Assembly: GCF_017447225.1 (NCBI RefSeq)
Contig: NZ_JAFSNZ010000023.1
Coordinates: 1-49,504 of the forward strand
Direction of reading: 5' to 3'
DNA from: Methanobrevibacter sp.
GTDB lineage: Archaea; Methanobacteriota; Methanobacteria; Methanobacteriales; Methanobacteriaceae
Length of the DNA: 49,504 nucleotides
Part shown: piece by piece, positions 1 to 49,504 of the stretch
How positions within the stretch are numbered: the stretch's first letter is position 1
Layout: every line of letters begins with the position of its first letter
Made by a program: the position numbers and the translations under genes
Notes under the pieces: model-generated
Told to the model about the DNA's origin: nothing
Databases searched by the model: none
Seen by the model: the letters and a program-made list of their open reading frames with translations, nothing else

Positions 1-163
1 ATCTCTCATTAATATTGTTATTTTATAATTACTTATTTTTCTCGTTATTTAATTGATTTTAATATTGTTGAAACTTCGATTTTGCTTAAAAAAATGTTTG
101 AGGAATATTCATAAAATTACAACATTTCTGTTGACAGTCCCATAAATTCACTTAAAGAAAAGA

Positions 164-174
164 TTATATATAAA
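164..174 (+). promoter_or_regulatory. TATA box for the Ser-rich protein gene
   Basis: The run TTATATATAAA lies about 43 bases before the ATG at 217, giving an expected transcript start near 190 and a short leader that contains the GGAGGG ribosome site. The rest of 1-163 is AT-rich with no gene that I can support. Confidence 0.55.
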
Positions 175-216
175 AATGAATAGAAAATATTACTAATATA
201 TAATCGGAGGGTAAAT

Positions 217-603
217 ATGAAATTTGATAATATAGTTATTTTAGCAGTTATTATTGTAATAATTATATTAACAATGGGTGCATTTGTTTACACAAGCAGT
301 ACTGATGTTACAACGAACAATATTACTGATGTAAATGACACCTCAGATGATAATGGTACAGATTTACTTTCAATATTAACTGGAGATTCAAATAGTACTA
401 GTTCCAGTTCATCAAGTCAAAGTTCATCATCAAGTTCAAGTTCCTCTTCAAGTTCTAGTTCTTCTTCAAGTTCTAGAAGCTCTAGTGGAAGCTCATATAG
501 TGGTGGAAGTTCCTCTAGCGGCGGAAGTTCTTCAGGTGGTGGAAGTTCTTCAAGCAGTTCTTCAACACCAAGTACTGACTTTGATATAGTTGATCCGGAA
601 TAG
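217..603 (+). CDS. Membrane-anchored serine-repeat protein
   Basis: A 128-residue protein of unknown function. Residues 6-27 form one strongly hydrophobic segment (an uncleaved anchor or signal sequence). It is followed by a Thr/Asn/Asp-rich linker and then a low-complexity tract from about residue 59 to 118 made almost only of Ser and Gly, ending in a short acidic tail. Such Ser tracts in gut methanogens are plausible O-glycosylated stalks outside the pseudomurein wall; that is inference. The start is fixed by CGGAGGG eight bases upstream and by the TATA box at 164. The Ser tract mixes AGT, TCA, TCT, TCC and AGC codons, so it is selected at protein level rather than being a simple DNA repeat. 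It converges on the next gene with only five bases between stops. Confidence 0.7.
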   Translation: MKFDNIVILAVIIVIIILTMGAFVYTSSTDVTTNNITDVNDTSDDNGTDLLSILTGDSNSTSSSSSSQSSSSSSSSSSSSSSSSSSRSSSGSSYSGGSSSSGGSSSGGGSSSSSSSTPSTDFDIVDPE

Positions 604-608
604 ACAAA

Positions 609-2210
609 TTAATTTTTAAATTGGTCGGGATTTTTGAATAATTCAAAGTCCTGAACATATTCTTTACCCGTAATCATTGCAATTTCTGCTTTTTGCAGTT
701 CACTGCCCAAATATGCAGCATGCTCCATACGGGTAACCAATTCTTTTTTTATTATTTCTTCATAAATTTCTTTAGCTGTTTTTCCGACTATGACTAAATC
801 AGCCTTATTTTTCTTAAAATGAGTTGCGATAATCCTGCTTTCACTGACAGTAGTTCCATAATCAACATTTATTCTGAAACTGCCCGCCCTATCACGTACA
901 AATTTTAACGGTTTTGAAAGTTTTGCTTGTGGAATGCCATCAAGTTCATTTTCTATAATATCATTCCTTTTGTGCTTATCCTTGAATGCAACCATGTTAA
1001 TTCCCAAATCCTTAGGAATTGATTTTCTGTGTTTTGCAAGAAACATCATCTTTGAAGCTGTTGAAAGTTCATAGACACTTCCTCTGGTTTTTCCACTTTC
1101 TTCAGGAGTAAATAATATGCTGACGCCAAGCTCCATACCAATTCCTGCAAGAAGCACATTGACACCTCCGGAATCTGCGTCCATTAATTCTGTTACATTT
1201 CCAACACCAAAAAACATCGGGGCCTTGTTTACCTGATGGAAATCTCTGCATGCTATGATTGACTCGACAATACTTGCGCTGTTAACAGGATCTAAAATCA
1301 AATCAGCAACATATTTTAATCCGTCAGTATCCTTAATCAACTGATGCATTGCCTCAACACGTTCTTCTGGAGTTTTAGGAGAGATTCCTTCACTGAAATT
1401 AGTCGGAAGCAATACTGCAGGAATTCCTTTCTCCTTTAACAACGGTGCGACTTTAGATTGGTTTCCTAAATCAAGGCTTAAGACAAAATCAATGCCATGT
1501 TCAGCGGCAACCTTAATTTCATTGGTGTTTAGTGTGTCAATACTTAATGGCCTGTCTCCGACAATTGGCCTTAATGTTTCAATTAATTCCGGAACCTTGT
1601 CTGAAAAATCCTCTCCGGCAGCCATACCTATATCAATCATATCCGCTCCACAATCAACAAAGTATTGACATTTATTGATTAGTGCCTCTTTTGATAAAAA
1701 TGGTGCATTAGCTATTTCAGCTAAAACTCTCATAGGAAAGTCTTCACCAACAGGAAGGTTCCCAATTCTAATGTTATTCGGTTTTTGAAGAAGCCTTTCT
1801 ATATTTTCCTCATCATTTTCAAAGTCTTCAATTATTTTGAAAGCCTCTTTTCTTTTCTCTTCCTCAATCAATTTATCTGCAGGCTTATCTTCAGATAGCT
1901 GAATATTTTCCAGAAGATTTAAAACCATTGCCAAATCAGCACCATCTGTAGAACCTTTAAATGTTGGAATTCCAAGCTCTTTTGTGATTTCTCTGGTGCC
2001 TTTTTTGATTAGGCCCGGAACTAAAATTAAATCAATATCATCCATCTGATCTGCAAAATAAGTTTTTACTTCATTAATAATCATTCTAGGAGTTAAAAAT
2101 GCTGCAACTTGAGTATCAGCAATATGAACAATGACATCTTCTGCTGAATCTTCAACGACACTTTTAATTAACGGATAAGCCAAATCACCAGTGATAATTA
2201 AAACTTTCAT
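609..2210 (-). CDS. Dihydropteroate synthase-like protein (methanogen family)
   Basis: A 533-residue protein resembling the archaeal dihydropteroate-synthase-related family (TIGR00284 type). The first 150 residues form an extra N-terminal domain. A pterin-binding TIM-barrel follows, with the signature stretches [16 protein letters not shown] and [13 protein letters not shown] (about residues 186-235), where Asp residues would contact the pterin. A C-terminal region of about 130 residues ends the protein. In methanogens this family is suspected to act in tetrahydromethanopterin synthesis, but the reaction is not settled. A ribosome site GGAGTTATT sits directly before the ATG. It is divergent from the por operon, and the 230 bases between hold the por promoter. 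Confidence 0.8.
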
Positions 2211-2418
2211 AATAACTCCTCAAGGTTATATTATTAAAGTTATATTATATTAAATCTTTGAAAAACAAAATATACTTTAAACATTATAAATAATCTAAAA
2301 TCTTTTTAAAATTCCTTTATTTGATTAAAAAATAAATATTGAATAATTAACATTTAATAAAAGCACATTTAATAAAAATTTAAACAAAAATATTGTAAAA
2401 TTAAATTATAACATAAGA

Positions 2419-2430
2419 TTTATATATTTT
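2419..2430 (+). promoter_or_regulatory. TATA box of the por operon
   Basis: TTTATATATTTT here predicts a transcript start near 2446. That rules out the ATG at 2441 as the porC start and supports the ATG at 2477, which has GGAGGAA upstream. Confidence 0.6.
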
Positions 2431-2476
2431 GTAATTTATAATGATTATACATGATAAATATATGGAGGAAAAATTA

Positions 2477-2998
2477 ATGATTGAAATTCGTTTTCATGGA
2501 AGAGGCGGACAAGGTGCTGTAACTGCTGCTGAAATTCTTGCAAAAGCAGCATTTAAAGACGGTAATTATTCCCAAGCTTTTCCATTCTTTGGAGTTGAAC
2601 GTAGAGGAGCTCCAGTTATGGCTTTCACAAGAATTGATGATAAGCCAATTGATTTAAGATATCAAGTATATAATCCGGACTATGTTTTAGTTTTAGATGA
2701 CGGATTATTGAATGTAGTAGATGTATTTTCAGGAATTAAAGACAATACTGAAGTTACCATTAACACCGAAAGTTTTGAGGGTAGCGGTGAACATGAAGTC
2801 TACAGTATTGATGCAACTGGAATTGCATTAGACATGTTAGGACGTAACATCGTAAATACTATTATTTTAGGATATTTTGCTAAAAAAACTCAAGCTGTAA
2901 CTATTGATTCACTTCTTGAAGTGATTAGAGAAACATTCCCTGGCAAAGTTGGAGAGCTAAACGTAGAAGCTACTAAAAAAGCTTATGATATGGGATGA
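2477..2998 (+). CDS. porC: Pyruvate:ferredoxin oxidoreductase, gamma subunit
   Basis: 173 residues from the preferred ATG. The N-terminal [20 protein letters not shown] is the hallmark of 2-oxoacid:ferredoxin oxidoreductase gamma subunits. The [13 protein letters not shown] stretch is also typical of the pyruvate/ketoisovalerate group. The subunit joins alpha, beta and delta chains in the cytoplasmic enzyme that interconverts pyruvate and acetyl-CoA + CO2 with ferredoxin; in autotrophic methanogens it runs toward pyruvate. I chose 2477 rather than the in-frame ATG at 2441 because GGAGGAA lies eight bases before it and the other ATG precedes the likely transcript start. First gene of the order C-D-A-B-E-F known from Methanothermobacter. 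Confidence 0.95.
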
Positions 2999-3008
2999 GA
3001 GTGATTAT

Positions 3009-3251
3009 ATGGTAAGTATAGGATGTGTAATTAAAACCCCAGGCAATAGTAGAAATAACAAAACTGGAAGCTGGAGAACATTTAAACCAATTTTAGATAA
3101 AGAAAAATGTATTGATTGTGATAATTGTATTCTCTTTTGTCCAGATGCTAGTGTAAACAAACAACATGATATCGATTACGATTACTGTAAAGGATGTGGA
3201 ATTTGTGCCAACGAATGTCCTTCCGACGCAATCGAAATGGTAAAAGAATAA
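3009..3251 (+). CDS. porD: Pyruvate:ferredoxin oxidoreductase, delta (ferredoxin) subunit
   Basis: 80 residues. Two complete CxxCxxCxxxC motifs are present ([13 protein letters not shown] and [13 protein letters not shown]), binding two 4Fe-4S clusters that pass electrons from the TPP site to external ferredoxin. The segment [15 protein letters not shown] before the first cluster is typical of PorD and VorD chains. An upstream in-frame ATG at 2985 lies inside porC; I prefer 3009, preceded by GAGAGTGATTAT, the same ribosome-site pattern used by porA. It starts ten bases after the porC stop and is surely co-transcribed. Confidence 0.94.
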
Positions 3252-3264
3252 AGAGAGTGATTAA

Positions 3265-4410
3265 ATGGTAAAAGAAGTAATGACCTCAAATAAAGCAGTT
3301 GCAGAAGCTGTTAGATTAGCAAAACCACAAGTTATTCCTGTTTATCCGATTACCCCGCAAACCACAATTTCAGAATACTTAGCACAATATGTTGCTGATG
3401 AAAAAATTGATGCTAAATATGTTAAAGTAGAATCTGAACACAGTGCAATAAGTGCTGCTGTTGGAGCAAGTGGTGCTGGAGTAAGAGTATTTACAGCAAC
3501 ATCTTCACAAGGATTAATGTTAATGCACGAAATTCTATATGCTGCAGCAGGTATGAGAACTCCATTCGTATTGGCTGATGCAAACAGAGCAATTTCTGCA
3601 CCATTAAATATTTGGAACGATCAACAAGACTCAATTGCACAAAGAGATGCAGGATGGTTGCAAATTTATGTTGAAAATGCTCAAGAAGCATTAGATACAA
3701 CTTTAATGGCTTACAAAGTATCAGAAAATCCTGATGTTTTACTTCCATCAATGGTATGTTTAGATGGATTTATTTTAACTCACACTGTCGAACCAGTTGA
3801 AATTCCAGATCAAGAAAGTGTAGATAAGTTCTTACCTCCATATGTGCCAGAACATGCATACCTTGATCCTAAAGAACCAATGTCCATAGGTAACTTTGCT
3901 GATCCAGATTATTATACTGAAGCAAGATATGCAATGGAAGTTGCAATGACTAAATCAATGGAAGTTATCGAAAAAACCTGCGAAGAATTCGCAGAAATCT
4001 TTGGAAGAAAATATGGTCTTGTTGAACCGTACAAAACAGAAGATGCTGAAATAATTTTCGTTGCAATGGGATCACTTTGCAGTACTATCAGAGTAATTGT
4101 AGACCAATTAAGAGAAAAAGGAGAAAAAGTTGGTTTACTTAAAATCAGAGCTTACAGACCATTCCCAGTTGAAGCAATTAAAGATGCGGTTAAAAACTGT
4201 GATAAAATAGCTGTAATTGATAAAAACTTCTCATTCGGAATCGGCGGAGCGCTCTATGCAGATATGAAAGTTAAAATCGATAAAGAGATTTACGGATTTA
4301 TTGCAGGTTTAGGTGGAAGAGACATCACACCAGAATCCATAATCGAAGCATATGAAAAAACAAAAGTGCCAGAAAAAGATGTCACATGGATAGGACTTAA
4401 GGAGGAATAG
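3265..4410 (+). CDS. porA: Pyruvate:ferredoxin oxidoreductase, alpha subunit
   Basis: 381 residues, normal for the separate archaeal alpha chain. The pyrimidine-binding half carries [14 protein letters not shown] near residue 27, [16 protein letters not shown] near 55 (the conserved Glu-Ser-Glu-His helps activate TPP) and [14 protein letters not shown] near 80. The C-terminal third is a transketolase-like domain with RPFPVEAI. Ribosome site GAGAGTGATTAA precedes the ATG. Thirteen bases separate it from porD and two from porB, so the subunits are made from one message. Confidence 0.95.
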
Positions 4411-4412
4411 AT

Positions 4413-5282
4413 ATGGTAGATATACCTGATAAAGATTTATTAGCACCAGGACACAGAGGCTGTGCTGGTTGTGGAGCATCAATTGGTGTAAAATTAGCTC
4501 TTAATGCTTTAGGCGAAAACACTGTAGCTATTTCTGCTACAGGTTGTCTTGAAGTAATGACTACCCCATATCCGGAAACTTCATGGGAAATTCCATTTAT
4601 TCATGTAGCATTCGAAAACTCCGGTGCTGTAGCATCTGGTGTTGAAGCTGCATTAAGAATACAAGGAAAAGATGATGTTAATGTAGTTGCTTTCGGTGGT
4701 GACGGAGGAACTGTAGATATTGGTTTACAATCCCTTTCAGGAGCTATGGAAAGAGGACACAACATGACATACATCTGTTACGATAATGAAGCATATATGA
4801 ATACAGGTATTCAAAGAAGTGGAGCAACTCCATTCGGTGCAACAACCACAACTTCACCTAAAGGTGTTGCAAGCTTCGGAGAAGACAAACCTAAAAAAGA
4901 TATGCCTATGATTATGGCAGCGCACGGAATTCCATATGTGGCTACCGCATCAATCGCATATCCTGAAGATTATGTCAACAAAGTTAAAAAAGCAGCCGCT
5001 ACAAAAGGCCCAGCTTACATACACTTACAACAACCATGTACAACAGGTTGGGGATATGACCCTTCCAGAACAATTGAAATGGGTAGATTAGCTGTAGAAA
5101 CTGGATCTTGGATATTATATGAAATTGAAAATGGTGAATTCAATATTACTTTTACACCTGAAGAAAGAAAACCTGTAAAAGAATATTTATCACAACAAAA
5201 AAGATTCAGACACTTGGATGACGAAAAAGTCGAATTAATACAAAAATACGTCGATGCTCATTGTGATGAACTAGGATTATAG
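4413..5282 (+). CDS. porB: Pyruvate:ferredoxin oxidoreductase, beta subunit
   Basis: 289 residues carrying the thiamin-diphosphate fold. [13 protein letters not shown] near residue 13 gives two cluster-ligand cysteines, and GDGGTVDIG near residue 95 starts the GDG...N diphosphate/Mg site completed by [14 protein letters not shown]. One further conserved cysteine occurs in QQPCTTGW. With porA it forms the active site. The ATG follows GGAGGAATAGAT. Nothing appears missing or altered. Confidence 0.95.
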
Positions 5283-5292
5283 GAGGCAAACT

Positions 5293-5793
5293 ATGGAAAA
5301 AATTTCCGTAAACAGCAATATGTGTGATGGCTGTCTCAACTGTGAAAATATGTGCGCATCCATTCATGCATCATCTAGAATAAAAATCATAGAACATGAT
5401 TCCTCCTATTATGGTATTGTATGTCAGCACTGTGAAAGTGCGCCATGTATCAAAATCTGTCCGACTGATGCAATAAGCGACGAAAAAGTCGACACTGAAA
5501 AATGTATCGGTTGCGGATTATGTGTAATGGTTTGTCCGTTTGGTGCAATGACCTACACTGCAAGCATTGCTGAAAAATGTGACCTTTGTTCTGATAGGGA
5601 GGAAGGTCCTGCATGTATTAAAGCATGTACCAAAAGAGCTATTAGTGTTGTTGATCCGGCTAAAGTTAAAGCTAAAAATCAAGAAAAATATATCGCCAAA
5701 CTTGCAGGATTGTATGAACCTGACAGTAAAAAAGGTGGAATTGTTCATGTAATTACAAGTCAGGCAAGAGCAAGACTTGTTTTAAATGAATAG
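5293..5793 (+). CDS. porE: Por-associated polyferredoxin PorE
   Basis: 166 residues with four cysteine groups: CDGCLNCENMC, CQHCESAPCIKIC, CIGCGLCVMVC and CDLCSDREEGPACIKAC. This is the arrangement of HycB/CooF-type electron-transfer proteins with up to four 4Fe-4S clusters. The last 40 residues are basic and cysteine-free. Methanogens place porE and porF behind porB; Methanococcus genetics links them to delivering electrons to PFOR, but the exact partner here is unknown. Ribosome site GGAGG lies nine bases before the ATG, ten bases after porB. Confidence 0.88.
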   Translation: MEKISVNSNMCDGCLNCENMCASIHASSRIKIIEHDSSYYGIVCQHCESAPCIKICPTDAISDEKVDTEKCIGCGLCVMVCPFGAMTYTASIAEKCDLCSDREEGPACIKACTKRAISVVDPAKVKAKNQEKYIAKLAGLYEPDSKKGGIVHVITSQARARLVLNE

Positions 5794-5802
5794 GAAAATT
5801 CT

Positions 5803-6033
5803 ATGAATTGTTTAAATTGTACAACTTGTGAAAGTGACTGTCAACTTAAAGAAGTTGACACACCTTCCTTATTTTGTATGAACTGCCAACCATCAGAAGC
5901 ACCATGTTTAAAGAAATGCTCGAATAATGCCATTGAAGTATTGGGCGGAGCTATTACCATCAATGAGCAAAAATGCGATAAATGCAAACAATGTGAAGAC
6001 GTTTGCCCGATTGGAGCTATCCACATCAACTAA
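5803..6033 (+). CDS. porF: Por-associated ferredoxin PorF
   Basis: 76 residues, 14 of them cysteines or prolines in cluster motifs. The N-terminal half has CLNCTTCESDC and CMNCQPSEAPCLKKC, and the C-terminal half CDKCKQCEDVCPIGA. The N-terminal part echoes PorE, suggesting duplication of one module. It probably works with PorE as an electron carrier for PFOR. It starts nine bases after porE with a weak AGGAAA site. The spacer after the stop (6034-6102) is AT-rich with a short T-run and may end the por message or be read through into the fumarase gene. Confidence 0.85.
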   Translation: MNCLNCTTCESDCQLKEVDTPSLFCMNCQPSEAPCLKKCSNNAIEVLGGAITINEQKCDKCKQCEDVCPIGAIHIN

Positions 6034-6102
6034 TTTTTTAACAATATTTATAATCCCTTAAAACAAAAAATAATATTGATTGAATTTTACAGGGTTGTTA
6101 TT

Positions 6103-6945
6103 TTGATTACTAAAGAGGTTATTAGGGATAAAGTTTATGAACTGTACAAACAGGCAGTTATCGTTCTTGGTGATGATGTAAAAAAATCACTTGAAGATGC
6201 TCTTAAAGTTGAAGAACATGACTTGGCTAGGTTAAATATTGAAGCTATTTTGAAAAATATTGAACTTGCAGAAGAAAAAGGTATTCCGATGTGCCAAGAT
6301 ACAGGTCTGCCAGTTGTTTTTGTGAAACTTGGTAATGTTGAAGTGGAAAATCTTCGCGAAGGAATCGAAGAAGGTATCAGAAAAGCAACTAGCGATGTCC
6401 CAATCAGACCAAATATCGTCGATCCTTTAACTCGTGAAAATACAAACATCAATGTGGGAGACTATATACCTCCAATTGATATTGAACTGATAGATGAAGA
6501 TTACCTTGAAATAACAATATTACCAAAAGGATTCGGCTCAGAAAATAATAATGCATTGAAAATGGCATTGCCTGCTGAAGGAATTGATGGAATCAAAGAA
6601 TTTGTTGTGGAATCCGTTTTAAAAGCAAAAGGAAAACCATGTCCTCCAACAGTCGTTGGTGTTGGTATTGGAGGAACTTCTGATTTATGTTTGAAATTAG
6701 GTAAAAAGGCACTGCTTGGAAAAGTAGGTGAAAGAAATCCAGATCCTGAAATAGCCAAATTAGAAGAAGAAATTTTAGCTGAAATCAATGCATCAGGAAT
6801 TGGACCAATGGGTCTTGGCGGAAAAACAACCACATTGGATGTAAAAATATTGAAAGCACATACCCATACAGCAGGTTTGCCTATTGGAGTCTGTATCCAG
6901 TGCTGGGCAGACAGACATGCAACCGGAAGAATATATGATGAATAG
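6103..6945 (+). CDS. fumA: Fumarate hydratase, alpha subunit (class I)
   Basis: About 280 residues, the usual size of the separate alpha chain (TtdA/FumA type). The 4Fe-4S ligand cysteines are visible in [16 protein letters not shown] and [10 protein letters not shown]. The enzyme hydrates fumarate to malate reversibly in the reductive TCA arm that methanogens use for 2-oxoglutarate. No ATG exists near the N-terminus. I favour the TTG at 6103, before [15 protein letters not shown], with AGGGTTG just upstream; a TTG at 6076 is the alternative. No beta-subunit gene follows, so it must be elsewhere. Its place directly after the por operon ties pyruvate making to C4 metabolism. Confidence 0.9.
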
Positions 6946-6966
6946 TGGCTTTATCAAGGAATACTG

Positions 6967-7415
6967 ATGATTTTTGGACTTTCATATATTGCTGTAATAT
7001 TTTTGATAATGCTTTTTGTTCCAAACATCATTTGGACAAAAAACAAACCCCAAAATTATGAAAAATATGCTGAAAATGAAAATAGAATATAATCCATCAT
7101 AGAAAAAATCGGCCAAATCCTGGTTGTTTGTACATCACTGTTTTTTACTGATGAAAACACCAGAATAACATTATGGATAATTCTAGCATTCCTTTTTATG
7201 GCATTATATGAAATCTACTGGATAAGGTATTTTAAAAGCAAAAAGACATGTATTCCAATTTTTTAGGAATTCCCGTAGCTGGAGCAACACTGCCTGTTCT
7301 GGGATTTCTATTTTTAGGAATACATGGGAAAAATATCTTTTTAGTAATATCCTCATTAATATTAGCTATTGGACATATTGGAATACACTTATCCTATCAA
7401 AATAATTTGAATTAA
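6967..7415 (+). pseudogene. Broken small multi-pass membrane protein gene
   Basis: Reading from ATG 6967 gives 41 codons (a membrane helix, then IIWTKNKPQNYEKYAENENR) and a TAA at 7090. The same frame goes on for about 55 sensible codons with another helix and ALYEIYWIRYFKSKK, then stops near 7263. The remaining part continues in another frame (IPVAGATLPVLGFLFLGIHG, then GHIGIHLSYQNN) to a TAA at 7413-7415. One in-frame stop plus one frameshift in an otherwise coherent three-to-four-helix protein marks a decayed gene. I recall similar small intact membrane proteins in gut anaerobes, but have not searched. The tail overlaps the pstB stop on the other strand by four bases. Confidence 0.75.
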
Positions 7416-8161
7416 CCGAATCTCCCCGCAATATAATTTTCAGTCTTTTCACATTTAGGATTTGAAAAGATATCTTCAGTTCTTCCGTTTTCAACTAACA
7501 CACCATCCAAAAAAAATGAAGTGTAATCAGAAATTCTGCGAGCTTGCTGCATATTATGAGTTACCAAAACAATCGTATACTCATCTTTCAACTCATTAAT
7601 CAGCTCTTCAACTTTTAAAGTAGATAATGGGTCAAGTGCTGAGCACGGCTCGTCCATCAAAATGACTTCAGGACTGATTGCGATAGTTCTTGCAATGCAT
7701 AATCTTTGCTGCTGGCCTCCGGATAACTTGAAAGCGGATTCATATAACTTGTCTTTAACCTCATCCAACAGACCAACAGAGTCCAAACTGTCCAGAACAG
7801 TATTTTTGATATATCCTGAATCTTCACATCCAGCAATCCTTAATCCATATGCCACATTATCGAAAATGGATTTTGCAAAAGGATTTGCTTTTTGAAAAAC
7901 CATCCCAACTCTTTTTCTCAGGTTAACGACATCAATATCATCATCATAAATATTTTTACCGTCGAGCAGAATCTTTCCACTAGATTTAAAATTTTTTACC
8001 AAGTCATTCATGCGATTAATTGATTTAATGAATGTTGACTTTCCACATCCGGACGAGCCGATAATTGCATGAATGGAATTTCTTTTAATATTTAAGTTAA
8101 TGTTATTCAGAATATGCTTATCGTCAAGATTCACATTAAAATCCTTTACAGTAATTTTCAT
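7412..8161 (-). CDS. pstB: Phosphate ABC transporter, ATP-binding protein
   Basis: 249 residues, standard for PstB. Walker A is [20 protein letters not shown] near residue 34, the Q-loop is [21 protein letters not shown], the signature [13 protein letters not shown] and Walker [13 protein letters not shown]. The pairing of an RMND stretch after Walker A with NPF after the Q-loop is characteristic of PstB. It drives phosphate import through PstA/PstC. Its ATG overlaps the pstA stop by one base (TAATG), so the two are translationally coupled. Last gene of the operon. Confidence 0.95.
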
Positions 8162-8982
8162 TATAATCCCTCCATTTTATTTTGGTATCTGTTTAAACAA
8201 TAATTGCTGAAAACTGTAATCACCAATACGATTATTATCAAAACTGAAGCTGTAGCATATGCATTATCAGCAGAAACTCCTTCACTAGCCAATATATACA
8301 AATGAAGAGGTAATGGTCTACCCGCATCAAAAATTGATAATGGAACCGTGAATGTGGAACCTACAACATACATAACCGCTGCTGCTTCTGAAATTGCCCT
8401 TGTCAATGCCAGAATTATTCCTGTAAAAATACCTGAAATTGCTGAAGGCAAAATTACTGAAGTTATTGCCTGTGACTTACATGCCCCCAATCCAAAGCTT
8501 GCTTCAATTAGTTCTTTTGGAACAGAATCGATGCTGATTTCCGATACCTGAAATATAGTTGGAACAGACATTATGGCCAGAACTACTGAAGCAGTAAACA
8601 ATGACCAATCCAGCTTTAAAAACATTATTAAAAAGGCAAAACCGAACAGACCATAAATAATTGAAGGTATTGCAGACAATGTTTGGGAACAGAACCTCAC
8701 AACCTTAACAAAAGTATTGCTTTTACAGTACTGTGTCATGTAGATTGCAGATCCGACTCCAACAGGAACGGCAATTAAAGCCGTCAAAACAAGCAAATAC
8801 AAACTGGAGATTATCATTGGAAATATTCCGCCGGATTTTCCTGAATCAATTGGATTGGAAAATATGAACTCAAAGTCTATGAATGGAAGACCCTTAATTA
8901 GGATATATGAAACTATAACTAGAAGAATAGCCACTGTAATCATTCCAGATGATGTAAAAAATATTTTTTTCACTAAATCCAT
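8161..8982 (-). CDS. pstA: Phosphate ABC transporter, permease PstA
   Basis: 273 residues with six predicted membrane helices, the first at about residues 12-32. The permease coupling loop is [44 protein letters not shown] (near residues 153-196), with the EAA-type Ala-x-Gly-Ala helix that contacts Pst[12 protein letters not shown] near the N-terminus is typical of PstA. It pairs with PstC to form the phosphate channel. Two bases lie between the pstC stop and this start. Confidence 0.93.
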
Positions 8983-8983
8983 A

Positions 8984-9835
8984 TTAACAACCCCATTTAT
9001 GTTGAATACACATTGTTAAAGCCATCAGAACTACAATAATAACAAATAATATAACCCCGTTGACAAAGAGCATATTATAATGAATATCCATTGCATAACC
9101 CATTTCCAGAGCAATATTCGAGGTTAATGTCCTTGCAGAATCCAAAATGGAAGATGGTATCTGATTTACATTTCCGATAACCATCAAAACTGCCAATGTC
9201 TCACCGACTGCACGACCTAAACCCAAAATTATTCCGGTTAAAATTCCAGGCAATGCCGTAGGCAATATAATTTTAGAAATCGTCTGGAAATGAGTGGAAC
9301 CCAAAGCAAATGATGCTTGCTTGTATTCAAAAGGAACATTTCTAATTGCATCTTGAGATAATGTAATTATCGTCGGCAAAATCATTATTGCTAGCACAAT
9401 TGAAGCTGCCAAAACACTGAATCCGTCACCTCCAACAAAATCTCTTATTAATGGTATCAGAACAGTTAATCCAAAAAATCCATAAACTACGGAAGGAATT
9501 CCTGCCAGTGTTTGAATTATTGGTTTAAATAGATTTTTTATACTGATTGAAGATAACTCTTCAATATAAATGGCTGTGGTTAACGATAATGGTACAGCAA
9601 ATACCAACGCCAGAAAACTCACTAATAATGAAGATACAATCATTGGAAGCATTCCGAATAAATTCAAATCAGGAATCCAACGCATATCCGTGAATATTCT
9701 TATTAATCCGAAATGAGTGAATGCCGGAATGGATTCATGCACTAGAAAAATTATTATTAATGAAATTATTACAAACAAGCATAATGTTATTGATAACAAT
9801 CCTTTTTCGATGATTTTTTCATTCACTTTAAACAC
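8984..9835 (-). CDS. pstC: Phosphate ABC transporter, permease PstC
   Basis: 283 residues and six predicted helices. The N-terminal periplasmic stretch GLIRIFTDMRWIPDLNLFGMLPMIV and the loop NVPFEYKQASFALGSTHFQTISKIILPTALPGILTGIILG are typical of PstC. The ATG lies eight bases inside the end of pstS, which argues for coupled translation. Confidence 0.93.
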   Translation of the reverse strand: MFKVNEKIIEKGLLSITLCLFVIISLIIIFLVHESIPAFTHFGLIRIFTDMRWIPDLNLFGMLPMIVSSLLVSFLALVFAVPLSLTTAIYIEELSSISIKNLFKPIIQTLAGIPSVVYGFFGLTVLIPLIRDFVGGDGFSVLAASIVLAIMILPTIITLSQDAIRNVPFEYKQASFALGSTHFQTISKIILPTALPGILTGIILGLGRAVGETLAVLMVIGNVNQIPSSILDSARTLTSNIALEMGYAMDIHYNMLFVNGVILFVIIVVLMALTMCIQHKWGC

Positions 9836-10622
9836 CTCTGATTATTTTATTCTCATCCAAAATATCCTCAGCATCACTGCTGTTAATCCAATTTATGAAA
9901 TCCAAAGTTTCATTGCTGGGATCATCTTTTATAAGAAGCAAAAATGGTCTTTGAAGCAAGTATGATCCATTTGCAATTGATTCTTCTGTCGGATAAATTC
10001 CATCAATACCCAATGCTTTAATATCATCATCCAAATATGACAATGAAACTATCCCTATGGATGAAGTGTCCTGTTCAATAGCTTGTTTGATGGAACCCTG
10101 AGAATTAAAAACAATTGCATCGTTTAAAATTGGCGTTTGATTCATGACTATTGTTTTAAATGCATCCAAAGTACCGGAACCTTCTTCTCGAACAAAAACA
10201 TTTATAGATTTATTTTCACCCCCCACCTGATTCCAATTAGTTATATTGCCGTTGAAAATACATTTAAGTTCCTCAGCAGACAAATCGCTAATATTATTTG
10301 AAGGATTAACGGCAACAACAATTCCCTCACGACCCAGTTCATATTCTGTAAAGCCATACTCATTATCCAACTCTTTTGAGCACATGCCAATATCTGCAAT
10401 ATCAGCATCGACACACTTGATAGCCATATTTGATCCACCACCTTGAACAGTTATATCTGTTTCAGAGCGATTTTTCTTATATTCCTCAACCAAATCTTCA
10501 CAAACCGGCTGAATTGAAGAAGAACCTATAATATTAATCTCTTCAGAATTTGCATTGCCCTGAATTAACACCATAAGTCCTAAAGCTAAAATTAATGAGA
10601 ATATAATATACTTCTTTTTCAT
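9828..10622 (-). CDS. pstS: Phosphate-binding protein PstS
   Basis: 264 residues from the chosen ATG. Residues 1-26 are a Sec-type signal sequence with no lipobox cysteine, so the protein is probably anchored by the uncleaved signal or is free. Phosphate-binding features include IIGSSSIQPVCEDLV near 31, GGGSNMAIKCVDADIADIGMCSKEL near 60-85 and REEGSGTLDAF near 143. An in-frame GTG nine bases upstream lies inside the ribosome site GGTGAG, so ATG 10622 is preferred. The TATA element TTTATATA on the minus strand lies at 10657-10666. Confidence 0.93.
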   Translation of the reverse strand: MKKKYIIFSLILALGLMVLIQGNANSEEINIIGSSSIQPVCEDLVEEYKKNRSETDITVQGGGSNMAIKCVDADIADIGMCSKELDNEYGFTEYELGREGIVVAVNPSNNISDLSAEELKCIFNGNITNWNQVGGENKSINVFVREEGSGTLDAFKTIVMNQTPILNDAIVFNSQGSIKQAIEQDTSSIGIVSLSYLDDDIKALGIDGIYPTEESIANGSYLLQRPFLLLIKDDPSNETLDFINWINSSDAEDILDENKIIRGV

Positions 10623-10656
10623 TGCTCTCACCGTGTAATAGACTTATCATGATGAA

Positions 10657-10666
10657 GTATATAAAC
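10657..10666 (-). promoter_or_regulatory. Promoter of the pst operon
   Basis: Minus-strand GTTTATATAC lies 35 bases before the pstS ATG. Just downstream, over the likely transcript start, is the 8-base palindrome ATCATGAT (about 10647-10654), a possible repressor site; the binding protein is unknown. The next upstream gene is a PhoU-like regulator on the same strand, 107 bases away. Confidence 0.5.
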
Positions 10667-10729
10667 TTTACTTTTTGTGAAAGAAAGTTCTCAAAATAGG
10701 AACAATGAAATTTAAAAAAATAAAAGGGA

Positions 10730-11626
10730 TTATTCCCTGAAAGTACGTGGAGTAGTTGGTCTAGGAATATTATCATGAAATTCAATAGCCACATCCCTAA
10801 TCTCTACAGAAATATCACCAATACGTTCAAAAGCCTTAATTACTCTAAATAGATAAATGAAGTAATTTGAACGTTCTTTTTCATCAAAAGAATTTTCAGC
10901 CATTTGGGTTGCAATAAGATTAATAGCTTTAGACTGCAGAATGTGAATTGACTCTTCCAATTCCATAATATCCTCTTTTAGTTCTGTACGACCTTCTAAA
11001 AAAGCAAGCATGGATAAACGAAGCATTTTTTGAGCAGTTTTATACATTTTCTTTAGTTTTTTAAGAATTGACTCGTTTACTTCATAAATGTCATTAATGA
11101 CAAACTTTGCAATATGGCCACAATAATCACCTATACGCTCCAAATCATATGCAACCTCATTATATAAAACAGATTTGGAGAATTCTGAATGCTGATTAAT
11201 GCTGACAATAGTCTCGACAGATGTTCTGATCTTTTCCACCATGTTATTTGTAGCATAATCCATTTCCAAAGCCCTTTTAGCCTTTTCTTCATCATATTCC
11301 AAAATCGCATCAAATGAAGTTTCAAGTTGGGAATGGACATGTTTCTCCATATTGGCCAGCATATCATTGATTAAAACATTGCCCGCAACATCCCGAGGCA
11401 TTGTGTATTCACCTAATGATTCAGCAACTGCTTCATAACTTTTTAAATCAATCATATATGCTCTTTTTATAGTCCCGTCCTTGATTAATGGTTGCATTAA
11501 TTGAGTCACATACCTGCGGGAAATTCCAAAACGTTCTGCAATCTCATCCTGAGTTGAAGGATTTTCATATAGAATAAAATCCAAAATATCTTTTAAAGTT
11601 TTGTTTTTCTTTGCCATAGCAATCAT
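10730..11626 (-). CDS. HTH-PhoU phosphate-uptake regulator
   Basis: 298 residues. An N-terminal winged-helix domain (about 8-75) includes TQDEIAERFGISRRYVTQLM, a clear helix-turn-helix. Two PhoU repeats follow from about residue 90, rich in long helices with the metal-binding style ERIGDYCGHIAKF near 168 and FERIGDISVEIRDVAIEF near 269. Fusion of DNA-binding and PhoU domains is an archaeal arrangement. Lying directly upstream of pstSCAB, it most likely senses phosphate or transporter state and controls the operon. The ATG overlaps the stop of the upstream membrane-protein gene (ATGA), so they form a translational pair. Confidence 0.88.
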   Translation of the reverse strand: MIAMAKKNKTLKDILDFILYENPSTQDEIAERFGISRRYVTQLMQPLIKDGTIKRAYMIDLKSYEAVAESLGEYTMPRDVAGNVLINDMLANMEKHVHSQLETSFDAILEYDEEKAKRALEMDYATNNMVEKIRTSVETIVSINQHSEFSKSVLYNEVAYDLERIGDYCGHIAKFVINDIYEVNESILKKLKKMYKTAQKMLRLSMLAFLEGRTELKEDIMELEESIHILQSKAINLIATQMAENSFDEKERSNYFIYLFRVIKAFERIGDISVEIRDVAIEFHDNIPRPTTPRTFRE

Positions 11627-12492
11627 TTTTTATAATCATCAAGTAAATCATTGGATTCAAATTGAAATCCGTCTATTGATTCATTTATTTTTCTTTTTGA
11701 ACGATTAGTATTATTTCTATTATGTGAATAATTATTCCTAGGATGTTGTCTAGGAGGAGTTCTGCGGGATTTTCTGCGATTAACCTGTTTTAATTCCAAG
11801 TCATCTAAATTTCTGCTATTTTTTTTGCGATGAATATTTTTTAATTGCAAATCATCATAATCATTTTCATTGAAGTTTCTTCTTAAATTATTGAATTCCT
11901 TTTCAGATGCTCTTGCGGAAGATAAAATGTTATTAATAACATAAATCAGCAATAAAAATGCAATTAATGCCATTGGGAAATCCACATAATCAAAGATTAC
12001 ACTGAAAGTATGTGAAACAGTACTTCCACCATCTGAAAATCCTCTAGCTAAGAATATAAGTCCAATCAATAGAATTATAATACCGTCAGATTTTTTAACA
12101 AGGTCTCTTTTTAGTATAAATGGATAAACACTCATTACAATTAAGGAGAAACCTAAAACCCTATATAGATTATTTGAAGCTACTCCTTGAATTGATAAAT
12201 AAATATTCAGGAATGCACTTGGTAAGAAACCCCATTCAGACAAGAATGCCAGTATCAATAAAAGCTGAATGATTAAAACAACAACTAAAGGAAATACATA
12301 TGCTATATCCCATTCAAAATTTGTAGAAAATTTTGCATTAGTAACTGGTTTTTCTAAGGCTTCAGACAGTACATTATAAAGAACAGATGATAATACTGAT
12401 CCAATAATAGTACCTGCAACACCTAAAACCGCAGTTGTCATAGCGACAAATGCTGAAATACATGCCACTAAAATAATTTTTGAATGATTCAA
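11623..12492 (-). CDS. Six-helix membrane protein with basic Asn/Arg-rich tail
   Basis: About 289 residues of unknown function. The first 200 residues hold about six hydrophobic helices; the first has AVLGVAGTIIGSVLSSVLYNVL. The rest is a charged cytoplasmic-looking tail with two related blocks (NDYDDLQLKNIHRKKNSRN and RNLDDLELKQVNRRKSRR) and then a Pro/Arg/His/Asn stretch. I favour a TTG start at 12492, because AGGTGAT lies just before it and the upstream in-frame GTG (12501) is part of that site. It is coupled by ATGA overlap to the HTH-PhoU regulator. It may be a membrane partner of phosphate sensing; that is inference from position only. Confidence 0.65.
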   Translation of the reverse strand: MNHSKIILVACISAFVAMTTAVLGVAGTIIGSVLSSVLYNVLSEALEKPVTNAKFSTNFEWDIAYVFPLVVVLIIQLLLILAFLSEWGFLPSAFLNIYLSIQGVASNNLYRVLGFSLIVMSVYPFILKRDLVKKSDGIIILLIGLIFLARGFSDGGSTVSHTFSVIFDYVDFPMALIAFLLLIYVINNILSSARASEKEFNNLRRNFNENDYDDLQLKNIHRKKNSRNLDDLELKQVNRRKSRRTPPRQHPRNNYSHNRNNTNRSKRKINESIDGFQFESNDLLDDYKK

Positions 12493-12654
12493 AATTATCA
12501 CCTAAAAAAATTAATTGAATTAAATTGTAATAATACTATTTATTTTTTATATTTAAATATTTAATTATTAAGTTAATATTAGAATCAACAAATATTCCTT
12601 TAAAATACCAGAATAACTAAAATAAACGATAAAATTACAAAAATAGTTTTTAAA

Positions 12655-12727
12655 AGCCTTAGGGGGGATTCGAACCCCCGACTTCCACCTTACCAAGGTG
12701 GCGCTCTACCGGCTGAGCCACTAAGGC
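12655..12727 (-). tRNA. tRNA-Thr (anticodon GGT)
   Basis: Read on the minus strand, the acceptor GCCTTAG pairs with CTAAGGC, with a U discriminator as in archaeal tRNA-Thr. The anticodon arm is CCACC-TTGGTAA-GGTGG, giving anticodon GGT. The T arm has GGGGG-TTCGAAT-CCCCC. No intron and no encoded CCA (TAA follows). The length is 73 bases. Confidence 0.96.
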
Positions 12728-12765
12728 ATAATCGAGAATACATAATAAAAAACATGAAAAAATAC

Positions 12766-12851
<86 letters not shown>

Positions 12852-13031
12852 TACAGTATAAATGTTTGTTTTTATAATATATAAATGTTTGCACCAAATA
12901 TGAATATAGATTAAAAAGGCAGCAAATAAGAATATTTAAAAAAACTATTTAAATATTAAGAAAGAAAATATTAAAATAAGTTATATGGAAAATTATTTTA
13001 TAAAATAATTGAATCGTGGTGTATCACATTG

Positions 13032-13199
13032 ATGATAATAGATATGGAAGAATGTGGAATATGCGAAGATTGCATTGACGTGTGCATGGAAGAAGCAATA
13101 ACAAAAAAAGCATATAAAGTAATTATTGACCCTGACAAATGCGATTCATGTGGTGAATGTGTTGACGTTTGTCCTGTGGGTGCGATTTATGAAGAATGA
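13032..13199 (+). CDS. Small 2[4Fe-4S] ferredoxin
   Basis: A 55-residue gene. The first cluster motif is CGICEDCIDVCM and the second CDSCGECVDVCPVGAIYEE. The spacing CxxCxxCxxxC is intact in both, but the residue after the last cysteine of the first motif is Met rather than the usual Pro, and the protein is highly acidic. It is probably a soluble low-potential electron carrier. The ATG at 13032 follows GTGGTGTATCACATTG. Only six bases separate its stop from the next gene. Confidence 0.85.
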   Translation: MIIDMEECGICEDCIDVCMEEAITKKAYKVIIDPDKCDSCGECVDVCPVGAIYEE

Positions 13200-13205
13200 T
13201 CAGAT

Positions 13206-13982
13206 ATGAAAAAACGATTTACACTAGTTGATTATGCAATTATTATTTTAGTAATATGTGCAGTTGTATTTGCATTCATACACATCACGTCTGATGATGA
13301 TTCAGCTAGAGAAAGTACATCTTATGACTCCTCAACATTGAACAAAATCGTTGAGAAATATTTAACTTATTATAGACAAGGATTTATTGTTGATACTACA
13401 ATACACGGATTTAATTCAAGTGACGGAAAACCTGTTACGTTAGAAGGTAACATCAAATGGATGGACGATGACAGGGGAAGTAACGTAAAAGGCCTTGTTA
13501 ACTGTAATGGAACAGATTATATTGTAGGACTTTATAATCACGTCCCGAATGCAGACATATACCTTGACAGCATGACCCTTGAAATGAATGGCGAGAAATA
13601 TTCTAATCTAACAGAGATTAAAGTAAATCCTGAAAATATTACCTCCATTAATGATTTAATATCAGAACTTCCAGAAAATGCAACATACGAAATCACGACT
13701 ACAATTTCTGTTGATTCCGTCGAAACGACAACATTCCAGGAAATAAACAATTTATTATTCCAAAACAATGAAAGAATTTCTGTTAAAGCTACAAATACAG
13801 GTTATACAGACCAAATAAGTATTATAAGAGCAACAGATACTGAATTATCTCAGGTTAGTCCAATCATCGGTGAATTTAATGGAATTACTGGCCAGATAAC
13901 CATAAGACTTTACAATTGTAGTGATTCGGACATAGATACCATTGAAAACAATTTTGATGTTATCAATATTCAAAAATTTTAA
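13206..13982 (+). CDS. Membrane-anchored exported protein, DUF4330-like
   Basis: 258 residues. A start MKKRFTLVDYAIIILVICAVVFAFIH gives one N-terminal membrane anchor (residues 9-28). About 225 residues outside follow, without cysteines, rich in Thr, Ser, Asn and beta-prone segments. The charged residues before the helix and the VDYAIIILV pattern recall DUF4330 proteins; that match is tentative. It sits between a ferredoxin and a polysaccharide polymerase-like gene, all on one strand with gaps of 6 and 12 bases, so an envelope role is plausible. Function unknown. Confidence 0.65.
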   Translation: MKKRFTLVDYAIIILVICAVVFAFIHITSDDDSARESTSYDSSTLNKIVEKYLTYYRQGFIVDTTIHGFNSSDGKPVTLEGNIKWMDDDRGSNVKGLVNCNGTDYIVGLYNHVPNADIYLDSMTLEMNGEKYSNLTEIKVNPENITSINDLISELPENATYEITTTISVDSVETTTFQEINNLLFQNNERISVKATNTGYTDQISIIRATDTELSQVSPIIGEFNGITGQITIRLYNCSDSDIDTIENNFDVINIQKF

Positions 13983-13994
13983 GTTGTGTGATTT

Positions 13995-15275
13995 ATGAGT
14001 TTCATTTATTCTAAATTAACATCTTTTTTAAATATAATAAGTGATGAATTTCATAAATCCTTTCTATTCACAACAATATTTTCTATTATTTCTTTTATAG
14101 AAAACCAATGGGTGAACAGTTTTTTTAAAAGTTTATATCCTAGTGAAAACTTTTTAAGTTTTATAAAGAAAAGCAATGTTTTGAAAAATCATATATTCAA
14201 CCCGTTGGTCGTTCTTGTTGTTTTTGCTGCATTTCTGGCATTATCGCTGAATTCAGTTTCCATAAGTTTAGCTGAAAGTCTGATAATTGCATTCGTATTC
14301 TTTTTTATTGGTGCAACAATACTGCCAAGGTTTTTCTTAAACGATATGAAAAATGTCTTGGTGTTTGAAAGAAGAGATATCTATTCAATAGGATTTTGTT
14401 TAATTCTAATAAGTATTGTATTTTTCTTTATCAGCATAGCATCTGTTGGTGGAATTCCAATATTAAGGCCATCAATAAGGTATCTGTTAAAACCTGCATT
14501 TACAATGCCCGTATTTCTAATAATTCCTGGAACTTGCATATTGGCTAGCGTTTATCTGAAAGATTTTCAGGATAAACTAATCACCAGATCACAAGTTCGA
14601 TTCAGATTCCTTTTACTTCTCGTAATTGATGTTGCTATTCTATTGACATTAGGCTATAGAACGCCGATTCTTGCGGCATTGCTTCTCTTAATAATCATTG
14701 CATACTATGGAGACATAATTGCCGTTTGGGAAGTCGTGCTTGGAGGAATGATAGGTGTTGGTGCAATAATTGGAATAGGATATTTCAGGTCAATCAATGA
14801 ACTGACAGTCAGCAGCGCAATTGATCCTTTTTACACTCTTAAAAGCAGAGCTGACTTCACATTGCATGTTTTGAATCTGCTTGATGTTATTGGCGGAAAC
14901 TTTGGTGTAACCCATGGCCAGATGATTGCAAGCTCAATTCCCGGAAGTGAACTTGGGCCTAGAATGCTTGTCGGTAAGTTGATTTCATGGAGAACCGAAG
15001 TTACAGTAACACCCACATTAATCGGACAGATGGTGGTTGATTTTGGAAAAGTGGGCGTTGCAGTTGAGATGTGTCTTTTAGGTTTCATATTGGGTATCGG
15101 TTTTAAAATAATGAAAAAAACTAAAAACTTCTTTTATATTGGATTATACGGATTGCTTTTGACCTATTCTATTTTAGGTGTTGAAACAGGAATTTTGGAT
15201 ATCCAGGTTTTATTTTATTTTGCAGTAGCTATTTTCATTTACATTACAATAATTTTAAAAAGTATTTTCAATTAG
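13995..15275 (+). CDS. Oligosaccharide repeat-unit polymerase-like membrane protein
   Basis: 426 residues with about 11-12 predicted membrane helices and a long external loop around residues 265-345 (TLKSRADFTLHVLNLLDV, then HGQMIASSIPGSELGPRMLVG). This layout matches archaeal O-antigen polymerase-like (Wzy-type) proteins once called DUF70. It would join repeat units of an exopolysaccharide or cell-surface glycan on the outer face of the membrane. No glycosyltransferase genes lie beside it. A GTGTGATTT site precedes the ATG. Confidence in the membrane topology is high, in the reaction moderate. Confidence 0.72.
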   Translation: MSFIYSKLTSFLNIISDEFHKSFLFTTIFSIISFIENQWVNSFFKSLYPSENFLSFIKKSNVLKNHIFNPLVVLVVFAAFLALSLNSVSISLAESLIIAFVFFFIGATILPRFFLNDMKNVLVFERRDIYSIGFCLILISIVFFFISIASVGGIPILRPSIRYLLKPAFTMPVFLIIPGTCILASVYLKDFQDKLITRSQVRFRFLLLLVIDVAILLTLGYRTPILAALLLLIIIAYYGDIIAVWEVVLGGMIGVGAIIGIGYFRSINELTVSSAIDPFYTLKSRADFTLHVLNLLDVIGGNFGVTHGQMIASSIPGSELGPRMLVGKLISWRTEVTVTPTLIGQMVVDFGKVGVAVEMCLLGFILGIGFKIMKKTKNFFYIGLYGLLLTYSILGVETGILDIQVLFYFAVAIFIYITIILKSIFN

Positions 15276-15512
15276 TAATACTAATTTTTAAATTTTTATA
15301 CGTTCAGTAATACTTTTTTATTACTTTTTTTGAAAAAAAATGCATTAAAGTATTACTTTAAAAATCTTTATATAAGAAAAATCGTAAAAATGTTTAATGT
15401 CAAGATAAAATTAAGAAGTATTCATTAACAAATTGAATAAAACTCCCTAAAACTTGATATTAAATAAAATTAAGTATTACTTTAAAGCTAAAATTTCTAA
15501 AAAAAGTAATAC
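15271..15512 (+). promoter_or_regulatory. GTAATAC/GTATTAC operator array before cbiM
   Basis: At least five copies of one motif occur in the space before cbiM: ATTAGTAATACTAAT (15271-15285, perfect palindrome), GTAAT-N8-ATTAC (15307-15324), TAAAGTATTACTTTA (15346-15360, perfect palindrome), AAGTATTACTT (15472-15482) and GTAATAC (15506-15512). The third copy directly abuts the TATA element CTTTATATAAG (15366-15376). The copies at 15472 and 15506 lie in the predicted leader. Placement before a Ni/Co transporter suggests a NikR-type or other metal-sensing repressor; the regulator is inferred, not seen. Confidence 0.6.
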
Positions 15513-15536
15513 AAATAGGAAAATGGAGGAAAAATA

Positions 15537-16184
15537 ATGCATATACCTGACGGATTTATACCATTCTGGCAATGCGCTATATACTATGTGATTTTAATCG
15601 TAGCACTATACTTTGCCAGCAAATGGGCAAGAAATAACCTTGATGAAAAACGTATCCCTCTTTTAGCCGTTCTTGCAGCAGGTATCTTTGCTATAATGTC
15701 CATGAACATGCCAATTCCATTCGGAACAAGTGGGCACATGGTTGGTGGAGCATTAGTGGCAATAATATTCTGTGCACCCGAAGCAGCCGTACTCGTATTC
15801 ACCGTTGTACTGATTATTCAAGCATTAGTATTTGGAGATGGAGGAATTACTGCACTTGGAGCAAACGTATTGAACATGGCAATTATCGGAGGATTTGTTG
15901 GTTTATACACCTTTAAAGCTTTAAAAGGAACTATCGGAATTTATGGAGCAAGTGGAGTTGCAGCATGGTTAGCAACAGTAATTGCAGCATTAGCATGTGC
16001 AATTGAAATGGCAATAGCAGGAACATTCCCATTAAGTATCGGAATCGCTTCAATGGTAACATACCACATATTCATTGGTATAATTGAAGCTGTATTGACA
16101 GTTATTGTGATAATGGCTTTAGAAAAATTCAGACCAGACCTTTTAGCTTGGAACAAAAACAAAATAGCGGAAGGAGGACAATAA
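15537..16184 (+). CDS. cbiM: ECF Ni/Co transporter, substrate-binding membrane protein
   Basis: 215 residues. It opens [17 protein letters not shown]; the MHIPDG start, with His2 near the N-terminus coordinating the metal, is the mark of CbiM/NikM. Seven hydrophobic segments follow, including [20 protein letters not shown] around residues 58-77. It captures Co2+ or Ni2+ for cobamide/F430 or for hydrogenase and methyl-CoM reductase. Cobalt and nickel versions cannot be separated from sequence alone. GGAGGAAAAATA precedes the ATG. First of four genes. Confidence 0.93.
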
Positions 16185-16185
16185 C

Positions 16186-16473
16186 ATGGAACAACGTGAT
16201 AAAACATTAATAATAGTTGCAGTAGTAATTTGTGTTATAATAAGTTGTCTTTCCCCATTCATCGCATCAGGCGATCCAGACGGATTAGAAAAATCAGCTG
16301 AAGATTCAGGAGTTCCTGAAGACGTAGCAACCGAAGTATTCGCTTCACCATTCCCCGACTATTCATACGAACCTCTTGAATCAATTGGTGAAGTTGGCGT
16401 GCTCATATTAGGTGCGCTGCTGACACTTGTCTGCGGATTTGCTGTCGGCGAAATAGTGAAAAGAAGAAGTTAA
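16186..16473 (+). CDS. cbiN: ECF Ni/Co transporter, small subunit CbiN
   Basis: 95 residues. Two membrane helices (about 8-26 and 66-88) flank an external loop beginning ASGDPDGLEKSAEDSGVPED, which is diagnostic of CbiN and of the N-part of NikMN. CbiN inserts into CbiM and is needed for metal loading. It starts one base after the cbiM stop, using the GGAGGACAATAAC site. Confidence 0.92.
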   Translation: MEQRDKTLIIVAVVICVIISCLSPFIASGDPDGLEKSAEDSGVPEDVATEVFASPFPDYSYEPLESIGEVGVLILGALLTLVCGFAVGEIVKRRS

Positions 16474-16576
16474 GTGAAATTGTAAAAAGAGGAAGTTTAT
16501 TTAACTTCTATCTTTTTATACTATTTTTTATATAATAATTATTACTTAAAATAATAAATTTTTTTAGAGAAATATT

Positions 16577-17407
16577 ATGGCAGATATCACGAAAGCATTG
16601 AATTTGGACGAATTGGCATCAAAAGACAGCCCAATCCATAATTTGGATGGGAGAATTAAGCTTATATCTGCTATTCTGATTATTGTTATAGCTGCTTTTT
16701 CAAATAATCTGTTTATACCTATTGTTTTAGAAGTATTTTTATTAATAGTGATATATATTGCAAAATTATCTTATTTTGATTCATTTAAACGAATTGCATT
16801 ATTACTTCCGTTTGGTGGAGCAATCATAATATTTCAGCCATTCATCCATCCGGGAAACATTTTATGGAGCTATTCATGGATTACAGTAACCGATGTCGGA
16901 CTGAATTGGGCGATTTTATTGCTTGTTAGAATGATAGTTTCCCTGACTTCAATTGTAATATTATCTTCCACAAGCCCGATGCAGCAGATAGTTGCATCAT
17001 TCAGAAGACTGAAAATGCCGAAAGACCTTGCAATGATTTTAAGCATAATGGTAAGATTTTTATTCGTATTTATCGATGAACTGGCTGCAATCAGAAAATC
17101 TCAAAAATCCAGGAATTTTCATATCCATTCAAAGTTAACACCATACAAATGGAGAGTGAAACAGGTTGGTTATTCAATTGCCATGATGTTTGTTAAGTCA
17201 TATGAACAAGGTGAACGAGTTTACAAAAGTATGATCAGTCGTGGCTATTCAGACAAGTCAGATTTATTTAATGAAAAGAAATCATTGGAAAAGTTCGACT
17301 ACATATACATTGTCACAATAATTTTATTAATTATAATTATCGAAATTGTTTTAATTAAATATGCGAATCAGTTAGGATACCTTGGAGAGAACTTATCAAT
17401 AAATTAA
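16577..17407 (+). CDS. cbiQ: ECF transporter, coupling membrane protein CbiQ
   Basis: 276 residues and five to six helices. The opening [20 protein letters not shown] and the coupling segments [27 protein letters not shown] near 140-164 and [14 protein letters not shown] near 213 are the two Ala-Arg-Gly-like motifs that touch the ATPase in energy-coupling factor T proteins. A 103-base gap after cbiN holds a short hairpin and T-run near 16490-16515, so expression may be partly uncoupled there. Confidence 0.9.
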
Positions 17408-17423
17408 TGAGGCTGGAATTAAA

Positions 17424-18263
17424 ATGAGCGAAGTACATCTTTCAACTAAAAACTTAGATTACACATACCCTGACGGAACCCATGCATTGAAAAACATCAA
17501 CATGGAAATCTACAAAGGTCAAAAGGTTGCAATAATGGGACCGAATGGTGCAGGAAAGTCCACATTGTTTTCTCATTTCAACGGACTGACCGAACCGACC
17601 TCAGGACACATTGAAATAGATGGAAAACCTATAAAATATGATAGAGATACTCTTCTTGAAGTCAGACAGAAGGTCGGAATAGTATTTCAGGATCCCAATG
17701 ACCAGCTATTTGCACCGACAGTTAAGGAAGATGTTGCTTTCGGCCCAATGAATTTGGGTTTAAGTTATGAAGAAGTGGAAAAACGTGTTGATGAAGCCTT
17801 AAAGATGGTGGGAATGGAAAAATTCAAGGATAAAACACCCCACCATTTAAGCGGAGGTCAGCAGAAAAGGGTAGCTATTGCCGGAATTATAGCAATGAGA
17901 CCCGAAATCATGATACTTGATGAGCCTACTGCAGGCTTGGATCCGGAAGGTGTCGAAAAGGTATTGAATATATTAGATAATTTAAATAAAGAAGGAATGA
18001 GTATTGTAATATCTTCACATGATATAGAAATGGTAAACGAATTTGCCGAAAAGATATTTGTTTTAAATGAAGGAGAAATACTTAAAAGTGGAGACAAACA
18101 TGATATATTTTCCAACAAGGAATTATTGAAAAAGGCTCATTTAAAAGCACCGATAACGACTGAAATATTATATAAACTTAAGGAAAAAGGATATTCTGTT
18201 GATACAACAAAAATTAGTATAAATGAAGTGGTTGAAGAAATATTAAAAATGAAAAAAGATTAA
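17424..18263 (+). CDS. cbiO: ECF transporter, ATP-binding protein CbiO
   Basis: 279 residues. Walker A is [17 protein letters not shown] near 38, the Q-loop [25 protein letters not shown] near 84, the signature [15 protein letters not shown] near 144 and Walker [17 protein letters not shown]. The [10 protein letters not shown]-loop is standard in ECF ATPases. The last 50 residues form a CbiO-type C-terminal extension. It powers CbiMNQ and starts 17 bases after cbiQ. Its end overlaps the convergent zinc-ribbon gene by four bases. Confidence 0.93.
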
Positions 18264-18457
18264 TTGACAGATTTACGTTTTTTGAATCTGTCTTTAAGTT
18301 TAGTGATGAACTCAAATTCATCATCAAGTTCCGGAGAGTTTGCAAATCCACAGTTCGGACAATGAATACTGTTGCAACCATGTTTACCGCAGCTGGAACA
18401 TCCCCTATCCTCCAACGTAGTTTCATCAAACTCGAAACCACACATACGACATTTCAT
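18260..18457 (-). CDS. Small zinc-ribbon protein
   Basis: 65 residues. Cysteine pairs are CRMC, CSSC, a single C with two His ([10 protein letters not shown]) and PNC, giving seven or eight potential zinc ligands in the first 36 residues. An acidic stretch and a basic tail ([11 protein letters not shown]) end it. The function is unknown; the pattern [22 protein letters not shown] is characteristic of methanogen proteins sitting beside feoAB, so a role with iron import is possible. Ribosome site GGTGTTATT. It lies 48 bases downstream of feoA on the same strand and may share its transcript. Confidence 0.8.
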
Positions 18458-18505
18458 AATAACACCGTTATTTTAATAAATTAAAAAATAAAAGAAAAAT
18501 TGAAG

Positions 18506-18733
18506 CTATTCTACTTCAATATTTTCAGCTTCTTCTTTACGAAGACAAACATCATAACCTTTAATACTCATTTCAATAGGATCTCCCAAAGTAGCTACTT
18601 TTTTAACTTGAATTTTAGCTCCTTTAACAAAACCCATACCTAATAAGTGTCTTCTTAAATCAATATCTCCAGTATCATGGTATTTTACTAAAGTTACTGT
18701 TTCACCAGGTTTTGCATCTTTTAATGTTTTCAT
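18506..18733 (-). CDS. feoA: Ferrous iron transport protein A
   Basis: 75 residues forming a small SH3-like domain. DTGDIDLRRHLLGMGFVKGAKIQVKK in the middle (the L-x-x-MG-hydrophobic motif) and a final EAENIEVE strand are typical of FeoA. It is a cytoplasmic partner of FeoB. ATG 18733 is chosen because GGTGAT lies four bases upstream; the in-frame start at 18748 would be inside the site. It is separated from feoB by 156 bases with its own promoter and iron boxes, so it is not simply a downstream operon gene. Confidence 0.9.
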   Translation of the reverse strand: MKTLKDAKPGETVTLVKYHDTGDIDLRRHLLGMGFVKGAKIQVKKVATLGDPIEMSIKGYDVCLRKEEAENIEVE

Positions 18734-18766
18734 TTTATCACCAATCAATAAATATTAAAATAATTT

Positions 18767-18820
18767 TTAGGTATACATAACTTTGTATTAACTATTATAT
18801 AAATATTTAGTTAAGCCAAA
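18767..18820 (-). promoter_or_regulatory. feoA promoter with two iron-box-like sites
   Basis: On the minus strand a TATA element TTTATATAAT (about 18793-18804) is flanked by two sites. TTTGGCTTAACTAA (18807-18820) is immediately upstream. TTATGTATACCTAA (18767-18780) lies about 15-25 bases downstream, over the expected transcript start. Both match the TTAGGNNNNCCTAA pattern upstream of feoB with two to three mismatches. This placement should block transcription when bound. Confidence 0.6.
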
Positions 18821-18889
18821 AAATTAATGATAATTAGAAAAATCTAATCATCATAATTTAAGATTTTATGTACATTAAATATTTTTCAC

Positions 18890-20908
18890 CTATGCAAATC
18901 CAGCTAAAGCACCAATATTGAATATCAAGAATGAAACAATATATGCAGTTACTAAAGTGATAGCACACATGGTTAATGCCCATTTGTAACTGTTGGTTTC
19001 CTGTTTGATTGCACCGATAGCTGCGAAACATGGAGTGTATAATAATGTAAATGCCATGAATGAGAATGCAGACAATGGAGTGAATGTTTCTTGTACTAAT
19101 GAAGTAATTCCATCTTCATCATCTTCTTCCATACCAGCTAAAGTACCGAAGGTTGCAACTACAACTTCTTTAGCAGCTAAACCAGCGATAATAGCTACAG
19201 CAGCTTGCCAGAATCCAAATCCTAATGGAGCGAATATTGGAGCAATTACATTACCGATCATACCTAAAACACTGTCAGCAGATCCGTATTCTACACCTAA
19301 TGGGAAGATACTTAAAGCCCATAATACGATTGAACAAGCAAGAATGATAGTACCTGCTTTTCTTAAGAATCCTTTTACTTTTTCCCAAGTGTGTAATAAT
19401 ACACCTTTTACGGATGGTACTTTATATGTTGGAAGTTCCATAACGAATGGAGTGGACATTCCTTTAAACATAGTTCTTTTAAGAATACCTGCAACAATAA
19501 GAGCAACTACAATACCTAATAAGTAGATTGCGAGTAAAACAGTACCTTCGTTTTCAGCAAAGAATGCTGCGGTAAAAATAGCATAAATTGGTAATCTTGC
19601 AGTACATGACATGAATGGAACAAGCATCATAGCAAGCATACGGTCCCCTTCATTTTCCATAGTTCTGGTAGCCATAATAGCAGGCACACCACAACCGAAT
19701 CCTAAAATCATAGGAATGAATGCTTTTCCGTGAAGACCCACTAATTTGTGCATAACTTTATCCAAAGTAAATGCAGCTCTTGCAAGGTAACCACAGTCTT
19801 CTAAAATACTTAAGAATAAGAACATTAGAATAATAATTGGCAAGAAAGTAAGAACTCCACCTACTCCTCCAATGATACCGTCACAGATAAAGGAAGCGAG
19901 GTATTCGTTAGGGATAAATGCAGCAACTGCTTCTGCAATCATACCGAATAATTCGTCAATCATATCTTGGAAAGGCGCTCCAATTGTAAATGTTAACTGG
20001 AACAATAGCCACATGATAACAATAAATATGATAGGTGCTAAAATTCTGTTTGTAACAATTTTATCAATTTTGTCAGTTGTTGTTTCTTTTTCAACAGCTG
20101 GTTTTTTAACAGCTTCAGCTACTAAACCGTCAATAAATGCATATCTTGCGTTTGCAATAACCTCTTCTGCACCTTCAGAGTAAATGTCAATAAGGTGTTT
20201 GCTGACTTTGTCAACTTCCATCATGATTTTGGAACTCATGCTGGATTGCTGAACTTTTTCTATAACAATTGAATCTTTTTCTAATAACTTAATTGCAGTC
20301 CAAACTGAAGGAACATCAAGTAAAGATTTATCCTGTTCTATAATTGATTGAAGATCACCCAGATGTTCTCTTAATTCATCACCATATGATAATTTAGCAC
20401 TAGAGTCAATAGGTTTTGCAGCAGCATTTTCAACGGTTGTTAATAATTCGTCAAAACCATCTTTGGTTTTCGCATTAACTTCCACTACTGGGAAACCTAA
20501 TAATTCACTCATTAATTTAATATCAATGATGTGATCTTTTTTCTTAGCAAAATCATTCATGTTGAGTGCCATTACTAAATTAGCACCTAATTCCATCATT
20601 TGAACTGTTAAGTACAAATTACGTTCCAAATTAGCCGCATCAACTACATTAATTATTACATCTGAGTCGTCATCTACAATGAAATCTCTTGAAACAATTT
20701 CTTCCATAGAATGAGCACTTAATGCATAATTTCCCGGTAAATCGACAACATCATATTCGTAGTCACCATGTTTGAAACTACCTTCTGCCCTTTCAACGGT
20801 TTTTCCAGGCCAGTTACCTACATGTTGGCGCATACCAGTTAATTGATTGAATACTGTAGTTTTACCCACGTTTGGGTTACCAGCTAATCCTACAATTAAT
20901 TCTTTCAT
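18890..20908 (-). CDS. feoB: Ferrous iron transporter B (GTPase)
   Basis: About 672 residues. The N-terminal G domain has [16 protein letters not shown] (G1), [10 protein letters not shown] (G3) and LNMND (G4), followed by a GDI-like spacer. The membrane part has two Gate regions: [21 protein letters not shown] with [14 protein letters not shown], and the later [15 protein letters not shown]. It imports Fe2+ across the membrane. I prefer ATG 20908 ([11 protein letters not shown]), preceded by GGAGAATGGTTA, over the in-frame ATG at 20923. The iron box at 21039-21052 lies between the TATA element and the likely transcript start. Confidence 0.95.
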
Positions 20909-21038
20909 TAACCATTCTCCCATTTTTATTGAATTAAATAGAGAAAATTTATTAAGATACAGAGATCTTAATAAACATCACCCTTTTTTGAAAAAAATCA
21001 TCTTAGTTTAAGTTTCTACCAACTTCAAAATTCAAAGA

Positions 21039-21104
21039 TTAGGCTAACCTAAACATATTATAAAGTTTTATTTTTATTCTATTTAAATGTTTAGGCATAC
21101 CAAA
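21039..21104 (-). promoter_or_regulatory. feoB promoter with two iron boxes
   Basis: On the minus strand TTTATAATATG (about 21054-21065) serves as TATA. The perfect palindrome TTAGGTTAGCCTAA (21039-21052) starts right after it and covers the expected transcript start. A second, weaker box TTTGGTATGCCTAA (21091-21104) lies upstream. The sequence closely fits the DtxR/IdeR/MDR1-type consensus. The resulting feoB leader is about 120 bases. Confidence 0.75.
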
Positions 21105-21117
21105 ACAAAATTAATAT

Positions 21118-21150
21118 TTAGGTATGCCTAAAAAAATAGGAAATTTTATA
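21118..21150 (+). promoter_or_regulatory. Rightward promoter P2 with iron box
   Basis: A perfect palindrome TTAGGTATGCCTAA (21118-21131) is followed after 11 bases by TTTTATAAG (about 21143-21151). It reads away from feoB toward no protein-coding gene for over 400 bases. The expected start is near 21170. Confidence 0.6.
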
Positions 21151-21169
21151 AGTAAATACATAGTATATA

Positions 21170-21285
21170 TTAATCAAGGTAATGAACTTACCAAAAAAAT
21201 ATACACTCCAAAGATTTTAAAAAATCCATATATTTTTCCTCAAGAAAGAAGTTTGATCCCACATTAAACTTCTTTAACTTTTTTT
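21170..21285 (+). ncRNA. Candidate iron-regulated small RNA
   Basis: About 115 bases downstream of P2. It begins near a small hairpin GGTAA-TGAAC-TTACC (21178-21192), passes an AT-rich single-stranded stretch and ends with a perfect 10-bp stem AAAGAAGTTT / AAACTTCTTT (21245-21254 and 21266-21275) around an 11-base loop, then a seven-T run (21279-21285). That end looks like a factor-independent terminator. A 12-codon frame from ATG 21183 is not convincing as a gene. No match to a named RNA family is claimed; no RNA data were available. Confidence 0.45.
21245..21285 (+). terminator. Terminator-like hairpin with T-run
   Basis: Perfect 10-bp stem, 11-base loop (GATCCCACATT), then AAC and seven T. 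It stops just before the next iron box (21291) and so divides the region into two transcription units. Confidence 0.6.
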
Positions 21286-21290
21286 AAAAT

Positions 21291-21373
21291 TTAGGTTTAC
21301 CTAAAAAAATGAAAAGCTTTATATATAATAACAAACTACATTATAACTAGTGATGAAAATTAGGTACGCCTAA
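21291..21373 (+). promoter_or_regulatory. Rightward promoter P3 between two iron boxes
   Basis: TTAGGTTTACCTAA (21291-21304) lies upstream and TTAGGTACGCCTAA (21360-21373) downstream of the strong TATA element TTTATATATAATA (21318-21330). The second box covers about +14 to +28 of the predicted transcript. This sandwich is the same logic as at feoA and feoB. Confidence 0.65.
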
Positions 21374-21530
21374 ATATCTAATTTGATATTACTAATGTGT
21401 TGTTGTTTAAAACGACATTACTACACTCCGATTGTTATTAAATTAGTTTAACTCTCTTTTCTAATTTAATAAAAAACATATAACTACTCTCACGAAATTA
21501 AATATGTCTAACATATTTAATTTCACCTAT
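21346..21530 (+). ncRNA. Candidate second structured RNA or long leader
   Basis: Downstream of P3 no protein frame is evident for 250 bases. The stretch can form three stems: GTTGTTT/AAACGAC (about 21403-21417), ATTAAATTAG/CTAATTTAAT (21437-21446 with 21461-21470) and the perfect 13-bp GAAATTAAATATG/CATATTTAATTTC (21494-21506 with 21512-21524). It could be an RNA ending near 21535 or the leader of the small cysteine peptide at 21608. Only structure and promoter support it. Confidence 0.35.
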
Positions 21531-21540
21531 TTACTAATTT

Positions 21541-21566
21541 TTAGTTACACCAAAATTTTTATATAA
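21541..21566 (+). promoter_or_regulatory. Promoter of the 37-residue peptide gene with weak iron box
   Basis: TTAGTTACACCAAA (21541-21554), a degenerate form of the iron box very like the one at 18807, abuts the TATA element TTTTTATATAATG (21556-21567). The expected start is near 21583, leaving a 25-base leader with the GGTGATTTAA ribosome site. Confidence 0.5.
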
Positions 21567-21607
21567 TGAAAAATCAGAATATAATAATTAAAAGATAGGT
21601 GATTTAA

Positions 21608-21721
21608 ATGGCGACAAAAAATAAACCAAAATGCTGTGAATCCGCAGCAAATGAGACAAATACTGTAAAAAGAATTTTTAAAAAAATCTGGACATTTTTC
21701 TTTGGATGTAATTGTCATTAA
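21608..21721 (+). CDS. 37-residue cysteine-rich peptide next to feoB
   Basis: Starts MATKNKPKCCESAANET, then a basic amphipathic/hydrophobic stretch VKRIFKKIWTFFFG (20-33), and ends CNCH. The pairs CC (9-10) and CxCH (34-37) could bind a metal, and the central helix could lie on or in the membrane. A good ribosome site (AGGTGATTTAA) and its own promoter with an iron-box-like site support it. It resembles in idea the small FeoB-associated Cys-rich proteins and FeoC, but I see no clear homology. Confidence 0.6.
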   Translation: MATKNKPKCCESAANETNTVKRIFKKIWTFFFGCNCH

Positions 21722-21857
21722 CTAATACAATACACCCAACTATTTTTTTATTAAAAACACCCTAACCTCACAAAAATCCTTTTAATTCATTAAAAAAAGC
21801 CAATTTTTAAATAATAATAAATGAATAAATTTTATTAAATATCAAATTGTGTAGGTA

Positions 21858-22580
21858 ATGGACATGGATAGGAGAAAAAAAATAATTATTGCAATAATTA
21901 TCGTTATCCTAATAGGAATAATAACAATTATTGCAGGAGCTCTTTTTATCAATAATGGGGGAGACTTATCTTCAGGTGAAAGCCACATTTTAGTCTGTGC
22001 AATAGATGAAAGTGAAAAACGACCTGGAATGGGTGCTTGTGACATGGCATTCATTGTTTATATGAAAGACGGAGAAATACAAAATTATACTGCAATTTAT
22101 CCGCATGGAATGACACATCCAAATGCATCAGAACCATTAGAGGCACAGGCCCAGGGAGCGGGATCAAAATTATTACTGCATGATTCGTTCTGGTATAAAG
22201 ACAATGAAGAATCAATGAAATTCGCTAAAGAAATCGTAGAATATCAGACCCAGATACCAATTGATGCTGTTGTAGCAATCAATAGCGAAGGATTGGATGC
22301 GATACTTGATGTCGCATCACCATTAAATATTAACGGGACATATGTTAATGCTAGCGGTATTGACATTATCCGTGAAGAACAGTCAAGCGGTGGAGAGTCA
22401 AGAGGAGATGCTGTTATAGATATTGTAAGGGCAGCTGCCGAATCTGCAACTAACCCTGATAAGAAAACAGCAATGGTTAATGTGGCTCTTGAACAATATT
22501 CAAAAGGAAATATTGTGATGACCCCACAAGGATCATTTATCGGACTTTTAGCATCAAAAGGTATTGAAAACATATTATAA
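21858..22580 (+). CDS. DUF4012-type exported protein
   Basis: 240 residues. A membrane anchor covers residues 8-30, followed by an external domain. Landmarks are ILVCAIDESEKRPGMGACDMAFIVYMKDG near 44, YPHGMTHPNASEPLEAQ near 81, LLHDSFWYKDNEESMKFA near 105 and IIREEQSSGGESRGDAV near 174. This pattern fits DUF4012 proteins, distantly related to LytR-CpsA-Psr wall-polymer ligases, so a role in attaching glycans to the envelope is possible but unproven. Start may be ATG 21858 or 21864. The gene is convergent with the Tad-like pair. Confidence 0.75.
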   Translation: MDMDRRKKIIIAIIIVILIGIITIIAGALFINNGGDLSSGESHILVCAIDESEKRPGMGACDMAFIVYMKDGEIQNYTAIYPHGMTHPNASEPLEAQAQGAGSKLLLHDSFWYKDNEESMKFAKEIVEYQTQIPIDAVVAINSEGLDAILDVASPLNINGTYVNASGIDIIREEQSSGGESRGDAVIDIVRAAAESATNPDKKTAMVNVALEQYSKGNIVMTPQGSFIGLLASKGIENIL

Positions 22581-22585
22581 CAAAA

Positions 22586-22623
22586 AACCTAATTTAATAG
22601 ATTTTTCTATTAAATTTTAGGTT
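22586..22623. terminator. Hairpin between convergent genes
   Basis: AACCTAATTTAATAG (22586-22600) can pair with CTATTAAATTTTAGGTT (22607-22623), leaving a two-base bulge, with A- and T-runs on both sides. It overlaps the last codons of the tadC-like gene and could stop transcription from both directions. Confidence 0.5.
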
Positions 22624-23512
22624 CTAATTTTTTTATTAAAACACCCATAAATACCACAATCATCGGGAAAAGACCAACATACATGACCATTACAATATTA
22701 GAAGGCAATATATCGCCCATTACAGTAGATGCTGCCATCAGCATTATCAGCAATATGACCGGAGCCAGAATAGCAATGAATGTATAAATCAGTATGAATG
22801 AATTCAGTCTCTGAGAATAATCTTTCAGTTTTACATGCATGTCAAATGAAATGTCTGCCGCAATAATTTCCAGGCTATTAGCCAGATTACCTCCAACACG
22901 CAATGTTCCGACAATCTGCTGAACACATCTAGAAAGACCTTCGGAATCAACACGGTCAGACATTTCCATAAGAGCATTTTCAGTTGACTGACCATAACGG
23001 ACTTCCTCCAAAACTCTCGTCAATTCATCCGAAAATGAACCATAATCTGCATTAGCAACAGTCATTAATGTATCGTGCAGTCCTTTTCCGGACTTTAATT
23101 CTATACCCATATGACGCAAAGCGTAAGGCAATTCCTGATTCAAATCAGTGTAAATCCTTTTCTGTTTGATTTGAGGATAAATCACTAGAAAAAGATAGAA
23201 CATCACCATCATTATAAGAAAGATTGCTGAAATTTCAAAACCCAAAATTAGGAATAATCCAAGAGATATTACAATTAGAAGAATAATGCCTGTCCTTGAT
23301 GAAAAATTCTCAATGAAAAATCTTCTAAATTCCTGAAACCTTTCATCATCTCTTTTTACATTTTCTGAAGGATTGAAATTAAACATATTGGATTCTACTT
23401 TTTCATTTGATTTGAATGATGGAAATTTGAAATTCATTATTAAATCATAAATTATGAAAAATAGATTTCCAACACCAATAAACAGTTTATCAAACATCAA
23501 ACCACTATCCAT
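22610..23512 (-). CDS. Tad/type II secretion F-domain membrane protein
   Basis: 300 residues. Helices lie near residues 8-27 and 75-115. A GspF-like cytoplasmic domain follows (about 115-225), with [27 protein letters not shown] and [16 protein letters not shown] typical of the family, and two C-terminal helices. It is the platform protein that works with the ATPase encoded just upstream to assemble pilus-like filaments. Only one F-domain protein is present, unlike bacterial TadB/TadC pairs. The ATG overlaps the ATPase stop. Confidence 0.82.
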
Positions 23513-24938
23513 TTAGAATTATTTGATTCAGCACCTTTTGGGGATTGGAATAATATGATTCAATCACCGCATTAACCGCACTGACTGATCTGATATTGTT
23601 ATTTAGCATGTGTTCCAGCACAAGCTGTCGATTGCCAATTTCCTTATATAAATCATTTAATGTCCTACCACTTAATTTGGCTATTTCAGATAATGTTCTT
23701 GAAGCAATGCTTACATTTTCAATCTTATCGGTTTCAGGATTCCATTCAAATATCTTATTTAACTGGACAGTGCCCTCCTCAATACCAACAACCTCTGCAA
23801 CTTCACTGATGCGCCTATAAGAGACACCATCGGGCTTATATATCCTATTTTGCATTACGATAAAATCAATAGCTGTAATCATTATTTCAGGAACTGACAT
23901 CGGTTCATTGGTCAGTCTGGTTATGGTTTCTCTTGCATCATTTGAGTGCAAAGTTCCAAAGCCAGAATGACCTGTGTTTAATGCAGTAAATAATGTAATG
24001 GCTTCATCAGCCCTAACTTCGCCAACAATTATCCTGTCCGGCCTTTGCCTAAGTGAATTTTTAACCAGATCATTCATCGTAAGTTCACCGCGATTTTCCG
24101 TGTTTGATGGTCTTGTCTCCATTCTGATGACATGTTCATGAGGAATTTGCAGTTCCAAAGTATCCTCTATTGTTATGATTCTTTCTTTGGGGTTGATTAA
24201 TGATGTTAATGCATTCAATGTCGTTGTTTTGCCCGAACTTGTTCCTCCGGAAATTATTGCATTAGCAGATTTGACACCCAAACCGTCAAAGCATAACCAG
24301 AAGAATGCCGCCAGCTCTACAGAAATGGTCTTATAATTAATCAAATCAATAATTGTGAAGGGATCTTTTTTGAATTTACGGATGGTTAGGGAAGGACCAT
24401 CAGCAGATACCGGAGGAATGGTTGCATTGATTCTTGAGCCATCCATCAATCTGCCGTCAAGAATTGGAGATTCCTGATCGATTCTCCTATTGATTTGCCT
24501 TGCCATCAGGTCAATCAGGTCAGTTAATTCCTCCTCGTTTTTATAAACAATATTTGTTTTCATCATCCCATACTTTCTGTGATAGACAAAAACCGGCTTA
24601 TTTATTCCGATAATCATTATCTCCTCCAAATCATCATCATGAATCAGCGGATCAATTTGGCCATAACCTACAATATCCTGCAATAGCTTTCGGGACAAGG
24701 AATCAATATAATCCCTGGAAATATTTCCTGATTCAAAGGACAGTCTTGTGAATAAAAAATTTTTGATATCGTTGAATAATTTAGCTTCATTTAACTGAAA
24801 GTCCTGGCCACTGGATATTGCCAAATCAACAAGGTTTTCTCGAATTTCCGCTAAAAGCACCTTTTCTTCAGGAGTATACTTCTGTTTGAATACTTCATAT
24901 ATTGGAATTGAGCTATTACTGTCTTTTAATATGTTCAT
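23505..24938 (-). CDS. CpaF/TadA-type secretion ATPase
   Basis: About 477 residues. The N-domain carries [22 protein letters not shown] near 90, typical of CpaF. Walker A is [16 protein letters not shown] near 233, the Asp box [15 protein letters not shown] near 258 and the Walker B region [16 protein letters not shown] near 304. It is a hexameric ATPase powering a type IV-like pilus or secretion machine. GTG 24947 lies in the ribosome site GGTGATA, so ATG 24938 is preferred. No pilin or prepilin peptidase gene is near, so the substrate must be encoded elsewhere. Confidence 0.87.
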
Positions 24939-24973
24939 TATTATCACCTTTTTACAAAATTTTTCGTAAGAAT

Positions 24974-24988
24974 AGTATTTGTAATACT
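24974..24988. promoter_or_regulatory. Palindrome between the ATPase and methyltransferase genes
   Basis: AGTATT-TGT-AATACT is a perfect 6-3-6 inverted repeat in the 110-base divergent spacer. Its half-sites resemble those of the cbiM operator array (GTATTAC/GTAATAC). No regulator is identified. Confidence 0.4.
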
Positions 24989-25048
24989 TATTAATAAATT
25001 TTTATTACGAGTGAAATTATAATTATAAAGTCAAATCAATATTAAAAT

Positions 25049-25987
25049 ATGAGTAGAAAATGCAGTTGTGGTGAAAATTGTATAACGACTTTTGGAAATT
25101 TAGATGAAAAAATCGAAAAATTAAACGAATGCAGTAACTGCGAAGACATTCAAATAAAAAAATTCAGCCCGTTAAAAGATTTAATCGATTTGGAAATCCT
25201 TGATGGAAATTATAAAAAATGCAGTTGCGGAAAAAGACCGTTGGATATAGTAATGAGCCATATTCTAAAGATAATGATTGAGGAAGAAATAGTGCCTGAG
25301 AATGCTACATTAAGAAGAAACAGCCCTGTGCCGTTAAGTGAATTCTATTACAGCAGTTTAAACCCACAATTTATTAACGAATCCGCATTAATACTACTCC
25401 ACCCAGAGTTTACAGATAAAGTTGCATCACGATTAATTGAAGAAGTACCTGAAGTTAAAGGAGTTCTCAAAGGAAGTCCTCAGGAAACTGTAGGGCAGCT
25501 AAACAGAAACAGCCCCATTAACCATTTCGAATTATTAGCTGGTTGTGACATGCAGACAAATGTTATGAGAACACTGATAAACGACAAGATAATAATCAAC
25601 AAGAATCAGAGCAAACACCACATAGAGGTTGCAACAACCACAGAAGGAAAACTAATCAAACTGCACAACTATCTGAGAAATAATGAAATCAAAAAAGGAA
25701 CTGCAATCGATGCAATGTGCGGAAGTGGCGCAATAGGAATATACCTGTTGAAATATGGCTTTGAAAAGGTAATATTCAATGACATTTATCCTCAGGCTAT
25801 TGAAAACTTAAAAGAAAATCTGGAAGTTAATGGAATTGATGAAAACTATGAGATATATAATGAAGCTTTTGAAGACTTGAAAACTCAAAAAGTTGATTTA
25901 TGTGTGATAGATGCATTTCCAAGTGATGATGCTTCAGAGATAATAAAAAAAGCGGAACAAATTGCAGATAATGTGTTGATTATCTAA
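25049..25987 (+). CDS. Archaeal SAM-dependent methyltransferase
   Basis: 312 residues. The N-terminal 75 residues hold five or six cysteines in pairs (CSCGENC, CSNC, CSCGK), likely a metal site. The C-terminal Rossmann domain has motif I AIDAMCGSGAIGIYLL near 231 and an acidic strand end FNDIYPQAIENL near 251. The expected catalytic motif region is VIDAFPSDD rather than NPPY, so it is not an ordinary N6-adenine or Gln methyltransferase. The substrate is unknown; a tRNA/rRNA or small cofactor target is possible. No obvious ribosome site precedes the ATG; it may be leaderless. Confidence 0.65.
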   Translation: MSRKCSCGENCITTFGNLDEKIEKLNECSNCEDIQIKKFSPLKDLIDLEILDGNYKKCSCGKRPLDIVMSHILKIMIEEEIVPENATLRRNSPVPLSEFYYSSLNPQFINESALILLHPEFTDKVASRLIEEVPEVKGVLKGSPQETVGQLNRNSPINHFELLAGCDMQTNVMRTLINDKIIINKNQSKHHIEVATTTEGKLIKLHNYLRNNEIKKGTAIDAMCGSGAIGIYLLKYGFEKVIFNDIYPQAIENLKENLEVNGIDENYEIYNEAFEDLKTQKVDLCVIDAFPSDDASEIIKKAEQIADNVLII

Positions 25988-26022
25988 TCTTTGCTTAAAA
26001 AAATAAAAAAGAAGAAGTTATT

Positions 26023-26649
26023 TTAAAATAATCTTTCAGGATTATTTAGATAATCTTCCACATTTTCATAAAACAGCTTAAAATGCCATCCAAATATAAA
26101 CACATGACTGGCCGTTAGTGAAATAGGTATTTTTCCATCAACCATTTTTCCCCAACTAATCACAGGCATTATTTGATTGGAACTTGCAATAATATTTGTC
26201 ATTGAGTCGAAATCTATCCATGGAATGCAAGACAAGTTTGCTATTGGACATTCATCCCTTTTCATTGGTTCGACAATAAATTGATTTTCTTCAATGTTTG
26301 CCTTTTTATTTTCAACATAATTACTCCATTCATAAATATTTTCAAATTTGGATGGTGGAACTATTTCAATTTCACGAATTGTATGATCATTCTGCATTAT
26401 AGGGCTAACTGCATTTATATGTTCATATTCAATGACAGCATTATCTTTGATTCTTAATTTAAATTCAGGTATTTCATTAATTACCTCCAAAATACATGCT
26501 GTTGTTAAGTTAAAAAAAGGAATTTTTTCCTTTTTAGCCATTTCATAAGTTTTATCTACGTTAACCCGAACAGTCATTGAATAACGTGATGTTAAAAAAT
26601 CACTGAACGGCAATTCTTCAACTTTAATATCTGTAACTTTATAGTTCAT
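26023..26649 (-). CDS. Chloramphenicol acetyltransferase-like protein lacking the catalytic Asp
   Basis: 208 residues, right for a CAT trimer subunit. The fold markers SPIMQNDHT near 82 and LSCIPWIDFDSM near 139 match CAT. At the active-site motif, CAT has HHxxxDG; here it reads SHVFIFGWH (181-189). The catalytic second His aligns with His182, but the first His is Ser and the Asp is Phe186. This makes ordinary drug acetylation doubtful. It begins within the stop codon of the MATE gene (ATGA), so the two are coupled, suggesting a shared substrate or a detoxification pair. Confidence 0.75.
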   Translation of the reverse strand: MNYKVTDIKVEELPFSDFLTSRYSMTVRVNVDKTYEMAKKEKIPFFNLTTACILEVINEIPEFKLRIKDNAVIEYEHINAVSPIMQNDHTIREIEIVPPSKFENIYEWSNYVENKKANIEENQFIVEPMKRDECPIANLSCIPWIDFDSMTNIIASSNQIMPVISWGKMVDGKIPISLTASHVFIFGWHFKLFYENVEDYLNNPERLF

Positions 26650-28019
26650 GCTTTCACCATTTTCCCAAGATAATTATTTGCATATACAATAGCTATTAAT
26701 CCTCCAATTGTATATCCCAACAAAATTCCAAACCATACTCCAGTTATTCCCCATTTTAGAACTATTCCGAACAATATTGCAAATGCAGTCGCACATATTG
26801 CTTCTCTTATAACAGTAAATATTAAGGAATGTGTTCCTTTTCCAAGACCTTGGAATACATATGTAGATACAATACCGCCAGGAAAAACTATAAAGAACCA
26901 TGCAAAGATATGGAAAAATTCAACAGTAGGATTTAATAATCTTGAACTTGCACCATATGCGAATATGTATGATATTTGTGGTGCAAATGCTAAAAAGATT
27001 ACGAGTGCTATTATCCCAAGCAATGTTGCCAGTTTCATTGAATAATTATAAGCTATTTTCATATTTCTGAAATTCTTTGCACCATAATTTGCTGCTACAA
27101 TCGATATTAACGCTGTGGATATTGCCATCATAGGTTCAGTTGCTAAAGTAACCATTCTCCATCCATTTTCAAATACTGCAACAGAATCTGTATTTGAAAC
27201 TGCAAGAATGATGAGATGCATAATTGCAGTGATGCATGTTATGAAAATCATTTCACAAATTGATGGAATAGCTACTTTTAACATGTCTTTCATAATAAAA
27301 GATTCGTAATTGAAGTTAGATAAGGTCGGATTCAGAAAAGTGTCCTTTTTAATATAAATCCAATAAATAATTATTGTTAGAACTATGGCTAAAGACATTA
27401 TTGTTGACAAAGCTGCCCCAAACATTTTTAAATCCAACATGTAGATAAAAATAGGATCCAGCACCATGTTTAGTATCGCACATAGCACCATCACATACAT
27501 AGTTCTTTTTGTGTCACCTTCGGATCTTAAAAGCCCATACAATGCATTAGGCATTACAACAAAGAGGCTTGCAACAAAGTATATATGGCCATATTCAAGT
27601 GCATATCCAAGACTGTCTCCTCTCGCACCCATTAACATCAATAATTCTTTAGCAAATACTGAAAATATAATTGTGACGATGAGTGAAAAGATTAAAGACA
27701 ATATCACTCCATGAGCTGCGGAGTTATCTGATAGTTTATCGTTTTTCTCCCCAATGTATTTTGAAACAACTGATGTTATTCCAGCACCAATACTTGTTCC
27801 TATGCTTATGATTAAAAATTCTAGTGGTATTACAAATCCAACTGCTGCAAGCTGGTCTGCACCAAGTCCCGCTACCCAAAATGAATCAATGATATTATAT
27901 AATGAAATTACCATCATGGAAAGCATTAATGGTATAGATAATTTTAAAACTGCTTTCTTAGGGTTTCCCCTCAATAAATTTACTCCTTGTGTTTCATGTT
28001 TGTTAATAGAATCTCCCAT
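26646..28019 (-). CDS. MATE-family multidrug/sodium antiporter
   Basis: 457 residues with about 12 helices. MATE hallmarks are NPKKAVLKLSIPLMLSMM near 19, IIDSFWVAGLGADQLAAVGFVIPL near 44-67 and the repeat of this pattern in the second half (MLKVAIPSICEMIF near 246). It exports cationic or hydrophobic small molecules using an ion gradient. First gene of a two-gene unit with the CAT-like protein. The 200-base spacer upstream has a hairpin ACCAAAAA/TTTTTGGT near 28091-28117. Confidence 0.9.
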   Translation of the reverse strand: MGDSINKHETQGVNLLRGNPKKAVLKLSIPLMLSMMVISLYNIIDSFWVAGLGADQLAAVGFVIPLEFLIISIGTSIGAGITSVVSKYIGEKNDKLSDNSAAHGVILSLIFSLIVTIIFSVFAKELLMLMGARGDSLGYALEYGHIYFVASLFVVMPNALYGLLRSEGDTKRTMYVMVLCAILNMVLDPIFIYMLDLKMFGAALSTIMSLAIVLTIIIYWIYIKKDTFLNPTLSNFNYESFIMKDMLKVAIPSICEMIFITCITAIMHLIILAVSNTDSVAVFENGWRMVTLATEPMMAISTALISIVAANYGAKNFRNMKIAYNYSMKLATLLGIIALVIFLAFAPQISYIFAYGASSRLLNPTVEFFHIFAWFFIVFPGGIVSTYVFQGLGKGTHSLIFTVIREAICATAFAILFGIVLKWGITGVWFGILLGYTIGGLIAIVYANNYLGKMVKA

Positions 28020-28226
28020 AAGATTAATCTCCTAAAAATTATTTAGTTTAAATTTTGAAAACTATCCATAGCAGTAGCTAAAAACACTACTTTACCAAAA
28101 AAATCAGATAGTTTTTGGTCTTAAAAAAAGTCTTTATAATCCTGGGGATGCCACTACACAAATACACATAATAATTACTATGTTTAAAGCAGTATTTAAA
28201 AATAATTAAAAAATAAAAAGAAGATG

Positions 28227-28409
28227 TTATTTTTCTGCAAGAGTCCAATAACATCTTTTTGGTGAAACAATTGTTTCATCCTTTTTTAATTCTTTCATAA
28301 TTTTGTCAACTTCCTTTTTCTCAACACCGGAAATTTCACTGACTTTAGTTGCATTTAACGGATCTTCAGAATTTCTGAATGCTTCAATTACTTTTTCTTT
28401 GTTATCCAT
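28227..28409 (-). CDS. Small winged-helix-like protein
   Basis: 60 residues. The sequence NKEKVIEAFRNSEDPLNATKVSEISGVEKKEVDKIMKEL (3-41) has the helix spacing of a small winged helix, then a beta-wing (TIVSPKRCYWTLAEK). It is common in methanogens and may be a stand-alone DNA- or RNA-binding domain. The single cysteine is at 53. Ribosome site GTGATATT. It has no obvious partner gene. Confidence 0.75.
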   Translation of the reverse strand: MDNKEKVIEAFRNSEDPLNATKVSEISGVEKKEVDKIMKELKKDETIVSPKRCYWTLAEK

Positions 28410-28478
28410 AATATCACTACAAATATTTTTTCAATTGGAAGTAAATAACTTTTGTTAATTCAATAGAAAAATTATAAT

Positions 28479-29732
28479 CTAAATAAACATCTGCATGTAG
28501 ATAACAATAGCAGGGATAATCAAAACACCCATTAGATGAGACTTACCGACACCAAGATAATGGGGCAACATCCCCATTGCAGTTGATGTAATCAAAGCCA
28601 GCATCATGTAAGCGAGTGGTGCTTGATAATAGAATATAAAGATAAATAAAATTACTATCTGAAGCAGAATAACACTAATAGATAATCTTTTATAATCCAC
28701 ATTAGCCATTAATCCAGAAAAGGAATCACCTAATTTTAATGCCAAAACCAAAGATACGGAAACCGCCAGAAGAGAAGCGAAAATATAAATCAATAAATGA
28801 TTTAAAGTCATATCCGAGATTAGATAGGACATGTATACTGCAATACCGCTTCTAGGATTACCAATAATGTATATTGCCATTAATGAAAATAGACAATCAG
28901 AAATATTCAATCCAGACGTTGCAAGCAGGAAATTTACCGTATCATCATCGTCATTATCGCTAGCCCCACTTGCAGCCTGGGCAATTACAGTTCCCTGAGC
29001 AGGACCGAAACCCGGTAAGAAACCCAAAATCGCACCAGTTATTCCTCCGGCAAAAATGCTTTTAAACTTATTGAAATCAATGTTTAAATCATAAAATGAA
29101 TTTTGATGCGGAAGTGTTGAATTATCATTCAGACTGAATAGTATGGTACTGATTCCAAATAATCCCGAAAAAGTGCACATTAATGTTACTCCAGAAGAAA
29201 TGGGTGTTTGAAAAATTGTCCAGCCAAGAATTCCCGAAAGTACAAAGAGAAGCAGTGACCATAAAAAATCTCTGTGATTGCTTGTCAAACTATATGTTAA
29301 ATAAATTGAAGCAAAAAGCAAAATCATCCATGTGAATGGTTTTGATACATCATGCAGGACAGGTAAAAGAATGTTGAATAACGGAAGCATTAGAATTGTT
29401 ACAATAATTGCTCCAAAACCTCCGACACAGACAATGCGGATTACTTCTTTTGCACGACCCTGCAATACCATCCTATGGCCCGGAAGTATTGATGTTACAG
29501 TTCCTTCCTCGGGAACTCCCAAAAGCATTGAAGGAACAAATTCAATTAGCGCATGAGCTATTGACATTGCAACCATCAATACGCAGAGAAATTCCGGACT
29601 TAAAAAGGACAGTAAAAAAGTTGATGAAGCAAAGATAATTGCTCCTGCAGTATTTACATGAATGCCCGGAATCATGCCGGTTGTTGTACCTATTAAAATT
29701 CCTATAAAACATGCAATTACTAACTCAAACAT
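28479..29732 (-). CDS. TctA-family membrane protein (archaeal DUF112)
   Basis: 417 residues, about 11 helices. GTTTGMIPGIHVNTAGAI near 16 and the second-half repeat GAILGFLPGFGPAQGTVIAQAASG near 232 are the two Gly/Pro-rich re-entrant motifs of the TctA family. Bacterial TctA imports tricarboxylates with binding proteins. Archaeal single-gene members lack TctB and TctC, as here, so the substrate is unknown. Both signature loops are intact. Confidence 0.82.
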   Translation of the reverse strand: MFELVIACFIGILIGTTTGMIPGIHVNTAGAIIFASSTFLLSFLSPEFLCVLMVAMSIAHALIEFVPSMLLGVPEEGTVTSILPGHRMVLQGRAKEVIRIVCVGGFGAIIVTILMLPLFNILLPVLHDVSKPFTWMILLFASIYLTYSLTSNHRDFLWSLLLFVLSGILGWTIFQTPISSGVTLMCTFSGLFGISTILFSLNDNSTLPHQNSFYDLNIDFNKFKSIFAGGITGAILGFLPGFGPAQGTVIAQAASGASDNDDDDTVNFLLATSGLNISDCLFSLMAIYIIGNPRSGIAVYMSYLISDMTLNHLLIYIFASLLAVSVSLVLALKLGDSFSGLMANVDYKRLSISVILLQIVILFIFIFYYQAPLAYMMLALITSTAMGMLPHYLGVGKSHLMGVLIIPAIVIYMQMFI

Positions 29733-29807
29733 GAATATTTAGTAAGTTAAAGTACTTTTTAAAGCTTGTTGAAGCCACTGCGGAAAATTGTTTTGAGTTA
29801 ATAACAG

Positions 29808-29818
29808 TTATATATAGA
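29808..29818 (+). promoter_or_regulatory. TATA box before the decayed zinc-ribbon gene
   Basis: TTATATATAGA lies about 40 bases before the ATG at 29859; the ribosome site CTGGTGATG follows. The promoter and start signals are intact although the reading frame is broken. Confidence 0.55.
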
Positions 29819-29858
29819 TACTCACAAAGTATATACACTAATTAACTGGTGATGAAAA

Positions 29859-29975
29859 ATGATAACCTGTTCAGTGTGAGGTGCGTTGAATGACCCGTCA
29901 AATGCCGTGTGTGAAGAATACGGATCCAACTTAATTGATGAAATGGAATTGAAATATTTATATGATGATGACTAA
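29859..29975 (+). pseudogene. Zinc-ribbon microgene with TGA at a cysteine position
   Basis: The frame reads MITCSV, then TGA (29877-29879), then GALNDPSNAVCEEYGSNLIDE and a short acidic end to a TAA at 29973. Intact zinc ribbons of this type read CSVCGALN...VCEECG, so the TGA stands exactly where the second metal cysteine belongs and the fourth is now Tyr. A one-base change TGT to TGA explains it. The promoter and GGTGATG site remain. I call it a decayed gene; selenocysteine is unlikely because Methanobacteriales are not known to make it and no insertion element is visible. Confidence 0.65.
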
Positions 29976-29985
29976 ATCATCATCT

Positions 29986-30447
29986 TTAAAATTTTTTTCT
30001 ATTGAAAATCAGTGATTTCATGGATAAATTAGATAATAAGCTTAATACTTCTTCACGGGACAAATCCAACTCATCACAAATCATATTGTCCCATTCAATT
30101 TCTTTTTCTTCCAGAAACTTTGCAGTTTCCAATCCTTTTTGAGTTAATGTAGTGATATATTCCCTTTTGTTATTTGGATTGATTTCACGTTTGATTAATC
30201 CTTTCTTTTCAAATTCGGAAAATGCTCTTGATACACCACTGCGGTTCATGAAACATGCTTTTGCAATGTCGGATTGGTTTACATTAGGTTCAAAGTAAAG
30301 TAGCATGAACATATAATACTGAGAATAAGTTATTTCTGTTTCTTTTTTAAGAAACTGTTTTAAATAATAATCGTGAGTTTCCTTAAGTGAAATCAAATGA
30401 TTTAAAATAAATGGTGAGTTATTTATAATATCTTCATAATTCTTCAT
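29986..30447 (-). CDS. MarR-family transcription regulator
   Basis: 153 residues. The winged helix spans about 36-105, with VNQSDIAKACFMNRSGVSRAFSEFEKKGLI (57-86) as helix-turn-helix and NNKREYITTLTQKG (94-107) as the wing with the conserved Arg. Dimerization helices lie at both ends. It probably represses its own gene through the inverted repeat at 30487-30503. Targets may include the nearby MATE/CAT-like unit, but they are 2 kb away and lack the same site as far as I can see. Confidence 0.88.
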   Translation of the reverse strand: MKNYEDIINNSPFILNHLISLKETHDYYLKQFLKKETEITYSQYYMFMLLYFEPNVNQSDIAKACFMNRSGVSRAFSEFEKKGLIKREINPNNKREYITTLTQKGLETAKFLEEKEIEWDNMICDELDLSREEVLSLLSNLSMKSLIFNRKKF

Positions 30448-30478
30448 ATTACCACAATTAATAATATGAATATTCCCA

Positions 30479-30503
30479 TATATAAATGTTGCTTAATGCA
30501 ACA
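30479..30503 (-). promoter_or_regulatory. MarR promoter with inverted-repeat operator
   Basis: On the minus strand TGTTGC-ATTAA-GCAACA (30487-30503) runs straight into the TATA element TTTATATA (30479-30486). The 6-5-6 perfect repeat sits on the TFB recognition region, so binding would block initiation. Autoregulation is inferred. Confidence 0.6.
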
Positions 30504-30546
30504 ATTAATGTCTAAAATAAAAAAAAGAAAAAATGTTTTGAAAGAT

Positions 30547-30816
30547 TTACATTAATCTTCCTACACCAGTAATCTCAATACTGGCAACACCTTCAATAGC
30601 TGAAACCATTTCTTCAACAGGTTCAGATCCGCCTTCACCATCTTCGGTGATGAAGTTTAAGATAATAGCTACTAAACCGAATGCAATTGGTTCTTCAGCA
30701 ATTTCGTGAATTTTAGCGCCTTCAGGCATTGAACTTTCAATAGTTGCTTTAATAGCCTCTAAGTCTTCTTCCGGACTTTCAGGCATGATTTTCATAGTGG
30801 TTAAAACTTCACCCAT
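30547..30816 (-). CDS. ef1b: Translation elongation factor aEF-1beta
   Basis: 89 residues, the whole length of archaeal EF-1beta. The ferredoxin-like fold shows VLTTMKIMPESPEEDLEAIK at the start, PIAFGLVAIILNFITEDGEGG in the middle (the FGL motif inserts into EF-1alpha) and VEEMVSAIEGVASIEITGVGRLM at the end. It exchanges GDP for GTP on aEF-1alpha. The ribosome site GGAGGAATTAAG precedes the ATG. The zinc-ribbon gene lies 18 bases upstream on the same strand; this pairing is conserved in archaea. Confidence 0.95.
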   Translation of the reverse strand: MGEVLTTMKIMPESPEEDLEAIKATIESSMPEGAKIHEIAEEPIAFGLVAIILNFITEDGEGGSEPVEEMVSAIEGVASIEITGVGRLM

Positions 30817-30834
30817 CTTAATTCCTCCATAAAT

Positions 30835-30996
30835 CTAAGGACCTTCGAATCCGCATTCGCATTTGTAAGCGTGACCAAAGGTACGGCATTTTTCACATCT
30901 TGCAATTTTTGCTCCGCATTCTGGACATTCGAATTCTACGAACGGACCAGTTAATGGGATTTCTTGTTTACATGAAATACATTCTACTTCTTTCAT
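30835..30996 (-). CDS. Small zinc-finger protein (HVO_2753 type)
   Basis: 53 residues with four CxxC or CxC motifs: CISC (6-9), CPEC (24-27), CEKC (34-37) and CEC (46-48). Together with one His they can form two zinc sites. This family, conserved beside aEF-1beta in Euryarchaeota, is represented by the studied halophile protein HVO_2753; the molecular job is open. GGTGATTAG precedes the ATG. It starts directly after the mfnE stop. Confidence 0.88.
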   Translation of the reverse strand: MKEVECISCKQEIPLTGPFVEFECPECGAKIARCEKCRTFGHAYKCECGFEGP

Positions 30997-31671
30997 CTAA
31001 TCACCTATTATTAGTGTGTAATCGAAATTGTAATCATTTATATTATCATCAATAAGAGATAAAACCCTTTCAGGATACATTCCATTTACAACATAACAAT
31101 TAGTCCCGAATTCAATCAAAAGAGAAGGCAACATTATATCAATTGATGATTCTTCAAAAGTTAGTAGTTTTTTCGCATCAATTTTACTAATGAATTTGGA
31201 ACCTTCTTCACTAGGTTCTCGGGTATATATACCATTTACATTTGTTACTATTAAAAGGTTTGCATTTAAACAGTGGGAAACATAAGCTGCAATCGAATCG
31301 GATGTGACATCCCATGAACATTCAAAAGGATCTTCTTTTCTTAAAAAATCAGATACGACAAAAATCGGTGTGAAACCATCATCAGATATTGTTAACGCAT
31401 CTTCAATGGTAAAAGCCAATTTTGCTGATGAAACCTTATCATTTACAAGTTTTGCAATGATATCCATACAATCAATAGCAGTGAAATGAGTAACTTCCTC
31501 AGAAAAGTTTTGAGAGGAGTCATATTTACGAATGAGATTTGCAAATTCTCCCCCACCAAGAATAATGAGCGAATCAGTATTTTCCAGCTTTTGAGCTAAT
31601 CTTATTGCATAATCTGGAAATAGACTTCCCCCAATTTTTACAACCTGTTTTATGATAATAATCACACCCAT
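30997..31671 (-). CDS. mfnE: Amino acid kinase-family protein, probable MfnE of methanofuran synthesis
   Basis: About 224 residues. The amino acid kinase fold shows VKIGGSLF near 11, LIILGGGEFANLI near 34, SWDVTSDSIAAYVSHCLNA near 118 and TNVNGIYTREPSEE near 142. The late VVNGMYPERVLSLI is typical of MfnE, which phosphorylates (aminomethyl)furanmethanol phosphate to the diphosphate in methanofuran synthesis. The start is uncertain: ATG 31671 gives an unusual hydrophobic lead (VIIIIK), and a later start is possible. It overlaps nothing and is tightly followed by the zinc-finger gene. Confidence 0.82.
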   Translation of the reverse strand: MGVIIIIKQVVKIGGSLFPDYAIRLAQKLENTDSLIILGGGEFANLIRKYDSSQNFSEEVTHFTAIDCMDIIAKLVNDKVSSAKLAFTIEDALTISDDGFTPIFVVSDFLRKEDPFECSWDVTSDSIAAYVSHCLNANLLIVTNVNGIYTREPSEEGSKFISKIDAKKLLTFEESSIDIMLPSLLIEFGTNCYVVNGMYPERVLSLIDDNINDYNFDYTLIIGD

Positions 31672-31710
31672 GTTTAATTGAAAATAGCCATCATTAAATT
31701 AATAGTTATG

Positions 31711-32049
31711 TTATAAAAGTTTCAAATCCCCAGTCACTTCATCGATAATTTCATCCTCATCTGGCCCAATGCCCAAAACTGTAACTGATGATGTAGGTAT
31801 CTGTGTCCTTCCAGCATCAACTACAAGATAATGTGAAATATTCCTCTGAGCGATTTGTTTTTTTATCTCCAACAATTCATCTAAAGAGCCCACTTTACAT
31901 ACAACTTTAGCATAAGCCTCATTTTCCCATTTTTTAATCTTTTCAGGAGAAGTTCTTTTGTAAGCTCCAATAGAACCGTGACAACATTGAGCGGCAATTT
32001 TGCCCTTACCCATTTTTAAATCTGTTCTTACGACCATAACTTGCTTCAT
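31711..32049 (-). CDS. pth2: Peptidyl-tRNA hydrolase, archaeal/eukaryotic type
   Basis: 112 residues, full-length Pth2. The N-terminal KQVMVVRTDLKMGKGKIAAQCCHGSIGAY carries the catalytic Lys-Gly-Lys and Ala-Gln region. AYAKVVCKVGSLDELL is central, and DAGRTQIPTSSVTVLGIGPD is the C-terminal signature with conserved Asp and Thr. It frees tRNA from stalled peptidyl-tRNA. It follows mfnE by 39 bases on the same strand. Confidence 0.95.
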   Translation of the reverse strand: MKQVMVVRTDLKMGKGKIAAQCCHGSIGAYKRTSPEKIKKWENEAYAKVVCKVGSLDELLEIKKQIAQRNISHYLVVDAGRTQIPTSSVTVLGIGPDEDEIIDEVTGDLKLL

Positions 32050-32149
32050 AAAATCACTTTATATGATGATTAATTAATAATATTATAGAAATGAAATTAT
32101 TTAATGTTTATGAAAAAAGTTAGTGTTAGAAAGAAGTTCTAACACAAAA

Positions 32150-33082
32150 TTATAATTTACTTGTAACCAAAAGCAATTTTTTTACAGTACTTTTATTCAA
32201 TTTACCTCCATTTCTAACATCATTAGCAATCTGTTTTAACAAATTTTCAGCATTCTCAGCACGATTAGTAACATCAACCACTTTTTCCTCAGCAGCCACA
32301 GCACGATTAGTAACATCAACCACTTTTTCCTCAGCAACCTGAATCCTCTGTTTTAATAAATTTTCACGTTTTTCAATATATGTTGTTGTCATTGAAATCA
32401 CATCATACAATTCTTCTTTCAAAAACCAATCATGAACACATAATTCAACAAGAATCATGTGACACAAGTTTATATATTCCCTGTTTTTTTCAGAAATATT
32501 TAATTTTGGAGTAATGGTGCATAGGTCTTTCATTAATTGCTCTTCATCAACATATTGGTGATTAGTTAATGGGAGTATTGAAAAAACGTATTGCTCATAC
32601 TCACTAGGTGTTTTGTTAGTTTTTAATTTATTCCTAATATTACTTAAAACTTCTTCACCATCAATGTCTGGAACATAATAATAGTTCCCATAATATGGAA
32701 GTTGTGGTGTTATCTGTATTTTATCAACAGATTTGCGGTTTTTATCAACAACTACAATTTTTTGTTCTATTGTTTCCCCATAGAACATATAACATTCCAC
32801 AACATACTCAAAATCACGATCCAAATCTGATTTAGCCAAAGGCTGTTTGTGGAATTCTATGTTGACATAGCCATACTCACCTTTCAGCAGTATATCCATA
32901 GATTTCACATCCTTACCTGGTGAAAATATTTCACTAGATATTACAGTATAATCATCTTCAGGCAAGTCAATCAATGGAATTAACGCATTTGTAAAAGCAT
33001 GAGTAGCTATTTTTAGAATTGAATCATAACTGTTCTTAATTTCATTATTAATTGGACGTGTTCTAATTTTTATCACCACCAT
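32150..33082 (-). CDS. Rpn/PD-(D/E)XK nuclease-like protein with coiled-coil tail
   Basis: About 310 residues. The nuclease core has Asp (SMDILLK, near 63) and a Glu-x-x-Lys motif (NIEFHK, near 76-79), the D-Xn-ExxK catalytic set of recombination-promoting nucleases, followed by DLDRDFEYVVECYMFYG. The last 80 residues are a coiled coil with two copies of AEEKVVDVTNRA-like 14-residue blocks. Gut methanogens carry many such genes. The start may be ATG 33082 (VVIKIRTRP follows) rather than a TTG at 33094. It stands alone. Confidence 0.72.
   Translation of the reverse strand: MVVIKIRTRPINNEIKNSYDSILKIATHAFTNALIPLIDLPEDDYTVISSEIFSPGKDVKSMDILLKGEYGYVNIEFHKQPLAKSDLDRDFEYVVECYMFYGETIEQKIVVVDKNRKSVDKIQITPQLPYYGNYYYVPDIDGEEVLSNIRNKLKTNKTPSEYEQYVFSILPLTNHQYVDEEQLMKDLCTITPKLNISEKNREYINLCHMILVELCVHDWFLKEELYDVISMTTTYIEKRENLLKQRIQVAEEKVVDVTNRAVAAEEKVVDVTNRAENAENLLKQIANDVRNGGKLNKSTVKKLLLVTSKL
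32257..32336. repeat. Tandem 42-base repeat in the nuclease-like gene
   Basis: Two identical 38-base blocks at 32257-32294 and 32299-32336, with period 42, encode 14 residues (two heptads) of the coiled coil. Perfect identity implies recent duplication and possible copy-number change between strains. Confidence 0.9.
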
Positions 33083-33351
33083 AGAAATTATCAATAAGTG
33101 AATGTCGACAAATCCAAATTGATAAAGAATTATTAGTTAAATCAAATATATAAATACAATAGAATGAGTAAAGACAAAATTACTGCCTAAGAACAATTTT
33201 TTAATGAAAATAGAATTTTTAAATGTTTTAAAAAAATTATAATGACTGATAAATTTTGACCTCACACAAATCATATTTTGTTAACCTTTAAAAACAATCA
33301 AATACATAATTTAAATATTAAAGATTATTTTTTAATTTAAGGAGATTATTA

Positions 33352-35130
33352 ATGACTCGTATTTCTATACTTGACAAGGACAGATGTCAACCTAAAAAAT
33401 GTGATTATCTTTGTATCAGTTACTGTCCCGGCGTCAGAATGGATGAAGACACCATCGTTGTAGACGAAGATACAAAAAAGCCTTTAATATCAGAACAGCT
33501 GTGTGAAGGTTGCGGTATCTGTACAAACAGATGCCCATTTGATGCAATCAGTATTATTAACTTGCCGGAAGCAGTTGGTGAGCCAATACACAGATTTGGT
33601 CAAAACCAGTTTGAATTGTTCGGGCTTCCAAGCCTGGAGGAAGGAACCGTGCTTGGACTTTTAGGACCGAACGGTATCGGTAAATCCACAATAATGAATA
33701 TCCTATCTGGAAACTTGATTCCAAACTTCGGAGACTTTGAAAATCCTCCGGAAAACTGGGACAGAGTAATTGAATTCTATAAAGGTTCAGCACTTCAAAG
33801 CTATTTTTCAAAATTAGCGAACGGGGAAGTTAAAGCTATTCTAAAACCACAGATGGTTGATCAGTTGCCGAAAGTTGTTAAAGGTAAAGTTAAAGATTTG
33901 CTTGAAAATGTTAATGAAAGAGACAAACTCGAATATGTCTGTGAAGAATTGCAGCTTGAAAACGTATTGGATAGAAAAATGGAAAACTTGAGTGGTGGAG
34001 AACTCCAAAGAGTTGCAATAGCTGCTACTGTTTTAAGAGAAGGAGATTTCTATTACTTTGACGAGCCTACATCATGGTTGGATGTATCCCAAAGATTGAA
34101 TGCTGTAAAAGTTATCAGGTCTCTTGCAGAGGAAGGAAAAAGTGTTCTTGTAATTGAGCACGACCTTGCTACACTTGATGCATTATCCGACAATGTGCAC
34201 ATATTATACGGTACTCCAGGAGGATACGGGGTTGTATCCGGAAGAAAAGGAGTGAGAATTGGTATTAATGCTTACATCAACGGATTTTTAACTGAAGAAA
34301 ATGTAAGAATTCGTAGAAATCCTATTGAATTTACAATCAGACCACCAACACCTGAAGATGAAGGAGATGCACTTGCAAGCTATTCTGACATTTCAAAAGA
34401 TTATGACGGATTCAAATTAAGTGCAGACGCAGGAGACATTTTCTATGATGAAATTGTAACTGCATTCGGTTCAAACGGTATCGGTAAAACAACATTCGCT
34501 AAAATGCTGGCTGGTGTGGAAAAGCCAACCACCGGTGAAGTGGATGAAGAAGTTACAATAGCTTACAAACCACAATACTTAGTAAGTGACTTTGAAGGAA
34601 GTGTGAGCGACTTTTTATATATGAATGCGCCAAGCTACGGCAGCAAAATATTTGAAAGTGAAATAATGACTCCATTTGCACTTGAAGATATGCTTGAAAA
34701 ACAGGTATCCAAATTAAGTGGTGGGGAACTTCAAAGATTAGCAATAGCTGCGACATTATCAAAAGATGCTGAAATATATTTATTCGACGAACCAACAGCA
34801 TTTTTAGATGTTGAACAGAGATTAATTGCTGCAAGAGTCATCCGTAAGATGGTTGAAAGCAGAAATGCAGCATCACTTATTGTAGATCACGATATTGTGT
34901 TTATTGATTACATTTCAGACAGAGCTATGGTATTCAACGGTACTCCTGGTCTTGAAGGCCATGCTTCAAAACCAACTGATTTAAGAACCTCAATGAACGA
35001 ATTTTTAGGTAATCTCAATATTACTTTCAGACGTGATAAAGAAACAAAACGTCCAAGAGTCAATAAATTAGACAGTTACCTTGATCGTGAACAAAAAGAA
35101 AAAGGAGAATACTATTACTTATCAGATTAG
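33352..35130 (+). CDS. abcE1: Ribosome recycling ATPase ABCE1 (RNase L inhibitor homolog)
   Basis: 592 residues. The N-terminal Fe-S domain has [19 protein letters not shown] and [19 protein letters not shown]1 has [19 protein letters not shown] near 104 and signature [16 protein letters not shown]2 has [18 protein letters not shown] near 373 and [13 protein letters not shown]. Both Walker B stretches ([11 protein letters not shown] and [11 protein letters not shown]) are intact. It splits terminated ribosomes into subunits together with aRF1/aPelota. GGAGATTATTA precedes the ATG. Confidence 0.97.
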
Positions 35131-35198
35131 TATTTTCCCAAATTATTTTTTTACTAATCATCATCCTTTAATCCATATTTCTAAAGGAATACAAATTT

Positions 35199-35386
35199 CA
35201 AAAAATAAAAATTTATATTCCTATAGAAATATAAATTTTAAAAAATACAAAATTTATACTTTAATAAAAATATAAAATAATAAAATATAAAAAAATATAT
35301 GTTTATACGAATAAATATTTATATAAATCAAAAATAAATATTTGTATAGAAATAATAAAACTAAAAAAATAAAAATTTATATTCCT
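35199..35386. repeat. AT-rich spacer with direct repeat
   Basis: A 23-base element, AAAAAATAAAAATTTATATT plus CCT, occurs identically at 35199-35221 and 35364-35386. Between them lie related ATAAATATTTATA stretches. The spacer (35131-35425) has almost no G or C and no gene. It may hold the promoter of the ATPase gene at 35426, with TTTATATTCC in place of a clean TATA. Confidence 0.6.
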
Positions 35387-35425
35387 TAATAAATACAATT
35401 TTAAAAAATTTCTGGAGATAAAAAA

Positions 35426-36688
35426 ATGAAAAAGAATGAAATAAAACGTGAAACATACTTAGAAAAATTAGAAGATTACAAAGATTCTGATTTTGTAAAA
35501 GTATTCACAGGAATTAGAAGATCTGGAAAAACCAGCTTATTACACAGTTGGGCAGAAGAACTTGAAAAGAAAGGAATAAACAAAAACAATATCATATTCA
35601 TTTCATTTGAATCCCCAGAATATAATTCAATTGATAATAATATTGATTTAGACAAAATAGTTTATGAAAAAACAAAAAATCTTGAAGGAACAATCTATTT
35701 ATTTTTCGATGAGATTCAACAAGTAGATAAATGGGAAAAGAGCATTAATGGATATAGAGTTAGTCTCGATTGCGACATATATATATCTGGGTCTAATTCT
35801 AAATTATTATCCGGCGAATTAGCATCAATACTTGCCGGAAGATATATAAATATCAGAGTTTACCCTTTTTCTTTTAAGGAAATAATACAATATAACAATG
35901 AAATAGAAAATATTGAATTGACAAAAGAATCAATAAATCAATTATTTAACGAATATTATATTAATTACGGAGGAATGCCAAGTATATTACCATTTAAAAG
36001 TGATGAAAGTAGAAAAACCGCATTAGCCGATATTTATGATTCAATATTGCTCAATGACATTATAAATCGTTTCAATATTAAAAACATTGATTTATTAAAA
36101 AGATATATTAACTTCATGATGAATTCGATTGGTCAAACATTTTCTTCTAAAAAAGTAAAAAATTATCTAAAAAGTAATGATGTATACACCACACAAAACA
36201 CATTATTAAAATATAACGAATACTTACAACAAACCTTTTTCATTTCAAAATGTTCACGATACGATTTTAAAGGGAAAAAAATGATGAAAATAAAAGAAAA
36301 ATATTATCTAATGGATCATGGCTTTCATCATGCCCTTATTGAAAAAAATAGTGTATGGCGTCCTAGAGTGATTGAAAATATAGTTTATATTGAGCTTTTA
36401 AGAAGAGGATATAAAGTAAATGTTGGAAGATTAGGTGAAGAAAAAAAGGATAATGATAAAAATGAAATAGAAATAGATTTTGTATGTGAAAAATCCGGAC
36501 AATATATTTATGTTCAAGTATCATATACATTATTTTCAGAAAAAACTAAAGAAAGAGAATTTAAACCCTTTTTTAAGATTCCAGACAAATATGATACATA
36601 CATAATTACAACAGATACTGAAGATTTTTCATACAAAGGAGTAAAACATCTGAATATTATTGATTTTCTCTTAGGTGACGAAATTTAA
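35426..36688 (+). CDS. AAA ATPase with DUF4143 domain
   Basis: 420 residues. Walker A VFTGIRRSGKTSLLHSWAEE is near 26 and Walker B TIYLFFDEIQQVDKWE near 88. Sensor region DIYISGSNSKLLSGELASILAGRYINI near 112 and YPFSFKEII follow. The second half is the DUF4143 winged-helix plus nuclease-like fold, with IEIDFVCEKSGQYIYVQVSYTL near 350. Such proteins are widespread in anaerobes, often as isolated, horizontally spread genes; the function is uncertain (STAND-like or toxin/defence-related has been proposed). The gene is more A-rich than its neighbours. Confidence 0.8.
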   Translation: MKKNEIKRETYLEKLEDYKDSDFVKVFTGIRRSGKTSLLHSWAEELEKKGINKNNIIFISFESPEYNSIDNNIDLDKIVYEKTKNLEGTIYLFFDEIQQVDKWEKSINGYRVSLDCDIYISGSNSKLLSGELASILAGRYINIRVYPFSFKEIIQYNNEIENIELTKESINQLFNEYYINYGGMPSILPFKSDESRKTALADIYDSILLNDIINRFNIKNIDLLKRYINFMMNSIGQTFSSKKVKNYLKSNDVYTTQNTLLKYNEYLQQTFFISKCSRYDFKGKKMMKIKEKYYLMDHGFHHALIEKNSVWRPRVIENIVYIELLRRGYKVNVGRLGEEKKDNDKNEIEIDFVCEKSGQYIYVQVSYTLFSEKTKEREFKPFFKIPDKYDTYIITTDTEDFSYKGVKHLNIIDFLLGDEI

Positions 36689-36691
36689 ATT

Positions 36692-37069
36692 TCAGATTGA
36701 AGCAATTTCACTCAAAATAAATTTTTTAAGTACTTTAACTGCCTTTTCACCATCATCATCCAACCTAATTGAATCATTAGGATTTAAATCAAAAGCTTTG
36801 ACAACACTTTCCGCATCAATATTTTTAATGACTTCTATGCCTTTCTCATTTAATATTGTTGATACACAGTCATCACTGCATCCAGTGATTGATACAATTT
36901 TTGCATCTTCCAAAATAGATGCACAGTTATTCGGCTGTGCAGAATATTCTGTAATGCAAGCAGCAACAATATTATCATTGTCCAATGCTAACTCGACGGT
37001 TGCAGCTCTTACAACAAGTCCTAACGGACTTAAACCACTACATGACACTAATGCTATTTTATCATCCAT
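36692..37069 (-). CDS. DGC-type putative zinc-binding protein
   Basis: About 125 residues from ATG 37069, which directly follows the upstream gene stop. Cysteines occur in VSCSG near 9, AACITE, PNNCAS and SITGCSDDCVSTIL near 71-84. The GCSDDC segment matches the DGC motif family (PF08859 type), whose members are often beside aminotransferase or Fe-S genes and have no settled function. A longer start at 37096 would overlap the neighbour by 23 bases. Confidence 0.7.
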   Translation of the reverse strand: MDDKIALVSCSGLSPLGLVVRAATVELALDNDNIVAACITEYSAQPNNCASILEDAKIVSITGCSDDCVSTILNEKGIEVIKNIDAESVVKAFDLNPNDSIRLDDDGEKAVKVLKKFILSEIASI

Positions 37070-37073
37070 AATA

Positions 37074-37793
37074 TCATCTCGCTTGTTTTCTATCATATCT
37101 TTTCTTAACTTTTTCGTACCCCTGTTTATAAAAAGGACATATTAAAACACATTTGCTACATCCTTTTTTATGAGCAGTACATAATTTTCGAATGAATTTT
37201 CCATTTTCGTCAAAAGCATCTTCAGGACATCTGTCTATACAAATTCCACAGGTAGAACAGAAGTCCTCGACCCATAACATATCATTTTCCTGTTTAAAAG
37301 GTAAATTTTCTATTGACGTTTTTATCATGAAAAATCCTACATTCAAAGCTTCCTTAAACATGCACATATTGCTTCTGGTTATTATACAATCATTAGACGG
37401 CATTGCAATAGCTCTTAAACTTACGCTATCATCTAATGGGTGTATTAAATCAGCTTTAAAATTATTTTTTCTTAAAAAATCAGCGACTTCGAAAGTTTTG
37501 CGTCCGAATTCCTGAAATTCCTTATCCTCCAAAACAGTTTTTTCTTTTGAAGGATCCATTTTTAAGATTTCATCAGACATTTTATATTTTAAAATAAGAA
37601 TGTTATCCCAATCAATATCCCATTCATTTTTAAAATCATCAGATAATGATGAATAACTAACTCCAATAAAACCTTTTTCTAAAACAAACTCATTTAACTC
37701 ATTTAAAAGATTTTCAGAAATGGAATTTATGGGATTGACTGGATTTTCAATTTTATAAAAATTAGGAATAGGGTGATGATATCTTATACGCAT
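37074..37793 (-). CDS. Double-cluster 4Fe-4S protein, QueG-like
   Basis: About 239 residues. The C-terminal part holds CSTCGICIDRCPEDAF near 176 and CTAHKKGCSKCVLICPFYKQGYEK near 202-225, the spacing of the double-cluster domain seen in epoxyqueuosine reductase and reductive-dehalogenase relatives. The N-terminal 150 residues lack an obvious cobalamin motif. Probably a redox protein; the substrate is unknown. ATG 37793 follows GAGGGTAAATGAT; the TTG at 37808 is less likely. It lies between an aminotransferase and a DGC gene with gaps of 15 and 4 bases. Confidence 0.72.
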   Translation of the reverse strand: MRIRYHHPIPNFYKIENPVNPINSISENLLNELNEFVLEKGFIGVSYSSLSDDFKNEWDIDWDNILILKYKMSDEILKMDPSKEKTVLEDKEFQEFGRKTFEVADFLRKNNFKADLIHPLDDSVSLRAIAMPSNDCIITRSNMCMFKEALNVGFFMIKTSIENLPFKQENDMLWVEDFCSTCGICIDRCPEDAFDENGKFIRKLCTAHKKGCSKCVLICPFYKQGYEKVKKRYDRKQAR

Positions 37794-37808
37794 ATCATTT
37801 ACCCTCAA

Positions 37809-38969
37809 TTATTTTTGTCTTAACGCTTCAATAGCTTTAGGGAATTCCTCACAGAAAACCTTAATTTCTTCAGTAGGAATGGAGAAGCTTATACGTAAAT
37901 ATCTGTCTCCGAATAACTCGGAGGTATATTCACCTTCTCTTGCGAAGATTCCTCGTTTGAATAAATAATTGGATAATTCTTTAGGATTAATTCCGGCACC
38001 TGAAACATCAACTGCCATCATATTGGCATCAGACGGATAAACAGGCAAGAATACGCCGTCAACTTCATCAACCATTTCTTTGATTAATTTTTGGTTTGTA
38101 AAAGCAATTTCGCGGATTTCTCCTTCCCATTCATCTTTGGATTTCAAACCGGCGATTGCACCGTATTGTGCAATGATATTAACACCCAAATCATTTACAA
38201 CAGCATTTTTGATTACATCAATTATTTCTTTTGAAGATACTACGCTACCAATTCTCAAACCGGCCATCCCAAATATTTTGGAGAAACTATATATTGTTAA
38301 AGTTTGGCCAGGAGCATATTTTTCAACAAGGAAATGTTCTCTTGCAAAATCCTTATAGGTAACATCATGCAGCAAGTAGATATCATTCTCAATAGCGATT
38401 TCAGCAAATTCCTTAAGTTCCTCTTCAGTGTATGCTGAACCTAATGGATTTAACGGATCGATTAAAATGACCATTTTAGTATTTTCATCCATATTCTCCC
38501 TTAATAATTTAGGAGTTAATTTATATCCGCATTCCTCATTGTAAATAGGAACATATCTTGCGTTACCAAAACGATTAGCGAAGTCACCTATGATGAAATA
38601 ACCAGGATCTGATAATATAACATTATCTTCAGGTTCAATTAATGCCTGCATACATAAATATAAAGATTCTGTCGCACCCGCAGTCAATAATACTTCACAA
38701 TTATCGAAGTCTAAATCTTTTAAAATCAACTGTCTAAGTTCAGAAAAACCTTCTGGAGGCGGGTATTTACAATATTCTTTTTCTTTAACACAGCTAGCCA
38801 TTGCATCAGCTATGATATCACCGTGAAGATGGTTTGTATTCTGACCCATCCAAATCATATCTTTATCCATGAATACATCTTCAAAAAAGTCATTTGAAGA
38901 ATCGTATCCTTCTGGAGGTACCCTTTCAGTTTTTTTAAATTTTTTCTCAGGGTGTTTTATATCACTCAT
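37809..38969 (-). CDS. PLP-dependent class I/II aminotransferase
   Basis: 386 residues. GATESLYLCMQAL near 99 forms the cofactor phosphate cup, DPLNPLGSAYTEEEL near 169 carries the Asn, HDVTYKDFA near 200 carries the Asp/Tyr pair, and YSFSKIFGMAGLRIGSV near 226 holds the Schiff-base Lys. A late RYLRISFSIP has the substrate Arg. It resembles aspartate/histidinol-phosphate aminotransferases and CobD-like decarboxylases; the specific substrate cannot be told. First gene of a three-gene unit with Fe-S and DGC proteins. Confidence 0.88.
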   Translation of the reverse strand: MSDIKHPEKKFKKTERVPPEGYDSSNDFFEDVFMDKDMIWMGQNTNHLHGDIIADAMASCVKEKEYCKYPPPEGFSELRQLILKDLDFDNCEVLLTAGATESLYLCMQALIEPEDNVILSDPGYFIIGDFANRFGNARYVPIYNEECGYKLTPKLLRENMDENTKMVILIDPLNPLGSAYTEEELKEFAEIAIENDIYLLHDVTYKDFAREHFLVEKYAPGQTLTIYSFSKIFGMAGLRIGSVVSSKEIIDVIKNAVVNDLGVNIIAQYGAIAGLKSKDEWEGEIREIAFTNQKLIKEMVDEVDGVFLPVYPSDANMMAVDVSGAGINPKELSNYLFKRGIFAREGEYTSELFGDRYLRISFSIPTEEIKVFCEEFPKAIEALRQK

Positions 38970-39025
38970 AATATCACTATAACTCCAAAGTAAATATTTA
39001 TTTTAAGTTATTTATAAAATTAATG

Positions 39026-39730
39026 CTAACTAATTCCACGAGAAGTAATTCGGAAAACGGCTTGCCGGCCTTCACCAATACTCCTATGGCGTTTTAAGGT
39101 TGCGATTCTCTGATTGGTCTCCTCACCACGTTCCAGTTGGATAATAACTTTACTCCAATATTGAAGAACCATTCCCCCAACAGCCCTAATATCATTATTA
39201 CCTTCATCATCAAATGCAGTATAAACCTGATTAGTTACAATAACTGCAATATCATAACTTCTTGCAATTTTAGATAATATACCCATCTGTTTACCCAATT
39301 CCTTGTTTAATTTGGATGATTTCATATCATCAACACGATAAAGAGCAACTGCAGAATCCAAAATAAACACGTCAGTGTCGGCATGGTTTTTTCTAAGCCA
39401 TAATTCAATAGCTCCTATGTTTTCACCCTGCTCCTGAAAGGAAGTCGGTTCGAAAACCATGATGTTATTAGCAACTTTAGAAAAGTCATTACCAGCAATT
39501 TGTTTAATCCTATCTATTGAAATTCCGCCTTCAGTATCAATGTAAATGGCTTTTTTTCCAGTTTTAGCCACAGTAACTGCCAGATATAGGGCCAAGTTAC
39601 TTTTACCTGAACTTGGCGGACCAAATATCTGAGTAACTGTACCTTTTTCGAATCCTCCATTTAACAGGTTATCAATACTTGAATTTGTAGGAATTTTAAG
39701 ATTATCCTCGAAATTAGCCAATACTTTCAT
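39026..39730 (-). CDS. radB: DNA repair/recombination protein RadB
   Basis: 234 residues, the RecA/RadA core without the RadA N-terminal helix-hairpin-helix domain. Walker A is IFGPPSSGKSNLALYLA near 35 and the Walker B region DVFILDSAVALYR near 118. The front NSSIDNLLNGGFEKGTVTQ is typical of RadB. It is an archaeal RadA paralogue that helps recombination. No ribosome site is obvious beyond a weak AAGTATTGTT; 55 bases separate it from the aminotransferase. Confidence 0.93.
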   Translation of the reverse strand: MKVLANFEDNLKIPTNSSIDNLLNGGFEKGTVTQIFGPPSSGKSNLALYLAVTVAKTGKKAIYIDTEGGISIDRIKQIAGNDFSKVANNIMVFEPTSFQEQGENIGAIELWLRKNHADTDVFILDSAVALYRVDDMKSSKLNKELGKQMGILSKIARSYDIAVIVTNQVYTAFDDEGNNDIRAVGGMVLQYWSKVIIQLERGEETNQRIATLKRHRSIGEGRQAVFRITSRGIS

Positions 39731-39842
39731 AACAATACTTTTGTTTTACTAGGTTATATAATTGACATCAGAAAGTTACCAAATCTTTATAAGCGGATTT
39801 TAATCAATGCATTAAACACCCCCGAAAAGAGGTGAAAAAATA

Positions 39843-40754
39843 ATGAAAAAGAAACTATTGATGTTATTCATATCAATTCTGGCAATCACATCATGCATTA
39901 CATTAGCATCTGCAGAAAACAGTACAAATGATTTAATCGCTAATGAAAACAACATTGGCGAAGATGAAAGTAAAAGAATTGGTGAAAAAGTAAAATCTGA
40001 AGAAGACGGATTTTCAAATATCGCATTCAGTGATGGATACAATGGCTTTTGTATCAATTTAGCTCAAAAAGAAGCATATGCAGGACAGGAATTTGAAGTG
40101 AAAAACACTTCAGCAGCTGTTAACAATAGAAATGGTGAAAAAATAGGTAATTACTTGAAAATATTGGTTGTAGATTATTATGATTACACAATTGAAAATC
40201 CCAGATTAGCACAGGACATAATCTGGAAATTCTCAGATAATTATAATGAATGTAACCATACAATAGTCAAAGGAATTATAGAATTAGCCGAATCAGGTAG
40301 AATCATTCCAGACCATGGCGAAGAAAAAATAATCAACGAAACAACCAAAGTAAAATTTGATTTTGAAGTTCTAGACTCTGTAAATTGGGCAACACAGAAT
40401 TTCTTTGGATATAAATTAACTTATTCAAATATCATTAATGAAGGAATTTTAGGAAATCCAAGTGAAGATAATGGAGATACTAATGAAAGTGAAATACCAG
40501 AAAACAACACAACACAAAACGAAACAATACCACAAAACAACACAACAACAGAAAATAAGCAGAATGAAACTTCAGAAGATAATTCTTCATTGATTAGCAT
40601 TCCTATGGATAATTCAACTAAAGAAAATGCAACTACCATAATAGAAGAAAATCCGAAAGAAGAAGTTTCAGTTGAAAATAAAACTGGAAATCCTTTAGTT
40701 ATGTTATTAATACTACTTGGAATAATAGGATTTTGCCCATTGAAAAGAGATTAA
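39843..40754 (+). CDS. Putative Cys-Gln thioester surface protein
   Basis: 303 residues. A signal peptide ends near residue 24 (LASA-EN). The mature N-terminal domain carries GYNGFCINLAQKEAYAG with Cys70, and RLAQDIIWKFSDN with Gln124. These two motifs are the mark of thioester domains (TQxA/TED family), where Cys and Gln form an internal thioester able to bind host surfaces covalently. A stalk rich in Asn/Thr/Glu (about 215-280), with many NxT/NxS sites, leads to a C-terminal helix and KRD, a membrane anchor. The ribosome site is AGAGGTGA. The match to the family is by motif only. Confidence 0.7.
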   Translation: MKKKLLMLFISILAITSCITLASAENSTNDLIANENNIGEDESKRIGEKVKSEEDGFSNIAFSDGYNGFCINLAQKEAYAGQEFEVKNTSAAVNNRNGEKIGNYLKILVVDYYDYTIENPRLAQDIIWKFSDNYNECNHTIVKGIIELAESGRIIPDHGEEKIINETTKVKFDFEVLDSVNWATQNFFGYKLTYSNIINEGILGNPSEDNGDTNESEIPENNTTQNETIPQNNTTTENKQNETSEDNSSLISIPMDNSTKENATTIIEENPKEEVSVENKTGNPLVMLLILLGIIGFCPLKRD

Positions 40755-40762
40755 TTCTCTTT

Positions 40763-41344
40763 TTATCTTCTTATAAATGTCGGTTGTGGTGTTGTCAAAT
40801 CAATAATAGTTGATGCATTTTTAGAATCCAAAGGCCCCACATCAATTACCAAATCAACATCACAACCCAATTGGTCCAAAATTTCTTCAGGTGTTGACAA
40901 TACATCTTCATCTGATAAATTAGCACTGGTTGTAGTGATTGGGAATAATGTTGCCAATTTGCATGCAATTTCATTTTTAGGCACCCTTACACCAACATGT
41001 TCCAAACCGCTTGTCACGACTCTCGGAACAACAGGAGATTTTTTTAGAATAAACGTGTAAGGTCCGGGCAAATATTTATCAATGGTATTTTTTTGGTAAA
41101 TTGATATTTTAGAAACCAAATTAATTGCATCCGTATCTGAAACTAAAATAGACAATGGTTTTAATAAGTTTCTTTGCTTGATTTTAAAAACCTGACGAAC
41201 CGCCTTATTATTGAAAATATTAGCGCCTAAACCATAGACAGTATCGGTTGGATACATAACAACCCCACCATTAGCTAATACATCTATAGCTTCATTAATT
41301 ACTTTTTCATCAGGAACAGAATTATCTGTTTTTAATATTTTCAT
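40763..41344 (-). CDS. Sua5/YrdC-type threonylcarbamoyl-AMP synthase
   Basis: 193 residues. GGVVMYPTDTVYGLGANIFN near 30 and KQRNLLKPLSILVSD near 77 are the YrdC signatures, followed by GPYTFILKKSP and TTSANLSDEDVLSTPEEIL. It makes threonylcarbamoyl-AMP for tRNA t6A37. It is the short YrdC form, without the extra Sua5 C-terminal domain. It ends eight bases from the convergent thioester gene. Confidence 0.92.
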   Translation of the reverse strand: MKILKTDNSVPDEKVINEAIDVLANGGVVMYPTDTVYGLGANIFNNKAVRQVFKIKQRNLLKPLSILVSDTDAINLVSKISIYQKNTIDKYLPGPYTFILKKSPVVPRVVTSGLEHVGVRVPKNEIACKLATLFPITTTSANLSDEDVLSTPEEILDQLGCDVDLVIDVGPLDSKNASTIIDLTTPQPTFIRR

Positions 41345-41404
41345 TTTAAATAACCTTTAATTTTTTAAATAATTATATATGATAATTTCTTCATATATTA
41401 AAGT

Positions 41405-41971
41405 ATGCTTGAAAGTCTAAGACCCTTGTTAACTAAAATATTGAACCCTGTTGCTCGAAATTTAAATATTAATCCGAATATTGTGACTGTTATTTCACCG
41501 TTTATTGCTATTTTAGCAGCGTATGGATTTGCCAATCATTTATTGATTCTAGGATGCATTGCGATATTGCTTTCAGGATTTTTAGATGTAGTGGATGGTG
41601 CAGTTGCAAGATATCACAATAGAGCATCCAAATTCGGAGCATTTTTGGACTCAACAATGGACCGTTTTGCTGATGCAATCATTTATATTGGAATTATCTT
41701 TGGAGGATATTGCGATTGGTTTGTTGGGGTTTTAGCAATTCATTCAGCAATTACCGTCAGTTATGTTCGTGCAAGAGCGGAATCACAAGGAGTGGACTGT
41801 AGCATTGGAATAGCTGAAAGGGCTGTGCGTATGATTATTTTAATGATTGGGGCACTTATCGGATACTTTACTCAACCGATTTATTTCACATATGTAATCT
41901 ATATTTTAGTAATCTTATCATACATTACTGTGGGACAGAGAATTAACCATGTAAGGAAGGCGTTAAAATGA
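41405..41971 (+). CDS. CDP-archaeol phosphatidyltransferase (archaetidylinositol-phosphate synthase type)
   Basis: 188 residues, about six helices. The catalytic motif DxxDG(x)2AR(x)8G(x)3D(x)3D is complete: DVVDGAVARY from residue 57, then GAFLDSTMDR. The family couples CDP-archaeol to an alcohol head group; the sequence is closest in style to the archaetidylinositol-phosphate synthases. The ATG follows an A/T-rich leader without a strong ribosome site, so it may be leaderless (TATA-like TATATGATAATT near 41374). The stop overlaps the next start (ATGA). Confidence 0.9.
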   Translation: MLESLRPLLTKILNPVARNLNINPNIVTVISPFIAILAAYGFANHLLILGCIAILLSGFLDVVDGAVARYHNRASKFGAFLDSTMDRFADAIIYIGIIFGGYCDWFVGVLAIHSAITVSYVRARAESQGVDCSIGIAERAVRMIILMIGALIGYFTQPIYFTYVIYILVILSYITVGQRINHVRKALK

Positions 41972-42219
41972 GTGATTTGGAAAGTGCGGAAAAAATAGCT
42001 AAAGATATTAAAAAATTAGAAAGAAACTTAAACCAAGTATCACATATCGAATTTACCGGAAAAGAAAAAGAAGTTTATGATAGGGCAGTTGACTACTGGA
42101 ATGATTCCAAATATTATCTTGAAAAGGAAGACATGAGAACTGCCTTTGGATGTATTGAATATTCCCATGGTTTGCTTGATGCTCTAAGAATTATCCATGA
42201 TACAATCGATGATTACTAA
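41968..42219 (+). CDS. DUF357 protein
   Basis: 83 residues, nearly all helical. The segment AVDYWNDSKYYLEKEDMRTAFGCIEYSHGLLDALR (about 41-75) is typical of DUF357, an archaeal helical-hairpin family. Function unknown; it is often next to the CDP-archaeol transferase, as here with an ATGA overlap. The stop overlaps the stop of the convergent secreted-protein gene by four bases. Confidence 0.85.
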   Translation: MSDLESAEKIAKDIKKLERNLNQVSHIEFTGKEKEVYDRAVDYWNDSKYYLEKEDMRTAFGCIEYSHGLLDALRIIHDTIDDY

Positions 42220-42764
42220 AAAAATGATTTAATGGATGAAATTAGGAAGTTTATAAAATTCCAACCCAAATCATCAACGACACTTAATTCCAATTCATCT
42301 GATACATTCAACAAATTAAGATTTATCATTAAACGGTTATTTTTTGCATATGCCAATATATCAATGATATTATTGCTGGAATCAATAGGAGAAGTATTTT
42401 TAAAGCCCTGATTCATTGTAAAGAAGGAATATTTATTATTTACATTAACATAATAATCTTTATATTCCACTGAAACATCAGCATAATTATTCATTAAAGC
42501 ATCGTCTGAAGACTTTAAAGACAATTCTGTAACTGGAGAGACAATGTTTACATTACCATTTGAAAATCCGGAAGAAGTGTTTGACTCCACATTACCTGCA
42601 AAAGAAATATTTTCATCAGAAACTAAGGAAATATCGTTATTTGGATTATCCTCAACAATTGTTTCATTATTCACATCATCTGCAGCACTTACGGAAGATA
42701 AGGAAAAAATCATCATGATTAAAAATATCCCCAATAAAGATAATTTAATGCTACTTATTTTCAT
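42216..42764 (-). CDS. Small secreted protein of unknown function
   Basis: 182 residues. Residues 1-27 form a strong signal peptide ending SSVSA-ADD, identical in style to the leaders of methanogen adhesin-like proteins. The mature part is Asn/Ser/Asp-rich, has no cysteines and no visible repeat, and ends NFINFLISSIKSFF, amphipathic. It is much shorter than adhesin-like proteins, so it could be a remnant or a dedicated small exoprotein. No homology recognised. Confidence 0.65.
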   Translation of the reverse strand: MKISSIKLSLLGIFLIMMIFSLSSVSAADDVNNETIVEDNPNNDISLVSDENISFAGNVESNTSSGFSNGNVNIVSPVTELSLKSSDDALMNNYADVSVEYKDYYVNVNNKYSFFTMNQGFKNTSPIDSSNNIIDILAYAKNNRLMINLNLLNVSDELELSVVDDLGWNFINFLISSIKSFF

Positions 42765-42836
42765 ATTTAATAGTATTATATTTCATGAATTAAATACTTT
42801 ACAATCAAAATTAAAAAAAGAGAAGAATGTGGAGAA

Positions 42837-43541
42837 TTATTCCACATCAATTTTGTTTTCAAGAAGAGAATCATCAGATGTGTTGACCAGTTGACCATCC
42901 AAAACTTCAATAATTCTATCCGCAAGTCTGGCCACATCCATATCATGAGTAACAATTATCAAAGTTACATTGTTGGATTTGTGCAAATCAATTAAAAGCT
43001 TAAGTATTTTATTACTTGTCTTTGAATCAAGTGATCCTGTCGGTTCATCAGCCAAGATAATGGAAGGATCATTGGCAAGTGCACGGGCAATAGCAACCCT
43101 CTGTCTTTCACCACCAGACAATTTGGATGGTTTTTGTGATGCCTTATCCTTAAGCCCAACCTGTTCAAGCAAACTTAAAGCCTTAGAACGCATTTCACTA
43201 TTTGACAAGTTTGAAGTAAACATTGGGATTTCAATGTTTTCAACAACAGAAAGATTCGGAATCAGATTATGTAACTGAAATACAAATCCGATCTTTTTGG
43301 CTCTGAATTCATTCAATTTTTTATTGGACGTTAAATCATAACCTGCTACATTGATTGAACCGGAATCCGGTAAATCCAGTGCACCCAACATATTCAACAA
43401 AGTTGACTTTCCGGAACCTGAAGGTCCGATAATTGATACGAATTCACCTTCCCAAATAGTTAAATCAATTCCGTTTAAAGCTTTAATGTGGCCATTTTCA
43501 TAAGATTTCATCAAATTATTAATTTCTACAACATTACTCAT
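42837..43541 (-). CDS. ABC exporter ATPase, MacB/LolD type
   Basis: About 234 residues. Walker A IGPSGSGKSTLLNMLGALDLPDSG (the first 20 residues are the motif) is near 36, the Q-loop FVFQLHNLIPNLSVVENIE near 82, the signature LSGGERQRVAIARAL near 140 and Walker B ILADEPTGSLDSKT near 160. The LSGGE and GSLD forms are typical of the LolD/MacB family. ATG 43541 follows AGGTGGTTATT; the in-frame GTG upstream is in that site. It pairs with the FtsX-like permease nine bases upstream. Confidence 0.93.
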   Translation of the reverse strand: MSNVVEINNLMKSYENGHIKALNGIDLTIWEGEFVSIIGPSGSGKSTLLNMLGALDLPDSGSINVAGYDLTSNKKLNEFRAKKIGFVFQLHNLIPNLSVVENIEIPMFTSNLSNSEMRSKALSLLEQVGLKDKASQKPSKLSGGERQRVAIARALANDPSIILADEPTGSLDSKTSNKILKLLIDLHKSNNVTLIIVTHDMDVARLADRIIEVLDGQLVNTSDDSLLENKIDVE

Positions 43542-43550
43542 AATAACCAC

Positions 43551-44660
43551 CTATTCATACCTCAATGCTTCAGTCGGAGGTAATTTAACTGCCTTGCTGG
43601 CAGGATACAATCCACCAATAATTCCTACAATAATGGCTATTATAAATGCCTGAACGAAAATGTCCGGAGTAAATACTGGACTTAATCCCATCATTGGAGC
43701 CAGAACGAGACATAAAACAACACCTATAACAGAACCTATAATGGCAGACACTATCGTAATAACCAGTGACTCTCCTACAATCATAGTCAATATTTTTCTG
43801 TTTGACCATCCCACAGCCTTTAAAACACCGATTTCACGAGTTCTTTCAAATACTGACATCAGCATCGTATTGATAATTCCTAAACCACCAACAACAATAG
43901 CTAAAAGGGAAATACCCCATGATGAAGCTCTAAGCATGTTAAGCATACTGCCCATCTGTTCCATTTCCATTACGGATGAAATTGTAGTGATATTGTCACC
44001 ATACATTGAATCTATCCTGTCGGCTACAGTCTGAGCATCCTCACCCTTATTGACCTTGACATAGATATTTGAAATGCTGTCCTCATCGTCATTGATTTCA
44101 GCTACCTTTTTGATTGAAGTGAAAACTGCCCCTGCCATATTGGAATCTCCCGTTTCATAGATTCCGACAATATCGAAGTCCTCACCATCAATTTTTAAGG
44201 AATCTCCAACAGACAGATTATTGTCATCTGCATAAATTTTACCTAAAATTACTTCTGACGCATTATCCTTGAATAAACGGCCTTCAGTCATAGAAATGTC
44301 AGCCAGCTGCGTTCCATTCGGATCAATACCAATCAGTGTGTTCATATAGTCATCACCCACCGAAGTCAGAATAACATAAATAGGATACGCTTCCTCAACA
44401 CCGCTGACATTCGCAATCTTATCAGTCCAATTGGCATCAATCGTATTGGTACCATATGCGGAATCCCCAGTTTCCTTTCCCGAAATTGAAAAGTCGGCAC
44501 CTCCCGCATGAATAGTATCCTCAAAAGTTGATACCAAACCGTTTGTGATTCCACCAAGAGCAACAATGACTATAATTCCAATACAAATGCCTACAATGGA
44601 AAGTATAGCACTGTTCTTTCTCCTGAATGGGTTTTTAATAATAAACTTTAAAAATGACAT
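43551..44660 (-). CDS. FtsX/MacB-type ABC permease
   Basis: 369 residues. One N-terminal helix (about 17-38) is followed by a large external domain (40-230, MacB periplasmic-core type, with DANWTDKIANVSGVEEAYPIY). Three C-terminal helices complete the FtsX fold, with the loop FERTREIGVLKAVGWSNRKI near 267 that contacts the ATPase, and the end GGLYPASKAVKLPPTEALRYE. With the ATPase it probably exports or extracts lipids, peptides or signals; the substrate is unknown. Confidence 0.92.
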   Translation of the reverse strand: MSFLKFIIKNPFRRKNSAILSIVGICIGIIVIVALGGITNGLVSTFEDTIHAGGADFSISGKETGDSAYGTNTIDANWTDKIANVSGVEEAYPIYVILTSVGDDYMNTLIGIDPNGTQLADISMTEGRLFKDNASEVILGKIYADDNNLSVGDSLKIDGEDFDIVGIYETGDSNMAGAVFTSIKKVAEINDDEDSISNIYVKVNKGEDAQTVADRIDSMYGDNITTISSVMEMEQMGSMLNMLRASSWGISLLAIVVGGLGIINTMLMSVFERTREIGVLKAVGWSNRKILTMIVGESLVITIVSAIIGSVIGVVLCLVLAPMMGLSPVFTPDIFVQAFIIAIIVGIIGGLYPASKAVKLPPTEALRYE

Positions 44661-44734
44661 AATATTAAATTATAAATTGAATATATAAATAACTTATTTA
44701 AACATGTATTAACATGCGAAAAATGAGGAATAAA

Positions 44735-44977
44735 ATGCAACCTAAAGACGTTCTAATTGAAAACATCGAAAGTGTTCATACCACAGAAATGGGTATTGGA
44801 AGAATTTCCAAAAATCTGGAGATTAGTGGAGACGTTGTTGAATATTGTAAAAACAAAATTCTTAAAAATGAGTCCAAAGTTGAACGTAAAGGCAAAAATT
44901 ACTATGTAGAAATTGATGATTGTGTGATAACAGTTAATGCGTCAAGTTATACAATAATAACAGCACATAAAAAATAA
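44735..44977 (+). CDS. DUF3781 protein
   Basis: About 80 residues from ATG 44735, chosen because GAGGAATAAA lies just before it (an ATG at 44714 is in frame). The pattern HTTEMGIGRISKNLEI, VEYCKNKIL, VERKGKNYYVEIDDC and the end TVNASSYTIITAHKK fits DUF3781, a small family shared by gut bacteria and methanogens. Function unknown. Such a taxon spread suggests transfer in the gut. Confidence 0.8.
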   Translation: MQPKDVLIENIESVHTTEMGIGRISKNLEISGDVVEYCKNKILKNESKVERKGKNYYVEIDDCVITVNASSYTIITAHKK

Positions 44978-45014
44978 AATTAAAAAAAGTAGAGATTAGA
45001 AAATCTCTTTAAAT

Positions 45015-46109
45015 TTAATCCATATCTTCGAATCTTTCTTCGAGTTTGGTCATTACACCAGGAAGGGAAGTATATTCCATTTCTTCAGCAGGTAATCTGT
45101 GAGGTTCGAATGGACCATGTCTTCTGATGTAAGTTGCGATTTTAGCAGCCTGTTCACGAGTAGGATCGAATGCAGGATCATCAAATAAGTCTACAGGACC
45201 TACTAATTCACCATTAGCTACTTGGAAACCTAAACCAACAACTCTAGGTGGTCCGTCAAATCTAATAGGATTTGCTTCTGCTTCTGATACAGGCATCATA
45301 GGACCATTGTGGGATCCTCTCATCCAACCACTTACCATGTGTGGGAATGCAAATGGATCTACACATTCACCGTTTGCAGGGAATCCGGATTGTGCTCTTA
45401 CTACTGCTACCGGGTCGTCTTTACCAACGTATTCACCAGCCATTAAGTTTAATCTTTCAGTACTTATTGCAGCTGCGATTTCACCGTTTTTCTTCCATAC
45501 TCTTTTAATAACATATCTTCCTGTGGAACCGATTAATGCGAGCAAGTCGTACATTTCTTCAGGACAGTCTAAGATAACCTTTCTGTGTTCGATTACATCG
45601 AATACTTCAAATTTGAATCCATCGTGTAAACTTGGGTCGATTACAAGACCTGCAGTGTTGAATGGATCTGCAAACATTCTAAAGATTGGTAAGTTGAATG
45701 CACCTGGTTCGGTTTTGTCACAGCAGAATACTAAAACAGGGTCAGATGGTCTTTCTTCAAATTCCATTTCTGCTACACCAGGACCCATACCTTTAATGTT
45801 ACCTGAAAAAGTGTCAGATAATAAATCTTGACCTGCACCGTATAATTTTAATTCACGAGCTCTTTCAGTAGCTTTCATGAATGCATCATATGCGGTTTTG
45901 TGTACTTCTTCGTTTTCTTCCCCTTTGTCGTGAGTCATGATTAAATCTATGTCATCTCCACAACGGGAAACATAATAATCTTTTAAGATACCAGTTTCTA
46001 AAGCTTCGTTTAAAACTTCATCACAAATGTCCATTAATTCTGGGTGTGCAACACAGTGACCAGAAACACTTCCAATATCAGCTTTAATTACACTAACAGT
46101 TGTTTTCAT
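45015..46109 (-). CDS. fbp: Fructose 1,6-bisphosphate aldolase/phosphatase (archaeal type V)
   Basis: 364 residues, standard length. The Mg-binding DIGSVSGHCVAHPE near 11 and CDKTEPGAFNLPIFRMFADPFNT near 130 match the bifunctional archaeal enzyme that carries out aldol condensation and dephosphorylation in gluconeogenesis. GECVDPFAFPHMVSGWMRGSHNGPMMP near 250-276 carries further active-site residues. The sequence looks fully intact. Codon use is more regular than in its neighbours, as expected for high expression. Confidence 0.96.
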   Translation of the reverse strand: MKTTVSVIKADIGSVSGHCVAHPELMDICDEVLNEALETGILKDYYVSRCGDDIDLIMTHDKGEENEEVHKTAYDAFMKATERARELKLYGAGQDLLSDTFSGNIKGMGPGVAEMEFEERPSDPVLVFCCDKTEPGAFNLPIFRMFADPFNTAGLVIDPSLHDGFKFEVFDVIEHRKVILDCPEEMYDLLALIGSTGRYVIKRVWKKNGEIAAAISTERLNLMAGEYVGKDDPVAVVRAQSGFPANGECVDPFAFPHMVSGWMRGSHNGPMMPVSEAEANPIRFDGPPRVVGLGFQVANGELVGPVDLFDDPAFDPTREQAAKIATYIRRHGPFEPHRLPAEEMEYTSLPGVMTKLEERFEDMD

Positions 46110-46259
46110 TTTAAATACCTCAATAAAATTAAGTTTTTTTATAAACTTAAAAAATTAATTAAGCATATGATAATATTTTTGATTTGATTAGTATATAATT
46201 ATTATGATTAATTTCTTATCAAAAAATGAATTTTAAAAAAAGAAGAAAAAAGGATTAAG

Positions 46260-46670
46260 TTATAACTTAAATCCTGTGCCGATAAACTGAACGATATCCC
46301 TTCCAGTGTCATCAATTACATCAACATTTATGATGGAAGAGCTCCTTCCGTTTTTCTTGCAGACGGCCTTGGCTATTAGCTTATTTCCCTTAGGTGCACT
46401 CAAATAATTAACGCTGACCTGTTGAGCCACAGTAGGGGAATGAATATTGTTAGACAATGCAGCAAATGCGAAATCTGCCAATGTGAACATGACACCACCC
46501 ATTACGCCACCAACAGCATTCTTATGATTATCATTTAACTCCAAACTACATTCACAGTATTCATCATCCAATTTATCCAACTTTGCACCATTGTTTGTTG
46601 CGAATTTATCATTTTTAAAAAATTCTCTTGCTTCTTCAATAGAACTGAAAGTACCCATTTTTACACCCAT
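46260..46670 (-). CDS. PaaI-like hotdog thioesterase
   Basis: 136 residues. NDNHKNAVGGVMGGVMFTLADFAFAALSNN (about 46-75) is the PaaI-type hotdog helix with the conserved Gly-Gly and Asp. VAQQVSVNYLSAPKGNKLIAKA follows. It probably hydrolyses acyl- or aryl-CoA thioesters; substrate unknown. ATG 46670 and ATG 46658 are both possible starts; the second has GGGTGTAAAA just upstream. Confidence 0.87.
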   Translation of the reverse strand: MGVKMGTFSSIEEAREFFKNDKFATNNGAKLDKLDDEYCECSLELNDNHKNAVGGVMGGVMFTLADFAFAALSNNIHSPTVAQQVSVNYLSAPKGNKLIAKAVCKKNGRSSSIINVDVIDDTGRDIVQFIGTGFKL

Positions 46671-46774
46671 TAAAGGATTTGATATTGATAATTATTAAAA
46701 ATATCTATTTAATGCTGAAAAGTGAATAATACAAAATACAAACTATTTATTCCATAAATACAAAATCAATTAAT

Positions 46775-48229
46775 ATGAATATAGAAAATTACTTTAATGA
46801 TTACAAAAAATATTTACTCATTTATATTATTTTTGTAATTGTATTTGTTTTTGCAATGTATAATGAGAAATTGTTTGCGGATTATCAATATAAAGTAATT
46901 TTTTTATCAATAGTGACAATTATTGGATTAACCTGCATATACTACTCATATGAAAACAAGATGGAGCTACATAAAATCGGACTGATTTTGATAATCATAT
47001 TTGGATTGATGCTGGTATTTTTAGCTCCCCCAATGAGTTTTCCAGATGAAGCCACACATTTTACAAGAGCAGAATTGATGTCTGAAGGTAATTTATACCC
47101 CAACATGACAGAAAAAGGAGTCTATGTGAATGACTATTATTTTAACATGAATCAAGCGCAAAATGGTGCAACAATACTTAGTAACAATTTTGATAATCCC
47201 ATCACTAATCATAAAGGGTATTGGGAATACACAACTGACAGCCCATTTTATTCATACATTTTATCTTCATTAGGAATATTATTGGCCAAATTATTAAATT
47301 TAACAGAAATATGGGCATTATATTTTGCTAGAATAGCTAATTTACTATTATATGGCATTGTTGCATTCTTCATGATTAGGACAATCCCCAAATTTAAACT
47401 GCCATTACTTATAATTGCCACAATGCCCCTCTGCTTATCACAGGCATCTTCCCCAAGCTATGATGCATTTATCTTAACATTTACTCTGATTTTCATAACA
47501 TATTTCATCAAAATGTACTGCGGTGAAATTACTAAGAAAAATCTAGCAATATTTTTCACTTCAATCCTATTAATAAGCTTGATTAAGCCACCATATATCA
47601 TTCTTGCTTTTTTAACATTAATATTACCATTTGAAGAAAGCAAAAATAAAAGATATAGCCTGATAATTGCAATATTGCTACTTATATTAACAATGATTAG
47701 CGTTAGTTCAATATTCGCATCTTTTATGTATGCTGCTCCAGTGTCAACTGTATCCCGTGCAGGACAGCTACAGTTTATAATCTCACAGCCACAAATACTA
47801 ATTGATTTGGCTAAAAATATAATAGTTTCAATACCTGATTTATTGATAATGAAATCAAATTATTTCCATTATGCCGACTTTGAAGGATACAAGCTCTTCA
47901 ATATATTGTATATCCTATCATTTTTAGTATTTTCATTATTTTACAAACTGGATGTGGATCTGGAAAAAAATAAAAGAATAATACTATCAATAATTTTCTT
48001 AATCATATATATTGGCATCTATGGAATCCTATACCTACAATGGACGCCAGTAGGTTCAAATGTAATATTAGGGGTTCAAACAAGATATTTCTTGCCAATA
48101 ATATTTATGATTCCTTTGATAATCAATTTAAAAAATAAAAAAATAGAAAATAAGGACATGTATGTCCTCACATTTATAATAATATTCCTAACCGGATTGA
48201 TGATGCTGCCAATAACTCATTATTATTAA
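46775..48229 (+). CDS. DUF2142-type membrane protein (GT-C-like)
   Basis: 484 residues with about 12 helices. After two short helices comes APPMSFPDEATHFTRAELMSEG near 81, the PDE-x-x-HF motif of DUF2142 proteins, related to GT-C glycosyltransferases where the acidic pair is catalytic. A second external section SMFAAPVSTVSRAGQ-like is near 320. It could move sugars from a lipid donor to surface glycans; that is inference. It ends with a four-base overlap with the convergent thiI. Confidence 0.78.
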   Translation: MNIENYFNDYKKYLLIYIIFVIVFVFAMYNEKLFADYQYKVIFLSIVTIIGLTCIYYSYENKMELHKIGLILIIIFGLMLVFLAPPMSFPDEATHFTRAELMSEGNLYPNMTEKGVYVNDYYFNMNQAQNGATILSNNFDNPITNHKGYWEYTTDSPFYSYILSSLGILLAKLLNLTEIWALYFARIANLLLYGIVAFFMIRTIPKFKLPLLIIATMPLCLSQASSPSYDAFILTFTLIFITYFIKMYCGEITKKNLAIFFTSILLISLIKPPYIILAFLTLILPFEESKNKRYSLIIAILLLILTMISVSSIFASFMYAAPVSTVSRAGQLQFIISQPQILIDLAKNIIVSIPDLLIMKSNYFHYADFEGYKLFNILYILSFLVFSLFYKLDVDLEKNKRIILSIIFLIIYIGIYGILYLQWTPVGSNVILGVQTRYFLPIIFMIPLIINLKNKKIENKDMYVLTFIIIFLTGLMMLPITHYY

Positions 48230-49374
48230 TATTCAATTGTTTTGAAAGCTTCATTAATGGCCTCATCCTGATTCATTGCTTCACATGCATCTTTAACTCT
48301 CTGTAAGTCTGCCTTTGTTTCAGGATATCTTGGAACTGCAGAGCATCCTCCATCATCAATCTTTGAAATTTCGAATGTTCCTATTTCTTCTGCAATTTTA
48401 GTGATTTCTATTTTATCCAATCCTATCAAAGGAGATAGAACCGGCATATCAACACCATATCTTGTTGCCAGAATATTGTTCAATGTCTGTGACGCTACCT
48501 GGCCGACACTGCTTCCGTCGACAATAGCCTGCGCACCCATTTCATTTGCAAGTTTTTCTGCAAGCTTATACATTCCTGATTTGCATAAAACACAGGTCAT
48601 CTTTTCTGGCGCTTCCTCTTTAGCCTTTTGGAGGTATTCACCATATTTTACAACACGTTTTTTGATAGGTACTCCTGCAGCATATTTTTGAAGCTGGTTT
48701 ATTATTTGGTCATTGAGCTCCATTGCTTTAGCGCTTGTAAACGGATCATTGTCACAGTATAAGGCAATGACCTCACAGCCTCTTTTCATCATCAGATAAG
48801 CTGCAACAGGGGAATCTATTCCGCTCGATATTAAACAGACAACTTTTCCCTGAGTTCCCAATGGCAATCCTCCAGGACCTGGAATCTTTTCATGATAAAT
48901 GAATGTGTCATCATCCCTGACCTCAACAAAAATCGTCAGGTCAGGATTAGTCAAATCAACAGGAGCCAATATTCTTTTTCTGACAACTCCACCACAATAT
49001 GCTGCCATTTCCTGTGAAGTGAAGTCATGGGTTCCCACGCGTCTGCATTTAATTGCAAATTTGGTATTCTCAGTAATGATACCCTCCTTAATCAATTCCT
49101 CAACATATCCCCCCAATGTTTTGTCAATGTCTTCAAAGTTACTGTAAGTGGAAATAGCCGGAGAATAAGATACTATACCGAATACTCTGTTTAAGTCAGC
49201 AACTGCTTTATCAAAGTCTTTAGGAAAAATATAGATTCTTCCCTGATTTCTGTCAACATCACAGTCAATTGCTGCTTTAATGTTTTTAACTAATTTTTTC
49301 TCAAAACGAGAACGTACTTTCGTACTTTTTAAACCTACTTCACCATATCTTGCAACGATTAAATCATATTTCAT
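48226..49374 (-). CDS. thiI: tRNA 4-thiouridine/thiazole sulfurtransferase ThiI
   Basis: 382 residues. A ferredoxin-like N-domain and THUMP domain (about 60-165, with KFAIKCRRVGTHDFTSQEMA) are followed by the PP-loop ATPase VVCLISSGIDSPVAAYLMMKRG near 178. CVLCKSGMYKLAEKLA (about 256) holds the cysteine pair, and DGSSVGQVASQTLNN near 283 the acceptor region. There is no rhodanese domain, as is usual in archaea, so sulfur is probably delivered another way. It modifies U8 of tRNA and may serve thiamin synthesis. Its start lies 130 bases from the window end; 49375-49504 holds only AT-rich promoter sequence. Confidence 0.93.
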   Translation of the reverse strand: MKYDLIVARYGEVGLKSTKVRSRFEKKLVKNIKAAIDCDVDRNQGRIYIFPKDFDKAVADLNRVFGIVSYSPAISTYSNFEDIDKTLGGYVEELIKEGIITENTKFAIKCRRVGTHDFTSQEMAAYCGGVVRKRILAPVDLTNPDLTIFVEVRDDDTFIYHEKIPGPGGLPLGTQGKVVCLISSGIDSPVAAYLMMKRGCEVIALYCDNDPFTSAKAMELNDQIINQLQKYAAGVPIKKRVVKYGEYLQKAKEEAPEKMTCVLCKSGMYKLAEKLANEMGAQAIVDGSSVGQVASQTLNNILATRYGVDMPVLSPLIGLDKIEITKIAEEIGTFEISKIDDGGCSAVPRYPETKADLQRVKDACEAMNQDEAINEAFKTIEY

Positions 49375-49504
49375 TTAAACATCTCACATTTTTTATTCCC
49401 TTAATCTAATGTGCCCGCTTTGAATTAAGAGTAATCTTGCTGAAGATAATAGTAATCCCTTCAATATTTGAACAGAATTAATCCAAATATTACTAAAATA
49501 TAAC

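Follow-up and report, generated by a model that had tools for sequence, protein, structure and literature searches.

We analyzed a window of 49,504 nucleotides from Methanobrevibacter sp., that is, the whole stretch from position 1 to 49,504 of contig NZ_JAFSNZ010000023.1. The gene of a ferrous iron transporter, feoB (18890–20923, minus strand; Pfam FeoB_N, 5.8e-63, and FeoB_C, 5.7e-22), is followed downstream by feoA (18506–18748, minus strand; Pfam FeoA, 3.9e-19) and is transcribed divergently from units that are predicted to produce small RNAs. Two iron boxes belong to the feoB promoter region. One, TTAGGCTAACCTAA (21039–21052), lies 3′ of the predicted feoB start site and is kept in the aligned relatives, and the other, the variant TTAGGCATACCAAA with one mismatch (21091–21104, minus strand), lies in between the feoB promoter and the divergent RNA promoter and is also conserved. 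The feoB leader additionally contains a perfect 11-bp inverted repeat (TTTATTAAGAT/ATCTTAATAAA, 20948–20975). The named relatives that carry close feoB genes belong to Methanobrevibacter.

Four exact boxes of the form TTAGGN4CCTAA are found inside 335 bp near feoB, where 0.003 would be expected (P(≥4) ~2.5e-12) from the background of 18 exact sites in the remaining 2.16 Mb of the genome. The clustering of iron boxes near feoB is thus far beyond chance. One DtxR-family gene is present in the genome. At five other places (L049, L051, L052, L055, and L057, the first with ABC transporters), a single exact iron box precedes protein genes, and these boxes are predicted to mark a wider iron regulon.

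The first RNA unit is limited to close relatives

The earlier note had described, in the interval directly following these boxes, an iron-box promoter driving a stand-alone RNA, and its reading of the individual elements was accurate. The box, TTAGGTATGCCTAA (21118–21131), is an exact match; the TATA element TTTTATAA (21144–21151, plus strand), which is TTTATAAA-like in L003 and L004, lies at a plausible distance from it; and the terminator-like 3′ end (21245–21285, plus strand) consists of a perfect 10-bp stem (AAAGAAGTTT, 21245–21254, with AAACTTCTTT, 21266–21275), AAC, and seven T (21279–21285). With its start placed by the distance from the TATA element, the predicted small RNA 1 would cover 21172–21285 (plus strand), ~114 nt where ~115 bases without a credible gene had been claimed, and the candidate ORFs of this interval indeed fail. 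A 47-aa ORF begins within the box, 5′ of the predicted transcript start, and a 12-aa ORF (ATG at 21182) is lost in the closest relative.

RNA 1 has a predicted fold of −17.7 kcal/mol against a shuffle mean of −9.3 kcal/mol (z −3.2; 2 of 200 shuffles equally good). It carries two C/U-rich segments, ACACUCC (21203–21209) and AUCCAUAUAUUUUUCCUC (21224–21241, plus strand like the first), the second of which is kept in the closest relatives, and it has ACUCC and a UCCAUAUAUUUUUCCUC segment in common with the RNA family described below. Its distribution is narrow. The covariance search of the interval that had been suggested does return matches, but the model (R3), built from four genomes, hits exactly those four of the 67 genomes of the genus. 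The stem is identical across these four and shows no covariation, and in a fifth genome (G004) the box, the TATA element, and the stem have all decayed. Joint conservation of box and stem, which the earlier note had named as a test, holds in three relatives but not elsewhere. An iron-controlled stand-alone RNA is still the best reading of the unit, although the strong evidence for it comes from sibling RNAs and not from the interval itself. RNA 1, which is the weakest member of this larger set, is best seen as a young, lineage-limited member of the family.

The second unit belongs to a genus-wide RNA family

When the intergenic region was searched against the 67 genomes of the genus, the unit 1 interval was kept in few of them, while the next 250 bases were retained at 70–92% in most. 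This second unit (21291–21530), which the earlier note had not described, repeats the promoter layout of the first (63-nt direct repeat, 73% identity) and far exceeds it in strength of fold and in conservation. Its first iron box (21291–21304) is exact, as it is in 27 of 30 relatives, with at most one mismatch in all 30, and the TATA element TTTATATA (21318–21325, plus strand) has a match in 30/30. A second box (21360–21373, at most one mismatch in 28/30) lies inside the 5′ hairpin of the transcript, a predicted small RNA of 182 nt (21349–21530, plus strand) that we call type A and that is supported by its fold, by the matches of its covariance model R1, and by covariation. Across the type A loci of 30 genomes, the paired boxes are 68–72 nt apart and flank the TATA element and the start; at the level of sequence, the same arrangement of paired TTAGGN4CCTAA boxes is present in most copies of the type B RNAs described below.

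Type A opens with a 5′ hairpin (AGUGAU...AUUACU, 21349–21393, plus strand as are all the following elements) in which three pairs are changed on both sides. In the alignment of 30 genomes, a variable hairpin separates it from the first C/U segment, CUACACUCCGAUU (21421–21433), unpaired according to both alignment and fold. The middle hairpin (UUAUUAAAUUAG-loop-CUAAUUUAAUAA, 21435–21472; two pairs changed on both sides in type A) exposes the C/U loop ACUCUCUUU, and the third C/U segment, CAUAUAACUACUCUCAC (21477–21493), is unpaired, nearly invariant, and spaced like a combined anti-start-codon and anti-Shine-Dalgarno sequence. The RNA closes with a 13-bp 3′ hairpin (GAAAUUAAAUAUG/CAUAUUUAAUUUC, 21494–21524), both arms of which are identical in 30/30 genomes.

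The predicted fold of type A reaches −40.3 kcal/mol compared with −18.9 kcal/mol in shuffles (z −6.7; 0/200 as good). Five pairs are changed on both sides against 1.7 in shuffled controls, where 1 in 500 reaches five, and structures slid along the alignment give 0–2; 99.7% of the alignment cells pair. Model R1 detected type A in 55 of the 67 genomes of the genus, once in each apart from four that have a second match, and gave no match in 72 genomes from 16 other genera of the family. No Rfam family matched the region at E up to 1, nor six further loci at 0.1. Being invariant on both arms, the 3′ hairpin offers no covariation evidence and instead implies a constraint on the sequence itself, which suggests an additional function. 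We also observed that its arm CATATTTAATTTCACC, when reverse-complemented, reads GGTGAAATTAAATATG, in which a perfect ribosome site is joined to a start codon, and that this sequence is identical in nearly all of the 30 genomes.

Two readings would deprive the transcript of any role as an RNA. Of the repeated elements, the iron boxes are the most conspicuous, and it could be that the operators alone matter, as a cluster serving feoB beside incidental hairpins and a functionless RNA. However, the ~180 nt downstream of the boxes are more conserved than the box centres and covary, and copies of the RNA lie elsewhere in the genome, far from feoB, making this explanation very improbable. Still less credible is that the units encode small proteins. 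Short ORFs do occur, as they will by chance, but loops and spacers vary in length by non-multiples of three, no conserved start codon was found in the alignments, and a minus-strand ORF running through the 3′ hairpin shifts frame between species.

Type B RNAs share the architecture of type A

Other iron boxes of this genome pair up ~71 nt apart at three places, and these yield a related set of predicted RNAs, type B. Single copies lie next to sepF (L047) and in the gap that separates a flavodoxin-like ORF from gatE (L046), and three stand in tandem within a gap of 1 kb next to a rubrerythrin gene (L048:2668–3572, G000:C22). Tandem type B arrays are present in L007 and L006 too. The type B model matched 62 of the 67 genomes of the genus with 1–5 copies each, five of them in this genome, and found none in the 72 genomes of sister genera. 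Five pairs of the type B middle hairpin are changed on both sides compared with 2.3 in shuffles, and 21 alignment cells carry such changes compared with 5.9 (0/500 shuffles).

Types A and B have in common a closing 5′ hairpin, a middle hairpin, and exposed C/U segments, which in type B are ACAAUCUCCAAAAU, UUUCCACAAUUUU, UCUGCC, and a CUCUCC terminator loop. The next-best places of the type A model in this genome are the type B copies. In genome G007, type A is located at C1:564462–564650 and type B at 563903–564020. At L046 and L047, the RNA points toward the 3′ end of an opposite-strand gene, and in such a convergent gap it cannot be a leader.

A further RNA was noticed at L054:2086–2290 (G000:C77), where an iron box and a TATA element are followed by a terminator-ended, leader-like RNA of ~165 nt before an argG-like gene. 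It carries CAUAUAACU and CUCCCGAUU, like type A, and is possibly a third RNA type.

A cysteine-rich peptide gene often follows type A

Behind type A in the window lies a gene for a 37-aa cysteine-rich, basic peptide (21608–21721, plus strand; ribosome site AGGTGAT) that has its own TATA element and for which no Pfam family was found. Homologues of 34–40 aa, also basic and of the form ...CC...KRILKKIWTFFFGCNCH, follow type A within ~75 nt at 19 of 30 loci, and in at least 12 loci type A continues straight into the peptide gene.

This arrangement raises the question of whether type A is the 5′ leader of the peptide gene, an attenuator or riboswitch-like element, with RNA 1 as an abortive product or a read-through relic. 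The peptide gene often begins within 25 nt of the hairpin, leaving no room for a promoter, so that in many loci type A may indeed act as a leader too. As an account of the whole family this seems unlikely, although it is the strongest of the competing explanations. In 11 of the 30 loci a well-conserved type A has no recognised peptide gene behind it, so that type A is not always upstream of one; the peptide gene of the window has its own TATA element; and type B, with the same architecture, has no such gene and sits in convergent gaps. The type B copies in these gaps and the 11 type A loci devoid of the peptide gene point to RNAs that stand alone. The peptide itself is possibly an iron carrier or an RNA helper.

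Exposed C/U segments may pair with translation starts

In these A+T-rich genomes, G-rich stretches are largely ribosome sites, and exposed CUCC or CUCUC therefore suggests pairing with translation starts. Such segments are unpaired in the predicted folds of the family and are kept in the alignments. In CAUAUAACUACUCUC, CAUAU (the complement of AUAUG) and CUCUC (the complement of GAGAG) follow one another at about the natural spacing of a start codon and its ribosome site.

In an exploratory target analysis, in which several segments were examined and Fe-S genes were assigned by cysteine pattern, we compared 1.2 Mb from each of two closed genomes (G007 and G008; 342 ortholog pairs). The best ortholog-pair sum for CAUAUAACUACUCUCAC against translation starts was −36.6, compared with a mean of −29.1 and a minimum of −34.0 in 30 shuffles of the segment, and its pairing correlated between the two genomes at 0.49 against 0.28 ± 0.05 in shuffles. 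C/U-rich segments pair with any Shine-Dalgarno sequence, so part of this signal is generic. Fe-S genes paired better with CAUAUAACUACUCUCAC than other genes (p 0.026; 0.019 after correction for anti-Shine-Dalgarno energy; 0/30 shuffles). Stronger Shine-Dalgarno sites account in part for the Fe-S bias of the other segments. Outside the ortholog set, the bias gave p 0.025/0.013 in G008 (2/30 shuffles) and 0.086/0.11 in G007 (0/30 shuffles). Among the top sites of CAUAUAACUACUCUCAC are those of a 4Fe-4S ferredoxin, of an hdrB-like CCG protein, and of a hydrogenase-type subunit (Oxidored_q6). This modest enrichment (p ~0.01–0.11 in two partial genomes) is only suggestive of Fe-S mRNAs as targets.

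Two candidate pairings were discarded. A CMD-family gene has an exact antisense site for CAUAUAACU here and in G007, the strongest single pairing in two species, but the pairing survives in just 9 of 30 relatives, and between strains the gene's leader has been swapped with a repeated leader. The exact antisense sites of UUUGGAGAUUG fall within ORFs or within the RNAs of the family. As a separate observation, the CMD-family promoter and leader (L051:322–403, G000:C52) are repeated at many unrelated places in the genomes of the genus; this leader looks mobile or recombining and is perhaps common to surface-protein genes.

The RNAs might alternatively be made in low iron to bind a protein, for example to titrate an RNA-binding or ribosome-associated factor, and not to act on mRNAs. 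The 3′ hairpin arms, invariant in 30 genomes, and the near-invariant CAUAUAACUACUCUCAC show no compensatory change, and the RNAs are multi-copy, as would suit such a sponge. Several distinct unpaired C/U segments and a complementarity to translation starts that beats shuffles argue for mRNA pairing instead, and we regard protein binding as improbable, slightly more so than the leader explanation.

Discussion

The reading that we favor, with a probability of roughly 65%, is that these RNAs form a family of iron-starvation small RNAs repressed by a DtxR-type protein, whose exposed segments would cover the ribosome site and start codon of target mRNAs, many of them for Fe-S proteins. The comparisons presented here strongly support the predicted RNA family and its iron boxes as such, with the promoters, the conserved structure, the copy numbers, and the restriction to the genus all read directly from sequence. 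From the same sequences we infer the DtxR-type repressor, the transcription and iron response of the units, their action in trans, and their targets.

According to this model, when iron is plentiful the DtxR-type repressor would occupy the box upstream of the TATA element and block transcription, and in the main members it would also occupy the second box just past the start. When iron is low, the RNAs would be transcribed and would terminate at the hairpin and U-run. Their A+U-rich hairpins may then present C/U-rich single strands, namely CUACACUCCGAUU, ACUCUCUUU, and CAUAUAACUACUCUCAC in type A and ACAAUCUCCAAAAU, UUUCCACAAUUUU, UCUGCC, and the CUCUCC loop of the terminator in type B. The exposed strands would pair with the Shine-Dalgarno and start-codon regions of target mRNAs and lower their translation, and if iron-sulphur proteins are the preferred targets, iron would be spared for essential uses.

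Iron-sparing small RNAs are textbook knowledge for bacteria, where RyhB and PrrF are made in low iron with Fur and Hfq as partners. The earlier note had likened its RNA to RyhB in role though not in sequence; the role fits the present model, and the family differs from RyhB and PrrF in having no Rfam match and a DtxR-type protein as the predicted regulator. Staphylococcal IsrR offers a closer parallel, as a genus-wide, iron-repressed RNA of ~174 nt in an A+T-rich genome, controlled by Fur through two promoter boxes, in which three exposed C-rich regions meet the Shine-Dalgarno sequences of iron-protein mRNAs and the stems are conserved with little covariation (PMC9410917). The Methanobrevibacter family is likewise genus-wide and, as predicted, iron-repressed, with two repressor boxes at the promoter, a similar RNA length in A+T-rich genomes, three exposed C-rich segments in type A, and conserved stems that covary little; unlike IsrR, which is bacterial, Fur-controlled, and encoded by one gene, it has archaeal promoters, DtxR-type boxes, and several paralogues per genome. 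In Bacillus subtilis, another iron-starvation RNA, FsrA, binds Shine-Dalgarno sequences through a C-rich motif and is assisted by the small Fur-controlled proteins FbpA, FbpB, and FbpC (PMC9410917). Exposed C-rich segments are shared with FsrA as well, and the Rfam comparison revealed no homology to either IsrR or FsrA. A comparable Fbp-like part for the 37-aa basic peptide would be pure conjecture by analogy.

Among methanogens, sRNA154 and sRNA41 of Methanosarcina mazei mask the ribosome binding sites of their targets, and sRNA154 and sRNA162 were identified as nitrogen-responsive (PMC5867862). The RNAs described here resemble these three in being small RNAs of a methanogen but differ from sRNA154 and sRNA162 in that their predicted response is to iron, and we found no sequence relationship to any of the three. 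Our literature search returned no iron-responsive archaeal small RNA, an absence that does not prove novelty, and no small-RNA study or transcript-start map of Methanobrevibacter.

A more far-reaching version of the model, for which we consider the odds about even, would see here a home-grown, multi-copy iron-sparing RNA regulon of Methanobrevibacter that is controlled by a DtxR-type repressor and has converged on RyhB, FsrA, and IsrR. It would be the first case in archaea of a trans-acting RNA system that responds to iron. CAUAUAACUACUCUCAC would be its built-in anti-start-codon and anti-Shine-Dalgarno element, and the co-regulated 37-aa peptide might be an Fbp-like helper or an iron carrier.

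Hydrogen-using methanogens are extremely rich in iron, owing to their hydrogenases, heterodisulphide reductase, and ferredoxins; they inhabit guts, a setting of contested iron, and dominate the methane output of humans and livestock. This family combines fixed promoters with several copies and defined exposed segments, and would allow post-transcriptional control by iron to be tested directly in a methanogen. If the model is true, the strategy of masking ribosome sites with C-rich segments would have arisen independently in archaea.

Follow-up and report, generated by a model that had tools for sequence, protein, structure and literature searches.

A predicted surface protein of Methanobrevibacter sp. 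raises the question of whether a methanogenic archaeon possesses a thioester domain (TED) of the Gram-positive type and, if so, which residues would form the thioester. The stretch of DNA that was analyzed, here called the window, comprises 49,504 nucleotides. The sequence-only reading of this stretch had proposed a Cys-Gln thioester domain with a bond between Cys70, in a GFCIN motif, and Gln124, in an AQDIIW motif. The best explanation as a whole, to which we assign a probability of about 0.75, is a secreted, anchored protein with a TED whose predicted Cys70-Gln185 thioester would covalently join a target amine.

Gene and protein anatomy

The open reading frame and the codons of both motifs were found exactly where they had been placed. 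The proposed signal peptide, N/T-rich stalk and membrane anchor were likewise recovered, as a hydrophobic N-terminus ending in ASA/EN, an N/E/T-rich stretch and a hydrophobic C-terminus. The features of the locus are:

39026..39730, - strand: RadB-like upstream neighbour (named by eye), adjoining the TED gene at 21 of the 24 loci from the same genus
39786..39793, + strand: putative TATA-box-like element TTTATAAG, spotted by eye
39829..39835, + strand: putative ribosome-binding-site-like GAGGTGA, spotted by eye, 7 bases 5' of the ATG
39843..40754, + strand: ORF of the thioester-domain surface protein, ATG start, 303 aa
39843..39914, + strand: signal peptide, residues 1-24, assigned from the sequence, ending in LASA and followed by EN
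39972..40442, + strand: TED, about residues 44-200, a folded domain of ~160 aa
40050..40052, + strand: Cys70, the predicted thioester Cys, in F-C-I-N (GFCIN)
40212..40214, + strand: Gln124 of the TQxxPhiW-type helix motif (AQDIIW), a non-thioester Gln
40395..40397, + strand: Gln185, the predicted thioester Gln, in T-Q-N-F-F (ATQNFFGYK)
40455..40685, + strand: low-complexity N/T/E-rich stalk, about residues 205-281, assigned from composition, with 11 N-X-S/T sequons
40680..40751, + strand: C-terminal KTGNP, hydrophobic segment and KRD, a sorting-signal-like anchor assigned from the sequence
40763..41344, - strand: Sua5-like downstream neighbour (named by eye), seen at 17 of the 24 loci from the same genus, several contigs ending before it

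At residue 24, the end of the signal peptide, Ala is aligned in 26 of 29 close homologues. The 76 stalk residues 206-281 comprise 14 N, 14 E and 12 T, and the DNA encoding the stalk contains weak tandem repeats at 40501-40550. No isopeptide or ester stalk domain was found by Pfam in the window protein. At the C-terminus, 22 of the 24 homologues that are complete have TG ahead of the membrane segment, and the other two have AG. The arrangement of TG(N), membrane segment and K/R at 40680-40751 resembles a sorting signal; the source genome contains one sortase-family gene (G000:C26:20779-21096, E 5.8e-15). Further downstream in the window, a 182-aa secreted-looking protein is encoded on the - strand at 42216-42764; it had no Pfam or NCBIfam match of weight.

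The fold and its relatives

An AlphaFold2 model was computed from the window domain and 29 homologues (model residue n is protein residue n+26, so that model 44 is Cys70). The mean pLDDT was 87.9, with values mostly between 85 and 98 in the core, and the pTM was 0.82. The model matches the TED fold of PF08341, which is characterized by a beta-barrel and a three-helix bundle. In a VIA-align comparison, the 11 best PDB entries were all Gram-positive TEDs, with Z scores of 7.4-9.8 and rmsd values of 3.1-6.7 A over 123-143 residues, and the next, unrelated entry followed at Z 2.8; this list is a re-alignment of Foldseek's own matches and cannot exclude other folds. The entries belong to Cpa (4bug, 2xi9, 2xid, 4c0z), CpTIE (5a0g, 5a0d), FNE (5dcq), SfbI (5a0l), PnTIE (5a0n), BaTIE (6fwv) and EfmTIE86 (6fwy). 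The PDB title of 5dcq is silent on the domain, which we take to be a TED. Foldseek against the PDB gave a probability of 1.00 for only three chains, all of them CpTIE-TED 5a0d (E 1.5e-3 to 2.4e-3), at TM scores of just 0.40-0.44, and the remaining matches were listed at a probability of 0.12 or less. A BFVD search yielded no match under E 0.001. The identity of the window domain to the solved TEDs is 10-16%.

The relationship is difficult to detect from a single sequence. Searches of Pfam, NCBIfam and the PDB with the window protein alone gave no TED, NCBIfam or PDB match; the Pfam TED model did not match it at E 10, and the sole Pfam line (E 0.48) fell in the low-complexity stalk. The HMM search that had been suggested as a check thus gave no match for the protein itself. 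Its relatives exceeded the curated cut-off of PF08341 in 16 of 138 family genomes versus 0 of 14 controls, and those over the cut-off include close homologues from 7 genomes (e.g. G083:C65, G098:C26). When 22 relatives were scanned with Pfam, the TED model was found in 15, at best with only 4.1e-5, and an unrelated Tudor model matched 8 of the 22, down to 8e-5. The best PF08341 match of all (L034, G068:C41:3721-4098, 2.4e-9) was set aside; its contig looked bacterial by eye and is probably a contamination.

A profile of 23 diverse members (A3) had a single match among all PDB sequences at E values up to 10, namely 4c0z (E 0.0047), the N-terminal TED of Cpa from Streptococcus pyogenes; a less diverse profile (A1) had no match in the PDB sequences. 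In the HMMER alignment, YC, TQNAIW and FQNL of Cpa stand opposite Cys70, AQDIIW (TQxxPhiW) and Gln185-Asn (TQNF) of the family, respectively. The four invariant columns of A3 are not independent evidence, because its members were picked from domains that already had the Cys and the Gln. Taken together, the fold, the profile match to the Cpa TED and the relatives over Pfam's TED cut-off show that the domain is a thioester domain.

With the class I TEDs (Cpa/Spy0125, SfbI, CpTIE and PnTIE; PF08341), the window protein shares the fold, an early-strand Cys, the TQxxPhiW-type helix, a last-strand Gln, a signal peptide and a surface anchor. However, it comes from a methanogenic archaeon, its Cys and Gln are spaced by 115 residues, compared with 129-153 in those four proteins, the region of helix alpha-0 spans only about one turn in the model, and an isopeptide stalk is absent. 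The class II TEDs (BaTIE, SaTIE and EfmTIE86) resemble it in the head-lobe fold (6fwv, Z 8.8; 6fwy, Z 7.7), but the window model lacks their beta-sandwich insert of ~75 residues, with ~7 residues linking helix 114-124 to strand 132-137. As judged on the predicted model, in which 63-65 form a helix of three residues and 125-131 a short linker, the domain appears to be devoid of either class-defining indel, i.e. helix alpha-0 of class I and the beta-sandwich insert of class II. The alpha-2-macroglobulin/TEP-type thioester proteins of archaea (PMC8416519) also form a thioester from Cys and Gln, but their thioester domain is alpha-helical with a CxEQ motif, and fold and motif are unrelated; CxEQ is absent from the window protein, in which C-I-N-L stands at Cys70.

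The probable glutamine partner of Cys70

In TEDs of known structure, the TQxxPhiW Gln is part of a helix, forms a hydrogen bond to the Cys backbone and has been described as dispensable by mutation (PMC4450167; PMC6194298). The two residues that form the thioester lie in strands: the Cys belongs to a [YFL]C-hydrophobic-hydrophilic motif, and the Gln, on the last strand, to a weak motif, PhiQzPhiPhi (PMC4450167; PMC6194298). The window domain contains all three motifs. Cys70, in F-C-I-N, ends model strand 41-44 (model 44) and is conserved in all 29 close homologues; as TED motifs also recur in distant homologues, the motif exceeds chance. AQDIIW, with A replacing T, places Gln124 (model 98) on helix 94-105. 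A third motif, ATQNFFGYK, which the sequence-only reading had passed over, contains Gln185 (model 159) just before the last strand 161-170. This Gln is found in 28 of 28 close homologues reaching that position, aligns with the QN of the Cpa TED and is the better-conserved partner of Cys70; the residue preceding it is Thr and thus non-hydrophobic, unlike in the weak consensus.

The ends of the VIA alignments place model residue 167 at residue 275 of 5a0g, 255 of 5a0n and 583 of 4bug, 2xi9 and 2xid, and model residue 168 at residue 276 of 5a0d. Counting back 8 or 9 residues, if the last strand is ungapped, leads from Gln185 to Gln267 of CpTIE (5a0g, 5a0d), Gln247 of PnTIE and Gln575 of Cpa; for SfbI (5a0l) it leads to residue 262, one off Gln261. 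These four glutamines are the published thioester glutamines (PMC4450167; PMC4282584).

The residues were then read across the family. Among 97 distinct domains (100 before removal of three fragments of the pseudogene L030), both Cys70 and Gln185 were present in 66, neither in 23, and Cys together with Ser in place of Gln185 in 4, while 4 could not be judged. A larger set of 146 distinct domains was reduced to 143 by taking out short and nested ones, and to 136 by leaving out 7 of the 143 with gaps at Cys70 or Gln185; 101 of these had both residues, 29 neither, 5 the Cys alone and 1 the Gln alone. The tandem paralogue L008 counts as Cys/Ser in the smaller set and as Cys/Gln in the larger one, owing to an alignment shift, and L035, L036, L043 and L145, which come from other Methanobacteriaceae genera, were left out of the counts. 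Where a lineage has kept one of the two residues, it has nearly always kept the other as well, at identities down to 22%, while neighbouring positions vary.

Trees were built without the columns in question. The least numbers of changes were 4 for the Cys, 2 for Gln185 and 8 for Gln124 on the 97-row tree, and 7, 6 and 13, respectively, on the 142-row tree. On the former, Gln185 was lost once at the base of a 26-row clade, within which the Cys was lost later, as if the Cys was no longer needed once Gln185 had gone; this order is our reading, because the tree is unrooted. On the 142-row tree, four independent contrasts lie on well-supported branches; Gln185 follows the Cys in 2.1 of them on average and never opposes it, which is not significant for co-variation in a sign test with four contrasts.

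It was therefore Gln124, and not the assignment to the TED class, that did not hold from the original proposal. Gln124 does belong to a motif conserved in most TEDs (PMC4450167), and its position is occupied by Q in 20 of 29 close homologues, with S in the other 9. A bond between Cys70 and Gln124 is nevertheless hardly credible: the published TEDs bond via the last-strand Gln and do not need the TQxxPhiW Gln (mutational data in PMC4450167), among the 108 domains with Cys70, Gln124 is absent from 55 and present in 53, residues including S, H, T, R, K and E replace it in many members retaining Cys70, and its at least 13 changes on the 142-row tree compare with 6 of Gln185. The Cys70/Gln124 pair had been the one counted initially (38 of 97 domains with both, 34 with Cys and without Gln124) and was dropped, the published thioester Gln being the last-strand Gln. 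The predicted structure gives the fold of a TED with Cys70 at a strand end and Gln124 in a helix, and formation of a thioester between Cys70 and Gln185 is, by analogy with the solved domains, very probable.

Distribution, paralogues and possible function

With the TED domain as query, a match at E 0.01 was obtained in 64 of 138 family genomes. Profile A3 at E 1e-6 matched 72 of 151 genomes of the phylum and 47 of the 91 of good quality, in 4 of 20 genera that all belong to one family; the 72 include domains without the Cys and Gln, and the residues were read in 61 genomes. At least 52 Methanobacteriaceae genomes encode a domain with both residues (of the 61 read, 52 had both, 5 were gapped and 4 lacked them). 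The 40 named loci comprise 38 from Methanobrevibacter, 1 from Methanosphaera and 1 from Clostridiales. The conserved RadB-like and Sua5-like neighbours of the window gene indicate a stable locus, and not a passing adhesin.

Large Methanobrevibacter relatives join the TED to DUF11/DUF7507 (CLIPPER) domains, which are predicted isopeptide domains, and in this respect resemble the TIE proteins with their thioester, isopeptide and ester stalks. Their TED, however, often follows a beta-helix region and is not N-terminal, and the window protein has only its low-complexity stalk. All 12 large relatives scanned with Pfam contained DUF11, and most also DUF7507 and beta-helix or Chlam_PMP (L084, L085, L086, L096, L097, L103, L106, L112, L117, L123, L135 and L137). 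DUF11 and DUF7507 have been described as CLIPPER isopeptide domains, and partner domains of the archaeal ones are reported to be rarely recognised (PMC12617251). One of these loci, L103 (G084:C32), has three consecutive large adhesin ORFs with one TED apiece. In addition, L035, L036, L043 and L145, from other genera of the Methanobacteriaceae, encode large proteins matched by PF08341; these show a CID...AIQxAIWYFT pattern and form a second archaeal TED-like group. The family also resembles the Methanobrevibacter adhesin-like proteins (ALPs), which are N/T-rich, secreted and anchored, and the large relatives have beta-helix and Ig-like parts; in contrast, a survey of ALP domains in M. smithii and M. 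stadtmanae from 2024 does not include a thioester domain (0 occurrences of 'thioester').

On the Clostridiales contig (L068, GC 50-59%), the TED is 35% identical to the query in the best segment and forms a long branch amid methanogen rows on the 97-row tree; its PDB matches were insignificant (E 0.5-1.6). The protein has Ig-like repeats and a VPQTGD motif with a membrane tail, and its gene is followed by one for an LPMTG-containing, pilin-like protein (identified by eye) and by a sortase gene. This neighbourhood ties the methanogen family to the classical Gram-positive setting.

As proposed here, the protein would be secreted and anchored to the membrane or wall, displaying a minimal TED at the outer end of a flexible, glycosylatable stalk. 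After folding, Cys70 would attack the side chain of Gln185 with release of ammonia, leaving a strained, buried thioester. On docking, an amine of the target, probably of a lysine, would attack the thioester, yielding an isopeptide bond to Gln185 and thereby holding the cell covalently; candidate targets are a rumen bacterium, a protozoan, the host or the cell's own envelope. Such chemistry is established for SfbI and a lysine of fibrinogen (PMC4450167). By this analogy, we slightly favour a covalent reaction with an outside amine, and find it plausible that the protein attaches to a host or partner.

Two other explanations retain the fold and differ in the chemistry. The TED might serve as a non-covalent binding or spacer domain, with Cys70 and Gln185 conserved for packing. 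The paralogues of the 26-row clade, which lack the Gln and mostly also the Cys, speak for this: the model of one Cys-less member keeps the TED fold (five TED entries at Z 7.0-8.7, the next at 2.9). In this member, Ser126, which is invariant in 15 aligned rows, takes the place of CpTIE Gln267 and SfbI Gln261 in the count back from the aligned ends. Because some paralogues lose both residues and keep the fold, the fold is no proof of the chemistry; moreover, the thioester was reported to add little stability in Cpa (PMC4282584). The joint retention of both residues over large distances amid variable neighbours nevertheless renders a purely non-covalent role decidedly improbable. Alternatively, the thioester might form and react with the cell's own envelope, i.e. 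a pseudomurein lysine or an adjacent surface protein, and thus serve anchoring or cross-linking and not partner binding. Unlike accessory adhesins, the gene has a conserved place beside the RadB-like gene, and several loci contain a tandem TED-fold paralogue that could be an acceptor. However, the protein is already provided with an anchor of the membrane or sorting type, and the Gram-positive TEDs of known ligand are described as binding outside targets (PMC4450167), so that we regard an envelope target as unlikely.

A wider, tentative proposal, for which we see somewhat less than an even chance, is that gut methanogens of the Methanobacteriaceae possess a large family of covalent adhesins that lock onto partner microbes or host surfaces. 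Its short members would be stalked TEDs encoded at a fixed locus, and its giant members, joining a TED to isopeptide domains, would be the counterparts of the Gram-positive TIE proteins, with the Cys/Gln-less paralogues as non-covalent versions, and the domain would probably have been exchanged with gut Firmicutes. TEDs were described as exclusive to Gram-positive bacteria by Walden et al. (PMC4450167), and a search of the open-licence literature gave no report of a Gram-positive-type TED family in archaea, PMC8416519 covering the unrelated alpha-2-macroglobulin type. Since some archaeal members are already recognised by the Pfam model, the TED label may exist in databases. If the proposal is true, rumen and gut methanogens would have a covalent grip on their partners, from a domain with both reactive residues, and part of the many adhesin-like proteins so far without a function would be explained. 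Covalent attachment to hydrogen-producing partners would also bear on rumen methane.

Several paralogues deserve mention on their own. Pseudo-TEDs of ~400-480 aa ('GFILDYS...SDYFAYK', L069-L082) lack both thioester residues, and a model of one retains the TED fold. An upstream tandem paralogue with the TED signature, in which Ser replaces Gln185 and the Cys is often missing, occurs at L007, L008, L011, L019, L020, L026 and L107, and is possibly a partner gene. The pseudogene L030 (G046:C36:9486-9950) is a decayed copy with five internal TGA codons and one TAG. At L008 (G077:C28), the anchor-coding end lies in a different frame after the stalk repeats, which may reflect a repeat-length frameshift, phase variation or an assembly error.
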